A stretch of 64,000 bases of DNA from Bacteroidota bacterium (GTDB taxonomy: Bacteria > Bacteroidota > Bacteroidia > UKL13-3): positions 62,001-126,000 of the forward strand of contig CANJUD010000007.1 in assembly GCA_947477885.1 (NCBI GenBank), read 5' to 3'. The notes under the pieces are model-generated. The model saw only the letters and a list, made by a program, of their open reading frames with translations. It had not been told where the DNA came from and did not search any database. Position 1 is the stretch's first letter, and each line of letters opens with the position of its first letter. This document shows positions 1-64,000 of the stretch, one piece after another. The position numbers and the translations under genes were made by a program.

Positions 1-765
1 CCCCAAGTATGGGCATGGAAAGAAGGACGCGTAGAAATCATCAAAAAATATATAGATAAATTATTGGTGATTTTGCCTTTTGAAGTTGCTTTTTTTGCCA
101 AACATCATTGCCCTGCTGCATTTACAGGCCATCCTTTGCTGGATGCCGTTTCAACATTTGAAATCAATACAAATTTTCATATACAATACAAACTCGATTC
201 ACAAATACCTATTATAGCTTTGTTGCCTGGAAGCAGAAAACAAGAGATACTAAAAATGTTGCCCATAATGTGCGAAACGGCAAAAAATTTTTCACACTAT
301 CAATTTGTAATTGCTGCCGCACCCGGACAAACTTTGGAATTTTATGAAAGTATATTATATAATTACCCCAATATAAAAATAGTGAGCGGGCAAACCTATC
401 AATTATTAAAACATGCTTGCGCTGCTTGCGTTACATCGGGCACAGCAACGCTAGAAACCGCTTTGTTCAATGTGCCCCAAGTAGTTTGTTATAAAGGCAG
501 CTGGTTTAGCTATCAAATTGGCAGACGTTTGGTGAAGGTAAAATATATATCTTTGGTAAATCTTATTTTGGACAAACCTTGCGTTAGTGAATTGATTCAA
601 GATGGGTTCACAACAGAATCGTTAACTACTGAACTAGAAGATATATTGACCGATAATCGCGAAGATATGCTAGAAGATTATATAGAATTGAAAGGCATGC
701 TGGGCAATGGCGGTGCCTCGCAAAAGGCAGCAACCGCCGTATTTGAGTTGACCACAAAAAAATAG
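1..765 (+). CDS. lpxB: Lipid-A-disaccharide synthase, 3' part (5' end outside window)
   Basis: C-terminal 254 residues of LpxB, the GT19 glycosyltransferase that joins UDP-2,3-diacylglucosamine to lipid X to form the lipid A disaccharide at the inner face of the inner membrane. The frame is open from base 1 and begins PQVWAWKEGRV, a typical LpxB interior segment, so the N-terminus (roughly a third of the protein) lies to the left. Family motifs seen are LLPFE, TGHPLLD, the nucleotide-binding LLPGSRKQEI near visible residue 74, and TSGTATLET near 145. A TTG at 64 could be mistaken for a start but lies inside the conserved domain. The gene converges on the tRNA-Ala gene. Confidence 0.93.
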   Translation, partial: PQVWAWKEGRVEIIKKYIDKLLVILPFEVAFFAKHHCPAAFTGHPLLDAVSTFEINTNFHIQYKLDSQIPIIALLPGSRKQEILKMLPIMCETAKNFSHYQFVIAAAPGQTLEFYESILYNYPNIKIVSGQTYQLLKHACAACVTSGTATLETALFNVPQVVCYKGSWFSYQIGRRLVKVKYISLVNLILDKPCVSELIQDGFTTESLTTELEDILTDNREDMLEDYIELKGMLGNGGASQKAATAVFELTTKK

Positions 766-820
766 TTGCACAGTTGGCGTATCTAGTTTTTCGAGTCTAT
801 AATATAGCGACTAAACAAAA

Positions 821-844
821 ATATCCCGATGTTATGCGGGATAT
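821..844 (-). terminator. Intrinsic terminator after tRNA-Ala
   Basis: An 8-bp perfect stem (ATATCCCG/CGGGATAT) with an 8-base loop starts a few bases past the tRNA 3' end. Read on the minus strand it is followed by TTTTTGTTT. The plus strand has no T-run after the stem, so it serves the tRNA rather than lpxB. Confidence 0.65.
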
Positions 845-847
845 ATG

Positions 848-921
848 TGGAGAATATCGGAGTCGAACCGATGACCTTTTGCATGCCATGCAAACGCTCT
901 AGCCAACTGAGCTAATCCCCC
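848..921 (-). tRNA. tRNA-Ala (anticodon GGC)
   Basis: The minus strand folds into a full cloverleaf of 74 bases. The acceptor stem GGGGGAT pairs with ATTCTCC (with G-T wobbles), the D arm contains AGCTCAGTTGGCTAGAGC, the anticodon stem TTTGC/GCAAA encloses loop ATGGCAT with anticodon GGC, and the T arm contains GGTTCGACTCC. The discriminator is A and CCA is not encoded. Confidence 0.95.
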
Positions 922-1273
922 TAAAGGACTGCAAATGTAAAACCGTGTGGCAAACTTTGCAACTATTTTTTTCGCTCTGTATTTGTAGCGGAGCTCCTTG
1001 TCAGTTTTTAGATTACAATTTAATAGGCATAGATTACTATTTAAACGCCTCCCTCGTCAACCACTTCAAAGGATTGTGAAGCAGCAGCTGATTAATGCCT
1101 ATGGTTTGGTCCCGAATAAGATTCGGGATTCACCAACCATAACTAGATACTTTAATGAGCATGGCACTGGTCGGTGAAAACACACGACCCGAGGCAGGCA
1201 TTGCCTTTTATTCAGTAACAATTTTTTTTCAATGGCCTTCATGAACCGAAGCGGTTTGTCATTAGTCTTTATA
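922..1273. other. Intergenic region with a nested palindrome
   Basis: These 352 bases separate tRNA-Ala from the gmd stop codon, and I see no credible gene. The one clear structure is a nested hairpin at 1101-1140: inner stem TCCCGAAT/ATTCGGGA around a 3-base loop, outer arms ATGGTT/AACCAT. It lies about 130 bases past the gmd stop and lacks a T-run, so it looks more like a dispersed palindrome than a terminator. Confidence 0.5.
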
Positions 1274-2230
1274 CTATTGTCTCTTTTCTTCTTCCTCAAT
1301 TAACAAATCCAACATATCATAAGCAGATAAGTTATAATCCCAGCCAAGCTCAGTTTTAGCTTTATCGTTGGCACCATATATATTTTCTATTTCGGCAGGG
1401 CGGAAGAGGTTGGTGTCTATATGTATTTTGGAATGAGGGATATGGAGTTTGTTGAAAGTATATTCTATCAAATCCCTTAATGATACTGAGCCCCCCGAGC
1501 ATATATGATAATCGTTGGATGTTTCTTTTTGCATCATCAAGTACATTGCCTCCACATATTTTGGAGCGTAGCCAAAATCACGCATGATATCTATATTTCC
1601 CACATTTAATTGTTCCTGTTCGCCCTTGCTAATTTTAATAGCTTGGGTAATGATTTTCTTCACAAAAAAACTATCGGTGCGTAAATACGATTCGTGGTTG
1701 AAGAGGATACCGCAGCATATAAACATGTTATAGGATTCACGATAGTTTACACAAATCCAATGAGCAGATGCTTTTGAAATAGCGTACGGACTCAGCGGGT
1801 GAAAAACGGTATTTTCCCGGATGGGCAGTTCGGGCACACGTCCATACATTTCGCTGCTCGAGGCTTGATAGAATTTTATGTTGGGGTCTGTGATTTTTAT
1901 AGCTTCCAATAAATTAAAAACAGAAATGGTATTGAATTTAAAGGTAGCAATAGGATTGGCGAACGATTGCGAGACAGAACTTTGTGCCGCCAAATTATAG
2001 AGTTCGGTGGGTTTATACTGGTTCAGTATTTTAATGATTTGAGTAATATCTGTCAAATCGCATTCTATTATAGTAATTTGGTTGTGTATACCCAGATACT
2101 CCAACCCTTTCATGCCCTCTTTGGTATCACTGCGGGCCAAGCCAATTACCTTGTATCCTTTGCCCAGCAATAATTTGCTTAAATAGGCCCCGTCTTGTCC
2201 CGTTATTCCTGTAATGATTGCTGTTTTCAT
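1274..2230 (-). CDS. gmd: GDP-mannose 4,6-dehydratase-like SDR enzyme
   Basis: Extended short-chain dehydrogenase that probably converts GDP-mannose to GDP-4-keto-6-deoxymannose, a precursor of fucose, rhamnose or perosamine in surface glycans. The N-terminus carries the NAD(P) motif TGITGQDGAYL typical of GMD. SSSEMYG and the catalytic YAISK follow near residues 125 and 150, then FNHESYLRT and RDFGYAPKYVEAM, close to the GMD signatures FNHESP and RDWGHAKDYV. At 318 residues it is shorter than the usual 345-375, so a related GDP-sugar reductase (Rmd) is possible. Its start overlaps the stop of the upstream glycosyltransferase by 4 bp, which suggests coupled translation in glycan synthesis. 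Confidence 0.82.
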   Translation of the reverse strand: MKTAIITGITGQDGAYLSKLLLGKGYKVIGLARSDTKEGMKGLEYLGIHNQITIIECDLTDITQIIKILNQYKPTELYNLAAQSSVSQSFANPIATFKFNTISVFNLLEAIKITDPNIKFYQASSSEMYGRVPELPIRENTVFHPLSPYAISKASAHWICVNYRESYNMFICCGILFNHESYLRTDSFFVKKIITQAIKISKGEQEQLNVGNIDIMRDFGYAPKYVEAMYLMMQKETSNDYHICSGGSVSLRDLIEYTFNKLHIPHSKIHIDTNLFRPAEIENIYGANDKAKTELGWDYNLSAYDMLDLLIEEEEKRQ

Positions 2231-3336
2231 AAGGGTGTTGATTTAACTGTATGGTAGAAATCTTTAACCGTATTTTCCCAACTAAATTTATCAGCTTGCT
2301 TATATCCAGCTTTAATTGTTTCATTTCTGAAATCAGTATTATATAATACTTTTTCCAATTGCGAAGTTAATGTTTGTTGGTCGCCATCTTCAAAAAATAT
2401 TCCTGCATCACCTGCCACTTCGGGGAATGATGAACGGTTGGTTAATATTACGGGAGTGCCGCTGTACATGGCTTCTACCACGGGCACACCAAAACCTTCA
2501 TAAGAAGAAGGGAAAACAAAAACCTGAGATTTATTATATAAACAATATAGTTCTTTATCTGTAGGGCGAACATAATGCAGCTGATTTGATATATGATAGT
2601 CGGCAAACATTTGTTGTTCTTCTGTGGTAAATGCATCGCCCGTGCAAACTAAATTTAATGTAGTATCTTTATTCAATATATCTTTAGCTGCATCCACTAG
2701 TAATTTAAAATTCTTATAATTTTTTCTGTTGCCTACAAACAATATATATTTCTCAGGCAAGCCGCTCACCACATCGTCTTTGGTCCTGTCCATCGAGTGG
2801 CTCAGGTATACTATATCAATGGTATCGGGATCAATTTGCGGGTAGAATTTTAGTATATCATTTTTGGTACTGTGTGATATGGCAACTATTCTTTTTGCTT
2901 TTAAAAGCAATTCTTTTTTATGTGGGATGGTAGTGGTATCTCGGGGAAAAAACTGCGGATATATTTCGTGTATCATATCATACACGGTTAATATAAATGG
3001 TTTATTTCCTATATGTTTTAAAAAAGCAGTACTATAATAAGTGGGTATATAAAAATCGAAATTTCCTTTGCGAAGTCTGCGGTTTAAATCTAGTTGATTT
3101 AATATTTTGAGTGGATCGAGCAAACGACCTTTCGCGATTTTATCAAATTTGAAAACTAAGTCATCAAAAATTTTTATCCTTTTGCGATAGTAATGATAAT
3201 TCAAATTATACCATACACATTGCTCTACCGTAATATCCTTATAATCGGGTAAACCCTTTATCAGCTCAGCTTGCATACGAGAAATGCCCCCGTATTTTTG
3301 GTTGAAGAATATTTCGTGGTTAAAAAGTAAGTGCAT
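2227..3336 (-). CDS. Glycosyltransferase, GT4/GT-B family
   Basis: A 369-residue retaining glycosyltransferase, probably adding a sugar to O-antigen or another surface glycan in the cytoplasm. The C-terminal half holds the GT4 hallmarks: YILFVGNRKNYKN near 200, the SSYEGFGVPVVEAM nucleotide-sugar site with its E-x7-E arrangement near 282, GTPVILTNRSSFPEVAGDA next, then a W-rich tail. The N-terminus (HEIFFNQKYGGISRM) fits acceptor-side domains of this family. It is the first gene of a two-gene unit with the GDP-mannose dehydratase, so a deoxyhexose- or mannose-type donor is plausible. The donor and acceptor cannot be read from sequence. Confidence 0.85.
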   Translation of the reverse strand: MHLLFNHEIFFNQKYGGISRMQAELIKGLPDYKDITVEQCVWYNLNYHYYRKRIKIFDDLVFKFDKIAKGRLLDPLKILNQLDLNRRLRKGNFDFYIPTYYSTAFLKHIGNKPFILTVYDMIHEIYPQFFPRDTTTIPHKKELLLKAKRIVAISHSTKNDILKFYPQIDPDTIDIVYLSHSMDRTKDDVVSGLPEKYILFVGNRKNYKNFKLLVDAAKDILNKDTTLNLVCTGDAFTTEEQQMFADYHISNQLHYVRPTDKELYCLYNKSQVFVFPSSYEGFGVPVVEAMYSGTPVILTNRSSFPEVAGDAGIFFEDGDQQTLTSQLEKVLYNTDFRNETIKAGYKQADKFSWENTVKDFYHTVKSTPL

Positions 3337-3393
3337 GGTTGTGTGGGCAAAAATACAATATTTAGTTTATTGTACTAACATCAAATTCGAAGT

Positions 3394-3443
3394 GCCGCCC
3401 TGAGCGGAGTCGATGGGTGGTCTTCGACTTCACTAAGGGCGGC
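3394..3443. repeat. Palindromic intergenic repeat, GAGCGnAGTCGA type
   Basis: GCCGCCC (3394-3400) and GGGCGGC (3437-3443) form the outer stem. Inside lie CTGAGCGGAGTCGA and the imperfect complement TCTTCGACTTCACT. It belongs to the same family as 8079-8138, 27513-27583 and 46507-46580, and lies between the glycosyltransferase start and the purD stop. Confidence 0.6.
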
Positions 3444-3454
3444 ATTGATGTTTT

Positions 3455-4735
3455 TTAAAGTAAGATATTAAGCAAATCCTGGCCAATATCTTTTCTATAA
3501 TACTTTCCCTCAAAGTCGATAGCTGCTGCTGCTTTATATGATTTTGCCAAAGCATCATTTAAAGTATCGCCAAAAGCCGAGACTGCAATTACACGTCCGC
3601 CCGAGGTTTCAATATTATCATTTTTGTTTATTGTTCCTGCATGAAAGGGAATGGCATCTACCACATTTTGCAAACCTGTAATAGTTTTTCCTTTGTCATA
3701 ATTTCCAGGGTAGCCGCCACTTGTAAGCACTACTGTGGTGCAGAAACCGGGGCGTTCTATAATAGTATGTTCGTGTAATGTTTGGTGATGCGTGGCTAAC
3801 ATTAATTCCACCAAATCATTTTCCAATCTGGGCAAAACCACTTCAGTTTCTGGGTCACCCATCCGGCAATTATATTCTATCACCAATGGATTTCCATTCA
3901 CATTCATGATGCCCACAAATAAGAAACCTTTATAATCTATATTTTCTTTCAGCAATCCATCGATGCTTGGTTTTACTATTTGCTCTTCTACTTTTTGCAT
4001 AAATGCAGCATCAGCAAATGTAACGGGAGATACAGCTCCCATGCCGCCCGTATTGGGGCCTGTATCGCCATCGCCTATGCGTTTATAATCTTTGGCAGTG
4101 GGTAATATATGATAATGTTTTCCATCGGTCAAAACAAAAACCGATAACTCTATTCCATCCAAAAATTCTTCTAATAATACTTTGTTTCCTGCTTCGCCAA
4201 ACTTATCATTGTCGAGCATATCGGTCAATTCTGCTTCTGCTTCTTCATAACTATTACATATCACCACACCCTTGCCAGCAGCCAGTCCATCAGCTTTTAC
4301 TACAATGGGTAAGTTCATTGCTTTTATATATTCAATGGCCTCTGCTTTATTATATTTATTTGCTTTAAAAGCTTTTGCGGTGGGTATATGATATTGCTCC
4401 ATAAAACCCTTTGAAAATTCTTTACTACCTTCTAATAATGCACCCGCTTTTGTAGGGCCCACAATAGGTATATGTTTTAATAAATCAGTATGATAGAAGT
4501 AGTCTACAACCCCATTCACCAAAGGTTCTTCGGGACCAACGATAACCAATCCAATACTATGATCTAAACAAAAACTACCTATATTCTCAAATCCATTTAA
4601 TATAACATTTTCTGCCATTGAAACAGTTCCTGCGTTGCCAGGAGAAACATATAGTTTTTCGCATAAAGCACTTTGTTTAAGTTTCCATGCAAATGCATGT
4701 TCGCGGCCTCCTCCTCCTAATATAAGTATATTCAT
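3455..4735 (-). CDS. purD: Phosphoribosylamine-glycine ligase (GAR synthetase)
   Basis: ATP-grasp ligase for step 2 of purine synthesis, joining glycine to phosphoribosylamine in the cytoplasm. At 426 residues it has the normal length. The N-terminal domain opens with MNILILGGGGREHAFAWKL. VVIVGPEEPLVNG-type sequence follows near 60. The ATP-grasp core includes VVKADGLAAGKGV near 147, GDGDTGPNTGGMGA near 222, and EYNCRMGDPETEV near 288. It lies 10 bp downstream of asd on the same strand and may share its transcript. purQ, another purine gene, is in the window at 10372. Confidence 0.97.
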   Translation of the reverse strand: MNILILGGGGREHAFAWKLKQSALCEKLYVSPGNAGTVSMAENVILNGFENIGSFCLDHSIGLVIVGPEEPLVNGVVDYFYHTDLLKHIPIVGPTKAGALLEGSKEFSKGFMEQYHIPTAKAFKANKYNKAEAIEYIKAMNLPIVVKADGLAAGKGVVICNSYEEAEAELTDMLDNDKFGEAGNKVLLEEFLDGIELSVFVLTDGKHYHILPTAKDYKRIGDGDTGPNTGGMGAVSPVTFADAAFMQKVEEQIVKPSIDGLLKENIDYKGFLFVGIMNVNGNPLVIEYNCRMGDPETEVVLPRLENDLVELMLATHHQTLHEHTIIERPGFCTTVVLTSGGYPGNYDKGKTITGLQNVVDAIPFHAGTINKNDNIETSGGRVIAVSAFGDTLNDALAKSYKAAAAIDFEGKYYRKDIGQDLLNILL

Positions 4736-4745
4736 TTAACGATAT

Positions 4746-5747
4746 TTATTGTTTTCCAATCCACCCTTTTGATACCAATAACTCTGCTATCTGCACGGCA
4801 TTGGTAGCGGCACCTTTGCGTAAATTATCGCTCACCACCCATAGGTTCAATCCATTGGCAATAGTTTCATCACGACGTATGCGGCCCACAAATACTTCAT
4901 CTTTATCATGACTGGTTAACGGCATCGGGTATATATTTTCAGTCGGATTATCTTGTACTATAATACCTGGCGATTTTTCTAGTATATTATATATTTCTTC
5001 AATAGTATATGGTTTTTCAAATTCTATATTAACAGCCTCGCTATGTCCGCCAGTAACGGGCACACGCACAGTGGTTGCAGTTACTTGTATACTATTATCA
5101 CCCATTATTTTTTTTGTTTCGTTCACCATTTTCATTTCTTCTTTGGTGTATCCGTTGTCCATAAATACATCAATATGCGGCAATACATTTCTATCTATTT
5201 TGTGCGGATAGGCCATTACACCTGTATTTCCATTGCGTTCGTTTTCCATTTGCTCCACTGCTTTCACACCTGTGCCTGTAACCGATTGATAGGTACTCAC
5301 CACCACACGTTTTATTTTAAATATATCATGTAATGGTTTTAACGCAACCACCATTTGTATGGTAGAACAATTGGGATTGGCTATTATATACTTAGATTTT
5401 TCTATATCATTTGGATTTACTTCAGGAACTACCAATGGTATTCCAGCTTCCATTCTCCAGGCAGAAGAATTATCAACCACATAACATCCCACTTCAGCAA
5501 ATTTTGGTGCCCATTCCTTCGACACACTTCCTCCTGCTGAAAAAATGGCAATATCAGGATGAGCAGCCACTGCGTCTTCCATACTTACTATCTTATAATC
5601 TTGCTCTTTATAGTTCACGGTGTTTCCAACTGATTTTGCGGAAGCAACAGGAAGCAATTCCCCAACAGGAAAATTTCTCTCTGCCAATACTTGCAGCATT
5701 TTGCTGCCCACCAGCCCTGTGGCACCAACTACTGCTATTTTATACAT
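4746..5747 (-). CDS. asd: Aspartate-semialdehyde dehydrogenase
   Basis: NADPH-dependent enzyme that reduces aspartyl phosphate to aspartate semialdehyde for lysine/diaminopimelate, threonine and methionine synthesis. The 333-residue protein starts with the Rossmann motif GATGLVGSKML. The catalytic cysteine lies in NPNCSTIQMV near residue 128, SVTGTGVKAV follows near 160, and the substrate-binding VPVTGGHSEAVN lies near 230. Length and order match the family. It is the upstream gene of an asd-purD pair and is divergent from the 2-oxoacid dehydrogenase gene. Confidence 0.96.
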   Translation of the reverse strand: MYKIAVVGATGLVGSKMLQVLAERNFPVGELLPVASAKSVGNTVNYKEQDYKIVSMEDAVAAHPDIAIFSAGGSVSKEWAPKFAEVGCYVVDNSSAWRMEAGIPLVVPEVNPNDIEKSKYIIANPNCSTIQMVVALKPLHDIFKIKRVVVSTYQSVTGTGVKAVEQMENERNGNTGVMAYPHKIDRNVLPHIDVFMDNGYTKEEMKMVNETKKIMGDNSIQVTATTVRVPVTGGHSEAVNIEFEKPYTIEEIYNILEKSPGIIVQDNPTENIYPMPLTSHDKDEVFVGRIRRDETIANGLNLWVVSDNLRKGAATNAVQIAELLVSKGWIGKQ

Positions 5748-5805
5748 CTCTTGTGTTTCTTAATTTGGGATGCAAAATTAAGGGCGGAGGAGAAGAAATA
5801 GTATA

Positions 5806-5813
5806 TAACTTTG
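5806..5813 (+). promoter_or_regulatory. Bacteroidota -7 box before the E1 fusion gene
   Basis: TAACTTTG matches the TAnnTTTG -7 consensus of the Bacteroidota primary sigma factor. It ends 6 bases before the ATG at 5820, so transcription would begin at or very near that codon. Confidence 0.5.
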
Positions 5814-5819
5814 CACCCC

Positions 5820-7817
5820 ATGCAATTTAATAAAAAAATGTACGACAATGAGCTGTTGTTGCAGCTATACCGCAACCTGCTCAAGCCAAGGATTATAGAA
5901 GAGAAAATGCTGATTTTGCTTAGACAAGGCAAGGTGAGCAAATGGTTTTCGGGCATTGGGCAAGAGGCGATTTCTGTGGGAACTACTTTGGCTTTGCATC
6001 CCGATGAATATATATTGCCGCTACACCGCAACCTTGGTGTTTTTACTGCGAGACAAATTCCATTAACCAAACTTTTTGCCCAATGGCAAGGCAAGTACGA
6101 AGGTTTCACCAAAGGCCGCGACCGTTCATTTCATTTTGGTACGCAAGAATATCATATAATAGGTATGATATCACATTTGGGAGCCATGCTTAGCGTTGCT
6201 GATGGAATAGCTTTGGCTCACAAACTGAAAGAAGAAAAAAAAATATCGGTAGTTTTTAGCGGCGATGGCGGGGCAAGTGAAGGCGATTTTCACGAAGCAA
6301 TTAATGTGGCAGCAGTTTGGGAATTACCCGTAATATTTTTAATAGAGAATAATGGCTATGGCTTGTCTACACCGCAAAACGAACAGTTCCGCCATAAACA
6401 TTTTACTGATAAAGGTGTAGGATATGGAATGGAAACACAGCGTGTGGATGGCAATAATATATTAGATGTATATGATACCATTCGCAACCTTGCAGTATCA
6501 ATGCGTAATCGCCCAAGGCCAGTGCTTGTTGAGTGTATGACGTTTAGAATGCGTGGTCATGAAGAAGCCAGTGGCACCAAGTATGTTCCGCAAAATTTGA
6601 TTGATGAATGGGCAGTAAAAGATCCTCTTCTCAACTATGAAAATTATTTAAAAGAGCAAGGGATTTTAAGTGATGATATTATAGAACAATACCGCAGCGA
6701 AATTAAGAATGAAATGGACAGTGCGTTGGATGAAGTATTTGCAATGCCCGAAGTAATGAGTAGTATTGAACATGAACTTGCTGATATATATGATAACACT
6801 GCTGAAGATTTATCAAAAGATATTATACATTTACCAAACGACACATCCAAATCTCCCAAACGCTTGGTAGACGCTATTTCCGACGGACTTCGCCAAAGCA
6901 TGGAAAAGCATGATAATCTAATCATCATGGGACAAGATGTGGCTGAATATGGTGGTGTGTTTAAAGTGACAGAAGGATTTGTAGAGCAGTTTGGCAAAGG
7001 CAGGGTGCGTAATACGCCTTTATGTGAAAGTGCAATTTTAGGTGCCGCTTATGGACTTAGTATTAAAGGAATGAAAGCGGTTGTAGAAATGCAATTTGCC
7101 GATTTTGTGAGTTGTGGTTTCAATCAGATTGTAAATAATTTTGCCAAGAGCCATTACCGCTGGGGCCAGAATGCAGATATCGTAGTTCGCATGCCAACAG
7201 GGGCAGGTGTAGGTGCTGGGCCATTTCACAGTCAGAGTACAGAAGCATGGTTTTTCCATGTGCCCGGTTTAAAAATTATATATCCTTCATCGCCCACCGA
7301 AGCAAAAGGATTATTGGCAGCGGCTATCAACGATCCAAATCCAGTGATGTTTTTCGAGCACAAACATTTATATAGAATGCCCGAACTGGAAGAGCAAGTT
7401 CCCGATGAATATTATACCTTGCCTATTGGAAAAGCTCGCAGTGTGCGTGAAGGAAATGATATAACTATTATAACTTATGGAGCCGCCGTTCATTGGGCAA
7501 AACATATAGTAGAAAAACTGAAAGTCGATGCCGAAATAGTAGACCTAAGAACCTTGATGCCTTGGGACCAAGAAGCAGTAGAAGCCGCCGTGAAGAAAAC
7601 AGGCAAAGCCATCGTATTCCACGAAGATACTTTTACAGGTGGCATTGGTGCAGAGATTGCAGCACATATATCACAAATTTGTTTCGAACATTTGGATGCA
7701 CCCGTTATACGTGTGGGTAGTTTGGATACGCCTGTTCCTTTGGCCAAACATTTGGAAGAACAATTCCTGCCGCAGCAAAGGTTTGAAGAAGCTTTGAGGA
7801 CGTTGATGGCGTATTGA
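5820..7817 (+). CDS. 2-oxoacid dehydrogenase E1, fused alpha and beta subunits
   Basis: Thiamine-diphosphate enzyme that decarboxylates a 2-oxoacid and acylates the lipoyl group of E2. The substrate could be branched-chain 2-oxoacids or pyruvate and cannot be decided here. The alpha part (about residues 1-325) has the ThDP motif GDGGASEGDFHEA ending in IENNGYG. The beta part (about 345-665) has GQDVAEYGGVFKVTEG, RNTPLCESAILGAAYG and a transketolase C-terminal domain with VVDLRTLMPWD-like sequence. In many bacteria these are two genes; fused forms of about 660-690 residues are frequent in Bacteroidota. ATG at 5820 is preferred to TTG at 5811 because of the promoter box; ATG at 5838 is the alternative. 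Confidence 0.92.
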   Translation: MQFNKKMYDNELLLQLYRNLLKPRIIEEKMLILLRQGKVSKWFSGIGQEAISVGTTLALHPDEYILPLHRNLGVFTARQIPLTKLFAQWQGKYEGFTKGRDRSFHFGTQEYHIIGMISHLGAMLSVADGIALAHKLKEEKKISVVFSGDGGASEGDFHEAINVAAVWELPVIFLIENNGYGLSTPQNEQFRHKHFTDKGVGYGMETQRVDGNNILDVYDTIRNLAVSMRNRPRPVLVECMTFRMRGHEEASGTKYVPQNLIDEWAVKDPLLNYENYLKEQGILSDDIIEQYRSEIKNEMDSALDEVFAMPEVMSSIEHELADIYDNTAEDLSKDIIHLPNDTSKSPKRLVDAISDGLRQSMEKHDNLIIMGQDVAEYGGVFKVTEGFVEQFGKGRVRNTPLCESAILGAAYGLSIKGMKAVVEMQFADFVSCGFNQIVNNFAKSHYRWGQNADIVVRMPTGAGVGAGPFHSQSTEAWFFHVPGLKIIYPSSPTEAKGLLAAAINDPNPVMFFEHKHLYRMPELEEQVPDEYYTLPIGKARSVREGNDITIITYGAAVHWAKHIVEKLKVDAEIVDLRTLMPWDQEAVEAAVKKTGKAIVFHEDTFTGGIGAEIAAHISQICFEHLDAPVIRVGSLDTPVPLAKHLEEQFLPQQRFEEALRTLMAY

Positions 7818-7856
7818 TTATATAATTTTTTATGATTAACTTTACTATGTATATTT

Positions 7857-8063
7857 ATGAAAATATTATTAGATATAAAAGATGAGAAGGCTTTGCATTT
7901 ATTTGAAGTCCTTAAAGATTTACGATATGTAAAAATGAAAATTATTTCTGATGAAAATGCTTTGTTGATAGAAGAAATTAGAGATGCCGTTGAAGAAGTG
8001 AAATTAATCAGGGCTGGGAAAAAGAAGGCACGAAACGCTAAAGACTTATTGAACGAACTATAA
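7857..8063 (+). CDS. Small antitoxin-like protein, 68 residues
   Basis: A short, charged protein beginning MKILLDIKDEKALHLFEVL, with a predicted beta strand, then helices, and a basic lysine-rich stretch (RAGKKKARNAKDLLNEL). Proteins of this outline often precede a RelE-type toxin gene in Bacteroidota, which suggests an antitoxin. No toxin follows here: the next 170 bases hold only a palindromic repeat, then an unrelated lipoprotein. It may be an orphan antitoxin. The reading frame starts with ATG 40 bases after the E1 stop and could be co-transcribed with it. Function is inferred only from outline and length. Confidence 0.6.
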   Translation: MKILLDIKDEKALHLFEVLKDLRYVKMKIISDENALLIEEIRDAVEEVKLIRAGKKKARNAKDLLNEL

Positions 8064-8078
8064 AAACACTTTGCAAGT

Positions 8079-8138
8079 CTGAGCGTAGTCGAAGACTGCA
8101 TAGGGAGTAGTAACCCATCACCCTTCGACTACGCTCAG
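8079..8138. repeat. Palindromic intergenic repeat with 16-bp perfect arms
   Basis: CTGAGCGTAGTCGAAG (8079-8094) and its exact reverse complement (8123-8138) flank a 28-base spacer. It lies directly behind the 68-residue gene, where the transcript would fold into a strong hairpin; there is no clear T-run. Confidence 0.75.
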
Positions 8139-8239
8139 GTTGACAGACCTCTTGCTCTTTAATCTTTTTTCTTAAAATTAGCCCTCTTTAATAATCACAA
8201 AATAAAAAAAACATATACTTTCATTCGGCCAGCCAAATC

Positions 8240-8803
8240 ATGAAAAATTTATTTAATTTATTTTTTCTAATAGGTCTTTTCTCATCATGTGTGCATGATC
8301 CTTGTAAAAAGCAACCCTGTAATAATGGCGGTACTTGTAGCAAGGGTTTGTGTGAATGTACTGAGGGCTGGGGCGGATTAGATTGTTCAGAAGAGCAAAC
8401 TCCCTCAAAAATGTACATTACAAAAATAGTTTTACTACATTATACAGGCAGCAAACCGGGTGGTTTAAGCTGGGATTCACTAGATGCGGCTGATATATAT
8501 TTGTACTTTATAAAAAATGGTTTTGGTGGGCCCATATATACATCTCAGACTATTCAAAATGCAAATTCAAATATTTCATACGAATTCATTCCCTCAAACC
8601 CAGTTAAAATAGACAAACCTCTAGATAATTATATAATAAATTTGTGGGATAATGATGGAGGATGGCCAAAAGATGAACTCATTGCGTCTGGATCTTTTGT
8701 TCCTTATATAAAGGGGGAGAAATTCCCGAAAAAAGTATTTAAAGAGCTTTCATGGGGGCAGATGACCGCGAAGGTCGAAATTTATTATGATTATGAATGG
8801 TAG
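8240..8803 (+). CDS. Lipoprotein with an EGF-like domain
   Basis: A 187-residue predicted lipoprotein. The hydrophobic signal peptide ends in LFSSC, making Cys17 the likely lipidated residue. An EGF-like module follows at about residues 20-50: six cysteines in the C-x5-C-x5-C-x4-C-x1-C-x8-C spacing, with NNGGTC and GWGGLDC, the usual EGF landmarks. The remaining 130 residues look beta-rich and end in an aromatic tail; I do not recognise them, although the NLWDNDGG segment recalls C2-like or calcium-binding beta sandwiches. Probably exposed at the outer membrane. It stands alone between a palindromic repeat and a convergent gene. Confidence 0.75.
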   Translation: MKNLFNLFFLIGLFSSCVHDPCKKQPCNNGGTCSKGLCECTEGWGGLDCSEEQTPSKMYITKIVLLHYTGSKPGGLSWDSLDAADIYLYFIKNGFGGPIYTSQTIQNANSNISYEFIPSNPVKIDKPLDNYIINLWDNDGGWPKDELIASGSFVPYIKGEKFPKKVFKELSWGQMTAKVEIYYDYEW

Positions 8804-8869
8804 TGTGCAAATTCTCACCAAAAACTATCATATTTAAAGTATATATATTAATTCGGAATCAACACAAAG

Positions 8870-10270
8870 TTACTTCTTCACCCCGCCCAAATACGTATCC
8901 AACACCTCCTTCAACTCAGCCGTATTTCTCGGTTTATATATAATCTTTTTATTCTCGTCCAATAATAACATTTTGGGTGTTACAAATACATCATAGTCTT
9001 TTATCGCACTATTATACTTTCCGGGTGCCCACACATGCATCCACCTGTTGTTGATTACGCCAAGGGTGTTGATCCATTGCATTCGGTTGGTGTCTACATT
9101 TACGGCATATATATCAAAGCCTTTGGGCCAATATGTTTTATACAATGAGGTGAGCTCAGCAACAGATTTTTTACAGTACTTGCAATGCGTACTCCAGAAG
9201 AAAACCAAGAGCCAAGGTGATTTTACCTCACTTAGTTTTATAATATTACTTTTTGCATTGGGCAACGCAATTTCAGGAGCAATAGCACCAAGAACGGTTT
9301 TCTTAATCGTGTTTATTTTTTCTGAAACTGTTTGATATTTTACATCTCCATCGTCGCATCCTTCACCAATCAAATATTTTTCATTTATGTATGCATAAGG
9401 CACATCACGGCGTGAGTTTTCAAATTGGTCCACCATCAAGTCAAGCACATATCGGTACATCTGCTGGTTTTTGCCCACCATGCTCATTATATAATCTGCA
9501 GTTATTATATAATCCGAATCATCTTTTTTCTCCATCAAATATTCCATATAATATCTCACAGAATTATATACCGATTCGCTGTATAATAACATCGTGTCGG
9601 TAAAATCAATATTGTCGAAAAAATGCACCCTTAAAAATTCGGTGCGACTATTATACTTTACCCTTTCACTCATATCATACGTAGAAGGTGTGGGCGTGAT
9701 ATATGATTTGATGATGCGTGAAGCAAGTGTGCGGTTGAACGAAAAAACCAGTTCACGGGTATACAAATTTTTCTCCACCAACATCCTCTCTATTGTTTCG
9801 CCTTTCCATTGTTCGCTGGAGTCGCTATACTGACTAATCATCCCTATCATCTCGTCGATGGGCAAGGTGCGTTTCAGATACAGATTGAAACAATAATTTT
9901 CATTCGATTTTACCACCTTCATCGCCATAATCAACGAATCCATCTTGGTATGCATCTCCATGTCTTCCTGATTGAAAATGATGTCGAAAAAATCTAAGGT
10001 GTCCAAATAAATACGGTACTGACCGCTGGGAATTTTTTTTGCACGCTCAAATTTGAAAGCCCCATTTTGGTTGATGGCACTGTCCACAGGTTTTATTTGG
10101 TCGCCATAAATACTACACAGATATACCTTCTTTGCTTTGAATCCATCTACCTTAAACTCCATGTGGTAGCCGTCTCGCAGTATGTGAGAAGGTCCTGAAT
10201 TGGGATCTACATATTGGGCTTTGAGATGGAAGGAAAGGAATAGAAAAGAAATGTATAATAATTTTTTCAT
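8870..10270 (-). CDS. Periplasmic thioredoxin-like protein with N-terminal DUF4369-type domain
   Basis: A 466-residue secreted protein with signal peptide MKKLLYISFLFLSFHLKAQ. Residues of about 30-110 form a beta-rich module (VYLCSIYGDQIKPVDSA) like DUF4369. The middle, about 120-320, is helical and resembles the DUF5106 linker often found in these proteins. The C-terminal 140 residues are a TlpA/AhpC-type thioredoxin fold with redox motif WSTHCKYCKKS near residue 360 and a VTPKMLLLDENKKI cis-proline segment. Such proteins keep periplasmic thiols reduced or act in cytochrome maturation; the client is unknown. Divergent from purQ. Confidence 0.82.
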   Translation of the reverse strand: MKKLLYISFLFLSFHLKAQYVDPNSGPSHILRDGYHMEFKVDGFKAKKVYLCSIYGDQIKPVDSAINQNGAFKFERAKKIPSGQYRIYLDTLDFFDIIFNQEDMEMHTKMDSLIMAMKVVKSNENYCFNLYLKRTLPIDEMIGMISQYSDSSEQWKGETIERMLVEKNLYTRELVFSFNRTLASRIIKSYITPTPSTYDMSERVKYNSRTEFLRVHFFDNIDFTDTMLLYSESVYNSVRYYMEYLMEKKDDSDYIITADYIMSMVGKNQQMYRYVLDLMVDQFENSRRDVPYAYINEKYLIGEGCDDGDVKYQTVSEKINTIKKTVLGAIAPEIALPNAKSNIIKLSEVKSPWLLVFFWSTHCKYCKKSVAELTSLYKTYWPKGFDIYAVNVDTNRMQWINTLGVINNRWMHVWAPGKYNSAIKDYDVFVTPKMLLLDENKKIIYKPRNTAELKEVLDTYLGGVKK

Positions 10271-10371
10271 GCGTGTGATTTATAGACGAAATTTGCAAAC
10301 TTAAGGTTGCAAAAGTCAGCATGTTTTTGTAAAAACAAATTTCTTTCGTAAAATTTGCAGCAAATAACCCA

Positions 10372-11076
10372 ATGAATATGAAAATAGGAGTCGTAATTTT
10401 TCCAGGCAGTAACTGCGATGATGACATGATACAAGTGCTGCAAGGCCGCTACAAACAAGAAGTGGTGAAGCTTTGGCACAAAGACCACAATTTGCAGAAC
10501 TGCGATTTTATCGTGCTGCCCGGCGGTTTCTCACACGGCGACTACCTTCGCTCAGGTGCCATCGCCCGCCATTCGCATATTATGCAGGAGGTGATTACGT
10601 TTGCAAACAACGGTGGTTATGTGATGGGCGTATGCAATGGGTTCCAGATTTTGTGCGAGAGCAATTTGCTTCCCGGAGCTTTGCTTCGTAATGAAAACAG
10701 ATTGTTCAAATGCGAAAATGTTTTCTTGAAAGTTGAGAATAATCAAACCGTTTTCTCAATGGGTATTCCCCAAGACAAAGTTCTCAAAATTCCAATTGCC
10801 CATGGCGAGGGAAGATTTTATGCAGATGATGCAGCCATGCAAAGTATTATAAATAACAAACAGATTATTTTTAAATACTGTACTGAGCAAGGTGACATAA
10901 CAGCCGAAGGGAATGTAAACGGTTCACTGCTTAATATTGCTGGAATTTGCAACGAGCAAAAAAATGTATTCGGTATGATGCCTCATCCTGAGCGTGCTGC
11001 CAGTGAAGTATTATATAATACTGATGGATGTTATATATTCGACAGTATTATACAACATTGCTTGGCTCAAGTGTGA
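10372..11076 (+). CDS. purQ: Phosphoribosylformylglycinamidine synthase, glutaminase subunit
   Basis: Class I glutamine amidotransferase that supplies ammonia to PurL for FGAM formation in purine synthesis. The 234-residue protein begins KIGVVIFPGSNCDDDM, the PurQ start. It has LPGGFSHGDYLRSGAIA near 45, the nucleophile Cys in GVCNGFQIL near 90, and the His-Glu pair in MMPHPERA near 205. It is a separate small subunit as in Bacillus, not part of a large fused FGAM synthase. The start could be codon 1 or the ATG two codons later. The porin-like gene starts 14 bases after its stop. Confidence 0.95.
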   Translation: MNMKIGVVIFPGSNCDDDMIQVLQGRYKQEVVKLWHKDHNLQNCDFIVLPGGFSHGDYLRSGAIARHSHIMQEVITFANNGGYVMGVCNGFQILCESNLLPGALLRNENRLFKCENVFLKVENNQTVFSMGIPQDKVLKIPIAHGEGRFYADDAAMQSIINNKQIIFKYCTEQGDITAEGNVNGSLLNIAGICNEQKNVFGMMPHPERAASEVLYNTDGCYIFDSIIQHCLAQV

Positions 11077-11090
11077 TACAAAAATACAAT

Positions 11091-12983
11091 ATGCATAAAA
11101 CAGTAAAAAATCTGTTGCCATTCTTGATACTTTTGTTATCGGGAACGCATGCATATTCGCAATGGAGTTCTGTTAAATATTCGTACAGTAATATCAGTAA
11201 TAATACAACAAATGGTTTTGTTGATTCGGATACTTCTCTAAATTCACAACAGATATTTTCACCCACCTATAAAAACAGTATAGCAAATTTGAACCTTGGT
11301 AACATAGGTCAGCCTTGGCTTTCGTTGGATGGGCCAAAGATAAATTCAGGATTTAATTTGGGGATGAATGCCTATAAAAGTTATATGATAAATCCCGATG
11401 AGTTTATATATATAGTTCCAAATAAAAAACCTTGTACTGATATTAAATATTTCCAAGGCTCACGTGCAAACGGAGTGGTGAATTTAGATTTGATACATAC
11501 ACAATATATTAAAAAAAAATATCCAATTGCCATTGTGTTCAACAGGCTTGGTAGTACTGGTAGTTATCTACATCAAAATACCGATTGGTATAATACCCAA
11601 GTAATGGGAAGTATATATAATAAAGACAGCAATTATATATTAATATATCGTGCATCGTTCTCAAAAGGAAGCCTAGAGCACAATGGAGGAATTCAAGATA
11701 CGGGAGCATTTGACAGTTCGGATATTAGCTTTAGAAATTATTCACCCGTTAATTTGAGTAATTCCGTGAGCAAGCTCAACTCCAAGCAAATACAGGCAGT
11801 GCAAAGCTTTCACCTTGGACCAAAGAAAATAAAAATTAACGATAGCACTTTTAAAAAGGAATATAAATATTACCTTACCCACTATATTAATTATTATACT
11901 TTTAAACATAATTATACGGATGATTCGATAGATGGGTTGACTTATCAATATAGAAATTATGGTGCTGCTTCAAATGATTCCATCGTGGAGAGCAGATTTA
12001 CGAATAAGTTGGTGTTTAGCGGTAATCCGTCCTATCCAAATAGTGGCACTAGTAGTTACATAGAGCATAGTTATATTACAATTAAGGACTCCTTGAAATC
12101 GACATATAATAATGTGAGGTTTGGTGTGGATATAGACAAAAAATTGTCAGGGATAAATGTGAAATCAAATAGTTATTGGTATATTAATGGTTATAATAGT
12201 CGAGACTATAATATTACTTTGGCACTATCTAAGAAACTCGAAATTACAGCAAAAAGAAATCTTCTTTTTGCTTTTACAGCTTCTGGGGCTAAGAACGAAG
12301 CAAACATGATGGCTCAAAATTTTTATTCTAACCACTATCGTTGGGCAACAAAAATGGACAAAGTTGGGCTAACAAAGTTTAGTTTTAATATTAAGGAAAC
12401 TAATAATCAAAGATCTAATTTTAATATTCAACAAAAGTTAAATGTCGATTATTATATATTACGAAATTATGTATATAATAATCCCTTATCAATTCCCACA
12501 CAATATAATGGAGTGCTGACAGGTTCCACAATTAACTATTCATTGCAGGCAAAAGTATTCAAACACTTGGGCTGCAATATTAATTTGAACTATAATAATG
12601 TCAGCGATAATTATTACCTCCGCTTACCCCAATATGCCACCAAATCAAGTTTATATTATACGGGCAAATTTTTTAACAGTCCCATGAACTTTCAATTGGG
12701 AGCTGATTTATTTTGGTTCTCAAAAATTCGCTCAAGCTTATGGAATCCTGTAGCTGGCGTGTTTTATTTTGATAACCTTCACTATACGGGGAATTATCCA
12801 TTGATAGATTTATTTTTCAATGCAGAAATTTACCAAGTACAACTATATTTGAAAGTTGAACACGCATTTTGGGGATTACCCACCGGATACCAATTTTTGC
12901 CAAATGAATATTACTCGGCCACTGCCTATCCCATGCAGCCAAGAGCAATTCGGTTTGGTTTGAGATGGAGGTTGGGAGGATAA
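11091..12983 (+). CDS. Putative outer-membrane porin-like beta-barrel protein
   Basis: A 630-residue protein with a cleavable signal peptide (MHKTVKNLLPFLILLLSGTHAYSQ), rich in alternating aromatic and polar residues, Asn, Ser and Tyr, as expected for a transmembrane beta barrel. It ends in RFGLRWRLGG, with strand-like periodicity up to the C-terminus. Length and composition recall the Bacteroidota putative porin family, but no unique motif fixes this. A longer frame from 11028 overlaps purQ; ATG at 11091 is chosen because the signal peptide starts there. A stem-loop with a short T-run follows. Confidence 0.75.
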   Translation: MHKTVKNLLPFLILLLSGTHAYSQWSSVKYSYSNISNNTTNGFVDSDTSLNSQQIFSPTYKNSIANLNLGNIGQPWLSLDGPKINSGFNLGMNAYKSYMINPDEFIYIVPNKKPCTDIKYFQGSRANGVVNLDLIHTQYIKKKYPIAIVFNRLGSTGSYLHQNTDWYNTQVMGSIYNKDSNYILIYRASFSKGSLEHNGGIQDTGAFDSSDISFRNYSPVNLSNSVSKLNSKQIQAVQSFHLGPKKIKINDSTFKKEYKYYLTHYINYYTFKHNYTDDSIDGLTYQYRNYGAASNDSIVESRFTNKLVFSGNPSYPNSGTSSYIEHSYITIKDSLKSTYNNVRFGVDIDKKLSGINVKSNSYWYINGYNSRDYNITLALSKKLEITAKRNLLFAFTASGAKNEANMMAQNFYSNHYRWATKMDKVGLTKFSFNIKETNNQRSNFNIQQKLNVDYYILRNYVYNNPLSIPTQYNGVLTGSTINYSLQAKVFKHLGCNINLNYNNVSDNYYLRLPQYATKSSLYYTGKFFNSPMNFQLGADLFWFSKIRSSLWNPVAGVFYFDNLHYTGNYPLIDLFFNAEIYQVQLYLKVEHAFWGLPTGYQFLPNEYYSATAYPMQPRAIRFGLRWRLGG

Positions 12984-12988
12984 GTTTC

Positions 12989-13033
12989 AAAAAGAATGAA
13001 ATGCTTCGATAAACTCACCATGACATTCTTTTT
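12989..13033 (+). terminator. Stem-loop terminator after the porin-like gene
   Basis: AAAAAGAATG (12989-12998) pairs with CATTCTTTTT (13024-13033), closing a loop that holds ATGCTTCGATAAACTCA, a half-unit of the dispersed palindrome family. The T-run at its end and its position 6 bases past the stop fit a terminator. Confidence 0.5.
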
Positions 13034-13058
13034 AATTAAGTGTAAAAGTATATAATAT

Positions 13059-13925
13059 ATGAAGAATATAAACGACATCAAAAAAATTGCAGTAATAGGC
13101 TCAGGCACTATGGGAGTGGGTATTGCACAAGTATTTGCACAACATAATTATCCAGTTATATTATTTGATGTAAATGCAAATGCTTTGGAAAAAGCCAAAA
13201 ATATCCTAAGCAAAAATTTAGATTTTTTGGTTGAGAAAGCAAAAATTTCATCTGAAGAAAAAGCAAATATATATAATAAAGTAGTATTTGAAACCCAAGC
13301 AGAGCAAGTTGTTGCAGACTTTATTATAGAAGCAATTATAGAAAACGAAACTGCCAAAAAAGAACTTTTCAAATCATTGGCACACTATAATAGTCCTGAT
13401 TGCATATTTGCAACAAACACTAGCACAATTCCCATTACAAAAATTGCAAATGGAATCCCAAATCCTGAAAGAGTATTGGGTGTTCATTATTTCAATCCCG
13501 CACATATTATGAAGTTGGTGGAGATTATTGCAGGGGTGCAAACAGATAAAAATATTGCACAAATTTGTTATGATTTGATGAAACTTACGGGCAAAACCCC
13601 CATTATGGCATCCGATGCTCCGGGTTTTATAGTAAACCGAGTAGCCCGTCATTATTATGTGGAGAGTTTGAAAATTGCCGAAGAAAATATTTCGGATATA
13701 GAAACGATAGATATATTAATGGAAAATGCAGGTTTTAAAATGGGACCATTTAAGTTGATGGATTTAATAGGAGTAGATGTTAATTTTTCAGTTACCAATT
13801 CTATATATAATTTATTTCACCAAGACAGTAAATTTCGCCCCAGCAGAATACAACAACAACTAGTAGACGCTGGCAACCACGGTCGCAAAACAGGAAAAGG
13901 ATTTTATACATATAGTAAACAGTAA
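13059..13925 (+). CDS. 3-hydroxyacyl-CoA (3-hydroxybutyryl-CoA) dehydrogenase
   Basis: NAD-dependent oxidation of 3-hydroxyacyl-CoA to 3-oxoacyl-CoA, for fatty-acid or short-chain acyl-CoA degradation. The 288-residue protein has the Rossmann motif IGSGTMGVGIAQVFA near residue 13, the ATNTSTIPI segment near 115, the catalytic His in GVHYFNPAHIM near 140, and a C-terminal helical domain ending GRKTGKGFYTY. Length is typical of the single-domain Hbd/PaaH type, without an enoyl-CoA hydratase domain. No other beta-oxidation gene is adjacent; CoA-transferase subunit A is 18 kb away. Confidence 0.92.
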   Translation: MKNINDIKKIAVIGSGTMGVGIAQVFAQHNYPVILFDVNANALEKAKNILSKNLDFLVEKAKISSEEKANIYNKVVFETQAEQVVADFIIEAIIENETAKKELFKSLAHYNSPDCIFATNTSTIPITKIANGIPNPERVLGVHYFNPAHIMKLVEIIAGVQTDKNIAQICYDLMKLTGKTPIMASDAPGFIVNRVARHYYVESLKIAEENISDIETIDILMENAGFKMGPFKLMDLIGVDVNFSVTNSIYNLFHQDSKFRPSRIQQQLVDAGNHGRKTGKGFYTYSKQ

Positions 13926-13993
13926 ACAGTGGTCAGTAATCAGTGGCAATTGGCGTAAGCTACTGACCACTGACTACTGACCACTGACCACTA
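13921..13993. repeat. Palindromic repeat, CAGTGGTCAGTAATCAGT family (copy 1)
   Basis: Short units CAGTGGTCAGTAATCAGTGG and their complements ACTGACCACTGACTACTG flank a core reading GGCGTAAGCTACTGA. The core is the reverse complement of the one in the copies at 41174-41252 and 52677-52782. It fills the whole gap between two genes and abuts both the upstream stop and the downstream ATG. Confidence 0.75.
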
Positions 13994-15060
13994 TGACCAT
14001 TTGGACAAAATATCGCAAAAACAAACTCGCCGTCTTCGGATTGGGTTGGATTGTATTATGTGTTTTAATTTCAGTATTCGCCTATATTATAGCACCTGAT
14101 AATTCAGCCAACGGGAATGATATACAATTGCTGATTGCTTTGCAGAAACCTGGATTTAAGGTTGAAGGCGTATTGATTAAAAAGGAAAAACTCGCTTCAC
14201 AAAATATATTTTCTATATTAATTAATGGCAGGGAGCAGGGCTTCGAATTTAAGCCAATTAAAAAGTATCATATAACAAAAAATAAAACTTTGGAGTATGC
14301 AGAATATACAACTGCTGATGACACCACACATATATATCATGCTGTTGCGTTCGACAAACTATATAATATAAATGAACCCGTAAAAACAAACCATTATATA
14401 TTGGGAACCGACCGTTTTGGTCGTGACTTGCTAAGCCGTTTGCTCATTGGGGCAAGGGTTTCACTCTCGGTTGGCTTTATTGCGGTTTCTATTTCGTTGT
14501 TGCTTGGTTTAGTTTTAGGACTCCTCGCAGGGTATTATAGAGGCACCACCGATTATATAATAAGTTGGTTAATAAATGTAATATGGTCACTTCCCACCTT
14601 GCTCATTGTAGTATCAATAACATTAGCTTTAGGCAAAGGATTTTGGCAAGTATTTGTTGCAGTAGGTTTAACCATGTGGGTGGAAGTAGCCCGTGTAGTG
14701 CGGGGGCAGGTATTCAGCATTCGCGAAAAAGAATATATAGAAGCAGCCAAAACCATTGGGGCAAGTAATACCAGAATAATATTCAAACATATATTGCCTA
14801 ATGTTACTGGACCTTTAGTAGTTATATGTGCTGCAAATTTTGCAACAGCAATTTTATTGGAAGCTGGTCTCAGTTTTCTTGGACTTGGGGTACAACCTCC
14901 AGAACCCTCATGGGGAATGATGATTAAAGAACATTATAATTATATCGTAATGGATCACGCATATTTAGCAATAGTTCCAGGATTGGCCATTATGTTTTTG
15001 GTTATGGCATTCAACTACGTGGGGATGGGCTTGCGTGATGTGTGGGATGTGAAAGGATAA
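13993..15060 (+). CDS. ABC transporter permease, OppC/DppC type
   Basis: Inner-membrane permease of a peptide/nickel-type ABC importer, 355 residues. One N-terminal membrane helix (residues about 13-33) precedes a soluble stretch of roughly 100 residues. GTDRFGRDLLSRLLIGAR then leads into five further helices. The EAA loop reads EAAKTIGASNTRIIFKHILPN near 250, and GLSFLGLGVQPPEPSWGMM near 290 is typical of OppC. The periplasmic stretch between helices 1 and 2 is longer than in the enterobacterial protein. No ATPase, OppB or binding-protein gene is adjacent, so partners must be elsewhere. It begins directly after the palindromic repeat. Confidence 0.88.
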   Translation: MTIWTKYRKNKLAVFGLGWIVLCVLISVFAYIIAPDNSANGNDIQLLIALQKPGFKVEGVLIKKEKLASQNIFSILINGREQGFEFKPIKKYHITKNKTLEYAEYTTADDTTHIYHAVAFDKLYNINEPVKTNHYILGTDRFGRDLLSRLLIGARVSLSVGFIAVSISLLLGLVLGLLAGYYRGTTDYIISWLINVIWSLPTLLIVVSITLALGKGFWQVFVAVGLTMWVEVARVVRGQVFSIREKEYIEAAKTIGASNTRIIFKHILPNVTGPLVVICAANFATAILLEAGLSFLGLGVQPPEPSWGMMIKEHYNYIVMDHAYLAIVPGLAIMFLVMAFNYVGMGLRDVWDVKG

Positions 15061-15075
15061 ATAACACCTTTAACC

Positions 15076-15095
15076 TTTGTAGTCCCGGCGAGAAT
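15076..15095. other. attL-type direct repeat (distal end)
   Basis: TTTGTAGTCCCGGCGAGAAT, identical to the 3' end of the tRNA-Arg gene at 20072-20091. The bases outside differ (C before and A after, against T and C on the right). Only this tRNA fragment exists here, so it is a recombination scar and not a gene. Confidence 0.88.
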
Positions 15096-15151
15096 ACACC
15101 TATTCTTTATAAGTAATTAAAAAACAATTGTTTGCAAACGTCCATTTTTAT

Positions 15152-15205
15152 CTACACTCCAAGTTTACACTCCAAATAGATATTTAACTGATACTTTGAG
15201 TGTAA
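15152..15205. promoter_or_regulatory. Candidate integrase arm-type sites, left end
   Basis: CTACACTCCAA (15152-15162) and TTACACTCCAA (15165-15175) repeat with a 13-bp period. TTTGAGTGTAA (15195-15205) is the same word inverted with one change. The same 13-bp-spaced pair occurs at 19930-19953 near the other end. Confidence 0.6.
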
Positions 15206-15333
15206 TTGTTGGGCAAAGTAAATTTCAAAAATTAGTATCTTAATACCCCATTTGTTTTTTAGTATTTACACGCGAAAACATAAACACGGCGGTTAATCCG
15301 TATAGGTAGTAGAGATTTTACCCCTTACCCCCA

Positions 15334-15768
15334 TTAGGTTACAATCATTCCAGTAATAACTTTGATTTCAACTTGCTCAAAATCTATTTTTGTGGGTGAA
15401 TAGTCCCCTTCCATTCGATTAAGTTCAGCTATTGCCCTAATCCTGTCACCCCACAAAGGAATATTATTGCCTTCGCTTATGGTTTCACCCCTTGCAATTT
15501 GGGAAAGTATTATTTTTCTTTCGTTTGAATTTAAAATTTCGCTTGTGCGGGCTTCAATTGCAAATTGTGTGTCAACCTTCATTAATTCCGTTTTGATTGC
15601 TTCACGTTTTAGTGAGTGTTGTTGTTGTGCAATTTTATAGTGGTTGTAAAATGTCCGTTCCGTAAACTGAAATTTAGTGCAAATTGTTGCACAAATATTT
15701 TCGGTTGGTGTTCCGGTTTCTATCTCAGTAATTATGTTGTCGATTATAATTTGCTTATTTGCTTTCAT
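15334..15768 (-). CDS. Terminase small-subunit-like protein
   Basis: A 144-residue protein, last of the element's genes. The N-terminal 55 residues look like a helix-turn-helix (ETGTPTENICATICTKFQFTERTFYNHY). The middle is helical and charged. The C-terminal part, DRIRAIAELNRMEGDYSPTKIDF, resembles the segment that precedes the end of phage small terminase subunits in Bacteroidota prophages. In phages such proteins recognise the packaging site. Here no large subunit follows, as in satellites that redirect a helper phage's packaging. The assignment is by resemblance only; a simple DNA-binding regulator is the alternative. Confidence 0.55.
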   Translation of the reverse strand: MKANKQIIIDNIITEIETGTPTENICATICTKFQFTERTFYNHYKIAQQQHSLKREAIKTELMKVDTQFAIEARTSEILNSNERKIILSQIARGETISEGNNIPLWGDRIRAIAELNRMEGDYSPTKIDFEQVEIKVITGMIVT

Positions 15769-15854
15769 GTCAATTTTGATTTTCTCTAGTGAGAGAGAAA
15801 CACTCTTTAAATTTCTTTTTAAATTTTCTTTCTATAATACCTTTCTAAAATATC

Positions 15855-15934
15855 TTATTATAGGTTGCGTAGTTGGTGCAAAGTCATTTCACTATAAATT
15901 AACAGTTCTTATAAACCCTTATTATAGGTTGCGT
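15855..15934. repeat. 16-bp direct repeats behind the 229-residue gene
   Basis: TTATTATAGGTTGCGT occurs at 15855-15870 and again at 15919-15934, 64 bp apart. The second copy runs into the stop codon of the 229-residue gene, and a shorter related word (GGTTGCGTTATGGTT) recurs near 17068. The repeats could be iteron-like protein binding sites inside the element. Confidence 0.5.
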
Positions 15935-16623
15935 TATGGTTTTGTATTATTAAGTTGCTCTAATGCTTTCCTTCTTGCTTCAGCTACTTTCATTTTATAT
16001 TCCTTTTCTTTATTTGATTTTTTCCTTTTTTCAACTTCAATCGCTAGTTTGTCTAAAGTTAAATTTATACTGATAAAGAATCCCCTGACTCCGCAACTGT
16101 ATGCTTGTAACCCCCACTCCTCTAATGCAACTTTAAGCTTTCTTGCTTGATAATGGTTTGCATATTTTTGCATCTCCACTGATAATTCATTTTTTTCGCA
16201 TGGCGAAGGTTTCCCGTCCATTCTTGCCCACATGAATCTATTATTTAAAGGCCAGTAAGGTTTATTTTGAAGTATGCTCTTGCAAGCCAAAAAACCTAGC
16301 AATTGAACCTTATCAAATTCGGTCTTTTCGTTATCCATGTAGTCCCAAAATATTTTAGTATTTAAACCTACTTTGGGTGGATTGCCCGGGATACTATTAT
16401 AAAGTTGTCGGCCATTGCTTAGGGTTGCTTTTGTGTTACCTAGTTTTACATTAAAATATTCAGCACTACTATTCATTTTTTCTATATCAGTTCCATAGTC
16501 TAATTTTAAACAATGTTCGTAAAGAGCATACGCCAAAATATTGTTAAGCCCTGTTTTGCTCTCAATCAAAAAACCATTGAGTAACTGTATTGGAAAATTA
16601 AAATATCTTATCTCAGTTCCCAT
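15934..16623 (-). CDS. Unrecognised element protein, 229 residues
   Basis: I do not recognise a family with certainty. The protein starts MGTEIRYFNFPIQLL, is mixed alpha/beta for the first 120 residues, has an aromatic central stretch (YWPLNNRFMWARMDG), and ends in a long lysine/glutamate-rich helix (about residues 190-229) that could be a coiled coil. There is no signal peptide or membrane segment. Its position between small DNA-binding proteins and the terminase-like gene would suit a replication or packaging-interference role, but that is position alone. Its start overlaps the 57-residue gene upstream by 11 bp. Confidence 0.75.
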   Translation of the reverse strand: MGTEIRYFNFPIQLLNGFLIESKTGLNNILAYALYEHCLKLDYGTDIEKMNSSAEYFNVKLGNTKATLSNGRQLYNSIPGNPPKVGLNTKIFWDYMDNEKTEFDKVQLLGFLACKSILQNKPYWPLNNRFMWARMDGKPSPCEKNELSVEMQKYANHYQARKLKVALEEWGLQAYSCGVRGFFISINLTLDKLAIEVEKRKKSNKEKEYKMKVAEARRKALEQLNNTKP

Positions 16624-16786
16624 AGTAGTAGCCTTGCTTGTTAAATCGTTCCACTAGCAGGTGCAAGTGTGTCGCATCAACACAAAGTCGTGTGGAGAGG
16701 CTGCAAATAGTCTTTTCGCTTATTGGTGCAAGGTGTGGCAATGCTATAATAAAACATTCCAGTTTGGATCGGTTGTTAGTTTCCAT
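16613..16786 (-). CDS. Small element protein, 57 residues
   Basis: This short frame starts at ATG 16786, one base after the stop of the 99-residue gene, and ends in a TGA that overlaps the start of the 229-residue gene by 11 bp, so it exactly fills the gap in the operon. The product (METNNRSKLECFIIALPHLA to HLLVERFNKQGYYYGN) is helical and contains three cysteines. I see no named motif. Tight packing on both sides is the main evidence that it is translated. Confidence 0.55.
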   Translation of the reverse strand: METNNRSKLECFIIALPHLAPISEKTICSLSTRLCVDATHLHLLVERFNKQGYYYGN

Positions 16787-16787
16787 A

Positions 16788-17087
16788 TCATAATAACTTT
16801 AATTGGTTATTTGCCGGAAACTTATCGGGATTGCAAGTAATAAACCAAGCTTTAAACCCTGTTATTTTACAAGGCTTTTTTTCAATCTCTTTTAACAATC
16901 CATTTTTTTCAAGGTCTCTTTTATACCTAGTGATATTTTTTTGTGGGATAGAAGTTGCCTTGCTTACCATCGTCGCAGTAGCTACTTTTTTATTTAGATA
17001 TTGAAATATGGTTTCAAGTTGGGTTGTGCTTACCTTACTTTTGCTTTGCAATTTAAAAGAGGTGGGGGTTGCGTTATGGTTATCCAT
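16788..17087 (-). CDS. Winged-helix DNA-binding-like protein, 99 residues
   Basis: Residues of about 18-80 have the pattern of a winged helix: TTQLETIFQYLNKKVATATMV, then SKATSIPQKNITRYKRDLEKNGLL as the recognition helix, then KACKITGFKAWFITC-like strands forming a wing. Small proteins of this type are common in mobile elements of Bacteroidota, where they regulate the element. It overlaps the excisionase-like gene by 8 bp and is followed one base later by the 57-residue gene, so these genes form one operon. Confidence 0.65.
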   Translation of the reverse strand: MDNHNATPTSFKLQSKSKVSTTQLETIFQYLNKKVATATMVSKATSIPQKNITRYKRDLEKNGLLKEIEKKPCKITGFKAWFITCNPDKFPANNQLKLL

Positions 17088-17385
17088 TGCGTTTAATCCC
17101 TCCTTTCTTTTTTAAGGCTTCCAGTACCTCCGCTTTGGAAAATATAATAGTTCGTTCCACTTGGCTAAAGGGGATTTTACCACTATTTTTAATCTTTTGT
17201 GCGGTGGGAAAGGAAACCGATAAAAACTTTGCTAGTCCCTTTATCCCGTAAATATGGGGTTCGGGGTCTAGTTCTTTAGGTTGTTCATAATGTGGCCTAT
17301 CATTGATAACATCATGAAACCATTGTTTAAAAATTGGCTCTAATTTAGCCAAAGGCAATGAAAATAAAACTTGTTCGTTTGACAT
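17080..17385 (-). CDS. Excisionase-like DNA-binding protein (DUF3853-type)
   Basis: A 101-residue protein whose second half, IYGIKGLAKFLSVSFPTAQK to KAEVLEALKKK, matches the MerR/AlpA-type helix-turn-helix of small excisionase-like proteins (DUF3853 in Bacteroides mobile elements). The N-terminal 40 residues are acidic and helical. In integrative elements such proteins bend att DNA to favour excision and often also control transcription. It is the first gene of the leftward operon and starts just after the 115-bp gap that follows the 358-residue gene, where its promoter would lie. Confidence 0.7.
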   Translation of the reverse strand: MSNEQVLFSLPLAKLEPIFKQWFHDVINDRPHYEQPKELDPEPHIYGIKGLAKFLSVSFPTAQKIKNSGKIPFSQVERTIIFSKAEVLEALKKKGGIKRNG

Positions 17386-17500
17386 ATCACTTTTTGTTTA
17401 GAAGTGATGCAAACAAAGATTATTAAAGAAAAGTGCTACGGGGGTTAAGTGGGGTTAATAGTTGCAACATTTTATTAGTTAAGCTTTTATATTTTTATTT

Positions 17501-18577
17501 TTAACCCCCCCCAATTCTACTTTCCTCTATTTCAATTATTAAATCATTATCTGCTAGAATTTTGCTTCTTGGGTAGTTTTTCAAGTGTGGTATAACTTTC
17601 TCAATTTGTGGCCTTTTTTGGGGGTCTTTATCCTTGTTGTTTCCGATTGCATACATGGTTAATTGAATATTTAAAGGGGAATTTTCATATTTGTATAATT
17701 TACATAGTCTAGTAATTTCGTTTAAATCCCTAGATTTAGTTTCATAATGACCGTTCATTAGATAATTTAGGAATAAAGCAAATACTGGGACAGTCCATTT
17801 AACCTCATTTGAATTTGATACTTTTTTCTCAATACCCCCACTTGATAATTTATTGGTTTCTCCTTTTAAATCTTTCAATCTTTTCCAAAGGTCTTCAAAA
17901 TTGGGAATTGAATTAATAAATGTATAAGTATTTAATAAAGTCAATCTTTCCCAATCTATTGCCAAAAGGTGTAAGGCTTCGTCCTTGTTATGAATTATGT
18001 CTGCAAACTCTTTAAACCATTTGCTTTCTTCAATAATTTGCTTTCGTAATATTTTTAAATCAAAAGTTTTTAATTGACCATGTTCAGCTCCAAGTTTTGT
18101 TTCTTTCCACTTAATTAGAAGTATTGCGTCATTGTGGGTTTTACCTGTAATATCATTAATTTGAAAATGTTCAGAAAGGCCAATTATGTTATCCGAAAAA
18201 TCATTTAACATTTTAAACCATGCTTTATATTTTATAGTATTAAAATCGGTTTGTTGGTTCACGTCTTTGCCCTTTATAGGTTCATTATTAAATTGGTCAA
18301 TAATACCTAAAACAAATAGGGGTTTTTCATACCTAAATTGCCTTTTCCAATAGTTTTCTTCACCTCCATTTTGAGATTCAACGGGATAATTACTAGCATC
18401 ACTAAAAAGAAGTCTTTCAGCAATCTTAAGTTCTAAAGCAGTAATTTTTTTTACTACATACTCCCTTAGTTGGTGCAATTGTATGGGTTCAATTCCTTTG
18501 AGTGCCTTACTACTTTTAAGTTCTTCAACTCTATTATAGTATTTGTTTAATTGGTAGGGCGTTAAATCTTCTATCAT
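17501..18577 (-). CDS. Unrecognised protein coupled to the integrase, 358 residues
   Basis: A large soluble, mostly helical protein without signal peptide or membrane segment, and no catalytic motif that I recognise. Its first half has DLTPYQLNKYYNRVEEL and REYVVKKITALELKIAERLL. The second half includes VKWTVPVFALFLNYLMNG and CKLYKYENSPLNIQLTMY. The start overlaps the integrase stop by 4 bp (ATGA-type), so the two are probably translated together. The gene ends in a run of eight G just before the stop codon. The position suggests either a recombination accessory factor or a cargo gene of the element. Confidence 0.75.
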   Translation of the reverse strand: MIEDLTPYQLNKYYNRVEELKSSKALKGIEPIQLHQLREYVVKKITALELKIAERLLFSDASNYPVESQNGGEENYWKRQFRYEKPLFVLGIIDQFNNEPIKGKDVNQQTDFNTIKYKAWFKMLNDFSDNIIGLSEHFQINDITGKTHNDAILLIKWKETKLGAEHGQLKTFDLKILRKQIIEESKWFKEFADIIHNKDEALHLLAIDWERLTLLNTYTFINSIPNFEDLWKRLKDLKGETNKLSSGGIEKKVSNSNEVKWTVPVFALFLNYLMNGHYETKSRDLNEITRLCKLYKYENSPLNIQLTMYAIGNNKDKDPQKRPQIEKVIPHLKNYPRSKILADNDLIIEIEESRIGGG

Positions 18578-19911
18578 ATCGAATTAAATTTATCCATTGA
18601 AGTTCTTTTTTGCTCACTCACTATTTTAGTATAGAGTGCCATTGTCTTATGGTCTTTGTGTCCCGTCCAACTTCTAATAATGTCGGGTTGTATACCCAAG
18701 TAAAGAGCATTAATTATAAACGTCTTTCGTGCGGTGTGGGTGGTTATAAGTTCCCATTTTTCATAGGTTGTTTCAATACGTTTGTTGCCCTTAAACTCAA
18801 TTACGGTTTCCTTAGATTTTAATCCGGCCAATTCAGCAACTTCTTTCAAATACTCATTATATTTTTGATTGGTAGGTACGGGAAACAATCTATTGTTTTT
18901 TAAATCCTGGTCTTTGTATTTGTTCCATATTGCTAAAGCATATTTATTAAGCTCTATGGTCAATTTGTCGTCCGTCTTTACTGTTAAAATTTCTAAATAG
19001 TGGTTGTTGTTGTTGTCGGTTTTTATATCATTTTTCTTTAAGTGTGCTATATCTGAATAACGCAAAGAAGTAAAGCAACAAAAACTGTAAATATCTCTAA
19101 TATACTCCAGTCTTTTATTGTTTGATAGGTCTAGGTTGTTAAGGTGTTGTAGTTCGTCCCACGATAAGAAAACAATGTTCTTTTGATAATCACTAGTCCC
19201 GATCCCTTTAAATTTAAACTCAAAACCTTTGTAGGCTAAATTGGTATTGTATCCCATTTTAGTAGCCCAATTCAAAAACCAATTAAATATTTTCATGTAC
19301 TTATGATTGGTTGAATTATTAAGCTTTAAATCATTTTTAAAGTAGTCAATAAAACTTTGCAAGAAAATAGGGGTGATGTCTTCAAACTTTAATTTGGGGC
19401 AATGGGCTTCAATATGGGTTTTAAATGTTTCAATTTTCTTTTTGGTATTTACACTCCAGTCCTTTTGTTGGCTTTCAGTATCAATGAATATTTGCAAATA
19501 ATCAATAGCACTCTTTTGTTGTGAGGGGTTGGCTTCCTTTATTTGAGTGTTTTCAGCAACTAGGAGAAAGCTATTCAATTCGTCAAGTAGTAATTTACTT
19601 GTGATTGGTTTGTTAAGCCCTAGAGCATCATTATAAATAATTGGTAGTTGTGAGGCAATGGTTTCAATTCGCTTATTGATAATGTTTGCCCCGATCCCGT
19701 CTTTGTTAAAATTATTCCTTTTAACCCGTTGCTCAGTATCATTCCACTTTGCAAAATCAATTCTATATCCTATTGGATAAATAACCCTTTGCCCATCAAA
19801 TTTGAAGTCGGCCAATATTGGTACGTTATCGGTTTTTAATACTCCGGTGTTTTTGTCCTTTCGCTTTTCAAGTCTAAAACTAGTGATTATTATTCCTTTT
19901 TTGGCTTTCAT
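18574..19911 (-). CDS. int: Tyrosine recombinase (integrase) of the tRNA-Arg element
   Basis: A 445-residue site-specific recombinase of the type common in Bacteroidota elements. An N-terminal arm-binding domain (about 1-110) is followed by a SAM-like core-binding domain (about 125-230) and the catalytic domain. Catalytic residues visible are Arg in TSLRYSDIAHL near 280, Lys in LTVKTDDK near 315, HTAR with His392 and Arg395, His418 in WTGHKDH, and nucleophile Tyr427 in MALYTKI. All are present, so the enzyme looks intact. It lies beside the tRNA-proximal att site, reads away from it, and overlaps the next gene by 4 bp. Confidence 0.95.
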   Translation of the reverse strand: MKAKKGIIITSFRLEKRKDKNTGVLKTDNVPILADFKFDGQRVIYPIGYRIDFAKWNDTEQRVKRNNFNKDGIGANIINKRIETIASQLPIIYNDALGLNKPITSKLLLDELNSFLLVAENTQIKEANPSQQKSAIDYLQIFIDTESQQKDWSVNTKKKIETFKTHIEAHCPKLKFEDITPIFLQSFIDYFKNDLKLNNSTNHKYMKIFNWFLNWATKMGYNTNLAYKGFEFKFKGIGTSDYQKNIVFLSWDELQHLNNLDLSNNKRLEYIRDIYSFCCFTSLRYSDIAHLKKNDIKTDNNNNHYLEILTVKTDDKLTIELNKYALAIWNKYKDQDLKNNRLFPVPTNQKYNEYLKEVAELAGLKSKETVIEFKGNKRIETTYEKWELITTHTARKTFIINALYLGIQPDIIRSWTGHKDHKTMALYTKIVSEQKRTSMDKFNSI

Positions 19912-19929
19912 GTTTTGAGGTGTTAAAAT

Positions 19930-19953
19930 TTACACTCCAAATTTACACTCCAT
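19930..19953. promoter_or_regulatory. Candidate integrase arm-type sites, right end
   Basis: TTACACTCCAA (19930-19940) and TTACACTCCAT (19943-19953) repeat with the same 13-bp period as the left-end pair at 15152-15175. They lie in the integrase leader, 19 bp before its ATG, so integrase binding could also repress its own gene. Confidence 0.6.
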
Positions 19954-20071
19954 TTTTAGTTTAATCTAATTTATTTTGCTTTACTCTGTTTTCGGTTGGA
20001 ATGATTTAAGCCCTAGTACCAATTGACTTCGTTGGTTTAAATTGATTTTGATAAAGTTAGGCTTATTTAAT

Positions 20072-20091
20072 TTTGTAGTCCCGGCGAGAAT
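20072..20091. other. attR-type direct repeat within the tRNA-Arg 3' end
   Basis: TTTGTAGTCCCGGCGAGAAT, identical to 15076-15095. It covers the tRNA-Arg acceptor and part of the T arm, the usual crossover site of tyrosine integrases, so insertion left the tRNA gene complete. Confidence 0.88.
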
Positions 20092-20147
20092 CGAACTCAC
20101 ATCAAAAGTTTAGGAAACTTCTATTCTATCCATTGAACTACGGGACC
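20076..20147 (-). tRNA. tRNA-Arg (anticodon CCU)
   Basis: The minus strand folds as a 72-base cloverleaf. The acceptor GGTCCCG pairs with CGGGACT (first pair G-T), the D arm is GTTCAATGGATAGAA, the anticodon stem GAAGT/ACTTT encloses loop TTCCTAA (CCU, reading AGG), and the T arm contains GAGTTCGATTCTC. Discriminator A; CCA not encoded. Its 3' end is the insertion site of the element. Confidence 0.95.
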
Positions 20148-20192
20148 AAATATTGGTGTGCAAATATCGGTGAATAATGATAGCTGGTCAAA

Positions 20193-22232
20193 TCATTTCT
20201 TGACAGGCTTGCTTAGTTCCAACCAGTCTACTAATATTTGAGTGCCTTCATCCATAATTAAATCGTATTTTCCTGAATCAACAACACTGTCTTCTGCTCC
20301 ATCTTTTTGCTTTGAATCTTTTTCCTTGGCACTCTTATCTAGTTTACGTTTAGCATTTCTTGCATTTTCTTTATCTTTACGTTTATCTACTTGGGCTTGA
20401 GCTGCAGATAATTGTAAAGGTAGAAGTTTTTCTTCTTTTTGTTTTTCCTTGTCTTCAAAGTCTTCTTCCAAGTATTGGAATTCGGCATTTTTTTCCATCC
20501 TTTTTTGATGATCTTCTATTAGTGACATTTTATATTTATCAAGTTCTGTGCAAAGGTCAAAATGAGAGGGGGGAATTTCATCATAAGGAAGTGCATAAGG
20601 ATCGGCACTTTCACCAAATAAGGTAGAATCGATTAATGAGGGGAATTGCACATCGGGTATCACACCTCTGTGCTGGGTACTTCCACCTGTTATCCTATAA
20701 AACTTGGCAATAGTGGGTTTTATTTCACCCATTTTAGGTCCTACTGGATTGCTTTCGTTGAACTGGTTCATATCTAATAAGTTTTGAACGGTGCCTTTTC
20801 CATACGTACGCTCACCAACTATAATAGCTCTATGATAATCCTGCAATGCGGCGGCAAATATTTCGGAAGCTGAGGCACTGCCGCGGTTAACCAATACTGT
20901 CATTGGGCCACCAAAATTCAAATTGGTGTCACGGTCTTCATCAATCTCTACTTGGCCATATAAATTCTTAACTTGAACAACAGGCCCTCTTCTGATAAAC
21001 AATCCAGATAAAGTAATAGCTTCTTGCAAAGAACCTCCCGTATTGTTTCGCAAATCGAAAACAAGTGCTTGTATTTTTTCACGCTTTAATGAATCCAATA
21101 ATTTCTTAACATCGGCTGTGGTGCCTTGGTAAAAAACAGGCAGATTAATTACACCTATTTTATACTCTTTTTTACCACGTTTTAGGTTTTTTATTTCACA
21201 TTTGGCTCGTTGTTCTTCTAATCTAATCAGGTCTCTTTTTATTTCAATTACTTTTCTAGGATCTGTGGGGCCTGCTGTTTTAGGTATAATTTGCAACTTC
21301 ACCCAAGTGTCTTTTTCTCCTCTTATTAATGCTACCACATCATCCAAACGCCATCCAACTACATCTACCAACTCGCCTTCTTGGCCTTGCCCTACTCCTA
21401 CTATTTTATCACCATCAAATATAGCCTTGCTGCGGTCAGCAGGTCCGCCTTTCACCAATTCACGCACTTTGGTATACTCACCATCAAGTGTAAGCGTAGC
21501 TCCAATCCCTTTAAGTTGCTGCGACATGTTTACATGGAAATCTTCAGCCACTCTGGGCGAAAAATAATCGGTATGCGGATCAACACAACCAGTATATGCA
21601 TTCATAAATGATGAGAAAGCATCCTCGCTCTTTATTTTCGACATTTGCGTGCGAAAATTATTATAGCGTTTAAGTACGGTTTCGTTTATTTCTGTACCGT
21701 TTTTGCCGGCTAATTTCATTAGCAGAGCTTCATACTTAAGTTTCTTTGTCCACCAAATATTTTGTTCAGTCTCGTCTTCAAACCATGACTGCTTTTCTCT
21801 GTCGAAGAGAAAATAATCTTCTTTACTAAAACTAAATGTATCTTTAAGCAGCGTCTTCACAAAATCAATTCGATTAGCTATTCTCACCAAGTAGGTATTA
21901 TATATAAAAAAACCTGCATCACTAGTGCCTGATTTTAAATCATCATCCAACCTCAATTTATATTTGTCGAACGATTGTATATCACTAGCTAAAAAGTACT
22001 GTCTTCCATCATCTAAAATTTGCAAATACTTATCATATACTTTCGCTGAGTACTCATCATCAATTACAATTCTGTTATAATGGTTATGAGACAACACATC
22101 GGCGATGAGCATTTCAGTTTTTTCGTGCTGATCTTCAGAATGAAGTTTTTTGGGGAATACACTGGTGGTATCTCCGGCAAGAATATATTGGGAAAACCCT
22201 ATAAACAGGATTAGAAGTTTTAACTTTCGCAT
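20193..22232 (-). CDS. Carboxy-terminal (tail-specific) processing protease, S41 family
   Basis: Periplasmic serine protease that cleaves proteins at C-terminal regions, 679 residues with signal peptide MRKLKLLILFIGFSQYILAG. After a helical N-terminal domain comes a PDZ domain near 235-320 (GIGATLTLDGEYTKVREL). The S41 core includes ALVFDLRNNTGG near 393, catalytic Ser in NRGSASASEIFAAAL near 450, and Lys in GERTYGKGTVQN near 474, the Ser-Lys dyad of Prc/Tsp. A highly charged lysine-rich stretch (about 575-660) follows. This matches Prc of Gram-negatives rather than the short CtpA form. It starts 45 bp beyond the tRNA-Arg gene. Confidence 0.93.
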   Translation of the reverse strand: MRKLKLLILFIGFSQYILAGDTTSVFPKKLHSEDQHEKTEMLIADVLSHNHYNRIVIDDEYSAKVYDKYLQILDDGRQYFLASDIQSFDKYKLRLDDDLKSGTSDAGFFIYNTYLVRIANRIDFVKTLLKDTFSFSKEDYFLFDREKQSWFEDETEQNIWWTKKLKYEALLMKLAGKNGTEINETVLKRYNNFRTQMSKIKSEDAFSSFMNAYTGCVDPHTDYFSPRVAEDFHVNMSQQLKGIGATLTLDGEYTKVRELVKGGPADRSKAIFDGDKIVGVGQGQEGELVDVVGWRLDDVVALIRGEKDTWVKLQIIPKTAGPTDPRKVIEIKRDLIRLEEQRAKCEIKNLKRGKKEYKIGVINLPVFYQGTTADVKKLLDSLKREKIQALVFDLRNNTGGSLQEAITLSGLFIRRGPVVQVKNLYGQVEIDEDRDTNLNFGGPMTVLVNRGSASASEIFAAALQDYHRAIIVGERTYGKGTVQNLLDMNQFNESNPVGPKMGEIKPTIAKFYRITGGSTQHRGVIPDVQFPSLIDSTLFGESADPYALPYDEIPPSHFDLCTELDKYKMSLIEDHQKRMEKNAEFQYLEEDFEDKEKQKEEKLLPLQLSAAQAQVDKRKDKENARNAKRKLDKSAKEKDSKQKDGAEDSVVDSGKYDLIMDEGTQILVDWLELSKPVKK

Positions 22233-22263
22233 ATTATTTCAGGGTTCAAAAATAAGACCAAAC

Positions 22264-22302
22264 AAAAACCCCAACCATGTTTACGATTTGGTTGGGGTTT
22301 TT
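22264..22302 (-). terminator. Intrinsic terminator after the type IX secretion cargo gene
   Basis: A 14-bp perfect stem (AAAAACCCCAACCA / TGGTTGGGGTTTTT) with an 11-base loop lies 15 bp past the stop at 22318. Runs of A and T on both sides make it work in either direction. It separates the gene from the protease gene downstream. Confidence 0.88.
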
Positions 22303-22317
22303 GTTTTATTAATATTG

Positions 22318-25083
22318 TTAGATTTTAATAAATTTCTTTACTTCCTGTCGCCCATTTTGTTTCAGGAAGACCAAGTAAGTTCCCGCTTTCAAATCGGAAA
22401 TATTAATGGGTATATTTTGGTTTCCATTTCCTAAGCCATAAAGTTCACTATTGAATACTTGCTTTCCCGTTAAATCAACTACCGATATAAAAACATTGGA
22501 TGTTTTTTGTAAATTGAAAGTGAGGTTGATATTATCGCTGGCAGGATTGGGATACACACTTAAGCCAACAGAATTTGTTGTATTTTGAGGTTCTTCAACC
22601 GCAGTTACTTGGCTGGTACTCATAAAAAATCCGCGTCCATGTGTTCCAATATAGAAAGTTGGCCCCATCCAGGGGCGGTCTTCGTATTGTTTAATACTAA
22701 ACACAGGTAAACGTTCCATTCCACTATTGGATTCAACCCACGATTGTCCGCCATCATTGCTAGTCCATACGCCCAAGTCTGTAGCTGCAACTAATTTTTT
22801 ACTATCATCAATATTAACGGCAATATCATATACGGGCATTAGTGGAAGATTTCCTTGTATTGAAGTAAATGCAACGCTTGCTGCCACATCTAAAGCATTA
22901 TGAGTTTCATATATATAAGCACCAAAACCATAGTTTGCTACACTCACTATCATGTGATTTGAGTCATTTGGGTCTGTTTCAACACCCGTAATTACACGTC
23001 CACCAAATTTACCGTTACCAATCTCTTCAAAAGCAACTCCAGTAACTGTGCGTGGTGAATCGGCATAAGTGGCTGAGTTTAGCCCAGCAAAACGATACAG
23101 CCCGCCATTAAAAGTACCACAGAATAAGTTGTTCCAATTGGTTGTAATACCTAAACTTTTTGGCTCGCCAGCTCGCCATCCGCCGCCAGATGCATTCCAT
23201 TGTGCCAATCTGAACCATTGTGGTTTTCCATCATTGCTCAATTTGTTTTTTACCAGTGCTTCACGGGTTATAAAAACTGATCCACCATCGCCATTGGTAT
23301 TGTTCATTCCAACAGCAAAGAGGGACGATGAGTCTTTATAATGTTCTCTGAAAAGAATAGGGGTATTAAATATTTTGCTAAAGCCACTAGTTTTATCTGA
23401 GCATTTTGATAATCCAGAAGCAGAGCCATATTTAGGGTCAACTTTGTTAATCATGTCACAATCGTAAAAGAAGTCTTCTGAGGTGCCACCAGTAAGCGAC
23501 CTAGTTACACCACCATAGTAAGTGCTATAAAACATAATTTGTGGATTGATATGCGATATTTCACATTGGAAGCCATCTCCTCCAAAAACTTCAACAGCTC
23601 CTTGAGCTGTATTGCGGCTGCCATTGATAAATTGTGTGCCATTATCCTGACTTCCACCTATTACATTTCCATGCCAGTCAGCAGCTACATCATAAAATTG
23701 GGTAACATTATAACCTTTGTTAGATGTGAAAAAAGTGACGCATCCATTTGTTGATTTGCTGATACCACCATCAGAACCAATATAGGTAGTGAAAGTTTTG
23801 TTTTGTGCATTCACGTTTGCAAAAACAATAGCATGCTTGTCAGAATGTATATAATACGGACTGAATTCACTTGCTCCAATGAGAGCAGTTTTGTTCCAGG
23901 CAGATTTTGAACCTCTTCCAGGTCCTTGCCATTCCCACCAATCACAGCCCGATGCAAAAATACGTTCGGAGTCAGTTGGGTCAACTGCTAGTACGTTATT
24001 CCATGTTCCTTGCCCCTGAAGACCGTTTGACAGCGGGTCGAAATCGGCAGGCGATGAAGCCCCGGAAGCTATCTTAGTCCAAGTATCGCCAGCATTTTTT
24101 GATTGGTAAATCCCCTCTAACCTGCTGTTGGCAGTTGAAGACGCCATTGCATAAACATAGTTGGGGTTTGATTGTGATATGGCAATAGAAATCCTATTTG
24201 TAGTAGCAACCATTGGAGCTTTGCTCACTTTAGTAAAAGTGGATTTTCCATCGTCACTCCTAAATATTCCTGTAGCCGTTGCAACATAAACTTTACCATT
24301 GCTTGATACTTTTATTTCCAAACATGTAGAATTTGGGCCGCCCTGAGCTTTGCTCCAAGTTGCTCCCTGATCCTCACTATAATAATAACCATTTGTTGTA
24401 GCTGCATATACGCGATTATTTGTGGGGTCGCTACCCATTGATTGTATTCCCAGCCAACTAGATGTTTTAGAAAGCACGTTAAAACCAGTAGTTCCGTTTT
24501 TTTGAAGATATATACCTGCACCATCAAAACCACTTTCGCCAACCCCTACAGAGTAGCCAATAAATCCGCCTTCACCAGTTCCATAATATATGTCGCCATT
24601 AGGTGCTTGAGTCATAGTGCTAATGCACCGATTGTTTTTCTTTGTATCAACTTTTTGCCATGAGCTACCTCCGGTAGTCGATTTCCACAGACCACCACTT
24701 ACACCGCCAGCATATATTGTATTTTGGGTAGGATCTTGGTTGTCAACCAAAATAGCACGTGTGCGACCGCCCACATTATCTGGGCCTTTTTCTTGCCAAT
24801 CCAAAGGCCACTTTGTGGCACGTTGATTCATCATCGCATCTGCTTGACGAATTGCATTATTAACATCTCGTGGGTCTACCTTATCGGTATTGGGGTTGGC
24901 CCTTAGTTTGTGCATCATCTCCACATAGGCAGCAGATGAACGTTCTTCCCACTCTTCACCTTCGCCTTCTACTTGCAAACGTGATTTACGGGGAGCGTAA
25001 TCTTTGCCTTCATTAATAAAGGATCCTACTGCAAAGCCCCCTGCTATTACAATACCTGCCATCCAAATCGTAAACTTTTTCAT
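22318..25083 (-). CDS. Large secreted beta-propeller protein with type IX secretion sorting domain
   Basis: A 921-residue exported protein with an N-terminal signal or anchor (FTIWMAGIVIAGGFAVGSFI). Residues of about 95-830 contain many BNR/Asp-box-like turns (STTGGSSWQKV, SEDQGATWSKA, SKNAGDTWTKI, SNDGGQSWVES), indicating a VPS10/sortilin-type or sialidase-like beta propeller. The last 80 residues, from VYPNPASDNINLTF to KKFIKI, are a type A sorting domain that directs passage by the type IX system and attachment to the cell surface. No catalytic residues of a glycosidase are evident, so a binding or adhesive role is as likely as hydrolysis. Confidence 0.88.
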   Translation of the reverse strand: MKKFTIWMAGIVIAGGFAVGSFINEGKDYAPRKSRLQVEGEGEEWEERSSAAYVEMMHKLRANPNTDKVDPRDVNNAIRQADAMMNQRATKWPLDWQEKGPDNVGGRTRAILVDNQDPTQNTIYAGGVSGGLWKSTTGGSSWQKVDTKKNNRCISTMTQAPNGDIYYGTGEGGFIGYSVGVGESGFDGAGIYLQKNGTTGFNVLSKTSSWLGIQSMGSDPTNNRVYAATTNGYYYSEDQGATWSKAQGGPNSTCLEIKVSSNGKVYVATATGIFRSDDGKSTFTKVSKAPMVATTNRISIAISQSNPNYVYAMASSTANSRLEGIYQSKNAGDTWTKIASGASSPADFDPLSNGLQGQGTWNNVLAVDPTDSERIFASGCDWWEWQGPGRGSKSAWNKTALIGASEFSPYYIHSDKHAIVFANVNAQNKTFTTYIGSDGGISKSTNGCVTFFTSNKGYNVTQFYDVAADWHGNVIGGSQDNGTQFINGSRNTAQGAVEVFGGDGFQCEISHINPQIMFYSTYYGGVTRSLTGGTSEDFFYDCDMINKVDPKYGSASGLSKCSDKTSGFSKIFNTPILFREHYKDSSSLFAVGMNNTNGDGGSVFITREALVKNKLSNDGKPQWFRLAQWNASGGGWRAGEPKSLGITTNWNNLFCGTFNGGLYRFAGLNSATYADSPRTVTGVAFEEIGNGKFGGRVITGVETDPNDSNHMIVSVANYGFGAYIYETHNALDVAASVAFTSIQGNLPLMPVYDIAVNIDDSKKLVAATDLGVWTSNDGGQSWVESNSGMERLPVFSIKQYEDRPWMGPTFYIGTHGRGFFMSTSQVTAVEEPQNTTNSVGLSVYPNPASDNINLTFNLQKTSNVFISVVDLTGKQVFNSELYGLGNGNQNIPINISDLKAGTYLVFLKQNGRQEVKKFIKI

Positions 25084-25140
25084 ATCTATTTTTTATAAAA
25101 GTGGTTTCAAATTAACGGTATTTTTTAATACCAATCAAAC

Positions 25141-26013
25141 TTATAAATGTTTTTCACTATGATAACTCGACCTAACTAAAGCCCCAGACTCTACATACTG
25201 CAAGCCTCTGCTTAATCCTTCTTCTTTATACATTGCAAAAATATCTGGATGTATAAACTCCTCAACTTGCAAGTGCATTTTGGTTGGTTGTAAATACTGA
25301 CCTAGTGTTAGTACATCACATCCGTGTGCAGCCAAATCGTCCATGGCCTCAAATACTTCTTCTTTGCTTTCACCAATCCCAAGCATAATCCCAGATTTAG
25401 TTCTGCGGCCACGCTCTTTTGTCAATTTTATTTGTTCCAAGCTTCTTTCATATTTTGCTTGTGGTCTTACTTTCTTATATAATCTTTTAACTGTTTCCAT
25501 ATTGTGAGATACCACCTCGGGTTTTTCATCAATAACCTGATATAATAAATCCCACTTTGCTTGAAAGTCAGGAATCAAAGTTTCTATAGTGGTCAATGGG
25601 TTTTGCTCTTTAACCAAACGTATAGTATCTGCCCATACCAAAGCCCCTTTATCTTTTAATTCGTCTCTATTTACCGATGTGATAACGGCATGTTTCACAC
25701 CCATTAATCTGATTGCTTCAGCAACACGCGTTGGCTCATCCATATCGTATTCTGTAGGGCGGCCGGTGGCGACTGCACAGAAGGAGCATGAGCGTGTACA
25801 CACATTTCCCAATATCATAAAGGTAGCTGTGCCTGCTCCCCAGCATTCGCCCATATTGGGGCAGTTGCCGCTCTCGCATATTGTGTGAAGTTTATATTCA
25901 TCAACCAGTTTACGTACGTTCAAATAGTTTTGACCCGTAGGTAGTTTTACTTTCAACCAATCGGGTTTTTTTGCTCTGGGAGTTTCATTTGCTATAACTG
26001 GGATTTCCAACAT
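25141..26013 (-). CDS. lipA: Lipoyl synthase
   Basis: Radical SAM enzyme that inserts two sulfurs into octanoyl groups on E2 and GcvH proteins to form lipoate. The 290-residue protein has both cluster motifs: the auxiliary-cluster [12 protein letters not shown] near residue 46 and the radical [11 protein letters not shown] near 72. [24 protein letters not shown] and the C-terminal RSSYHSEKH Ser-containing motif are also typical. Its product is needed by the 2-oxoacid dehydrogenases encoded at 5820 and 42915. It follows the Nfu-like and Mrp-like genes on the same strand, and Nfu-type carriers are known to rebuild LipA's auxiliary cluster. Confidence 0.97.
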
Positions 26014-26126
26014 GGGTATAATATGCTTGTATAACTTTCTTAGTCTAAATAAGGTTGCATCAAACTATAATTATTATAGTTATTCCAAAATGATTTTAAT
26101 TGATTATTAGCCAAAACCGCACACTA

Positions 26127-26363
26127 TTAATTAATGGCTATCACAGATTGAATTTCTGGAATGGCTCTGCGGATACCTTCTTCCAATCCTGCTTTCATGG
26201 TCATATTGCTCATATCGCAATTGCTGCAAGAGCCAATTAATCTAACTCTTACTACCATTTCTGGTGTTATATCAACAAGCTCTACATTGCCGCCATCTGC
26301 TATCAGATAAGGCCTCATGGCGTTCAGTGCTTCTTCAATTCGGGGTTTTAAATTCTCTTGCAT
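26127..26363 (-). CDS. Nfu-type iron-sulfur cluster carrier (NifU C-terminal domain)
   Basis: A 78-residue single-domain protein matching the NifU C-terminal/Nfu domain: EEALNAMRPYLIADGGNVELV at the N-terminus and the cluster-binding CxxC in GSCSNCDMSNMTMK near residue 50, ending in GIRRAIPEI. It would carry 4Fe-4S clusters to target enzymes in the cytoplasm. The gene lies between an Mrp-type Fe-S ATPase (37 bp upstream) and lipA (113 bp downstream), all on the same strand, so it probably supplies LipA among other clients. Confidence 0.92.
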   Translation of the reverse strand: MQENLKPRIEEALNAMRPYLIADGGNVELVDITPEMVVRVRLIGSCSNCDMSNMTMKAGLEEGIRRAIPEIQSVIAIN

Positions 26364-26400
26364 TTTGGGGATTCAAAATTACTGAATTTTAGCCATATTT

Positions 26401-27483
26401 TTATGCGGGGATTGCATTTTGCGATTTCATGCTATTTACAATTGAAACTTGTCTAGCTACCTGCCCCGCCATTTTATTAAATGCATTTGATAGTATATCA
26501 TTGTTCGATGCTACAATCGGCAAGCCTTCATCACCGCCTTTTCCCACTGGAATTGAAAGGGGAATTTGTCCGAGCAATTCTATTTCAAATTGCGTAGCTA
26601 GTTTTTGGCCACCCCCTTCGCCAAATATATAATACTTGTTTTCGGGTAACTCAGGCGGAGTAAACCACGACATGTTTTCTACCACGCCCAGTAAGGGAAC
26701 TTTTATCATCGGCATATTGAACATGGCTGCTGCTTTTTCTGCATCATCTAATGCTACTTGTTGAGGTGTTGTAACTAGAACAACTCCTGTTAAAGGAAAG
26801 TTTTGGCAGAGCGTTAATTGTATATCGCCAGTGCCTGGTGGAAGGTCGATGATTAGATAATCCAAGTCGCCCCAATCCACATCATTCATTAACTGACGAA
26901 GTGCCGACGAAATCATTGGGCCTCGCCACACGATGGCTTGTCCGGGTTCAACGATGAGTCCAACCGATATCGATTTAATTCCAAATTTATCAATCGGAAC
27001 CATCATATTTTTTCCGTTTACTTCACGCATTTCTAGCGGACTTTTATGCAAACCCAGCATGGTAGGAATAGATGGTCCATATATATCAGCATCGAGCAAT
27101 CCTGTTTTAGCACCAGTCTTTGCCAATGCCAATGCAAGGTTCACTGCGATAGTCGATTTGCCCACACCTCCTTTGCCGGAAGCAATCGCTATAATATTTT
27201 TTATTCCTTTCAATTCATGTCGCTCTTGTCCCGTAACACGACTCGTCATCTTGATTTCCAAATCTATATCCTTACTAATGAAATGGCGAACGGCTGTGGT
27301 ACAAGCATGTTGTATCATATCTTTCATGGGGCAGGCGGGTGTGGTAAGTTCCACCTCGAAATATATTTTACTGGGGCTAATATCAATTTTCTGCACCATG
27401 CCTAGCGTTACAATATCTTTTTTAAGATCGGGATCATCTACATTGCTCAGGGCTTGTAGCAATTGTTTTACTGTAATTTCCAT
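26401..27483 (-). CDS. Mrp/ApbC-type iron-sulfur cluster carrier ATPase
   Basis: A P-loop ATPase of the Mrp/NBP35 family that helps load or transfer Fe-S clusters, about 360 residues. The N-terminal DUF59/MIP18 domain (residues about 1-85) includes DPDLKKDIVTLGMV and CPMKDMI. The ATPase domain has the deviant Walker A IASGKGGVGKST near 100, GLLDADIYGPSIP near 128, and the DLPPGTGD switch near 212. The usual C-terminal CxxC of some members is not evident. ATG at 27483 (MEITVKQLL) is preferred over 27501 because it begins the conserved domain. Confidence 0.93.
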   Translation of the reverse strand: MEITVKQLLQALSNVDDPDLKKDIVTLGMVQKIDISPSKIYFEVELTTPACPMKDMIQHACTTAVRHFISKDIDLEIKMTSRVTGQERHELKGIKNIIAIASGKGGVGKSTIAVNLALALAKTGAKTGLLDADIYGPSIPTMLGLHKSPLEMREVNGKNMMVPIDKFGIKSISVGLIVEPGQAIVWRGPMISSALRQLMNDVDWGDLDYLIIDLPPGTGDIQLTLCQNFPLTGVVLVTTPQQVALDDAEKAAAMFNMPMIKVPLLGVVENMSWFTPPELPENKYYIFGEGGGQKLATQFEIELLGQIPLSIPVGKGGDEGLPIVASNNDILSNAFNKMAGQVARQVSIVNSMKSQNAIPA

Positions 27484-27512
27484 AATTGTTTGTTGCTGCA
27501 AAATTAGGTATT

Positions 27513-27583
27513 GTCAGTCTGAGTTTATCGAAGACTTTATCATTACTATTAATTTGTCGATGCTTCGATGAACTCAGCATGAC
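27513..27583. repeat. Palindromic intergenic repeat, CTGAGTTTATCGAAG type
   Basis: CTGAGTTTATCGAAG (27519-27533) pairs imperfectly with CTTCGATGAACTCAG (27563-27577). GTCAGTCT and CATGAC lie at the edges. It lies between the divergent mrp-like gene and the 108-residue gene and belongs to the family seen at 8079 and 46507. Confidence 0.65.
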
Positions 27584-27593
27584 AATTTTGAGT

Positions 27594-27601
27594 TATTTTT
27601 G
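27594..27601 (+). promoter_or_regulatory. Bacteroidota -7 box before the 108-residue gene
   Basis: TATTTTTG fits TAnnTTTG and ends 8 bases before the ATG at 27610, which predicts an mRNA with almost no leader. Confidence 0.4.
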
Positions 27602-27609
27602 CCAGCCCA

Positions 27610-27936
27610 ATGCTCAACTCAAAACAAATAAAAACCATACAATTCGTGATGATATTTTTTATCGTTAGCACGGTGATGTGTGTGGCTTATATTATATATT
27701 CTAACAACAAACAAGCAGAAGAAAATAACGATGCGGATTACTATTTCCAAATGAGCACCACTTTGAAAAAAGCCAACGATAGTTTAATCAATACCCAAAA
27801 AACAGACACTGGGAATATATATATTATACAAACAGATAGCTTGGCAAAATTAAAATATGATAATAATGTGTTGCCGGATAGTGTGCGAGATTTACTAGTA
27901 AGGGGGGGGGTAAAAAAATTGAAGCTTGCAGATTAA
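27610..27936 (+). CDS. Small membrane-anchored protein, 108 residues
   Basis: One hydrophobic segment at about residues 11-31 (FVMIFFIVSTVMCVAYIIY) after a basic start suggests an N-terminal anchor. The rest is hydrophilic with a DSL-rich, possibly coiled region. No family recognised. Near the 3' end the gene contains a run of nine G followed by T and seven A (27902-27918), encoding RGGVKKL. Gain of one G extends the frame by a few codons, and loss of one stops it at once. It has its own promoter box and no close partner gene. Confidence 0.6.
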   Translation: MLNSKQIKTIQFVMIFFIVSTVMCVAYIIYSNNKQAEENNDADYYFQMSTTLKKANDSLINTQKTDTGNIYIIQTDSLAKLKYDNNVLPDSVRDLLVRGGVKKLKLAD

Positions 27937-27991
27937 CCCGACATGATTCGTAAAAAAAATTGCAAATCCCGTAGTTTTGTCAAAATATAAA

Positions 27992-27999
27992 TACTTTTG
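27992..27999 (+). promoter_or_regulatory. Possible -7 box before the aminotransferase gene
   Basis: TACTTTTG fits TAnnTTTG 80 bases before the ATG at 28080. No convincing upstream -33 element was found at the usual spacing, so this is weak. Confidence 0.3.
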
Positions 28000-28079
28000 C
28001 CTTAAAATCAAAAGGCTAAAAACACAATCAGGCCACTCACTAAAAAATATGAACTTTCTAACATTTTTAAGATTGCACT

Positions 28080-29243
28080 ATGTTTTCAAATGAAGCCGTA
28101 AATTTAGCGTTACTGAAAGCACGAGCCTATAATTTGAGATGGGCAACGGTAAAAGATGGGGTTATTCCCTTGACAGCTGCCGACCCTGATTTTCCTTGTG
28201 CCCCAGAAATTTCAGAAGCAATTTGTTCATATTCAAAAGATCGGTATTTTTCCTATTCTCACCCTGAAGGACTTCCCGAATTTAAAGAAAGTATTGCCAA
28301 TTATTATATTCAAAAACGGGATGTTCCAGTATCGCCAGCCCACGCATTTCCTGTTGATAGTGCGGCATATGGTATTTATTTAACCTGTAAAGCTTTTTTA
28401 AAAAGCGGCGACGAAGCAATTATTTTCGATCCGGTTGATTTTCTCTTTAGATATTCGATTGAAACGGTGGGAGCAACTGCAATTTCTTTTTCGATTCCTC
28501 CAGGAAGTTTCAATATCGATTTTCTAGATTTAGAAAAGTTGATTACTAAAAACACGAAAATGATTTGTTTGTGTAATCCTTTAAATCCAACAGGAAAAGT
28601 GTTTTCAAAACAAGAATTATTGCGCTTGGGAACTATCGCTTGTAAATATAATTTGATAATTTTATCGGATGAAATCTGGAGTGATATTGTTTTTAAACCA
28701 AATGTTTTCACAAGCATAGCATCATTAAATTCAGATATAAGAAATAAAACCATTACAGTTACAGGATTTAGTAAGTCTTACGGATTGGCAGGCTTGCGCA
28801 TAGGAGCAGTTATAGCCCCCAACGATTCCTATTTTTCTAAACTAATGGATGCCTCTCTTCATCAATCTACCGTGCATGGTGCTAATATTTTATCTCAAAT
28901 AGCTGCAACAACAGCACTTACAAAATGCCAGTACTGGCTAGATGATTTTCTGGTGCATCTAACTAAAATGCGAGATATTACGGTAAAGGAATTAAACGCC
29001 ATTCCAAATTTCGAATGCATTGCACCACAGGGCTGCTATGTTGCTTTTACCAATATCAAAGCTACTCAAAAAACAAGTCAAGAAATCCAAGATATTTTGT
29101 TGAATAAGGCAAAAGTATTGGTTGTTCCGGGACTAAAGCAGTGGTTTGGCGATGGCGCGGAGGGCTATATCAGAATGAGTTTTGCAACATCTGAAGAAAT
29201 ATTGACAGATGCTTTATCAAGAATTAAAAAGGCAATGCTTTGA
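28080..29243 (+). CDS. PLP-dependent aminotransferase, class I/II fold
   Basis: A 387-residue fold-type I aminotransferase. Visible are PLTAADPDFPCAPEI near the start, NPLNPTGKVFS near 163, the PLP-facing Asp in LSDEIWSDIVF near 200, Schiff-base Lys in TGFSKSYGLAGLRIG near 231, and the carboxylate-binding Arg in GYIRMSFATS near 365. It resembles aspartate/aromatic aminotransferases and the MalY/PatB C-S lyases; the substrate cannot be read. Its stop overlaps the start of the flavoprotein-thioredoxin fusion gene, so the two are translated together. Codon texture (more ATT and fewer ATA/TATATA words) differs from the flanking genes, which fits recent acquisition. Confidence 0.88.
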   Translation: MFSNEAVNLALLKARAYNLRWATVKDGVIPLTAADPDFPCAPEISEAICSYSKDRYFSYSHPEGLPEFKESIANYYIQKRDVPVSPAHAFPVDSAAYGIYLTCKAFLKSGDEAIIFDPVDFLFRYSIETVGATAISFSIPPGSFNIDFLDLEKLITKNTKMICLCNPLNPTGKVFSKQELLRLGTIACKYNLIILSDEIWSDIVFKPNVFTSIASLNSDIRNKTITVTGFSKSYGLAGLRIGAVIAPNDSYFSKLMDASLHQSTVHGANILSQIAATTALTKCQYWLDDFLVHLTKMRDITVKELNAIPNFECIAPQGCYVAFTNIKATQKTSQEIQDILLNKAKVLVVPGLKQWFGDGAEGYIRMSFATSEEILTDALSRIKKAML

Positions 29244-31168
29244 AAGTTGTAATTATAGGTGGCGGTATAGCCGGACTTACAGCTGGAATACTGCTTAAAA
29301 ATAAAAAGTGGGAGGTTGTTATCAACGAAAAGGCGGATGGTATTTTTATCAGAGGTCACGCTTTTTTGATGAATGCTGATGGATTGCCAATTTTAAATGA
29401 ATTGTCCGATTCTTTGTCGATTGGATTGAATAAAAAGAAAATAAATATATTCAGTTTGAAGCGGCCTAGTGGGAACGAGTTAATTAAAATAAAATTGGAC
29501 TCATGGTATTGCATCAAACGTATTGATTTAATTTCTTTTTTGAACGAACATTTTCCAAAAGAATGTTTGAAACTAGGAAGAGAATTTTCTCATTTTATTT
29601 ATGAAAATAATAAAGCTATTGCGGCTGTTTTTAAAAATGGAGAAGTAGAATATGGCGATATTTTTATAGGTGCCGATGGAAGCAATTCAGCAGTGCGAAA
29701 GAATATCTTTGGAGAAACAGATTACTCACCTATTGAAGTTAAGGAAATTGTGGGTATTTCTAAAAAACAAATCTTAGCTATTGATGAGTTGACAATTTTT
29801 CATAAAATACAGCATGAAGAGAAAGGATTATCATTTGGATACATTCCTACATTCAATGATGAGTCGGTTTGGTTTATGCAATATGACGCTAAACTGGTTG
29901 AAAAAAACCAGGCAGATACGACAGATTTAAAGTCATTCTGCTACAAGACGCTTGAAAATTTTCCAAAAGAAGTTAAAGAGGTTTTAGATGCAAATAATTT
30001 TGAAAATACATATATATGGAACACAAGAGATTTTGATTTATTACCAACTTTCAATAGCAACAATGTGGTTTTAATAGGAGATGCAGCCCATTTAGCCTTG
30101 CCCTTTACTAGTGCGGGCACTACTAACGCCATTCTAGATGCAAAATGCTTGGTTGCTAGTTTAGATGAATCACAGGACTACCATGTAGCTTTTAAAAATT
30201 ACTACGATCGGAGGTCGGAAAGTATCGAAGAACACATAGAACTAGGAAGAGAAGTAAAAAAACTTTTTCTTTATCCTCAAAATTTTAGCGAACGGGATTT
30301 TTTATTGCCTTTGGTTTCTGAAACAAAAAATAATAAACAGCTGATAAATAAACCTTTAAAGGTCTTATATTTTACAGATCCTATTTGTTCAACATGTTGG
30401 TTAATTCAACCCATATTGCGAAAGCTTAAATTAGAATATGATGACTATTTAGATGTTGATTATAAAATGGGTGGTTTATTGCCTTCTTGGAAAGATTATA
30501 ATAGTGGGTTGATTAAAGAACCAACAGACGCGGCAAAACATTGGGAGGACATGAGTACTTTATACAAAACACCATTCGATGGCGATGTTTGGATTGAAGA
30601 CCCATTGGACTCCTCATACCCGCCATCCATTGCCTTTAAAGCAGCTCAACTGCAAAGTAAAGACAAAGCGGTTTTGTTTTTAAGGAGAATCAAAGAAATG
30701 GTTTTTTTAGAAAAAAAGAATATAACTAAAATGCAATTTATTGCAAATGCTGCGCTAAGCTGTGGGCTAGACTCTGCAGTTCTCCTTAAAGATATTCAAA
30801 CCAAAGCAATTGATCTCTTCAAAGAAGATTTAGAACTCGCCCAAGCTTATGAAATAACATCATTCCCCACCCTATTGTTTTCAAATGATTTAGACAAAAA
30901 AATAACGCTAAAAGGTATTCAGTCCTATGAAAAGTTTGAAGAAATTATTAAAGCGTTTATTCCGGGAGTTGTAAAAAAGAAAATTGAGATTGACCCCTTA
31001 TCTCTTTTTAAACTTTATAATATTATGACCGAACATGAGGTTTGTTTTTTTTATGATATAGATGCAGAAAAGGCTCAAAAATTACTGAGAGCTCTTTATA
31101 AACAGGGCGAAATAGAAAGGGCTGAAAGTAAGAATGGATTTTTTTGGAAACATACACCATCGCAGTAA
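29240..31168 (+). CDS. Fusion of FAD-dependent monooxygenase and DsbA/SpxH-like thioredoxin domain
   Basis: A single 642-residue frame with two parts. Residues 1 to about 365 form an FAD monooxygenase of the PHBH type: dinucleotide motif VIIGGGIAGLTAGI at the N-terminus, GADGSNSAVRK near 150 and the second FAD motif GDAAHLALPFTSAGTTNA near 280. From about 370 a DsbA-family domain begins with YFTDPICSTCW, with the active CxxC near 382-385, then GGLLPSW, DPLDSSYPPSIAFKA and the cis-proline-like SFPTLLFS; a short winged-helix-like tail (about 587-642) ends it. There is no ATG near the junction, so it is not two genes. The start is TTG at 29240, overlapping the aminotransferase stop. Substrate unknown. 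Confidence 0.87.
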   Translation: MKVVIIGGGIAGLTAGILLKNKKWEVVINEKADGIFIRGHAFLMNADGLPILNELSDSLSIGLNKKKINIFSLKRPSGNELIKIKLDSWYCIKRIDLISFLNEHFPKECLKLGREFSHFIYENNKAIAAVFKNGEVEYGDIFIGADGSNSAVRKNIFGETDYSPIEVKEIVGISKKQILAIDELTIFHKIQHEEKGLSFGYIPTFNDESVWFMQYDAKLVEKNQADTTDLKSFCYKTLENFPKEVKEVLDANNFENTYIWNTRDFDLLPTFNSNNVVLIGDAAHLALPFTSAGTTNAILDAKCLVASLDESQDYHVAFKNYYDRRSESIEEHIELGREVKKLFLYPQNFSERDFLLPLVSETKNNKQLINKPLKVLYFTDPICSTCWLIQPILRKLKLEYDDYLDVDYKMGGLLPSWKDYNSGLIKEPTDAAKHWEDMSTLYKTPFDGDVWIEDPLDSSYPPSIAFKAAQLQSKDKAVLFLRRIKEMVFLEKKNITKMQFIANAALSCGLDSAVLLKDIQTKAIDLFKEDLELAQAYEITSFPTLLFSNDLDKKITLKGIQSYEKFEEIIKAFIPGVVKKKIEIDPLSLFKLYNIMTEHEVCFFYDIDAEKAQKLLRALYKQGEIERAESKNGFFWKHTPSQ

Positions 31169-31475
31169 CTGCAGCTCTATAATTTTTTTTGCAAGCCAAA
31201 GCATTAAAATTGACCGTGGCTCTTTGATAGCCACCCGCGGCGTAGGAAATTGTGTCTTCGAATTAATTTAACCACACCAAAACATGGCTGCAAAAAAAGA
31301 GAAGCAATATACCTTACATTATATTGCAGATAAAAAATGGTAAAATTACAGAAGGCATATAGGAAAGACAAGGGGGAATATTAGGCGACAATGCTTCAAC
31401 TAAATTACTAAGTCGAACTGCTAACAAAGCAGAAAATACACACCCACTAAAGCCGTGTAATTTCTATGTAATATA
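31169..31475. other. Intergenic region, possible scar
   Basis: These 307 bases lie between the convergent fusion gene and CoA-transferase gene. A 17-codon frame (ATG at 31284, MAAKKEKQYTL) ends early at TAA and is probably chance or a gene remnant. No terminator with a clean T-run and no repeat-family member was found. It marks the right edge of the compositionally different aminotransferase unit. Confidence 0.4.
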
Positions 31476-32177
31476 CTAAATATCCCGCTGCCTCACCGTC
31501 CTTTGCTCAATCCGTTTCTCATAATTCACACCTTTAAAAATACGTTGTACAAATATTCCAGGTGTGTGAATTTGGTCGGGGTCTAACTCGCCAGCAGGCA
31601 CTAATTCTTCTACTTCGGCTATTGTTATTTTGCCCGCCATCGCCATCATCGGGTTAAAGTTGCGGGCCGTTTCTTTATAAATTAAATTGCCATGCGTGTC
31701 GCCTTTCCAAGCTTTTACAATCGCAAAGTCTGCTCGCAGCCACTGTTCCATCAAATGGGGTTTGCCTTCAAAATCTCTAATTTCTTTGCCATCGGCTACT
31801 TCGGTTCCAAAGCCAGCGGGCGTATAAAATGCAGGGATTCCAGCACCGCCCATCCAGCAGCGTGTTGCTAAGGTGCCTTGTGGTATCAATTCTACCTCTA
31901 GCTCTCCACTCAATAGTTGTCTTTCAAACTCAGCGTTCTCGCCTACATAACTGCTGATCATTTTTTTTACTTGTCGGGTTTGCAGCATTAACCCAATTCC
32001 AAAATCATCAACGCCCGCATTATTACTTATACAAGTCAGATTTTTTACGCCCAACTTTACCAAGGCTGCGATGCAGTTTTCAGGAATACCGCAAAGCCCA
32101 AAACCACCTAGCATAATTGTAGCACCGTCTTGTATATCTTTCACGCCGTCCTCGGCGTTAGTTATAACTTTATTCAT
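31476..32177 (-). CDS. scoA: 3-oxoacid CoA-transferase subunit A
   Basis: Alpha subunit of succinyl-CoA:3-oxoacid CoA-transferase, which activates acetoacetate to acetoacetyl-CoA. The 233-residue protein starts MNKVITNAEDGVKDI, then has the family signature GGFGLCGIPENCI near 25, SNNAGVDDFGIG near 50, and QGTLATRCWMGGAGIPAFYTP near 110. The frame is open 81 bp further upstream, but that part lies in a repeat and lacks conservation, so ATG at 32177 is used. The beta subunit, which carries the catalytic glutamate, is not adjacent on either side, which is unusual since the pair is normally one operon. Confidence 0.9.
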   Translation of the reverse strand: MNKVITNAEDGVKDIQDGATIMLGGFGLCGIPENCIAALVKLGVKNLTCISNNAGVDDFGIGLMLQTRQVKKMISSYVGENAEFERQLLSGELEVELIPQGTLATRCWMGGAGIPAFYTPAGFGTEVADGKEIRDFEGKPHLMEQWLRADFAIVKAWKGDTHGNLIYKETARNFNPMMAMAGKITIAEVEELVPAGELDPDQIHTPGIFVQRIFKGVNYEKRIEQRTVRQRDI

Positions 32178-32187
32178 GGCACAAATA

Positions 32188-32354
32188 TAAGGGGTAAGGA
32201 ATAAGGAGCAAGGAATAAGGGCCGCACGGCAGCAAGGCTCAGCCCCCTTATCTTTCACCTTTTGGAATATATTATAAATGATATACTAGTAATCAATAAA
32301 ATGAGGAGTAAGGAATTTAGGCGTTAGCTCCTTACCCCTTATTCCTTACCCCTT
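32188..32354. repeat. Inverted repeat of GGGGTAAGGAATAAGG units
   Basis: TAAGGGGTAAGGAATAAGG-type units at 32188-32220 face their complements CCTTACCCCTTATTCCTTACCCCTT at 32330-32354, across about 110 bases. It fills the gap between divergent scoA and nrnA and could form a large cruciform or a two-sided hairpin over their promoters. Confidence 0.55.
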
Positions 32355-32360
32355 CGTACT

Positions 32361-32368
32361 TATCTTTG
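32361..32368 (+). promoter_or_regulatory. Bacteroidota -7 box before nrnA
   Basis: TATCTTTG fits TAnnTTTG and ends 4 bases before the GTG at 32373, so the mRNA should be essentially leaderless. Confidence 0.5.
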
Positions 32369-32372
32369 CCCC

Positions 32373-33386
32373 GTGAAACCTATTATAGAATTAAAAGATA
32401 TACTTACCCCCGATAAGAAAATTCTCATCACCACCCACCACAAGCCCGACGCTGATGCTTTGGGTTCGTCATTGGGGTTATATAATTACCTCAAACAAAA
32501 AAACTTTGATCATGTAGTAGTGGTAACACCAACCGACTATGGCGCATTCCTTAACTGGATGCCGGGCAATGATTCTGTAATTATATATGAACAAAAAACG
32601 GAACTTTCAAAGTCATATATTGCAGATGCGGATATTATATTTTGTTTGGATTTTAATGCCCTAAAACGCATCAATGATATGGGGCATGACGTAGCTGCTA
32701 GCAAAGCAATAAAGGTGATGATAGACCACCACCTACAGCCCGAACCTTTCGACGATTACCGTCTGCACGACACTAAGGCATGCAGCACCTGCGAATTGAT
32801 ATATACATTTATTAATACCATGGGCGACGATGCCTTAATGAATAAGGATATTGCCGAATGTTTATATGCAGGCATACTTACAGATACAGGAAATTTTAGA
32901 CATGATACGACTACAGGGAACACGCATAGAATTGTTGCAAGACTATTAGATTGCGGCGTAAAAAGCGACCAAGTGCAAAGTCATATATATGATAACTTTA
33001 CTTTGCGAAGAACACAGTTAATTGGGTATACACTTGCTCATAAATTAGAATATATTCCAGAACTTAATACATCATTAATGGCATTGGACAGAAATGAAAT
33101 AAAACATTATGGAGTTTTAACAGGCGATACTGAAGGACTAGTAAACTGGGGACTAACCATTACAGGTGTAAAACTAGCGGTACTAATTATTGATAGAAAA
33201 GTGAAAGTAAAAATGTCTTTCCGCGGGAAAGGCGATTTCCCCTGTAACGAATTTGCCCGCAAATATTTTAATGGCGGTGGCCACTTCAATGCCGCCGGTG
33301 GCGAAAGCGATGAGCCTATAGAAGTGGTTATCGAAAAGCTTAAAGAACATTTGAAAGAATATACAGATATTTTGAAAACAAAGTAG
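32373..33386 (+). CDS. nrnA: DHH-family oligoribonuclease/PAP phosphatase, NrnA type
   Basis: Cytoplasmic DHH/DHHA1 phosphoesterase that degrades nano-RNA and probably 3'-phosphoadenosine 5'-phosphate. The 337-residue protein has the metal-binding motifs HHKPDADALGSSLG near 22, CLDFNAL near 91, DHHLQPEPF (DHH) near 117 and LTDTGNFRHDTT near 170, plus the DHHA1 substrate motif GGGHFNAAGGES near 305. The start is GTG at 32373 (VKPIIELKDIL), directly behind a promoter box. Length and motif order match Bacteroidota NrnA-like proteins. Divergent from scoA. Confidence 0.9.
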   Translation: MKPIIELKDILTPDKKILITTHHKPDADALGSSLGLYNYLKQKNFDHVVVVTPTDYGAFLNWMPGNDSVIIYEQKTELSKSYIADADIIFCLDFNALKRINDMGHDVAASKAIKVMIDHHLQPEPFDDYRLHDTKACSTCELIYTFINTMGDDALMNKDIAECLYAGILTDTGNFRHDTTTGNTHRIVARLLDCGVKSDQVQSHIYDNFTLRRTQLIGYTLAHKLEYIPELNTSLMALDRNEIKHYGVLTGDTEGLVNWGLTITGVKLAVLIIDRKVKVKMSFRGKGDFPCNEFARKYFNGGGHFNAAGGESDEPIEVVIEKLKEHLKEYTDILKTK

Positions 33387-33395
33387 GTAAAAAAA

Positions 33396-33457
33396 ATCCC
33401 GAAGGGATGGTATTATTCTCACATTAAAAGAATTACTAGCTTTAACCCCGAAGGGGT
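33396..33457. repeat. Two CCCGAAGGG mini-palindromes
   Basis: ATCCCGAAGGGAT (33396-33408) and ACCCCGAAGGGGT (33445-33457) are perfect 5-bp stems on a GAA loop, 36 bp apart, each followed by TGnnA. They lie 9 and 58 bases behind the nrnA stop and form short GAA-capped hairpins in its transcript. Confidence 0.6.
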
Positions 33458-33609
33458 GACACTATTTAACCGACGAACTTACTCACAAAGAATCCCGCAC
33501 ATATCCACTTCTTTTTCCAAAGCCTTAAGTATTATATACTTTTATAATTGACATTTGGATATATAATTTCCCGTCAAATCAAACCATCATATAATTTCTA
33601 AAACCAATA

Positions 33610-33617
33610 TATCTTTG
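33610..33617 (+). promoter_or_regulatory. Bacteroidota -7 box before mutL
   Basis: TATCTTTG fits TAnnTTTG; only CCCA separates it from the mutL ATG at 33622, so transcription should begin at or beside the start codon. Confidence 0.5.
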
Positions 33618-33621
33618 CCCA

Positions 33622-35454
33622 ATGGCTGATGTGATAAAACTTTTACCTGAGCATGTAGCAAATCAAATTGCGGCAGGAGAAGTAATACAACGCCCAGCAT
33701 CAGTAGTGAAAGAATTGCTTGAGAACGCAGTAGATGCAGGTAGCAAAAGTATTATATTACATATTAAAGATGGTGGCCGCACTCTGATACAAGTAATTGA
33801 TGATGGTGCAGGCATGAGCGAAACTGATGCCCGCATGAGTTGGGAACGCCACGCCACTTCCAAAATTGCATCGGCTGATGATTTATTTAAATTAAATACA
33901 AAAGGTTTTAGAGGCGAGGCACTCGCATCCATTGCTGCGATCGCCCATACAGAAATGCGCACCCGCAGGCATACCGATGAAGTCGCTACGCAGATTATGA
34001 TAGAAGGCTCAGAAGTAAAATCTGTTGAGGCGGTTAATGCGAATGCGGGAACCTGTATTACAGTAAAAAACTTATTTTATAATGTTCCTGCTCGTCGTCA
34101 ATTTCTTAAATCAAACCCTGTAGAAACAAAATATATAATAGATGAATTTTTGCGTGTGGCACTTCCACATCCTGATATAGCTTTTGAGTTTTATAATAAT
34201 GGGAACGATATTTTCAAATTGAAAAGTGGCTCGATGGAGCAACGTATTTTGGAAATATTTGCCGATAAAAAACAAGACGAAATATTATATGTTGAAGAAA
34301 CTACAAGTGTTGCTTCTATCAAGGGTTTTGTGGGCGTCCCGCAGATTGCAAAGAAAACTAGAGGCGAACAATATCTGTTTGTAAACAACCGTTTTTTTCG
34401 GGATGGATATTTGAACCATGCCATATCATCAGCATATAAAGAATTGATCCCAAAAGATGTGTTTCCTTTTTATATATTCTTTTTTTCTGTGCGACCAGAA
34501 AGTATAGACGTGAATGTGCATCCACAAAAAACAGAAATAAAATTTGAAGACGAACGTATTATATATCAATTTCTGCACGCTGTTGCACGCAAAGCCTTAG
34601 GCGATCATATACAAGTGCCCGAAGCCGATTTTAATATGGCCGCCTTCACCGTAAAGCCCGGTGTGTATGCCACACAGCCCAGGATAGATTTAAATACGGG
34701 CTTCAATCCTTTTGTGGGAAGTGGTAGCGGACAAACTCAAGCACGCAAAGCAAACTCCGATTGGAAAAAAATATTTGACGGTGATGTTAAGGGAAGTTTT
34801 AGTGAAAGATATGAAGCCGAGCAAACAAATTTAAAAGCTGAATTTGTAGGAGATATAAAACACGATACCCGCATTAAAAAAGAATCTCCGAGTATTGATA
34901 GTATTTGGCAGGTGAACAAAAAATATATAATGGCACAAACGGGTGAAGAGTTATATATCATAGATCAAGAAAAAGCACATGAAAGAATATTATATGAAAA
35001 ATATCTGCGTTCCATCAATGGGCAACAAATAGCTACCCAAGAGCGATTGTTCCCCCAGTTGGTCGATTTGCAACCCACAGATTTTGTAATCGTTCATGAC
35101 CTTCTTCCGCATTTGGCATTGATGGGTTTCGATTTGGCAGTGTTTGGTAAAAATTCTTTGATTATTAATGGGGTACCAGCAGGTATTAAAAACGCCAACG
35201 AAAAACTTTTGATAGAAGGCATGGTCGATGATTTTAAACAAACACAAACACAAGCCAAAGGCGATCGGTTTGATATATTGGCTCGTTCCATAGCCCGCAA
35301 AACAGGCGTGAAACAAGGTGATGAACTTTCGCAAACAGAGATAACAAACTTGTTTGAAGAGTTATTCCAATGCGAAAATCCCTATTTTGATATCTCGGGA
35401 AAACGCACTTTAAAAATACTCTCATCTTCCGATTTGGAAAAACTTTTTATATAA
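33622..35454 (+). CDS. mutL: DNA mismatch repair protein MutL
   Basis: GHKL ATPase that links MutS mismatch recognition to strand incision. The 610-residue protein has LLPEHVANQIAAGEVI at its N-terminus, ELLENAVDAGSKSI (usually NSIDAGA-like) near 31, DDGAGM near 60, TKGFRGEALASIAA near 93, and a C-terminal dimerisation domain. The endonuclease-type motif reads DQEKAHERILYE near 447, with Glu and Lys where endonuclease MutLs have His and Ala of DQHA, so nicking activity is uncertain. It is preceded by a -7 box only four bases from the ATG, and rnc follows 68 bp downstream on the same strand. Confidence 0.95.
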   Translation: MADVIKLLPEHVANQIAAGEVIQRPASVVKELLENAVDAGSKSIILHIKDGGRTLIQVIDDGAGMSETDARMSWERHATSKIASADDLFKLNTKGFRGEALASIAAIAHTEMRTRRHTDEVATQIMIEGSEVKSVEAVNANAGTCITVKNLFYNVPARRQFLKSNPVETKYIIDEFLRVALPHPDIAFEFYNNGNDIFKLKSGSMEQRILEIFADKKQDEILYVEETTSVASIKGFVGVPQIAKKTRGEQYLFVNNRFFRDGYLNHAISSAYKELIPKDVFPFYIFFFSVRPESIDVNVHPQKTEIKFEDERIIYQFLHAVARKALGDHIQVPEADFNMAAFTVKPGVYATQPRIDLNTGFNPFVGSGSGQTQARKANSDWKKIFDGDVKGSFSERYEAEQTNLKAEFVGDIKHDTRIKKESPSIDSIWQVNKKYIMAQTGEELYIIDQEKAHERILYEKYLRSINGQQIATQERLFPQLVDLQPTDFVIVHDLLPHLALMGFDLAVFGKNSLIINGVPAGIKNANEKLLIEGMVDDFKQTQTQAKGDRFDILARSIARKTGVKQGDELSQTEITNLFEELFQCENPYFDISGKRTLKILSSSDLEKLFI

Positions 35455-35522
35455 TATCGTAATCAGTTGGCATATTCACAATATATTCGCAGCAATAATT
35501 ACGAGCTATGCATATATAATTT

Positions 35523-36251
35523 GTGAAGAATTCAGAAAACATATTTCCCCCAGATAGGGAATTGAAACGACAGTTGAAATCTATTTTGGGTCTATCACCC
35601 AGCAATATCAACTTATATAAACAAGCTCTCAAGCATAGCACCGTGGCTGATGATTTGAAACACAACGGCCATAAAAATAGCAACGAACGATTAGAGTTCT
35701 TGGGCGATGCGATATTAAATAGCGTGGTTGCTGAAATGGTTTTTCTTAAATACCCTTACCGTTACGAAGGTTTCCTAACCCAGATGCGTTCTAAAATTGT
35801 AAGCCGTGAAAGTTTGAATAAGCTAGCACGCAAAATTGGTTTGGACCAATTGGTGATGCTCGAGAAAAGAAATTTTAGTGGTGGTGTGCATGGTCTGGAA
35901 ACTGCCTATGGCAATGCCATGGAAGCCATCATCGGTGCGGTATATCTAGACAAAGGATTTAAGAAAACACAGAAGTTTATTATACAATATCTCATCAAAA
36001 ACCACATGGATATTGACAACCTCGAGCAAACCGAAAACAACTATAAAAGCAAATTGCTCGAATGGGCCCAACGCACCAATAAGGAAGTTAAGTTTGAAGA
36101 AGGCCCCGTGGTAAAAAACGGCAACCACAAACTACGCCACGCCTTTGTGTGGGTAGATGGCAAGCAAATGGGCGAAGGCAAAGACCACGTGAAAAAGAAA
36201 GCCGAGCAAGTAGCTGCTCAGATGGCTTGGGAAGCTTTGGGGATGAAGTGA
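35523..36251 (+). CDS. rnc: Ribonuclease III
   Basis: Double-strand-specific endoribonuclease for rRNA and mRNA processing, 242 residues. The RNase III signature NERLEFLGDAILNSVVAE lies near 58, with the second metal-site region AMEAIIGAVYLDKGF near 130. A double-stranded RNA-binding domain occupies about 168-240 (YKSKLLEWAQ to KKKAEQVAAQMAW). The start is GTG at 35523, which directly overlaps a TAATTTG promoter-like word; a start codon further in would cut into the protein before the catalytic domain but cannot be excluded. Confidence 0.96.
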   Translation: MKNSENIFPPDRELKRQLKSILGLSPSNINLYKQALKHSTVADDLKHNGHKNSNERLEFLGDAILNSVVAEMVFLKYPYRYEGFLTQMRSKIVSRESLNKLARKIGLDQLVMLEKRNFSGGVHGLETAYGNAMEAIIGAVYLDKGFKKTQKFIIQYLIKNHMDIDNLEQTENNYKSKLLEWAQRTNKEVKFEEGPVVKNGNHKLRHAFVWVDGKQMGEGKDHVKKKAEQVAAQMAWEALGMK

Positions 36252-36254
36252 TAT

Positions 36255-36470
36255 TTACTTCATAAGACCATCAATCGAAAGGTCTTCATCAATTTGTGGC
36301 CAATGAATACCATAGCCTGATGCAGAAATTTTATAGTCGTTTCTCATTTCACTAGAAGCCTTTCTAATTTTGGGAGAAACGTCTGATAATTTAATTTTAT
36401 ACAAATTTCCATCCACCTTTAATATCATAAAATTCTTATCGAACTGGATACTATTTATTGTATGTAACAT
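36255..36470 (-). CDS. DUF2442-type protein, 71 residues
   Basis: A small protein (from MLHTINSIQFDKNFMILKV) with the DUF2442 outline: an N-terminal beta hairpin with a GNLYKIKLSDVSP strand, then a short helix (IRKASSEMRNDYKIS) and SGYGIHWPQIDEDLSI, the most conserved part of the family. Such genes usually sit directly behind a DUF4160 gene, as here, 10 bp apart. The pair is often suspected to be a toxin-antitoxin module. ATG at 36470 is chosen over 36515 because the longer form would overlap the upstream gene. Convergent with rnc. Confidence 0.8.
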   Translation of the reverse strand: MLHTINSIQFDKNFMILKVDGNLYKIKLSDVSPKIRKASSEMRNDYKISASGYGIHWPQIDEDLSIDGLMK

Positions 36471-36480
36471 GGTCGTAATT

Positions 36481-36702
36481 TTATTTTTTGAAATGTTTTT
36501 TCCACTCTGCAACAATGTAGTCGAAGTGCTGGTATATTATTCGTTTTATTTCTCTGCGAGCTGAGGGAGTTAAGCCATGGGCAAATACTTCTTCAATCTC
36601 AAACTCTTTTTCTACAAGCCAATACTTGCATTCCATGTCTCCCTTTTCAACATGAATATGCACAGGTTCGTTCCCTTCATTTGAATAGAAAAAAGCCGCC
36701 AA
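36481..36702 (-). CDS. DUF4160-type protein, probable frameshift near its N-terminus
   Basis: A short protein with the DUF4160 hallmark FFYSNEGNEPVHIHVEKGD followed by a helical tail ending in IVAEWKKHFKK. The open frame begins only at TTG 36702. The expected family N-terminus (MPTILLIAGWR, from ATG at 36728) is present in another frame and meets this one at a run of six T near 36688-36693; one more T would join them. So either the gene is broken, the homopolymer is misread, or a shorter product from TTG is made. It pairs with the DUF2442 gene downstream. Confidence 0.7.
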   Translation of the reverse strand: MAAFFYSNEGNEPVHIHVEKGDMECKYWLVEKEFEIEEVFAHGLTPSARREIKRIIYQHFDYIVAEWKKHFKK

Positions 36703-36776
36703 CCTGCTATTAATAATATTGTAGGCATATTTTCATTTGTGCAAATATATAAAAAAAAGGTTTAAAAAAAAGTAGT

Positions 36777-39674
36777 TTACACCAACTTCCGCTTCACTTC
36801 CACTTCTTCGTATCCCTCTATCACGTCGCCTATTTCAATCGCATCAAATTTATTGATACTGATACCGCAATCATAACCTGTAAGCACTTCCTTCACGTCA
36901 TCTTTAAAGCGTTTCAATGACGAGATATCGCCGGTGTGCATTACCACCCCATCGCGTATCACACGTATTTTGGTATTGCGGGTTACCTTACCTTCAGTTA
37001 CCATACAACCTGCAATAGTTCCAGCTTTTGGTACTTTAAAGATATCACGCACTTCTACATTGCACGTAATTTTTTCTTCCAAGGTAGGAGCAAGCATACC
37101 CTCCATGGCCGCTTTCACCTCTTCAATAGCATTATATATAATAGAGTATAAACGGATATCAATATCCTCGGCCTCGGCAAGTTTGCGGGCTTGTATAGAT
37201 GGTCTCACATTGAAACCTATAATAATAGCGTCGGAGGCTGAAGCCAACATCACATCGGTTTCCGAAATCTGACCCACCGCTTTGTGCATCACGTTCACTT
37301 GTATCTCGGTAGATGATATTTTTAATAATGAGTCACTTAATGCTTCTACCGATCCATCCACATCACCTTTTACAATCAGGTTCAATTCTTTAAAGTTACC
37401 AATTGCCAAACGACGACCTATCTCATCGAGTGTTATATGTTTATGGGTACGAAGTCCTTGCTCACGCATTAACTGCGAACGCTTATTTGCTATATCTTTC
37501 GACTCTGCTTCAGAAGCTGCAACGATGAATCTATCGCCCGCTTGCGGAGCTCCTTGAAAACCTAAAATAGATACAGGAGTTGATGGGCCCGCACTCATAA
37601 TTTTTTGGTTACGTTCGTTGAACATGGCTTTTACTTTACCAGCATGTATTCCTGCTAGAATAGGATCACCAACTCGCAGTGTGCCTGCTTGTATCATAGT
37701 GGTAGCAATAATTCCGCGGCCTTTATCGAGAGATGCTTCTATAATAGAACCCACAGCACGTTTATTGGGATTGGCTTTTAAGTCGAGCATTTCAGCTTCA
37801 ATCAGCACTTTCTCCAAAAGTTGTTCTATACCCATTCCTTTTTTGGCCGAGATTTCCTGCGATTGGAATTTACCACCCCATTCTTCCACCAAAATATTCA
37901 TCGCTGAAAGTTGTTCCCTAATACGGTCGGGGTTTGCCCCATCTTTATCTACTTTATTTAATGCAAACACAATAGGAACTCCTGCAGCTTGCGAGTGGCT
38001 GATTGCTTCTTTTGTTTGAGGCATCACACTATCATCGGCAGCAATTACTATAATAACAATATCCGTCATTTTAGCCCCACGTGCACGCATAGCAGTAAAG
38101 GCTTCGTGACCGGGAGTATCGAGGAAGGTAATTTGTTTTCCATTTTGAAGGGTTACCTCGTAAGCTCCTATATGCTGGGTAATTCCTCCAGCCTCACCTG
38201 CCACAACAGTAGAACTTCTGATATAATCAAGCAAAGATGTTTTACCGTGATCCACGTGTCCCATCACCGTAACGATAGGGGGGCGAGGCATTAAATCCGC
38301 TGGATCATCTTCTTCCTCTTTTACTTCTTCTTGTATTTCAGCACTTACAAATTCAACCGTATATCCAAATTCATCGGCAACTATACTAATTGTTTCTGCA
38401 TCAAGTCGTTGGTTAATAGATACCATCATACCCAATGTAAAACATGCTTGAATAATTTGTGTAACTTGAACGCTCATCATCTTAGCAAGCTCGTTGGCTG
38501 AAAGAAACTCGGTTACTTTCAATACCATGCTTTGCAATTCCTGCTCAACCCTGTCTTCTTCGCGTCTGTCGGCCATATTGCTACGTTTTTGTTTGCGTAG
38601 TTTCGACCGCACATCACCCAAATTGGGTTTTCTGCTGCCTGGGTTAATACGAGCTAATGTAGCTTTTAATTTATCTTGTACTTCTTTAGCGGAAATCTCT
38701 TTCTTATCATTATTCCAAGCAGGGCGGTCTCCAGGTTTTGCACCAGGGGCAGCCGTGCCAAATTGCTGAATAGAAACCTTTTCTCCACCAATACGTTTGC
38801 GTTTGCGTTTTTTCTTTTCTTCATTGCTGGCGGCAGTTGCAGATGCATCAGGTTTCTTTTTAGGCTCGGGTACCTTTTCAACTGGCAGTTCTATCTTGCC
38901 CATCAATTTAATTCCACCTAAGGTTTGGTATTGTGTTGTCATTACCTTTTTCTCTATTTCAGGATCAGCATCGGGAGGTGTTTCTTTTGCTTCAGTTTTA
39001 ACGATTTTTTTGATCTCCACTGGAGGAGTTGTTTCAGCTGTTACTTCTTCTACTTTTTTCTTTTTCGATTTGGGTTTTTCTTCCTCTTTAACTTCGGCAA
39101 CCACTGGCTTTGCAGGTTCTACTTTTTTCTTTTTTGGAGTTCTATCAGCACGGATAGGGTCTTCACGAACCTTATTTAAATCGATTTTGTCCATGAGCTT
39201 AATGCCCAATTTTGTTTTCGTAGCTTTCTCTTCCGATTTTTTTTGCTCTTCTATAGGTGCAGCAGCTGCTTCACTTTCAATTACTTCAGGGGTAACTTCT
39301 TTAGTTGTTTCTATTTTTGCAGCGGCCTTTTTATTTATCACTTTTTGCTCTTCTTCGCGACTTAACAAATCAGCATTTTTAATGAGCACTTGTCTTTCTT
39401 CCTCCTCCAATATATTGGGGCGATTTTTTGGTGCAAGTTCAGATGCAAGAATTTGGCTATTGCGTGGCTTGTCCACTTTCATTTGCTGTGCCTCAGCTTT
39501 TACCTGAGCCTCAGAAGCAAATTCAGCCATCACCAATTGGTTCTGTTCTTCAGTAAGTTTTGCAGTGGGCTTAGGGTCTATAATATGACCCTTTGTTTTC
39601 AAAAACTCGACAATAGTATCCTTGCCGACATTGATTTCCTTAGCAACTTTTAATAATGTGTATATTCCACTCAT
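36777..39674 (-). CDS. infB: Translation initiation factor IF-2
   Basis: GTPase that places initiator tRNA on the 30S subunit, 965 residues. An N-terminal IF2-N helix-turn domain ([19 protein letters not shown]) is followed by a long Lys/Glu/Ala/Pro-rich low-complexity linker (about 80-370), then a second IF2-N region. The G domain starts near 465 with G1 [15 protein letters not shown]3 DTPGHEAF and G4 NKVD, followed by the domain II-IV segments. It is last in rimP-nusA-infB, with a 223-bp gap after nusA in which I see no gene. Confidence 0.97.
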
Positions 39675-39897
39675 GGGTTTCGTTTTATTGTTTTTTTATT
39701 TTACCGTTTCAATTTCATTGTAGGTTTTACTTTTCAATTCTCGTGAATTGCAGTTTTACCTTACAACGGAATATGTTGCCTATCAAACCAGAGCTTGCAG
39801 CGTAACCGTATTGTAAAAACAATATGTAATTAACCCTATCAGCTCATGTTATACAAACAAAAATATCGCGTTCATCTTTTCATTCAGTTTTCATTCC

Positions 39898-41145
39898 TTA
39901 GTCTTCAAACTCCGCTTGTAGTATCTTTTTCACTTCTACTACTGTTTCTTCCTCTAGTTCTGTGCGTCTAACCAAATCCTCATCTGAAACTGCAAGAACC
40001 GATTTGGCAGAGTCAAGTCCGATGTTTTTCAACTCGTCTATAATCCAGCTATCTATCTCATCTGCAAATTCATCCAAATCTACATCTATTCCTTGTTCTT
40101 CTTCAGTTTCGCGGTATACATCTATTTCAAATCCTACTAATTTTCCTCCCAATTTAATATTATGGCCTCCTTTACCAATAGCTAAACTTACTTGGTCAGG
40201 CTTCAAATATACAGCAATCCTTTTTTCAGTTTGATCCACTTTTATATCCGAAATTTTTGCGGGACTCAAAGCACGTGATACATATAATGGCAAGTTGGTA
40301 GTATAGTTTATCACATCTATATTTTCATTCCTAAGTTCACGCACGATACCATGAATCCTGCTACCTTTCATACCTACACAGGCACCTACGGGGTCGATAC
40401 GGTCATCATAGCTTTCTACGGCAACTTTGGCCCGTTCGCCTGGTTCACGCACAATATTTTTGATGGTAATTAAGCCATCCAAAATCTCTGGAACTTCAAG
40501 TTCAAATAATCTTTCCAAGAATACTGGTGCGGTACGACTCAAAATAATTTTTGGGCTACCATTCACCATTTCTACTTTATATATAACTGCTTTTACAGTA
40601 TCACCTTTTTTATAAAAGTCGGCAGGTATCATTTCACGTTTGGGCAAAATTAATTCGTTGCCATCTTCGTCGAGTACCATCAACTCATTTTTCCATATCT
40701 GATAAACTTCGCCATTGCTAAGCAATTCACCAGCACGGTCTTTGTATTTTTTATAAAGCTCATCTTTTTCAAGCTCCATAATACGGCTCATCAAAGTTTG
40801 ACGAGCAGTAAGTACAGCCCTGCGACCAAATACCTCTAGGAAGTTCATTTCCTCAATACAGTCGTCACCCACATTAAGGTCAGCATCTACTTTGTGAGCA
40901 TCTGCCAACTCTATCTCTAAAGCTGTTGAGTAACAATCATCATCATCAACCACGGTGCGGGTGCGATATATTTCTAAGTCGCCGCTTTGGTCGTTAATAA
41001 TGATGTCAAAATTTTCGTCTGTACCGAAACGCTTCTTAATCATTTGCCTGAATACGTCTTCAAGAACCCTGATCATTGTGGCCCGGTCAATGTTTTTTAG
41101 GTCTTTAAACTCGGCGAACGAGTCGACCAATCCTACACTGTGCAT
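39898..41145 (-). CDS. nusA: Transcription termination/antitermination protein NusA
   Basis: RNA polymerase-associated factor, 415 residues. The N-terminal polymerase-binding domain (about 1-130), S1 domain (about 135-200, GDTVKAVIYKVEMVNGSPKI) and two KH domains follow in order: GERAKVAVESYD, DPVGACVGMKGSRIHGIV near 255 and LAIGKGGHNIKLGGKL near 325. The C-terminal acidic repeats of enterobacterial NusA are absent; the protein ends after one helix-hairpin-helix-like segment, the common short form of Bacteroidota. Middle gene of the rimP operon; a palindromic repeat separates it from rimP. Confidence 0.96.
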   Translation of the reverse strand: MHSVGLVDSFAEFKDLKNIDRATMIRVLEDVFRQMIKKRFGTDENFDIIINDQSGDLEIYRTRTVVDDDDCYSTALEIELADAHKVDADLNVGDDCIEEMNFLEVFGRRAVLTARQTLMSRIMELEKDELYKKYKDRAGELLSNGEVYQIWKNELMVLDEDGNELILPKREMIPADFYKKGDTVKAVIYKVEMVNGSPKIILSRTAPVFLERLFELEVPEILDGLITIKNIVREPGERAKVAVESYDDRIDPVGACVGMKGSRIHGIVRELRNENIDVINYTTNLPLYVSRALSPAKISDIKVDQTEKRIAVYLKPDQVSLAIGKGGHNIKLGGKLVGFEIDVYRETEEEQGIDVDLDEFADEIDSWIIDELKNIGLDSAKSVLAVSDEDLVRRTELEEETVVEVKKILQAEFED

Positions 41146-41173
41146 GTTATTTAGTAATTAGTTGTTAGTTATT

Positions 41174-41252
41174 AGTAGTCAGTAATCAGTGGTCAGTAAT
41201 CAGTAGCTGACGCCGAATGGCACTGACTACTGGTTACTGACTACTGTTTACT
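41174..41252. repeat. Palindromic repeat, CAGTGGTCAGTAATCAGT family (copy 2)
   Basis: Left arm AGTAGTCAGTAATCAGTGGTCAGTAATCAGT in overlapping units, core AGCTGACGCCGAATGGCACTGA, right arm CTACTGGTTACTGACTACTG. It lies inside the rimP-nusA transcript and touches the rimP stop codon. Copies 1 and 3 are at 13921 and 52677. Confidence 0.75.
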
Positions 41253-41721
41253 AATGAAAACTGACTATGACGTGGCTTTCGGCTATCTGGTCAAAATCAA
41301 TTTCTTGGTCTGGTTTTACTTTTTTATTGCTTAATTTATTTATTTTTCGGTCTTCTAATATGATATTTTTCTCTCCTACCTCTTTTAGCCAACCCTTCAA
41401 TAATTCTCCATCTTTGCGTTTTACTTCTAGCACTCTTCCTTTGTGCTGTATATATTGTCTAGGCATTTTCAACGCTTTGTCTACTCCAGGGCTCGATACT
41501 TCTGTGGTGTACTTGTGCTCTGGGTCCATCTCTTCTAGCTTGTCGTTCAAGTATCTATTTACCAAAGTACACTTGTCAATAGTAATACCCTCATCGGCAT
41601 CGATAAAAACTGCAATCCTTTCATCTTTAAGCCCTTTGCGTACTTCTACCAAAAAAATATCAGTACCATCGGTGGCTTCATTCACCCAGTTTTCTATCAA
41701 TCCCTTAATTTCGTTGCTCAT
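41251..41721 (-). CDS. rimP: Ribosome maturation factor RimP
   Basis: Assembly factor for the 30S subunit, about 156 residues. The N-terminal alpha/beta domain includes FLVEVRKGLKDERIAVFIDADEGITIDKC-type sequence with the conserved acidic turn near 45. It is followed by YTTEVSSPGVDKALKMPRQY, the strongest family signature, near 78, and by an Sm-like C-terminal domain. It is first in rimP-nusA-infB. ATG at 41721 is preferred to TTG at 41727. A terminator-like hairpin lies 17 bp before it. Confidence 0.95.
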   Translation of the reverse strand: MSNEIKGLIENWVNEATDGTDIFLVEVRKGLKDERIAVFIDADEGITIDKCTLVNRYLNDKLEEMDPEHKYTTEVSSPGVDKALKMPRQYIQHKGRVLEVKRKDGELLKGWLKEVGEKNIILEDRKINKLSNKKVKPDQEIDFDQIAESHVIVSFH

Positions 41722-41731
41722 TTTCAAACAA

Positions 41732-41755
41732 ACAAAAAGGGGACTTTAGTCCCCT
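41732..41755 (-). terminator. Terminator-like hairpin in the rimP leader (possible attenuator)
   Basis: On the minus strand a 7-bp perfect stem AGGGGAC/GTCCCCT with loop TAAA is followed at once by TTTTGTTTG and, 17 bases after the stem, by the rimP ATG. The facing aroK gene is divergent, so no upstream gene needs a terminator here. This suggests premature termination control of rimP-nusA-infB. Confidence 0.65.
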
Positions 41756-41848
41756 CTTTATCATTATTTACACGCCACAAAAATAGGTTTATATTTCGAC
41801 TTACAGAAACTTTTTTCAAATGAGCATTAAAAACACACCAGAATTATA

Positions 41849-42388
41849 GTGAACCACCCCCTAATTTTTTTAATTGGAATGCCGGGTTGCGGCAAAACTA
41901 CCTACGCAAAAATGTTTGCTGAAAGCTATCATATTAATTTTATCGACCTCGATGATTATATAGAAAAAGCACATAATAGAAGTATAGCAGAAATATTTGA
42001 GACGCAAAAAGAGGAGAGTTTCAGACTGATTGAACATGATAGTTTAACAAAACTTTGCTCTGATATTGATACTCCAACAATTATTTCATGTGGTGGAGGC
42101 ACACCTTGTTTTTTTGATAATATTGAGGTGATGAATAAAAATGGTCTTACTATATATATAAGGTGCGATATACAATTATTGTTAAAAAATCTCTCAGGCA
42201 CACCTCCCAAACCCCGTCCCCTGTTGGATAAAACGGACAATACAATAATCATAAAAAAATTAGAAAATCTGATTTTCACGCGGAAATTTTACTATAATAA
42301 AGCCCGCTACACCCTTGACAATGTGGATAACTTCGACGATTTGTTGCTACAAATATATAATATAGCAAAAAATGATAAAATTTTATAG
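41849..42388 (+). CDS. aroK: Shikimate kinase
   Basis: Phosphorylates shikimate at position 3 in aromatic amino acid synthesis, 179 residues. The P-loop GMPGCGKTTYAK lies near 8, the shikimate-binding FIDLDDYIEKAHNRSIAEIF near 31 (Asp of DxD), and CGGGTPCFF (GGG motif) near 80. The LID region contains PPKPRPLLD near 113 with the conserved Arg. The start is GTG at 41849. It stands alone, divergent from rimP. Some positions (GCGKTT, NRSIAEIFETQKEESFR) are typical of Bacteroidota AroK. Confidence 0.93.
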   Translation: MNHPLIFLIGMPGCGKTTYAKMFAESYHINFIDLDDYIEKAHNRSIAEIFETQKEESFRLIEHDSLTKLCSDIDTPTIISCGGGTPCFFDNIEVMNKNGLTIYIRCDIQLLLKNLSGTPPKPRPLLDKTDNTIIIKKLENLIFTRKFYYNKARYTLDNVDNFDDLLLQIYNIAKNDKIL

Positions 42389-42470
42389 CTTGACAGACAG
42401 TGCTTTAATATGTAAAATACGCTCAAAACCCTGATTTTGCTGCAATGTGAATAAATTTGACTTGCAAACA

Positions 42471-42500
42471 CTTGTCATATCAACGCTCTGCAATAATTTG
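42471..42500 (+). promoter_or_regulatory. Candidate promoter of the HU gene
   Basis: CTTG at 42471-42474, a 19-base spacer, then TAATTTG at 42494-42500, close to the Bacteroidota TTTG / TAnnTTTG pattern. The HU start is 48 bases downstream, leaving a normal leader. Confidence 0.35.
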
Positions 42501-42547
42501 CAAGCACAAAATTCATTTATTATCTAACTTAAAAAAACAAAAAAATC

Positions 42548-42820
42548 ATGAACAAAGCTGATTTAATCAACAACATCTCTTCAGATGCCAAAGTAACCAA
42601 AGTTCAAGCACAAGCTGCTTTAAACTCATTCTTAGCATCTACCTCTACCGCTTTGAAAAAAGGCGACAAAGTTATCCTTGTAGGATTCGGAACTTTCTCT
42701 GTAGCTCAACGCTCAGCTCGTAAAGGCCGTAACCCACAAACTGGCAAAGAAATTAAAATTGCTGCTAAAAAAGTAGTTAAATTTAAAGCTGGTGCTGAAC
42801 TTTCTAAGAAAGTAAAGTAA
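42548..42820 (+). CDS. hup: HU-family DNA-binding protein
   Basis: Nucleoid protein that bends and packs DNA as a dimer, 90 residues. It starts MNKADLINNISSDAKVTKVQ and has the classic core VGFGTFSVAQRSARKGRNPQTG (in two pieces) near 48-70, with the arm-loop RNPQTGKEIKI, ending AGAELSKKVK. The codon choice is more GC-rich than its neighbours, with CTT/GCT/GTA and few rare words, as expected of a highly expressed gene. A strong terminator follows immediately. Confidence 0.97.
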   Translation: MNKADLINNISSDAKVTKVQAQAALNSFLASTSTALKKGDKVILVGFGTFSVAQRSARKGRNPQTGKEIKIAAKKVVKFKAGAELSKKVK

Positions 42821-42843
42821 TCTTTTTGCGAGGCAAAAAATTT

Positions 42844-42870
42844 AAGCCCACCAATCGGTGGGCTTTTTTT
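42844..42870 (+). terminator. Intrinsic terminator after HU
   Basis: A 9-bp perfect stem (AAGCCCACC/GGTGGGCTT) with loop AATC is followed by a run of T, 23 bases past the stop codon. Confidence 0.93.
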
Positions 42871-42887
42871 ATGCATGATAACTTGGG

Positions 42888-42895
42888 TATCTTTG
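42888..42895 (+). promoter_or_regulatory. Bacteroidota -7 box before sucA
   Basis: TATCTTTG fits TAnnTTTG, 19 bases before the ATG at 42915. With ACTTG about 5 bases upstream the -33 element is unclear. Confidence 0.45.
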
Positions 42896-42914
42896 CAACC
42901 CTAAATATATATAA

Positions 42915-45626
42915 ATGGTTACTGACAATTATTTGTCCAATGCAGATATTGGTTACATAGACGCACTTTACGAAGATTATAAACAAGATCCAGACTCAGT
43001 GGATTTTGGATGGCGTAAATTTTTTGAAGGTTTTGAGCTGGGTCAGCAAAAAAGCAGTGGTTCTATTTCTGTGAGTGATGATATGCTCAAAGAAATTAAT
43101 GTGCTCAATTTAATAAAAGGATATAGAACCCGAGGTCATTTATTTACCAAAACAAATCCAGTAAGAGAACGCAGAAAATACCTTCCTACGCTTGCTCTGC
43201 AAAATTTTGGATTGAGCGAAAGTGATTTGGATAAAGTATTTAATGCAGGCGTTGAACTGGGAATCGGCCCCGCTACTTTACGAAATATTGTTAAACATTT
43301 AGAAGCAACTTATTGTGAATCGATAGGTGCTGAATATGTATATATAAGAGATCCTGAAAAAATAAAATGGCTCCAGGATAAAATGGAGTCCACTCGCAAT
43401 CAACCCAATTTTAGTATTGATCAAAAAAGACAAATATTAAAAAAGTTGAATCAAGCGGTAGTGTTTGAGAATTTTTTGCATACCAAATTTGTCGGACAAA
43501 AACGATTTTCATTAGAAGGTGCTGAAACCGTGATTCCTGCTCTGGACGCGGTAATCAATGCAGGAGCAGAATTAGGAATACAAGAATATGTTATAGGCAT
43601 GGCGCATCGTGGTCGCCTAAATGTTTTAGCCAATATTATGGGCAAAACATATAATGATATATTTAAAGAATTTGAGGGGAAAGTGAGCGAAGGTGATGGG
43701 CTTTTTGAAGGCGATGTAAAATATCACTTGGGATATTCTACCGAATATAAAAACCATGCGGGCAAAAAAATTAAACTTACTTTAAGTCCGAACCCAAGTC
43801 ACTTGGAAGCGGTGAACCCTGTGGTGGAAGGCATTACCAGGGCCAAACTTGATAATGATTATAAAGGCGATGTAGATAAAATTTGTCCCATATTAATACA
43901 TGGCGATGCTTCCTTAGCAGGTCAAGGTGTTGTATATGAAGTGCAGCAAATGAGCGGACTGAAAGCATATCAGACCGGAGGAACTGTGCATGTTGTTATC
44001 AATAATCAAATAGGTTTTACTACAAATTTTGCGGATGGACGCACTTCAACTTATTGTACAGATGTGGCCAAAGTAACGCTATGCCCCGTGTTTCATGTGA
44101 ATGGCGATGATGTGGAAGCAGTAGTATATGCTGTAAATATGGCCATGGAATACCGCCAGAAATTTGATACCGATGTATATGTTGATTTATTGGGATATAG
44201 AAAATATGGCCATAACGAAGGTGATGAACCTCGATTTACACAACCACTATTATATAAATTAATTGAGCAACATCCCAACCCCAGAGAAATATATAAAAGC
44301 AAATTAGCAAGCAGTGGAGCTATAGAAGCTAGTCTTGCCAAAGAGATGGAACAGGGCTTCAGACAGATGCTACAAGAGCGATTGAACGAATCGAAAGAAA
44401 GTGGTTTAGGTAAGGTGACAAACTTTATAGCCAGCTATTGGAAAGGATTGGGTATTGCACATAAAGAAGATTTTCAAATCCCATCACCTAATACAAAGGT
44501 CACTCAAAAACTATATAAAGAACAGGCCGAAAAACTAACGGATATTCCCAAAGATTTTAAACCCATTAATAAGATACAAAAATTATTTGGCGATAGAAAA
44601 GCCATGATCAAAAATGATAGCTACGATTGGGCTATGGGTGAATTGATGGCTTATGCTACATTAAATAATGAAGGCTATGATGTGCGTATGAGCGGACAAG
44701 ATTGCGAACGCGGAACCTTTAGTCACCGCCATGCAGTTATTAAAAGAGAAGATTCAGAAGAAGTATATATACCTTTAAAAAATTTAGGCAATAAAGGAAA
44801 GTTTGAAATATATAATTCTTTACTTAGTGAGTATGCAGTATTAGGTTTTGAATATGGTTATGCATTAGCCACTCCAAATTGTTTAACGATATGGGAAGCA
44901 CAGTTTGGTGATTTTGGAAACGGAGCACAAATTATAATAGATCAGTTTATCAGTTCTGCCGGTGCCAAATGGAAAACACCAAATGGACTTGTTATGCTAT
45001 TGCCGCATGGCCAAGAGGGACAAGGCCCCGAGCATAGCAGTGCACGCCTAGAACGTTTCCTACAATTATGTGCAAACTATAATATGCAAGTAGCTTACCC
45101 ATCAACTCCTGCAAATTATTTTCATTTATTACGCAGACAATTACACCGTAATTTTAGAATACCTTTAATTGTAATGACTCCAAAATCATTGCTCCGCCAT
45201 CCCTTGTGCGTGAGTAATTTGAAAGATTTTACTACAGGCGGTTTTGTAGAATTAATTGATGATACTACAGTAAAACCTACACAAGTAAAACGTGTATTAT
45301 TCTGTACTGGAAAATTATATTATGAATTGCTTGCCAAAAAAATTGCAGACAAAAGAAATGATATAGCTATAGTTCGTATCGAACAATTATATCCTTTGCC
45401 CGAAGAGCAAATGGCAGCTATCAGAAAAAAGTATAATAAAGCACAATATTATTGGGTGCAAGAAGAACCCAAAAACCAAGGTGCCTGGACGTTTTTATTA
45501 CGTAGCGAAGATAGTTTTTCTATGAAATTGGTGAGCCGCAAATCTAGTGCTTCATCAGCATCTGGTTTCTCAAAAGTATTTGCAAAAGAACAGGCTGATA
45601 TTTTGGCGGAGGCGTTTGCGAAGTAG
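42915..45626 (+). CDS. sucA: 2-oxoglutarate dehydrogenase E1 component
   Basis: ThDP-dependent decarboxylase of the TCA cycle, 903 residues. The N-terminal docking region reads NYLSNADIGYIDALYEDYKQ, then GYRTRGHLFTKTNP near 73, RFSLEGAETVIPALDA near 198, GMAHRGRLNVLANI near 230, SPNPSHLEAVNPVV near 293, the ThDP site HGDASLAGQGVVYE near 332, and INNQIGFTT near 362. The transketolase-like C-terminal half has PHGQEGQGPEHSSARLERFL near 695. The partner sucB is not adjacent: the next gene is convergent. It has its own promoter box downstream of the HU terminator. Confidence 0.97.
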   Translation: MVTDNYLSNADIGYIDALYEDYKQDPDSVDFGWRKFFEGFELGQQKSSGSISVSDDMLKEINVLNLIKGYRTRGHLFTKTNPVRERRKYLPTLALQNFGLSESDLDKVFNAGVELGIGPATLRNIVKHLEATYCESIGAEYVYIRDPEKIKWLQDKMESTRNQPNFSIDQKRQILKKLNQAVVFENFLHTKFVGQKRFSLEGAETVIPALDAVINAGAELGIQEYVIGMAHRGRLNVLANIMGKTYNDIFKEFEGKVSEGDGLFEGDVKYHLGYSTEYKNHAGKKIKLTLSPNPSHLEAVNPVVEGITRAKLDNDYKGDVDKICPILIHGDASLAGQGVVYEVQQMSGLKAYQTGGTVHVVINNQIGFTTNFADGRTSTYCTDVAKVTLCPVFHVNGDDVEAVVYAVNMAMEYRQKFDTDVYVDLLGYRKYGHNEGDEPRFTQPLLYKLIEQHPNPREIYKSKLASSGAIEASLAKEMEQGFRQMLQERLNESKESGLGKVTNFIASYWKGLGIAHKEDFQIPSPNTKVTQKLYKEQAEKLTDIPKDFKPINKIQKLFGDRKAMIKNDSYDWAMGELMAYATLNNEGYDVRMSGQDCERGTFSHRHAVIKREDSEEVYIPLKNLGNKGKFEIYNSLLSEYAVLGFEYGYALATPNCLTIWEAQFGDFGNGAQIIIDQFISSAGAKWKTPNGLVMLLPHGQEGQGPEHSSARLERFLQLCANYNMQVAYPSTPANYFHLLRRQLHRNFRIPLIVMTPKSLLRHPLCVSNLKDFTTGGFVELIDDTTVKPTQVKRVLFCTGKLYYELLAKKIADKRNDIAIVRIEQLYPLPEEQMAAIRKKYNKAQYYWVQEEPKNQGAWTFLLRSEDSFSMKLVSRKSSASSASGFSKVFAKEQADILAEAFAK

Positions 45627-45639
45627 TATATTGTCTGAA

Positions 45640-45949
45640 TCACAGACTAAAATATATATAATAGGCAATATATCTAACATAGCTATTAAATAATAGCAAA
45701 CTAAGAATTAACAGGATAGATCTTGCAATAATAAAGACCCATATATATTTATTTGCTTTATTCTGTATTAATAAATCTACTCCAAACACACCTCCGATAA
45801 AAGGTAAAGCGAATATCATAACCATTCCAACATAACCATGATATGGTGGTATAAATGTATAAATTGCCAACCCGAATAATATTAAACTTACAATGTTTAA
45901 TGGGGTTAATCGATATCTCCATTTTTTTAACTTCTGAATTTTGATTCAT
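45640..45949 (-). pseudogene. Small membrane protein, frame broken at an A7 run
   Basis: Reading from ATG at 45949 gives MNQNSEVKK, then the frame changes at a run of seven A. Dropping one A continues as KWRYRLTPLNIVSLILFGL and joins a hydrophobic 76-codon frame (AIYTFIPPYHGYVGMVMIFAL to YYIYFSL) with three likely membrane helices. As sequenced the protein is split. Another ATG at 45982 overlaps the TPR gene stop by 4 bp (ATGA), which suggests coupling to that gene. Family not recognised. The break could be a mutation or a homopolymer error. Confidence 0.55.
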
Positions 45950-45978
45950 ATAATTATATATACTGAAAGATTTATTTC

Positions 45979-46314
45979 TCATTCATCCTCCAACCCCAAA
46001 TCCAAATTCGTAAACGCAGTCTGCAACTCAGCCAAACTGTGGTTTTCCTTGGCGAGCTTGGCTTTTTCTATTCCTGTTTTATATATTTCAAGGGCATTAT
46101 CTTTCAAATCTCGACGGGCATATAGTTTTCCCAAATGATAATAGGTAGCCACATAATCAGGAAATTTTTCTTGTAATATATTATAATACTTTAGTGCTTC
46201 GTCATCCTGCTCGCATTGTACATATTCGTTTGCGAGTGCATATATCACAAATGTATCATTGGGTGTTGCGGTATAAAACTCGAGTAGTTTGTTGATGCGG
46301 TCGTTGCGGTCCAT
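45979..46314 (-). CDS. TPR-repeat protein, 111 residues
   Basis: About three tetratricopeptide repeats: YALANEYVQCEQDDEALKYYNILQE, then VATYYHLGKLYARRDLKDNALEIYKTGIE and a closing helix. These give a small helical scaffold, probably for protein binding. The frame is open 138 bp further upstream, but that extension is low-quality coding; ATG at 46314 begins the repeat region (MDRNDRINKLLEFY). Bacteroidota genomes carry many short orphan TPR proteins of this kind. It overlaps the start of the frameshifted membrane gene. Confidence 0.75.
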   Translation of the reverse strand: MDRNDRINKLLEFYTATPNDTFVIYALANEYVQCEQDDEALKYYNILQEKFPDYVATYYHLGKLYARRDLKDNALEIYKTGIEKAKLAKENHSLAELQTAFTNLDLGLEDE

Positions 46315-46506
46315 GCTGGTGAGTGAAAAGTTATAGGGCAAAGGTAAAGAATGATGAACAAGGATTAACGTTCGCCGCGGCGAATTGATTTTAGAAGTGC
46401 TCGTTTTGTGGTTGGTCACAAGACACAACCACAGGCACAACGACAGACACAAAGATAAAGAATGAGGAACAAATCCACTGCGGTGGAAACGATTTCTGAT
46501 ATGTTT

Positions 46507-46580
46507 GTCATCCTGAGTTTAACGAAGGGCGACATGCATTATCTTCTCCTAAAGCCGTCTTCGATTAACTCAGACTGACA
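46507..46580. repeat. Palindromic intergenic repeat, CTGAGTTTAACGAAG type
   Basis: CTGAGTTTAACGAAG (46513-46527) faces CTTCGATTAACTCAG (46559-46573), with GTCATC and ACTGACA outside. It belongs to the same family as 8079, 27513 and 3394. Confidence 0.65.
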
Positions 46581-46643
46581 ACTTCTTCACACCGCTAACA
46601 CCTTGTGGAAAAAAGCACTCTGCTACAAACTATATACTCAACC

Positions 46644-46651
46644 TATCTTTG
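46644..46651 (+). promoter_or_regulatory. Bacteroidota -7 box before recR
   Basis: TATCTTTG fits TAnnTTTG and ends 7 bases before the ATG at 46659, so the transcript should have little or no leader. Confidence 0.5.
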
Positions 46652-46658
46652 AACTCCC

Positions 46659-47264
46659 ATGAATATCCCTAGCAAACTAGTAGAAGAAGCTGTAAATGAA
46701 TTGTCCAAGTTCCCTGGCATTGGGAAGAAATCTGCTTTGCGGATGGTGTTACATTTATTGAAGCATGACACAGAAACGAGTGTGAAGCTGGGCAATGCTA
46801 TTGTGAATATGCGGAAACAGATATTGTTCTGCACCCAATGCGGCAATGTTTCCGATAAAGATATATGTGGAATTTGCAGCAGTGTAAATCGTGATCGTGA
46901 TAAGATTTGTGTGGTGGAAGATTTACGCGATATTATGGCTATAGAAAGCACCGGACAGTTCACCGGATTGTATCATGTGTTGGGCGGTGTTCTTTCGCCC
47001 ATCGAAGGTATTGGGCCAAGTGATTTGAATATAGATAAATTATTGGAGCGAATAAAAACAGAAGAGACCAAAGAGCTTATCATGGCTCTCAGTCCCACAG
47101 TGGAAGGTGATAGTACGATGTTCTATTTAACCAAAAAACTACAAGACTCACCTGTTAAAATTACAACAATTTCTAGAGGAATTGCTATTGGCGGTTCATT
47201 AGAATATGCTGATGAAATCACTTTGGGCCGCTCTATATTGAATAGGATTGGGTTGGAAGTTTAA
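46659..47264 (+). CDS. recR: Recombination protein RecR
   Basis: Clamp-forming partner of RecF/RecO in RecA loading at gaps, 201 residues. The helix-hairpin-helix FPGIGKKSALRMVLHLL lies near 17, the four-cysteine zinc motif CTQCGNVSDKDICGIC near 56, and the Toprim domain from KICVVEDLRDIMAIE near 80 to GLYHVLGGVLSPIEGIGP near 105. A Walker-like LSPTVEGDST lies near 145. Length matches the family. It is preceded by a promoter box seven bases upstream and stands alone. Confidence 0.97.
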   Translation: MNIPSKLVEEAVNELSKFPGIGKKSALRMVLHLLKHDTETSVKLGNAIVNMRKQILFCTQCGNVSDKDICGICSSVNRDRDKICVVEDLRDIMAIESTGQFTGLYHVLGGVLSPIEGIGPSDLNIDKLLERIKTEETKELIMALSPTVEGDSTMFYLTKKLQDSPVKITTISRGIAIGGSLEYADEITLGRSILNRIGLEV

Positions 47265-47376
47265 TTTAAGTGAATAGTGAAAAACTAAAAGTGAACAGTT
47301 ATTGGGAGAATAAGGCGACATCATGCTTCGACTTCGCTCAGCATTGCAGCAATAAGAAATATCTGGCGTCAGCAAA

Positions 47377-47404
47377 ACATCGTACATCGTACATCGTACA
47401 TCGC
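47377..47404. repeat. Tandem repeat, ACATCGT x 4
   Basis: Four direct units of 7 bp (ACATCGT three times, then ACATCGC) lie just past the stop of the exostosin-like gene, behind a half-unit CTTCGACTTCGCTCAG of the palindrome family at about 47326-47341. Confidence 0.8.
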
Positions 47405-47409
47405 AATTA

Positions 47410-48480
47410 TTATTTCATCACCATCTTAGCAATCGTATCAAAAATTCCATAGAGGCTGAGATGGTCTACCCATATTTTTCTGTTATCCAATTGCATTTGT
47501 TTGAAATCGTCGGGGTGAATTTGGGAGTGAAAATCGGCTAGAATTTGTGGTGCATATTTCATATCTTTTTCCTCAACCCACACCGTATGTTTTTTCCAAT
47601 CTATTATATTGTCGAAAGGTAGAATAGAGTCGGTATTTATAAATAAAGGAATCCTGCCCATCATCATGGTTTCATAAAAACGGACGGAGAAATTTCCTCC
47701 ACCTCTTATACAAAGTATATAGTCGGAATGCATTAAGTTATTATAATATTCGGCCGTGGTTTTTTCTTGTTCTTCGGCGTTTTTTGCCCCACCTCTATAG
47801 GCTGTTCGTTTGATAAAATTAGTTTCAACCAAATTTGAATTTTCCAAATATGATAAAGCCTTTGTTCTTCTGTATACGGGTGGATATAATACTTGAGGTT
47901 CCCATCGTTTCAAATGGGTATAATATTTTATATTATTGAGAGCAATATTGAATAAATTCCAAGCATTGTTGAGGGCACTCACGTGGGCTTGTCCACAAAA
48001 TCCCACCACTGCTTTTTCTCCTTTTTCTCTCAGGGTTATATCGTCGGTATTATATCTTATTTTTAGATGGTCATTCAGGAAAAAGGGACAGGCAAATTGG
48101 AAAGGCAATCGCCTACTTTGATAACCACTTTGCCTAAATATATATATATCTTTTACGGTGGGGGTCACTCCGTAGTCATAGGCCAGGTAGCTCACAATTT
48201 TTTTGTTTTTCGATTTACAATAATTTATAAAATCTTCAGCCAATTTTGTTTTGCCATGGTCTACATAATAATTCCAAGCCATGGGCAGCATGGCAAAATC
48301 GGCCTCGTCTATATTGTTCGTATAATTATATAAATTTACAAAAGGACCAAATTTGGAAAGTTTTTCCTCGGCAGAAACGGTATTAAAAAAATTGGCTTTT
48401 AATATCTCAAAAACATATCCTTTAAATGAGGGATCAAAATGAGACTGGTCTGTATATACAATGGGTTTTATTGCGGGCAT
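47410..48480 (-). CDS. Exostosin-family (GT47-like) protein
   Basis: A 356-residue soluble protein with a C-terminal exostosin-type domain: SDYILCIRGGGNFSVRFYETMMMGRIPLFI near 250-280 followed by FDNIIDWKKHTVWVEEKD. This arrangement matches the nucleotide-sugar region of GT47-like proteins. The N-terminal half (PIVYTDQSHFDPSFKG, ADFAMLPMAWNYYVD) is also typical of bacterial members. A glycosyltransferase role in surface polysaccharide is likely but the sugar is unknown. It is a lone gene, with no other sugar gene nearby, divergent from the outer-membrane barrel gene. Confidence 0.8.
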   Translation of the reverse strand: MPAIKPIVYTDQSHFDPSFKGYVFEILKANFFNTVSAEEKLSKFGPFVNLYNYTNNIDEADFAMLPMAWNYYVDHGKTKLAEDFINYCKSKNKKIVSYLAYDYGVTPTVKDIYIFRQSGYQSRRLPFQFACPFFLNDHLKIRYNTDDITLREKGEKAVVGFCGQAHVSALNNAWNLFNIALNNIKYYTHLKRWEPQVLYPPVYRRTKALSYLENSNLVETNFIKRTAYRGGAKNAEEQEKTTAEYYNNLMHSDYILCIRGGGNFSVRFYETMMMGRIPLFINTDSILPFDNIIDWKKHTVWVEEKDMKYAPQILADFHSQIHPDDFKQMQLDNRKIWVDHLSLYGIFDTIAKMVMK

Positions 48481-48616
48481 GGAATATGCAAAATTACAGC
48501 TTTGGGAGCGTTATCAAAATATTTTATCAAATAGTTTTTCCGTAGCATAGCTAAACATTCTATAATATAGCACGTAACTTGCCGCCCGAAAAATCGTATT
48601 GCTGCTTTTTTAATAT

Positions 48617-51388
48617 ATGCGAACAAGACATTTACCTCTTCTACTTTGTTTCTTATTGCTTGCCACATTTGCCCAAGGGCAGATAACTGACAAAGGTGAA
48701 TTGAGAGGCAGCTTGTCCGATTCATCAGCCGCTAAATATATTGAGCATGCTATCGTCATGCTCCTTCGCCCTAGCGATTCGGTACTGCTCAAATTCACCC
48801 GTTCCAGCTCGGTGGGAGCATTTAGGTTTATGAGTTTAGATACCGGAGATTATTTGGTTATTGTTACCCATCCCGCATTTGCCGATTATTCGGAAATAGT
48901 AAAAGTGGAAGCTGGTGAAGTGTCCAAGTTAAACATCTTTTTGCTACAAAAAGAAGTTGCTTTAAAAGAATTTATTTTCAAGCAAAGAAAGGGAGCTATT
49001 GTATTTAAAGGTGATACGGTGGAATACACAGCAGATAGTTTTAAAACCAAACAATTTGCCACTGTGGAAGACCTCTTGAAAAAGCTGCCCGGGATACAAG
49101 TAGATAAAAACGGACAGATAACAGCACATGGCGAAAAGGTGCAAAAAGTATTGGTGGATGGCGAAGAGTTTTTCAGCGATGACCCTACTGTGGCTACTAA
49201 AAATCTACAAGCTATTGCTGTAGATAAAGTACAAGTATATGACAAGGAAAATGACCAATCTCAGGCTACTGGAATTTCAGATGGAAAAAAAGAAAAGGTG
49301 GTTAATCTAAAATTGAAAGAGGAATATAAAAAAGGGATGTTTGGCAAGGTAAAGGCAGCTGGAGGTTTGCCTAGTTGGTATGAGAATGAAGCTATGATTA
49401 ATGCATTCAAATCGAAACGCAAAATAACAGGTTATATTATACAGAGTAATACCAACCGTAATAAATTAGATTGGGAAGAGCAGCAGTTATTTGGCAGTTC
49501 TTCAAATATGACTTACAGCGATGATGGGAGTGCTACTTATTATAGTAATGAAGATTATAATAGCAGCCAAGGCCTGCCTAATAATCTATCAATGGGAGGG
49601 CATTTTTCTGACAAATTTAAAGGAGATAAACACCATATTAGCATTAATCTCACCTCTAATACACAATTTCGTCGAGGAGTTTCGTCTACCAATACACGGC
49701 AGCTATTGGCAGATAGTAGCTTTTATAAAACACAGTCGGATTCATTTGTTTCAAACACTTTAAAAAACAGTTTTAATTTATCCTATATCTTCAATCCCGA
49801 CTCATTTAATACGATTATACTTACCACAATGGTGAGTAGCGTTAAGGTAAATAATATTGATTCGTTTGCCTCAGGTTCTTTAAATGAAGACCAAGCGTTT
49901 ATTAACCAAAGCCAGCGTAATAGTAGTAGCGATCATTATAATACTACTTACGATGGAGGATTAAACTATCAACACAAGTTTCGCAAAAAAGAAAGACTAT
50001 TATATATTGTAACAAATTATAATGGTTCTGCTGAAATACAAACCAGTAAACTGCTTTCCAGAAACATATTTGGAATTAATAAAGATACCCTCACTGTTGA
50101 CCAAAATAAAAACAATAGTAAATGGTCGGCCAATACTAGTTTTACCGCTAGCTATACCGAACCGCTAACAAAATATTTAAATTTGCTGACATCTTATAGC
50201 TATACCAATATTCAAAATAGCAATACCAATAATTCCTATAATTATGATGGTATTTCTTCATATAATATTAAGGACCCCAAATATAGTAACGATTATAAAT
50301 TTAATATTATAACTCAATCACCAGGCCTATCTCTCAAGTACAAACGCAAAAAATGGTCTCTCAACGCAGGAGGTAATTTGCAAGCCAATAATTATACACG
50401 AACAAATAAAACCACCAATACAACTACACCATATAATTATACAAACTTTCAGCGTACAGCTTTATATAGTTATAAATTTTCTCAGTTCAATAGTTTAAGA
50501 CTTTCTTATAATGGTAACACGCAACAACCAAGTATTACACAGATACAACCCTTGCAAAACAATTTTGACCCATTAAATGTATATAGAGGCAACGAGAATT
50601 TGAAACCTCAAGTGAGCAATAGATTTGCTCTAGACTTGAATAGTTACAAAATGCTCAATGAACGCAGTGCATATATGTCGCTATCATATTACAGTACGCA
50701 CAACGCCTTTACCTCTTTCGATTCAATTAATGGTTTTGGACAAAGGGTTTCTCAAACTATCAATGTGCTGCGTGGTAATTACGGATTATCCGCATGGATG
50801 TATTATAGTTTTAAACTTAAAAAGAGCGGATTAAGGCTTAGTTGTAGAAGTAATCCCAGTGTAAATAATTATGTAAATTATATAAATGGAGCTAAAAATC
50901 AAACCTTGTCATCATCGCTGGATTTGTCGCCGGGAATTGACTATGAAAAAGAAAACAAATATGAATTCTCATTCAATTTTAGCTTTGACCACAATACTTC
51001 ACGCTCTAGTTTAAATCCTGAACGCAAAACGCAATATTGGATTCAAAGTCATGATGTAGAACTTACTATTTATTTGCCACGCAAATGGAATCTTTCCACT
51101 GATTTAGCAGCCAATATACGTCAAAAAACAAAGGACTTTATAGCCAATAATAATATGTATATTTGGAACATGAGTCTCGAGCGTAAAATGTTCAAAAAGG
51201 AAAATTTAAAATTTTCATTTATCGTGCGTGATATACTCAATCAAAACCGAGGGTTTGATCGCTACGTGAGCAGCAATTATTTAACAGAAACGCGATATAA
51301 TGTTATCAAACGCTACTGGCTAGTTTCTGTTCTATGGAGCTTTAATAAAACAGCCAAAGCGCCTAATAAAGTAGAAGATGCAAAATAA
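48617..51388 (+). CDS. TonB-dependent-receptor-like outer-membrane barrel protein
   Basis: A 923-residue outer-membrane protein with signal peptide (MRTRHLPLLLCFLLLATFAQG). Residues of about 25-110 are a carboxypeptidase-regulatory-like fold (GSLSDSSAAKYIEHAIVMLL, DTGDYLVIVTHPAF). A plug-like domain follows (TVEDLLKKLPGIQVDKNG, KVLVDGEEFFSDDP near 180), then a long Asn/Ser/Tyr-rich barrel with EQNNFDPLNVYRGNENLKP-type strands. It lacks an obvious TonB box, so it belongs to the outer-membrane beta-barrel family close to, but distinct from, SusC. Overlaps the GLPGLI gene by 11 bp, which implies joint function. Confidence 0.88.
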   Translation: MRTRHLPLLLCFLLLATFAQGQITDKGELRGSLSDSSAAKYIEHAIVMLLRPSDSVLLKFTRSSSVGAFRFMSLDTGDYLVIVTHPAFADYSEIVKVEAGEVSKLNIFLLQKEVALKEFIFKQRKGAIVFKGDTVEYTADSFKTKQFATVEDLLKKLPGIQVDKNGQITAHGEKVQKVLVDGEEFFSDDPTVATKNLQAIAVDKVQVYDKENDQSQATGISDGKKEKVVNLKLKEEYKKGMFGKVKAAGGLPSWYENEAMINAFKSKRKITGYIIQSNTNRNKLDWEEQQLFGSSSNMTYSDDGSATYYSNEDYNSSQGLPNNLSMGGHFSDKFKGDKHHISINLTSNTQFRRGVSSTNTRQLLADSSFYKTQSDSFVSNTLKNSFNLSYIFNPDSFNTIILTTMVSSVKVNNIDSFASGSLNEDQAFINQSQRNSSSDHYNTTYDGGLNYQHKFRKKERLLYIVTNYNGSAEIQTSKLLSRNIFGINKDTLTVDQNKNNSKWSANTSFTASYTEPLTKYLNLLTSYSYTNIQNSNTNNSYNYDGISSYNIKDPKYSNDYKFNIITQSPGLSLKYKRKKWSLNAGGNLQANNYTRTNKTTNTTTPYNYTNFQRTALYSYKFSQFNSLRLSYNGNTQQPSITQIQPLQNNFDPLNVYRGNENLKPQVSNRFALDLNSYKMLNERSAYMSLSYYSTHNAFTSFDSINGFGQRVSQTINVLRGNYGLSAWMYYSFKLKKSGLRLSCRSNPSVNNYVNYINGAKNQTLSSSLDLSPGIDYEKENKYEFSFNFSFDHNTSRSSLNPERKTQYWIQSHDVELTIYLPRKWNLSTDLAANIRQKTKDFIANNNMYIWNMSLERKMFKKENLKFSFIVRDILNQNRGFDRYVSSNYLTETRYNVIKRYWLVSVLWSFNKTAKAPNKVEDAK

Positions 51389-52124
51389 ATTATATATTTT
51401 GATTATAAGTATTTTTTGTTGCATTTCGCAATGTTATGCTCAAAATTTTATCACCTCGGCAAGGGTAGAATATGAGCGAAAAACATATATAAAGAAAATC
51501 ATGTTGGAGGTGAATGGAGATGACAATAATTCGGAATGGATAACGCGTATGCCCGATTATAGAACCGAATATTTCGACCTGCTATTTTCTAGCAATAAAT
51601 CAGTATATAAAACTGGAAAGGAAAGCGATCAAAAAATACCGGAATGGATGAGTTCAGGTATAATATCTACCGTATACATTAATATGGACAGTGGAACATA
51701 CGCTTCCGAAAAGCAAGTATATGATAAAACATATCACATCATAGATAGTTTGCCCCATATTGATTGGAAAATCACTGATGAAACCCGAACTATAGCAGGT
51801 TATACTTGTCGTAAAGCAACAGGCAGGTTTTGCGATTCATTATTTATTGTTGCATTTTATACAGATCAAATTTTATTGACCAGTGGACCAGAAACCTTCA
51901 ATGGTTTGCCAGGGTTAATTTTAGGTATTGTGATACCCCGTATGCATACAAGTTGGTATGCTACCAAAATTGATTTCCCAGAAATAAAACCTGAGCAAAC
52001 AACTCCTCCCACTATCAAAAAAGGTAAGCAAACCAAGCTAAAAGCATTGCTAAAAGAATTGAGCGAAAGGGTGAATGATTGGGGCAGTTGGAAGAATAGT
52101 TTGATGTGGCAAGCAGCGATGTAG
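51378..52124 (+). CDS. GLPGLI-family protein
   Basis: A 248-residue secreted protein of a Bacteroidota-specific family named for the GLPGLI motif, seen here as FNGLPGLILGI near residue 175. The N-terminus is a signal peptide (MQNKLYILIISIFCCISQCYAQ). AGYTCRKATGRF and TDQILLTSGPETFN around 140-170 are also typical. Molecular role unknown; family members are regularly next to outer-membrane barrels, as here, where the frame overlaps the barrel gene by 11 bp. Predicted periplasmic or surface location. Confidence 0.9.
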   Translation: MQNKLYILIISIFCCISQCYAQNFITSARVEYERKTYIKKIMLEVNGDDNNSEWITRMPDYRTEYFDLLFSSNKSVYKTGKESDQKIPEWMSSGIISTVYINMDSGTYASEKQVYDKTYHIIDSLPHIDWKITDETRTIAGYTCRKATGRFCDSLFIVAFYTDQILLTSGPETFNGLPGLILGIVIPRMHTSWYATKIDFPEIKPEQTTPPTIKKGKQTKLKALLKELSERVNDWGSWKNSLMWQAAM

Positions 52125-52218
52125 GTGTTAGTGATAAATAGTTAATTGTTAATGAGCTAACGCCTAATATACTTGATACAAAAAATCATTCAATCAAACC
52201 TCATCTAATCAAACAATA

Positions 52219-52674
52219 CTACACCGTGTCCACCATCCTATTCACCGCACTCCATACCAAATCTTGCTCATAGCCACGAGACATTCCATAAGTTGCAAGT
52301 TTCATTTTTTTTGCAATTGTATTTTTAACTTTCAGTGCACCACTTTTCTTATATATTATATTATCCAGAGTTTGTATATAATCATCTTCATCAATTTCTT
52401 TCAATGCTTTTTTTATACAATACTCCGAAATTTTTCTGGCTTTAAGTTCTAATGTTATTTTTATTCTGCCCCATTTTTTTTGTCGAAATTTTCCGCCCGC
52501 ATACGCTATTGCAAATCGTTCCTCATTCAAAAAATTATCTTCTATTAATCGAACTATAATATTGTCCAAATCCAAACCACGGGCACCAAGCTCAAACAAT
52601 TTATTACGCACCTCACTATGGCAACGCTCTTGGTAGGAGCAGTAGTGGCGGACTTTTTCTAGGTATTCTCTCAT
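52219..52674 (-). CDS. recX: Regulatory protein RecX
   Basis: RecX inhibits or modulates RecA filaments. The 151-residue protein has three-helix repeats: REYLEKVRHYCSYQERCHSEVRNKL with LFELG, then LIEDNFLNEERFAIAYAGGKFRQKKWGRIKI near 65-80 (the best conserved segment), followed by a third repeat YCIKKALKEIDEDDYIQTLD. Length fits the short form. Its start lies directly at the edge of a palindromic repeat, with pyrE upstream on the same strand. recA is not in the window. Confidence 0.88.
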   Translation of the reverse strand: MREYLEKVRHYCSYQERCHSEVRNKLFELGARGLDLDNIIVRLIEDNFLNEERFAIAYAGGKFRQKKWGRIKITLELKARKISEYCIKKALKEIDEDDYIQTLDNIIYKKSGALKVKNTIAKKMKLATYGMSRGYEQDLVWSAVNRMVDTV

Positions 52675-52676
52675 AT

Positions 52677-52782
52677 AGTAGTCAGTGGTCAGTAATCAGT
52701 GGTCAGTTGAATCCAATTTGCTTTGCAAATTGGGTAGCTAGCCGAATGGCACTGATTACTGACCACTGACTACTGTTTACTA
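52677..52782. repeat. Palindromic repeat, CAGTGGTCAGTAATCAGT family (copy 3)
   Basis: Left arm AGTCAGTGGTCAGTAATCAG with GTGGTCAGT, a nested CCAATTTGC/GCAAATTGG stem, core AGCTAGCCGAATGGCACTGA, and right arm ACTGACCACTGACTACTG followed by TTTACTA. It fills the whole recX-pyrE gap and abuts the pyrE stop. Copies 1 and 2 are at 13921 and 41174. Confidence 0.8.
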
Positions 52783-53409
52783 TTATACTCCAAATTCTTC
52801 CGGTTTCTCTCTCCACTTACTTAGCATCTCCATTTGGTTTTGTTGTACATAGCCCATCTGTAAGGCTTCTTCAATTAATATATGATAGTTGCTTAAAGTA
52901 TACATCGGGCAGTTTTGCTTTTCAAAATTTTGAGCAGCCAAAGGAAAACCGTAAGTAAAAATTGCAGCTAATCCCAATACTTCAAAACCTGCGGCTCTAA
53001 CAATTTGTATAGCTTCCAAACTGCTTTTGCCGGTGGATACTAAATCTTCTACTACTACAATTTTTTCATTAGGTTTTATATCACCTTCAATTTGTTTACC
53101 CATCCCATGTTTTTTGGCTTCACTACGCACATAACCGAATGGGATACCCAGCACATCGGCTGCAAGCACGCCAGGGGCAATACCAGCGGTAGCAACACCT
53201 ACGATAGCTGTTGCTTCTGGAAAATGTGTTTTGATTAATTCAGCCAACATGTTTTTTACGTCATTGCGGGCAGTGTTATGCGAAAGCAAAACCCTGTTAT
53301 CGCAATAAATGGGTGACTTAAGTCCTGATGCCCAAGTGAAAGGTTCATCTGGGCGAAGACGCACAGCTTCAGTTTGCAGCAAGTGGCGGGCAATGGTTAT
53401 ATCATTCAT
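52783..53409 (-). CDS. pyrE: Orotate phosphoribosyltransferase
   Basis: Transfers phosphoribose from PRPP to orotate in pyrimidine synthesis, 208 residues. It has FTWASGLKSPIYCDNRVLLS near 25, the PRPP-loop motif VVVEDLVSTGKSSLEAI near 123, and GVATAGIAPGVLAADVLGIPFGYVRSEAKKHGMG (in segments) near 72-105. The frame is open further upstream, but ATG at 53409 (MNDITIARHLL) is the standard start; it leaves 96 bp to the divergent Nudix gene. It shares a strand with recX. Confidence 0.95.
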   Translation of the reverse strand: MNDITIARHLLQTEAVRLRPDEPFTWASGLKSPIYCDNRVLLSHNTARNDVKNMLAELIKTHFPEATAIVGVATAGIAPGVLAADVLGIPFGYVRSEAKKHGMGKQIEGDIKPNEKIVVVEDLVSTGKSSLEAIQIVRAAGFEVLGLAAIFTYGFPLAAQNFEKQNCPMYTLSNYHILIEEALQMGYVQQNQMEMLSKWREKPEEFGV

Positions 53410-53505
53410 GCCGCAAATTTGCATGTAATAAGTGTAAGTGCATCCACAATTTGTCAAATGTTTTTGGCAATAGTGTTAGTTTATACTTACTTTGCACTAA
53501 AGCCT

Positions 53506-54123
53506 ATGATTAAAGTATATGTAAACGACTGCCCTTTGGCCATTGCCAGTCCTGCTGATTACCAATCGGCAAATACACAGGGGCTCATTCGCGTGGAAAA
53601 TAATCTCCCAGCTTTAACCAAAGTAATCGAGTGGATGCTTGCTGCTCCGTCAAAAGGTTATATTACAATTACTGCCGAGCCACAGCAAACTTTTGAGTTA
53701 TTGCAAACTGCCTGTCATCCAATACATGCCGCAGGAGGTGTGGTATTCAACCATGAAGGGAAAATATTAATGATACGCCGCATGAACCGTTGGGATTTGC
53801 CCAAAGGCAAAGTGGATCCAGGTGAAACTTGGGATTTTACTGCGATAAGAGAAGTAAAAGAAGAATGTGGTTTATCACAATTAAAATTGCAGCAACCCGT
53901 AGGCGAAACGCTTCATATATATATGCAAAAAGGGACCAAAATGTTGAAGACCACACATTGGTATCGTATGGAGTGCGAGGGGAATCCTATATTAATTCCG
54001 CAAACCGAAGAGCATATTACCGAAGCGAAATGGATGGATATAAATGATAAAACATTGAAGGAACTAGATACTTATGAAACTATTCGTGGTTTATTACAGA
54101 TAGTTTTAAAAGAACACTTATAA
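53506..54123 (+). CDS. Nudix hydrolase
   Basis: A 205-residue protein with an N-terminal domain of about 70 residues (MIKVYVNDCPLAIASPADYQ) and a Nudix hydrolase domain from about 78 (HAAGGVVFNHEGKILMIRR). The Nudix box is complete: GKVDPGETWDFTAIREVKEE followed by CGL, fitting G-x5-E-x7-REUxEExGU. Nudix enzymes hydrolyse nucleoside diphosphates linked to another moiety; DLPKGKVDPGE recalls the diadenosine tetraphosphate/inositol-pyrophosphate group. Longer upstream frame is not used because ATG at 53506 begins conserved sequence. Its 3' end overlaps the hutI stop region. Confidence 0.88.
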   Translation: MIKVYVNDCPLAIASPADYQSANTQGLIRVENNLPALTKVIEWMLAAPSKGYITITAEPQQTFELLQTACHPIHAAGGVVFNHEGKILMIRRMNRWDLPKGKVDPGETWDFTAIREVKEECGLSQLKLQQPVGETLHIYMQKGTKMLKTTHWYRMECEGNPILIPQTEEHITEAKWMDINDKTLKELDTYETIRGLLQIVLKEHL

Positions 54124-55341
54124 AATTTTTTCTATAATATCTCCACCGAAATTATAAGGCAGAAAATCCAAACTTGATATAGGTTTGGTGATGATGAGTT
54201 TTCCTAATTTCCCTCTTGTAATAGTACCTAATTCATTCTGCATTTCTAGGGCAAACGCGGCATTCACGGTGGCAGCATTAATAGCTTCAGCAGGTGTCAT
54301 TTTCATTTTGATACAAGCCAAACTTATAACAAATGACATGCGACCCGAAGGTGAACTACCGGGATTAAAATCACTTGCCAAACAAACTGCAGCACCGCCT
54401 TTTATTAACCCGCGGGCATTAGGATAAGGTATTCCCAAAAAGAAAGCAGTTGATGGCAACATGGTTCCAATAGTTTCGCTGTTTGCCAACAAATTAATTT
54501 CTTCATTACTGGTATGTTCTAAATGGTCAACAGAAATTGCATTTTCAGCAACTGCAGCTTGCACACCACCTGTGAGGCCAAGCTCGTTTCCATGTATTTT
54601 TCCTTTGAGTCCATATTGTTTTCCGGCTTGCAATAGTTGACGTGTTTGTTCTACATTAAAAAAGCCACGATCGCAAAATACATCTATATAATCTGCCAAA
54701 TTATTGGCAGCGATTTGGGGCAGCATTTCATTTATTATAATATCAATATATGCTTGTTGATTTTGTTTATACTCCAACGGGAATGCATGTGCACCAAGGA
54801 ATGTAGCTTTTATAGGGATGGGAGAAACATCTTTAAGTCGTTTAATAACCCGCAACATTTTCAGTTCACTATCTGTGTTTAATCCGTATCCACTTTTTAT
54901 TTCTATCGCACCTGTTCCTTGATTCGCACAAAGTATTAATCTTTCAAATGCACTTTTAAATAATTCATCTTCAGTAGCAGCTGCAACCCGGTTTGCAGAG
55001 TTAAGAATTCCACCTCCATTGGCTGCAATCTCCTCATAGGTTTGTCCTTTTATCCTCGCTACAAATTCTTGTTCCCGGCAGGCAGCATATACTATATGTG
55101 TGTGCGAGTCCACGTAGCACGGCAATACGTGTCCGCCTTGTGCATCTAAGTGCGGCAGTTCATTATATTTATGTGGGAGTACCCCCTGGCCATAATCTGA
55201 AATGATGCCGTCTTGTATAGCAATCCAAGCATCTGGCAACAAAGGTAAATTTGCAAGGTCATTGCCACGCAAAGGTTTGGTGGGTGATTGTTCCCACACA
55301 CCTACTAAGTTTTTTATATTGGTAATTGCAAAATCCTTCAT
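54118..55341 (-). CDS. hutI: Imidazolonepropionase
   Basis: Hydrolyses imidazolonepropionate to N-formimino-glutamate in histidine degradation, 407 residues. Metal ligand motif CYVDSHTHIVYAACREQEF lies near 75, then GGGILNSANRVAAATEDEL, GAIEIKSGYGLNTDSELKML near 145, GAHAFPLEYK near 180, a His near 246 in KGKIHGNELG, and the Asp in LASDFNPGSSPSGRM near 315. All metal and substrate motifs are intact. No hutH, hutU or hutG gene is adjacent, so the pathway genes are dispersed. Convergent, with a 6-bp overlap, on the Nudix gene. Confidence 0.95.
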   Translation of the reverse strand: MKDFAITNIKNLVGVWEQSPTKPLRGNDLANLPLLPDAWIAIQDGIISDYGQGVLPHKYNELPHLDAQGGHVLPCYVDSHTHIVYAACREQEFVARIKGQTYEEIAANGGGILNSANRVAAATEDELFKSAFERLILCANQGTGAIEIKSGYGLNTDSELKMLRVIKRLKDVSPIPIKATFLGAHAFPLEYKQNQQAYIDIIINEMLPQIAANNLADYIDVFCDRGFFNVEQTRQLLQAGKQYGLKGKIHGNELGLTGGVQAAVAENAISVDHLEHTSNEEINLLANSETIGTMLPSTAFFLGIPYPNARGLIKGGAAVCLASDFNPGSSPSGRMSFVISLACIKMKMTPAEAINAATVNAAFALEMQNELGTITRGKLGKLIITKPISSLDFLPYNFGGDIIEKIL

Positions 55342-55408
55342 CCCAAATATGATATATTATATTGGGGCAAAGGTTGCACTTAAAGTTCAATATAACAAGA
55401 AAGATAAA

Positions 55409-55798
55409 TTATTTGAAACCTATGTTATTGAATTCAGTTAGCGAATTTGGCAACATCCGAACACCATCAATAAATATGGCACTGCCATCAGTATTTGCTC
55501 CATTTATGTGCGGTTCATCATAACCTATACTTGTGTTTTTGGACGCAAAATTTATATAATAATTGAGGTTGCGAGTACCTGCTAAAGACACAATACTTCT
55601 ATAGTTAGAAATTCTAATATGACCATCACAACAAGTTCCGCAGGTTATAATTCTACAGGTTGTAATTTTTTTCATCAAACATGATACATTTATTGTCGGC
55701 AAAAGTTGAACGCTGTCATTTGCAGAATCTTTTGGATTTGCATGGGCAGACACTGCTGTCAAATATATTAATAATATAATTAAGATCCTATGCATCAT
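55409..55798 (-). CDS. Small secreted cysteine-containing protein with plug-like tail
   Basis: A secreted protein of about 130 residues. The signal peptide is MMHRILIILLIYLTAVSAHA; an upstream ATG at 55837 would add 13 residues. The mature part carries a cysteine cluster (CRIITCGTCCDGH) near residue 55 and later DGSAIFIDGVRMLPNSLTE, which resembles the IIDGV segment of TonB-receptor plug domains. It ends soon afterwards, so it could be a plug-only protein or the truncated start of a receptor. No matching barrel follows. Family not recognised. Confidence 0.55.
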   Translation of the reverse strand: MMHRILIILLIYLTAVSAHANPKDSANDSVQLLPTINVSCLMKKITTCRIITCGTCCDGHIRISNYRSIVSLAGTRNLNYYINFASKNTSIGYDEPHINGANTDGSAIFIDGVRMLPNSLTEFNNIGFK

Positions 55799-55923
55799 AT
55801 TTATTTTTTTTAGGAATTTAGGGATTAGAATTTTCATATACTTATTAACTTTGTTAATTTAAAAATGGTTGCACGGTTATAATAAATGCGATACTTTTGA
55901 ATCAAAATATATAAACTAAATTG

Positions 55924-56436
55924 ATGGATTCTAACATATTTAAGAAAGAAATTATAAAAGGAAAAGAAGTATGGATTGCCCCTAATGCCACTGTTATTGG
56001 TCATGTAGCTTTGGGTGACAACTGTACTGTTTTGTTTGGTGCGGTTATTCGTGCTGACAATGATCAAGTAAATATTGGACCAAGAAGTAATATCCAAGAC
56101 AATGCAGTGGTGCATGTCGACCCAGGTGTTCCGGTAAATATCGGCCATGATTGTATTATCGGTCATGGGGCTATCGTACATGGGGCTACATTGGGAAATC
56201 ATGTTTTGGTGGGCATGAATGCAACGGTTTTAAATAATGCAACTATTGGTGATTATTGTATTATAGGTGCAAACTGCTTGGTGCCTGAAGGAATGCAGAT
56301 TCCAGAAGGTTTCTTGGTGGTGGGGATACCGGCTAGAATACTAAAACAATTAACCGAAGAGCAGAAAGAAAAAGTGAGACAGAACGCCCAGGCTTACGTG
56401 GATTTGGGAAAAGTGTATGCAGAAAACTATATATAA
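55924..56436 (+). CDS. Gamma-carbonic-anhydrase-like hexapeptide-repeat protein
   Basis: A 170-residue left-handed beta-helix protein. Hexapeptide repeats run through most of it (GAVIRADNDQVNIGPRSNIQ, IGHGAIVHGATLG, VGMNATVLNNATIGDYCIIG). The gamma-class Zn ligands appear as His in VVHVDPG near 61 and the His pair in GHDCIIGHGAIVHG near 78-87. It ends in a helix. The PaaY/YrdA-type subgroup is likely; enzymatic activity is not certain. ATG at 55924 is used instead of TTG at 55921. It lies alone between convergent genes. Confidence 0.9.
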   Translation: MDSNIFKKEIIKGKEVWIAPNATVIGHVALGDNCTVLFGAVIRADNDQVNIGPRSNIQDNAVVHVDPGVPVNIGHDCIIGHGAIVHGATLGNHVLVGMNATVLNNATIGDYCIIGANCLVPEGMQIPEGFLVVGIPARILKQLTEEQKEKVRQNAQAYVDLGKVYAENYI

Positions 56437-56439
56437 TAT

Positions 56440-56889
56440 TTAAGGAACTAGTACACTACTATCAGGTTTTACTTCTTCCAAATAGTCTTCATCCAAAGCT
56501 CCACGAGAAAACATTCTTGAATCTAATTTGCGAGGTTTTTTGGGTGCTCTTTTAATAAGAGGGGCCGCCACCTCTTGATCCATTTCACTGGGCTCTATCG
56601 TCTCCACATTTTTCACATATGTATATTTAGATACAGGTTCAATAACTTTCATTTCTTTATGCAGTGGATTTTCAGCGATTTCTTTACGGTTTATCTTCAT
56701 CTGGTTTAAAGATGCATTTTGTTTTTTGTTAGATGCATGATGAAATACATCTTTCTTGGTAAGCACACGATGTGTTGGTTGGTACAATTGGTCGAACATA
56801 CCAGTTTTGCTGGCATGGATAGCTTGGATGGTGCCTGCCACACCGGCAAACAACATCAATACGAGGGCTGAAACAACAATGGTTTTCAT
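56440..56889 (-). CDS. Unrecognised exported or anchored protein, 149 residues
   Basis: The N-terminus (MKTIVVSALVLMLFAGVAGTIQA) is a signal peptide or anchor. The rest is hydrophilic, rich in Lys, Glu and Pro, and looks unstructured (PLIKRAPKKPRKLDSRMFSR). No domain recognised. It follows a DUF2306-like membrane gene by only 6 bp on the same strand, so it is probably translated with it and may be a partner. Ends VKPDSSVLVP. Convergent with the hexapeptide-repeat gene, 3 bp apart. Confidence 0.7.
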   Translation of the reverse strand: MKTIVVSALVLMLFAGVAGTIQAIHASKTGMFDQLYQPTHRVLTKKDVFHHASNKKQNASLNQMKINRKEIAENPLHKEMKVIEPVSKYTYVKNVETIEPSEMDQEVAAPLIKRAPKKPRKLDSRMFSRGALDEDYLEEVKPDSSVLVP

Positions 56890-56895
56890 TTTAGT

Positions 56896-57567
56896 TTATT
56901 GATTAAAAGTTTTGAGATATGATTTTGCTTTACTATATATAATTAATTCTGCTATTAGCAAATTGCCTACCACACTGAGCCATAATGAAATTTCGTAATT
57001 ATATACGTGGTCGGCACCGCCCAAGTAAAATAGTATATGATAGACCCTGAACGTAACTGCGGTTAGTGCAAGAGCGTATGAGCGTATCATCCAGCCACGG
57101 TGAGCAATAAATTTTTTGGTAACTGCTGCGTTAAATCCTTTATAAGTGGTAACAAACCATGCAACGGCCATAAATATAAAAAGGCCACGTTCGGTCATTT
57201 CACCTTTCGCAAAAAAACTCATATACAAACCTGATGGAGCTCCAATTAATAATACAACAAAAACATATATTTTACCTGAGACAACGTGTATCTGGCTCCG
57301 TTTGCGAAGTATATACGATGAGAATTGTATGATAGCTGTGAGTATACAAAATATACCCGCACCAATATGTATATAAAAACTTGTTTTCCAAATAGGGTCG
57401 CTATATAATAAAATCCGTTCGCGGATAAAACTAAACTGTGGACTGAAATCGAAATAGGGCAAGGTGTTTTTTACCAATAGCAAACTGAATGTGATAACTG
57501 GTGCCCAAAACAAAAGTTCAAGCAAACTTTTCCAGCTTCTTTTATGTTGTGCAATCCGAGAGTTCAT
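56896..57567 (-). CDS. DUF2306-like membrane protein
   Basis: A 223-residue membrane protein with about six hydrophobic segments. It has the DUF2306 outline: HIGAGIFCILTAIIQF near 70, HVVSGKIYVFVVLLIGAPSGLYMS (in segments) near 95, GFNAAVTKKFIAHRGWMIRSYAL near 145, then a final pair of helices. The conserved histidines (HI, HVVSG, HRGW) could bind haem or metal; function is unknown. It is the first of a two-gene unit with the 149-residue protein. The 179-bp gap upstream contains only the 57582 palindrome. Confidence 0.8.
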   Translation of the reverse strand: MNSRIAQHKRSWKSLLELLFWAPVITFSLLLVKNTLPYFDFSPQFSFIRERILLYSDPIWKTSFYIHIGAGIFCILTAIIQFSSYILRKRSQIHVVSGKIYVFVVLLIGAPSGLYMSFFAKGEMTERGLFIFMAVAWFVTTYKGFNAAVTKKFIAHRGWMIRSYALALTAVTFRVYHILFYLGGADHVYNYEISLWLSVVGNLLIAELIIYSKAKSYLKTFNQ

Positions 57568-57581
57568 GGTTTGGTATTGAA

Positions 57582-57599
57582 TCCCGATAGTTATCGGGA
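57582..57599. repeat. Perfect palindrome TCCCGATAGTTATCGGGA
   Basis: An 8-bp stem on a 2-base centre, 15 bases before the DUF2306-like start. It resembles the TCCCGAAT/ATTCGGGA palindrome at 1110-1128 and the ATCCCGAAGGGAT units at 33396. The rest of the 57568-57746 gap shows nothing. Confidence 0.55.
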
Positions 57600-57746
57600 G
57601 TGAAATAGGAAATATGGGTGAACAGAAGCTGAATGTAAACTGATTTGAAAACGTAAACGAAATGTTGTAAAAAAAGTTGCATGTCTTTTCTATTTCATTG
57701 ATAGTGAACGGCTCTATTTATAATAATATTCTCGGTTCTACTCCAA

Positions 57747-58628
57747 TCAGCACAATAATGCCAAGGCTTTTTCTATCATGCTGTTCACGGTTTTATCTGC
57801 TTGTGTGCTGAACTGTTTGTTAACTCTATTTGCCAAAATAGCACTGATACTTATAGCTTGGTGCCCCAATAAATTTGCCATTAAATAGATACCTGCAGTT
57901 TCCATCTCGAAATTGGTGATGCGGCGTGAATTATAAGTATATTGTTCTAAAAAGCCCAATAACCCATTGCCCAAATTGCTTAGTTCTGCCCGCACACTTC
58001 GCCCTTGTGGGCCATAAAAACCTGGACAGGTAGCAGTAATTCCATTTGCAAAATGGGGGCTGAATATATGATATAAATTATCTGAACTTGGAGTCAGGTA
58101 GCAGGAGTTTGCCCCAAAGTTTTGCAGTAGTTTTTCTTTCAAATCATGATATAAAAGTTGGTCATCAGCTGAAAGATTTATCGGGCTATAATAATTTGCC
58201 AAACTATCAAAACCTACTGCGGCTTGGCTTACCAGAATACTATCAATTGGGATATCAGCTTGCAAACAACCAGATGTACCCAATCTAATAAATCGTAATT
58301 GGGTAGTCGTTTCTTTGGGTAGTCGTGTTTCAAAATCTATATTGAACAATGCATCAACCTCGTTTATCACAATGTCAATATTGTCTGTTCCCATACCGGT
58401 AGAGAGCACAGATATGGCCTGATTTCCTATACTACCAGTGTGCGTATGCAGCTCTCGATTTTTAAATTTAAAATCTATATGGTCGAACAAATCAGACACT
58501 TTGGGAACACGGTCGGGGTCTCCCACCAATATAATAGTTTGGGCCAAATCAGTGGGTTTAATCCCCAAGTGATAAATGCTCCCATTTGGGTTGATGATTA
58601 GGTCAGTTTCAGAAATATAATTTCTCAT
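57747..58628 (-). CDS. Nucleoside phosphorylase (uridine phosphorylase-like)
   Basis: Cleaves a nucleoside with phosphate to base and ribose-1-phosphate for salvage. The 293-residue protein has the phosphate-binding VGDPDRVPKVSDLF near 33, STGMGTDNIDIVINEVDAL near 78, RFIRLGTSGCLQADIPI near 110, TCPGFYGPQGR near 200 and the substrate motif NFEMETAGIYLMANL near 240 with the conserved EMET. This is the uridine/hexameric phosphorylase type. The frame is open 93 bp upstream but ATG at 58628 starts the domain and leaves room for the divergent stress-protein promoter. Confidence 0.9.
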   Translation of the reverse strand: MRNYISETDLIINPNGSIYHLGIKPTDLAQTIILVGDPDRVPKVSDLFDHIDFKFKNRELHTHTGSIGNQAISVLSTGMGTDNIDIVINEVDALFNIDFETRLPKETTTQLRFIRLGTSGCLQADIPIDSILVSQAAVGFDSLANYYSPINLSADDQLLYHDLKEKLLQNFGANSCYLTPSSDNLYHIFSPHFANGITATCPGFYGPQGRSVRAELSNLGNGLLGFLEQYTYNSRRITNFEMETAGIYLMANLLGHQAISISAILANRVNKQFSTQADKTVNSMIEKALALLC

Positions 58629-58654
58629 TTGGGCAAATATATTTGCAATAGCGT

Positions 58655-58662
58655 TACTTTTG
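58655..58662 (+). promoter_or_regulatory. Bacteroidota -7 box before the universal stress protein
   Basis: TACTTTTG fits TAnnTTTG 33 bases before the ATG at 58696. It lies in the 67-bp divergent gap with the phosphorylase gene. Confidence 0.45.
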
Positions 58663-58695
58663 TAGTGAAATTTGCAAAAAACAATAAAACACAAC

Positions 58696-59562
58696 ATGGA
58701 AAACAATAAAAAAAACATCATTTTAGTTCCAACCGATTTCTCAGATGTGGCAGGACATGCCTTGGATCACGCTATTTCCGTAGCTAAAACTTTTGACAAT
58801 GAAATTGCTGTAGTGCATGTGGTGGAGGAAAGTGTGTTGGGCAACATTTTTACCAAAAGCAGTTATGTAGACATGGTAAAAGAAAGTATCCAAAACAAAT
58901 TAAACGGAATTGCGCTGAAGATTGAAAGCACCGGCATCAAAGCCTATACTCATATCCGCAGCGGACGCATATATAAAGCCATTGTAGAAGCAGCTGATGA
59001 ATTGGGTTGTGATTCTATAATTATGGGAACGCACGGAGCAAGCGGTATCGAGAAAATAATCGGCAGCAATGCAGCTCGTGTAATCAATTATGCAGATGTA
59101 CCTGTTATTGTGATCAAAGAAAAATCGAACAGGCTTAATTACGAAAATATTGTATTCCCATTGGACTTAACGATTGAGTCGAAACAGAAGGTTGCATGGG
59201 CAATTCACTTGGCCAAATATTATAAATCGACCATACATATTGCTACTTTTAAAGCCAACGACGAGTTTTTGGCTAATCGTGTAAATGCACAATTGGTGCA
59301 AGTGGAAAGGTTGTTTGATGAAGCAAAAGTAAAATATGCTTCTAAGATTCTCGATGAATCAGGCAATTATGCAAAGCAAACGATGGAATATGCGAATGAA
59401 ATCAATGCTGATTTAATTATGATTATGACACAGCAGGATAAGGGTGTGTCTGAATTTTTCTTGGGAAGTTACGCTCAGCAAATAGTTAATAACGCAACCA
59501 GCTGCCCTGTAATGGCTATCAATCCAAGGGAGACAGCCTTTGTGTCAGATTACATGGCATAA
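58696..59562 (+). CDS. Universal stress protein, tandem UspA domains
   Basis: A 288-residue protein with two UspA domains: residues about 8-145 (IILVPTDFSDVAGHALDHAI to VPVIVIKEK) and about 155-288 (IVFPLDLTIESKQKVAWAIH to CPVMAINPRE). The first has the ATP-binding motif MGTHGASGIEKIIGSNAARV (G-x2-G-x9-G). In the second the loop reads MTQQDKGVSEFFLGSYAQ, which lacks the first glycine, so it may not bind ATP. ATG at 58696 begins the domain; the longer frame from TTG 58672 lies in the promoter region. Followed by a stem-loop. Confidence 0.9.
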   Translation: MENNKKNIILVPTDFSDVAGHALDHAISVAKTFDNEIAVVHVVEESVLGNIFTKSSYVDMVKESIQNKLNGIALKIESTGIKAYTHIRSGRIYKAIVEAADELGCDSIIMGTHGASGIEKIIGSNAARVINYADVPVIVIKEKSNRLNYENIVFPLDLTIESKQKVAWAIHLAKYYKSTIHIATFKANDEFLANRVNAQLVQVERLFDEAKVKYASKILDESGNYAKQTMEYANEINADLIMIMTQQDKGVSEFFLGSYAQQIVNNATSCPVMAINPRETAFVSDYMA

Positions 59563-59587
59563 CTAAAATATATAATAATGATTAAAG

Positions 59588-59622
59588 AAGCCTGTCAAAA
59601 AAATATAACCCTGACAGGCTTT
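59588..59622 (+). terminator. Stem-loop between the stress-protein gene and panB
   Basis: AAGCCTGTCA (59588-59597) pairs perfectly with TGACAGGCTT (59612-59621) around a 14-base loop. The T-run after it is short, and panB begins 8 bases further on, so termination may be partial. Confidence 0.65.
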
Positions 59623-59629
59623 AGTATAT

Positions 59630-60454
59630 ATGACAGATACCAACCAGTACAAACAGATTAAGCGTGTAACCACCCATGTTTTGCAAGAGATGAAGCAACG
59701 AGGTGAAAAAATATCGATGCTCACGGCTTACGATTTTACTTTTGCCAAAATATTGGACGATTCCATGATTGATATGATTTTGGTGGGCGATTCTGCCTCG
59801 AACGTAATGGCTGGCCATACCACTACTTTGCCCATTACCTTAGAGCAAATGATTTATCATACCGCATCTGTAACACGAGCAGTTACGCGGGCCTTGGTGG
59901 TTGCCGATATGCCTTTTGGCTCTTATCAGGGCAACTCGAAAGAAGCCTTGAACTCAGCTATACGATTGATGAAAGAAGCCGCAGCCCATGCAGTTAAAAT
60001 GGAAGGAGGGATGGAAATTATCGACTCAGTAAAAAGAGTATTATCTGCCGGTGTTCCCGTAATGGGTCACTTAGGGTTGACCCCGCAATCTATATATAAA
60101 TTTGGAACATTTGAAGTGCGTGCCAAAGAAGAATTGGAAGCTAAAAAGCTAATTGAAGATGCACACTTGCTAGAAGAAGCTGGATGTTTCGCCATAGTAC
60201 TTGAAAAAATCCCTGCCAAACTTGCTACACAAGTTGCCACAGAATTAACGATTCCTATTATTGGCATTGGTGCAGGAGGAGGAGTTGATGGCCAAGTGCT
60301 TGTGTTGCATGATTTGCTAGGGCTTACCAAAGAGTTTAATCCACGGTTTCTGCGCAGATATATGAATTTGTACGATGATATAAAAACAAACGTGCAACGC
60401 TATATAGAAGATGTTAAATTGAAAGATTTTCCAAATGATAAGGAGCAGTATTGA
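59630..60454 (+). CDS. panB: 3-methyl-2-oxobutanoate hydroxymethyltransferase
   Basis: Adds a hydroxymethyl group to 2-oxoisovalerate on the way to pantothenate. The 274-residue protein has [17 protein letters not shown] near 25, the Mg2+ ligand region [16 protein letters not shown] near 43, [11 protein letters not shown] near 92, [11 protein letters not shown] near 118, [11 protein letters not shown] near 143, and the [21 protein letters not shown] segment near 210. All expected catalytic segments are in place. panC is not adjacent. Confidence 0.97.
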
Positions 60455-60504
60455 GCGCCTTTGTTTATATATTTCCACAGCACGGTTTTTGATTTAGTGA
60501 AGAA

Positions 60505-61638
60505 ATGATGAAGAAAGTTTTTGGTACTATTATATTGTCTTGGTGTTTATACAGTTTCTCATTTGGGCAGCAAACACCTATATCTTCAGACCCTGAGTTG
60601 AAAAAATTAGTATTGAAGGGATTGGAAAAAATGTATAACTTCAAATTCAAAGACGCAGAACTCGTATACAAACAAGTAAAAACCAAACTACCCGACCATC
60701 CATTATATTATATGTTAATGGCTATGAACATGGATTGGCAATGGGAGCCAGAACTGACCAATGACACCTTGGTAAAAAAAATGAAAGCATTTTTAAACCA
60801 CACCGTAGAGCTTTGCGAAGCCTTGCTGAATGTGCAGAAAAAGGATGATGCAGAGATTATGTTTATATATTTTACTGCCGAAGGTTTTTTAGCTAGGGTA
60901 AACTCCATGCAAGGTGATTATATGGCGGCTGTGAGAAACTCGACCAATGCCTATAAATATGTAAAGAAAGGTTTCACATTGAAAGAAAAGTTTAGTGATT
61001 TTTATTTTTCTACGGGTATGTATAATTATTATAGAGAGCGATACCCTGAGTTGCACCCAGTTATAAAACCCTTTGCAAAGCTAATGGATGCTGGCAATGC
61101 GGTTGAGGGAATAGAGCAATTGAAGATTGCATACAAAACATCTCTTTTCAGCAAAATGGAATCGGCTAATTATTTGGTAAATATATATTTTAAATACGAA
61201 GGCAAACCCGCTGAAATACTGAGCACTATTGAAGAAGTGGTAAAAAAATATCCAGACAATTTATTTTTTGTATTTAAGTATGCTGAAGGATTATTGCAAA
61301 CCGGCCAAGCAGAGAAAGCATTGCCTCATATAGAAAAACTAATTTCAACCAACTGGTCTTATTATAAATGTGCCGGCAATATTATGATGACTTGGTATAA
61401 TTTGAATAATAGTAAGACCACTGAAGCGTCTGCCAGCATGACACTTGCTGATGTATTATACAAAAAAATGTATAAAGTAAACGACAATTTGCACGGCTAT
61501 TATTATATAACAAAAGGTAAACTTGCCCAAGCAGAAGGTAAAAACCTAGAAGCAAAAAAACTATATAATACTGCTGCTAATAAAGCAGAATATCCAAGTA
61601 TAATAGCTGAGGCGAAGAAGTTGGCGGGAGCTTTATAA
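60505..61638 (+). CDS. Secreted TPR-like protein, 377 residues
   Basis: Signal peptide MMKKVFGTIILSWCLYSFSFG, then a long helical protein with TPR-like units (FKDAELVYKQVKTKLPDHPLYYMLMAM, AAVRNSTNAYKYVKKGFTL, GEGLLQTGQAEKALPHIEKL-type repeats and a last EAKKLYNTAANKAEY). Such periplasmic TPR proteins are protein-binding scaffolds; the partner is unknown. No catalytic motif. It stands between panB (50 bp upstream) and the convergent pheT. A short inverted repeat (ATGCTGAA/TTCAGCAT, 61650-61705) lies in the intergenic gap. Confidence 0.8.
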   Translation: MMKKVFGTIILSWCLYSFSFGQQTPISSDPELKKLVLKGLEKMYNFKFKDAELVYKQVKTKLPDHPLYYMLMAMNMDWQWEPELTNDTLVKKMKAFLNHTVELCEALLNVQKKDDAEIMFIYFTAEGFLARVNSMQGDYMAAVRNSTNAYKYVKKGFTLKEKFSDFYFSTGMYNYYRERYPELHPVIKPFAKLMDAGNAVEGIEQLKIAYKTSLFSKMESANYLVNIYFKYEGKPAEILSTIEEVVKKYPDNLFFVFKYAEGLLQTGQAEKALPHIEKLISTNWSYYKCAGNIMMTWYNLNNSKTTEASASMTLADVLYKKMYKVNDNLHGYYYITKGKLAQAEGKNLEAKKLYNTAANKAEYPSIIAEAKKLAGAL

Positions 61639-61736
61639 TAAAGCCCGTTATGCTGAAATGTATTAGCATCTAATAACCTCTAGAGAGCAGAAATAAATTC
61701 AGCATGAGGGTTTAATTCTAGGTACAGTATGACGGC

Positions 61737-64000
61737 TTAACCCCTCACCACAGCCCCCAAATCATCCGCAAATTTCTGTGATATTTTTTGCATAGCCTTG
61801 TCAATGGTAGCATCATCGAGGGTTTTTTCTTCATCGCATAAAAAGAAACTTAGTGCATAGGATTTTTTTCCTTCACCTAGTTTTGCATCACGATATACAT
61901 CAAATAATTCTACTTTCTTTAAAAGTTTTTTGTTGGCATCTTTTGCTACAGTTTCTAATTGTCCAAAAGTAATTTGCTCATCTAACAATAATGATAAGTC
62001 TCTTTTAACTTCGGGGAATTTGCTTACGGGTTTATATACAAATGTTTGTTTGTTGCTAATATCCATCAGCGTGTCCCAGTTAAGTTGGGCGTATGCTACA
62101 GAAGAATCTATGTCAAATTGTTTCAGTTGTTTTCCTTTGGCATAGCCGAGTGTAGCTATCTCTGCACTATTATATAATAATGCAACCGCATCATCTAATA
62201 AGGCATGTTCTATTTTTTGTGTTTGTATATTGGCAATACCGAGCGATTGTATAATAAGTTCTACGTGATTTTGTATATGATAGTAGCTTGCTGCTTGCTC
62301 GTTTTTCTGCCAACCTTCTATTATGTAATTCCCTGTTATCGCCAAAGAAAGTACAGCAGTTTCTTCAAATCCATTTGCTCCGTTGTTATATATTTTCCCA
62401 AATTCAAACAAACGCAAATCGGGATTTTTTCTGTTTCTATTATATGATATACTTTGTAATGCCCCATGCAATAAATGGTTACGCAACGTATTCAATTCGT
62501 TGCTCAATGGGTTTTGTAAATGTATAGGTTTCACCTCAGCAAGTGACCATTCTGCTGGCACTAGGGAGTTGTTCATCATCTCGCTAAAACCTTGGCTGCA
62601 AAGCATATTCGCAATTTTATTTTGCTTATGATATATAGGTTCGTATGCATCATTCCGCACTGCGATTTTCATTTGCTCAGGGAACTCAATATTATTCAAT
62701 CCATATATTCGCAATACTTCTTCGGTAATATCTGCTGGGCGTGTAACTTCTTGTCGGTAACTTGGAATTTGTAAAGTTATAATATCTGCATTTTCTTTTA
62801 TGATAATAAAATCAAGTTTTAATAAAATATCTATAATAGTTTTATTATCTAAATTTTTGCCAATAAGTTTTCTTGCTTTATCCAAATCATAATCAATTTG
62901 TAACGGAATAAATGGATTGGGATGTTGGTCGATGGCTTGGTGCATATTGCCGCTGGCTGTTTCTATAATCAAATTTGCCAAACGATGCAATGCTTTTAGT
63001 GGTAATAAAGGATCGGTGCTCCGCTCAAAGCGAAAAGACGAATCCGTACTTATCATGTGTGCTTTTGCAGTTTTGCGAACCACTACCGGGTCGAAACAAG
63101 CACTTTCTAAAAATATATTGGTGGTCTGTTCGCTCACGCCACTCTGCTGTCCGCCAAATACGCCTGCGAGTGCAAGCGGTTTTTCTGCATCAGCAATTAG
63201 TAATTCATGACCAAATAATTTTCGTTCAGCACCATCCAAAGTATATAATACTTCACCCGCATTTGCTTTGCGGACTATTATAGTTTGGGCAGCAATTTTA
63301 TCAGCATCGAAAGCATGGGTAGGTTGCCCCAGCTCGTGCATTACATAATTGGTGCAGTCTACTATATTATTGATGGGTTTTAATCCAATCGTCATTAATC
63401 TATTTCTTAGCCAAGCAGGTGAATCTTTTATATGTACACCTGTTATATACATCCCACAATAACGTCGACATAATTCCGCATCATCTATTTGTATATGATA
63501 ATTTGATTTAGGAAGATTTTCAGGAATTTCCATATTGGGATATATAATATCGATCCCGGTCACGCCTTTCACATCGCGGGCTACACCTGCATGCGAGGCA
63601 GCATCGCCACGGTTTGCCGTTAATCCAATTTCAATAGTATAATCATTATATACACCATAATAATCGGCAACAGGTGTTCCTATATTTATATCACTGGGTA
63701 AAACTATAATACCATCATGACTTTGCCCCATGCCTATTTCATCATCGGCACAAAGCATTCCTTCCGATGCTTCGCCACGTATTTTACTTTTCTGAATAGT
63801 AAATGGCTCGCCTGCACTTGGATATAATTTTGAACCCACGGTTGCCACTACTACTTTTTGGCCTACTGCGACATTGGGTGCACCGCATACTATATTTAAA
63901 GCTTTTTCTTGTCCGATATTAACTGTGGTAATTTTTAATTTATCGGCATTTGGGTGCTGGGCACAGGTGAGCACTTCACCCACAATTAGGCCTTGCAGGC
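61737..64000 (-). CDS. pheT: Phenylalanyl-tRNA synthetase beta subunit (5' end outside window)
   Basis: Beta subunit of PheRS, 753 residues visible. The frame stays open through the window edge (LQGLIVGEVLTC precedes the GTG at 63983), so perhaps 40 residues are missing. An N-terminal EMAP-type tRNA-binding domain (HPNADKLKITTVNIG) is followed by the B3/B4 editing region (GDAASHAGVARDVKGVTG, VDCTNYVMHELGQPTHAFDADKI), the B5 domain and an FDX-ACB domain at the C-terminus (KFPEVKRDLSLLLDEQITFG to LDDATIDKAMQKISQ). Length agrees with full-size PheT. The alpha subunit is not visible. Confidence 0.97.
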   Translation of the reverse strand, partial: LQGLIVGEVLTCAQHPNADKLKITTVNIGQEKALNIVCGAPNVAVGQKVVVATVGSKLYPSAGEPFTIQKSKIRGEASEGMLCADDEIGMGQSHDGIIVLPSDINIGTPVADYYGVYNDYTIEIGLTANRGDAASHAGVARDVKGVTGIDIIYPNMEIPENLPKSNYHIQIDDAELCRRYCGMYITGVHIKDSPAWLRNRLMTIGLKPINNIVDCTNYVMHELGQPTHAFDADKIAAQTIIVRKANAGEVLYTLDGAERKLFGHELLIADAEKPLALAGVFGGQQSGVSEQTTNIFLESACFDPVVVRKTAKAHMISTDSSFRFERSTDPLLPLKALHRLANLIIETASGNMHQAIDQHPNPFIPLQIDYDLDKARKLIGKNLDNKTIIDILLKLDFIIIKENADIITLQIPSYRQEVTRPADITEEVLRIYGLNNIEFPEQMKIAVRNDAYEPIYHKQNKIANMLCSQGFSEMMNNSLVPAEWSLAEVKPIHLQNPLSNELNTLRNHLLHGALQSISYNRNRKNPDLRLFEFGKIYNNGANGFEETAVLSLAITGNYIIEGWQKNEQAASYYHIQNHVELIIQSLGIANIQTQKIEHALLDDAVALLYNSAEIATLGYAKGKQLKQFDIDSSVAYAQLNWDTLMDISNKQTFVYKPVSKFPEVKRDLSLLLDEQITFGQLETVAKDANKKLLKKVELFDVYRDAKLGEGKKSYALSFFLCDEEKTLDDATIDKAMQKISQKFADDLGAVVRG

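Follow-up and report, generated by a model that had tools for sequence, protein, structure and literature searches.

A single open reading frame in the window (the whole 64,000-nt stretch of Bacteroidota DNA analysed here) fuses a class A FAD monooxygenase with an entire YjbH/SpxH domain, and in every fused locus examined the gene directly upstream encodes a PLP-dependent enzyme. We propose, with moderate confidence, that these two genes form a module that chemically modifies a small molecule, probably aromatic or derived from an amino acid, with the YjbH domain serving as a dedicated redox partner. The features that bear on this proposal are as follows.

28080..29243, + strand: PLP-dependent fold-type-I enzyme, MalY/PatB/aminotransferase-like (Aminotran_1_2, E 7e-51)
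29240..31168, + strand: fusion ORF, 642 aa, TTG start, class A FAD monooxygenase plus YjbH/SpxH domain
29240..30313, + strand: class A flavoprotein monooxygenase domain, residues 1-358 (FAD_binding_3; relatives Tet(50), HpxO and NicC; model match to HpxO 3rp8)
29258..29275, + strand: GxGxxG dinucleotide-binding motif, residues 7-12 (Gly 7, 9 and 12 invariant in 18 fusions)
29669..29698, + strand: DG motif GADGSNSAVR, residues 144-153 (D146, G147, S150 and R153 invariant)
30077..30130, + strand: GD motif GDAAHLALPFTSAGTTNA, residues 280-297 (near invariant across fusions)
30314..30340, + strand: interdomain linker, residues 359-367 (the sole model segment with pLDDT <50)
30347..30964, + strand: YjbH thioredoxin domain with helical insertion, residues about 370-575 (Thioredoxin_5; 6ghb match)
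30386..30397, + strand: CSTC active site, residues 383-386 (unchanged in every fusion, whereas standalone and operonic relatives have CSSC)
30995..31153, + strand: YjbH C-terminal winged-helix domain, residues about 586-638 (covered by the 6ghb match; helix-helix-helix-strand-strand in the model)

The 642-residue frame that the original prediction had described is present at 29240-31168, and its TTG start overlaps the TGA stop of the upstream PLP gene by 4 bp, an overlap found at the same position in most homologues. A promoter and terminator scan gave nothing above chance. Pfam places FAD_binding_3 at residues 2-308 (E 3e-14) and Thioredoxin_5 at residues 377-567 (E 1e-47), the latter within a complete YjbH/SpxH domain of about residues 370-638 that includes the winged-helix tail. 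An AlphaFold model built with 18 fused sequences as input reached a mean pLDDT of 85 and a pTM of 0.83, and in Foldseek its two halves matched separate proteins, the first HpxO and the tetracycline destructases and the second YjbH. The domains named from the letters alone are thus as predicted: the GxGxxG, GADG and GDAAH motifs of a PHBH-type flavoprotein are intact and invariant or nearly so in the 18 fused sequences, the DsbA-family, SpxH-like domain has its CSTC site, and the winged-helix-like tail is covered by a match to Geobacillus YjbH that runs end to end through it.

The fusion is rare, as had been suggested, yet recurrent and conserved. We collected 17 distinct full-length fusions from several Bacteroidota families, the others being 40-81% identical to the window's copy. 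Full-length fusions made up 11 of 97 relatives (own genome counted), and the fusion was present in 13 of 64 genomes of the window's order, one of the 13 cut by a contig end, and in 2 of 395 genomes spread over the phylum (the window's own again counted); further fused loci were found in the GTDB contig collection. A sequencing error or frameshift joining two genes, which would have undone the original prediction, is ruled out by the many fusions in independent genomes and by a dN/dS of about 0.06-0.13 in both halves, which are under purifying selection. In the tree the 17 distinct sequences form one clade (support 100/99), and because sequences from families f20 and f41 are interspersed among those of the window's family, horizontal transfer of the fusion between families is suggested. 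Outside Bacteroidota, we searched collections of plasmids, phages and viruses and scanned genome contigs once by pattern. Carriage as phage or plasmid cargo was rejected, as the plasmids, phages and viral contigs searched gave no match over the full length; the apparent 240-601 match on a Pontibacter plasmid (H2) is really two genes, a catalase and a DsbA-family protein. No earlier description of the fusion architecture was found in the open-access literature.

The C-terminal 275 aa matched Geobacillus YjbH (PDB 6ghb) with E 1e-42 over residues 3-272, and the corresponding half of the model gave a Foldseek TM by target of 0.90 over 273 columns. By full-length sequence and by fold (thioredoxin plus winged helix) it belongs to YjbH/SpxH, except that it is not a separate protein, being fused in all 17 distinct sequences; separate copies occur in Chryseobacterium-like operons and as solo genes. 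Besides the CSTC site, residue 390 sets the fusions apart, with Gln found only there and Glu in operonic and solo Bacteroidota relatives. Full-length homology to YjbH, winged helix included, would also fit retention of the Firmicutes role, in which the domain, as a protease-adaptor or protein-binding module, would present to ClpXP either the fused enzyme or some Spx/ArsC-like protein and couple regulation to the state of the flavin. One ArsC-related protein of this genome does exceed the threshold that NCBI sets for the Spx/MgsR family. However, its N-terminal part has a lone cysteine (KNCDTM) in place of a CxxC, and it also resembles a YffB-type reductase; the genome's other ArsC-like protein is an ordinary arsenate reductase, and no classical CxxC Spx was found in the genome, only ArsC/YffB-type proteins. 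Moreover, the cysteines are invariant in the fusions though YjbH cysteines are dispensable for Spx degradation in Bacillus subtilis and Staphylococcus aureus (PMC7253607). We regard an adaptor role as unlikely.

Several features of the unfused YjbH relatives were noted along the way. The standalone Bacteroidota genes are often divergent from an HxlR/DUF24-type regulator (L037, L039, L040, L044, L071, L072, L073, L145-L149); in Bacillus, YodB and other DUF24 regulators serve as sensors of quinones and thiol stress (PMC6943732). Going by their predicted starts, many of the standalone relatives begin with a hydrophobic leader of the lipoprotein type (for example L037 6959-7951, L040 6989-8002 and L145 3642-4643), and these same proteins have a conserved NPLLCDPxTGxC cysteine pair ahead of the CSSC domain. 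Export of these proteins would rule out a role as ClpXP adaptors, in spite of their annotation as "ClpXP adapter SpxH". Distant YjbH-like DsbA-family proteins (about 27-30% identity) were also seen on haloarchaeal plasmids (H9, H11, H14).

The N-terminal half has the GxGxxG, DG and GD motifs together with the fold of class A flavoprotein monooxygenases, enzymes that act on small, usually aromatic substrates. The nearest solved monooxygenases by sequence are Tet(50) and Tet(51) (E 9e-16), which, together with the patchy distribution among genomes, could be taken to indicate a drug- or toxin-inactivating enzyme of the tetracycline destructase type on a dispensable cassette. We consider this very unlikely: the NCBIfam tet_destruct model gave 73 bits against a cut-off of 550, the fold match (TM by target 0.81 to HpxO 3rp8) also covers HpxO, PhzS, NicC and TrlE, the plasmid and phage collections are without a full-length match, and the PLP partner is constant.

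This partner is 385-390 aa long and 57-86% identical to the window's copy among the sequences aligned. Apart from the loci of close relatives, the fusion has no other generally conserved neighbour, and no substrate, regulator or transporter was consistently linked to it; in one genome (G241) the PLP gene occurs without the fusion, beside an EamA transporter. The enzyme did not reach the curated cut-off for any of the 25 NCBI families shown; for PatB (TIGR04350) the window's enzyme scored 226 bits and an unfused homologue 184.6, against a cut-off of 340. K232 and R365, corresponding to the lysine and carboxylate arginine of PatB, were invariant in 47 PLP-enzyme sequences, as were D120 and W200. 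Judged from these alignments and scores, the partner is PatB/aminotransferase-like, short of a confirmed PatB; because it lies below all these cut-offs and has an unusual active site, we use only this name and assign no reaction. At two loci (L024 5631-6000, L025 5630-6000) a 370-bp gap containing no intact gene separates the PLP gene from the fusion; inspection by eye shows the 3´ end of the PLP gene repeated there in degenerate form, a sign of local duplication at the operon junction.

The same activities also occur as separate genes. In family f21, in genus g34, which we take to be Chryseobacterium, the PLP enzyme follows a separate monooxygenase of 358-386 aa that is 27% identical to the fused one, and this pair was found in all 11 of the wider regions first examined. 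The GD motif of unfused homologues reads GDAAHxxIPFTSxGxTxA. In fifteen f21 genomes the monooxygenase is closely preceded by a separate, co-oriented YjbH gene (contiguous in 14, interrupted in one), giving the order YjbH, monooxygenase, PLP enzyme, as against PLP enzyme, monooxygenase-YjbH in the fused loci. The operonic YjbH sequences form one clade (100/100) and the fused ones another (100/99); because the grouping of the two clades is weakly supported (82), one or two association events are possible on this tree. Other YjbH genes in the phylum are solo genes, several of them in divergent orientation to an HxlR-type regulator. Many unfused monooxygenase-PLP pairs are without an adjacent YjbH, and some genomes with the pair (G301, G355) show no close YjbH anywhere. 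While the domains, tail and rarity recognised by the original prediction stand, both the constant PLP partner and this unfused three-gene version had been overlooked. We also noted that a PLP decarboxylase (His/Tyr decarboxylase-like) on the opposite strand interrupts the YjbH-monooxygenase-PLP operon at L137 (4161-5402) and that at L113 the monooxygenase has upstream of it an ORF whose N-terminus is similar. A TonB-dependent receptor directly follows the unfused pair at several loci (L069 9336-11786, L113-L115, L117, L120, L126), possibly for uptake of a substrate or product.

The occurrence of YjbH as a neighbouring gene also bears on whether the fused domain could be mainly a structural or oligomerisation module with an incidental redox site. 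Such a role has been proposed for the thioredoxin-like C-terminal domain of phenol hydroxylase and HbpA. In class A monooxygenases such as HbpA this domain, of unknown function, takes part in contacts with a neighbouring monomer (PMC4515095). A separate YjbH would, however, be needless for a purely intramolecular scaffold; in addition, CSTC is invariant, and the domain belongs to a different family, the fusion having Thioredoxin_5 where the phenol-hydroxylase C-terminal domain gave no Pfam match, which places it outside the HbpA subgroup. A mainly structural role seems doubtful to us.

Because the same three activities occur in two arrangements, fused or adjacent, it is likely that the three proteins are functionally linked, in an undescribed small-molecule pathway. 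From what is known of the families, the class A flavin domain would hydroxylate the substrate at the expense of NAD(P)H and O2, and either before or after hydroxylation the PLP enzyme would act on an amino-acid-bearing form. More tentatively, the YjbH domain would sit next to the flavin enzyme as a redox partner, and not as an adaptor that hands Spx to ClpXP, and its CSTC pair might act on the substrate, product or partner by disulfide or sulfenate reduction or by thiol-adduct exchange on an electrophilic product. This thiol step is the least certain part of the module. It is favoured by the conservation of CSTC and by the probable presence of bacillithiol, since the genome encodes the bacillithiol enzyme BshC and a low-molecular-weight thiol is therefore likely to be present. 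It is weakened by the monooxygenase-PLP pairs without YjbH; as some of these have no close YjbH, the domain is not always needed. In addition, if there was a single association event, the fused and operonic YjbH may not be independent evidence, and conservation of the CxxC can be structural or inherited, solo relatives keeping CSSC too. The oxidation coupled to thiol/disulfide chemistry that was originally envisaged is thus plausible, and strengthened by the invariant CSTC and the unfused operons, with the substrate and reaction only inferred. We also considered a new sulfur-handling pathway, in which the flavin domain would make an electrophile, YjbH would add, exchange or reduce a thiol and the PLP enzyme would cleave a cysteine conjugate. 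This seems improbable; if true, the YjbH domain would catalyse small-molecule chemistry, whether alongside a part in protease adaptation or instead of it.

The known role of YjbH is that of a protease adaptor, and some species can do without its cysteines; it may or may not perform redox catalysis. Its fusion and operonic association with a flavin monooxygenase and a PLP enzyme place it in a specific enzymatic setting that can be tested, point to a small module, so far undescribed, among environmental Bacteroidota and suggest that the annotation "ClpXP adapter SpxH family" may mislead on function in this phylum.

Each component resembles a known system and departs from it. The PLP partner shares with the PatB/MalY C-S lyases and class I aminotransferases the fold, the PLP lysine, Asp197, Asn166, Arg240 and the carboxylate Arg365. 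It differs at two sites, named here by the residue roles usual for the fold: Asp120 replaces the aromatic residue that would stack on the PLP ring, and Trp200 stands where the DEI(H/Y) motif has His/Tyr; aligned relatives show Y/F/W and H/Y at these positions. The monooxygenase half shares the GxGxxG, DG and GD motifs and the predicted fold with HpxO, Tet(X)/Tet(50), NicC and PhzS, but with just 18-21% structural-alignment identity. Its GD motif runs on as LPFTSAGTTNA, whereas the usual class A continuation is GQGxN, and a C-terminal YjbH domain is added. That domain resembles Firmicutes YjbH/SpxH (6ghb, 6gho) throughout its 270 aa, including the helical insertion, winged helix, CxxC and conserved proline region, but sits behind a flavoenzyme. 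Finally, enzymes of the phenol hydroxylase/HbpA type have the same gross order, a monooxygenase followed by a thioredoxin-fold domain, while the fusion differs from them in its thioredoxin family, its intact CxxC and its winged helix.
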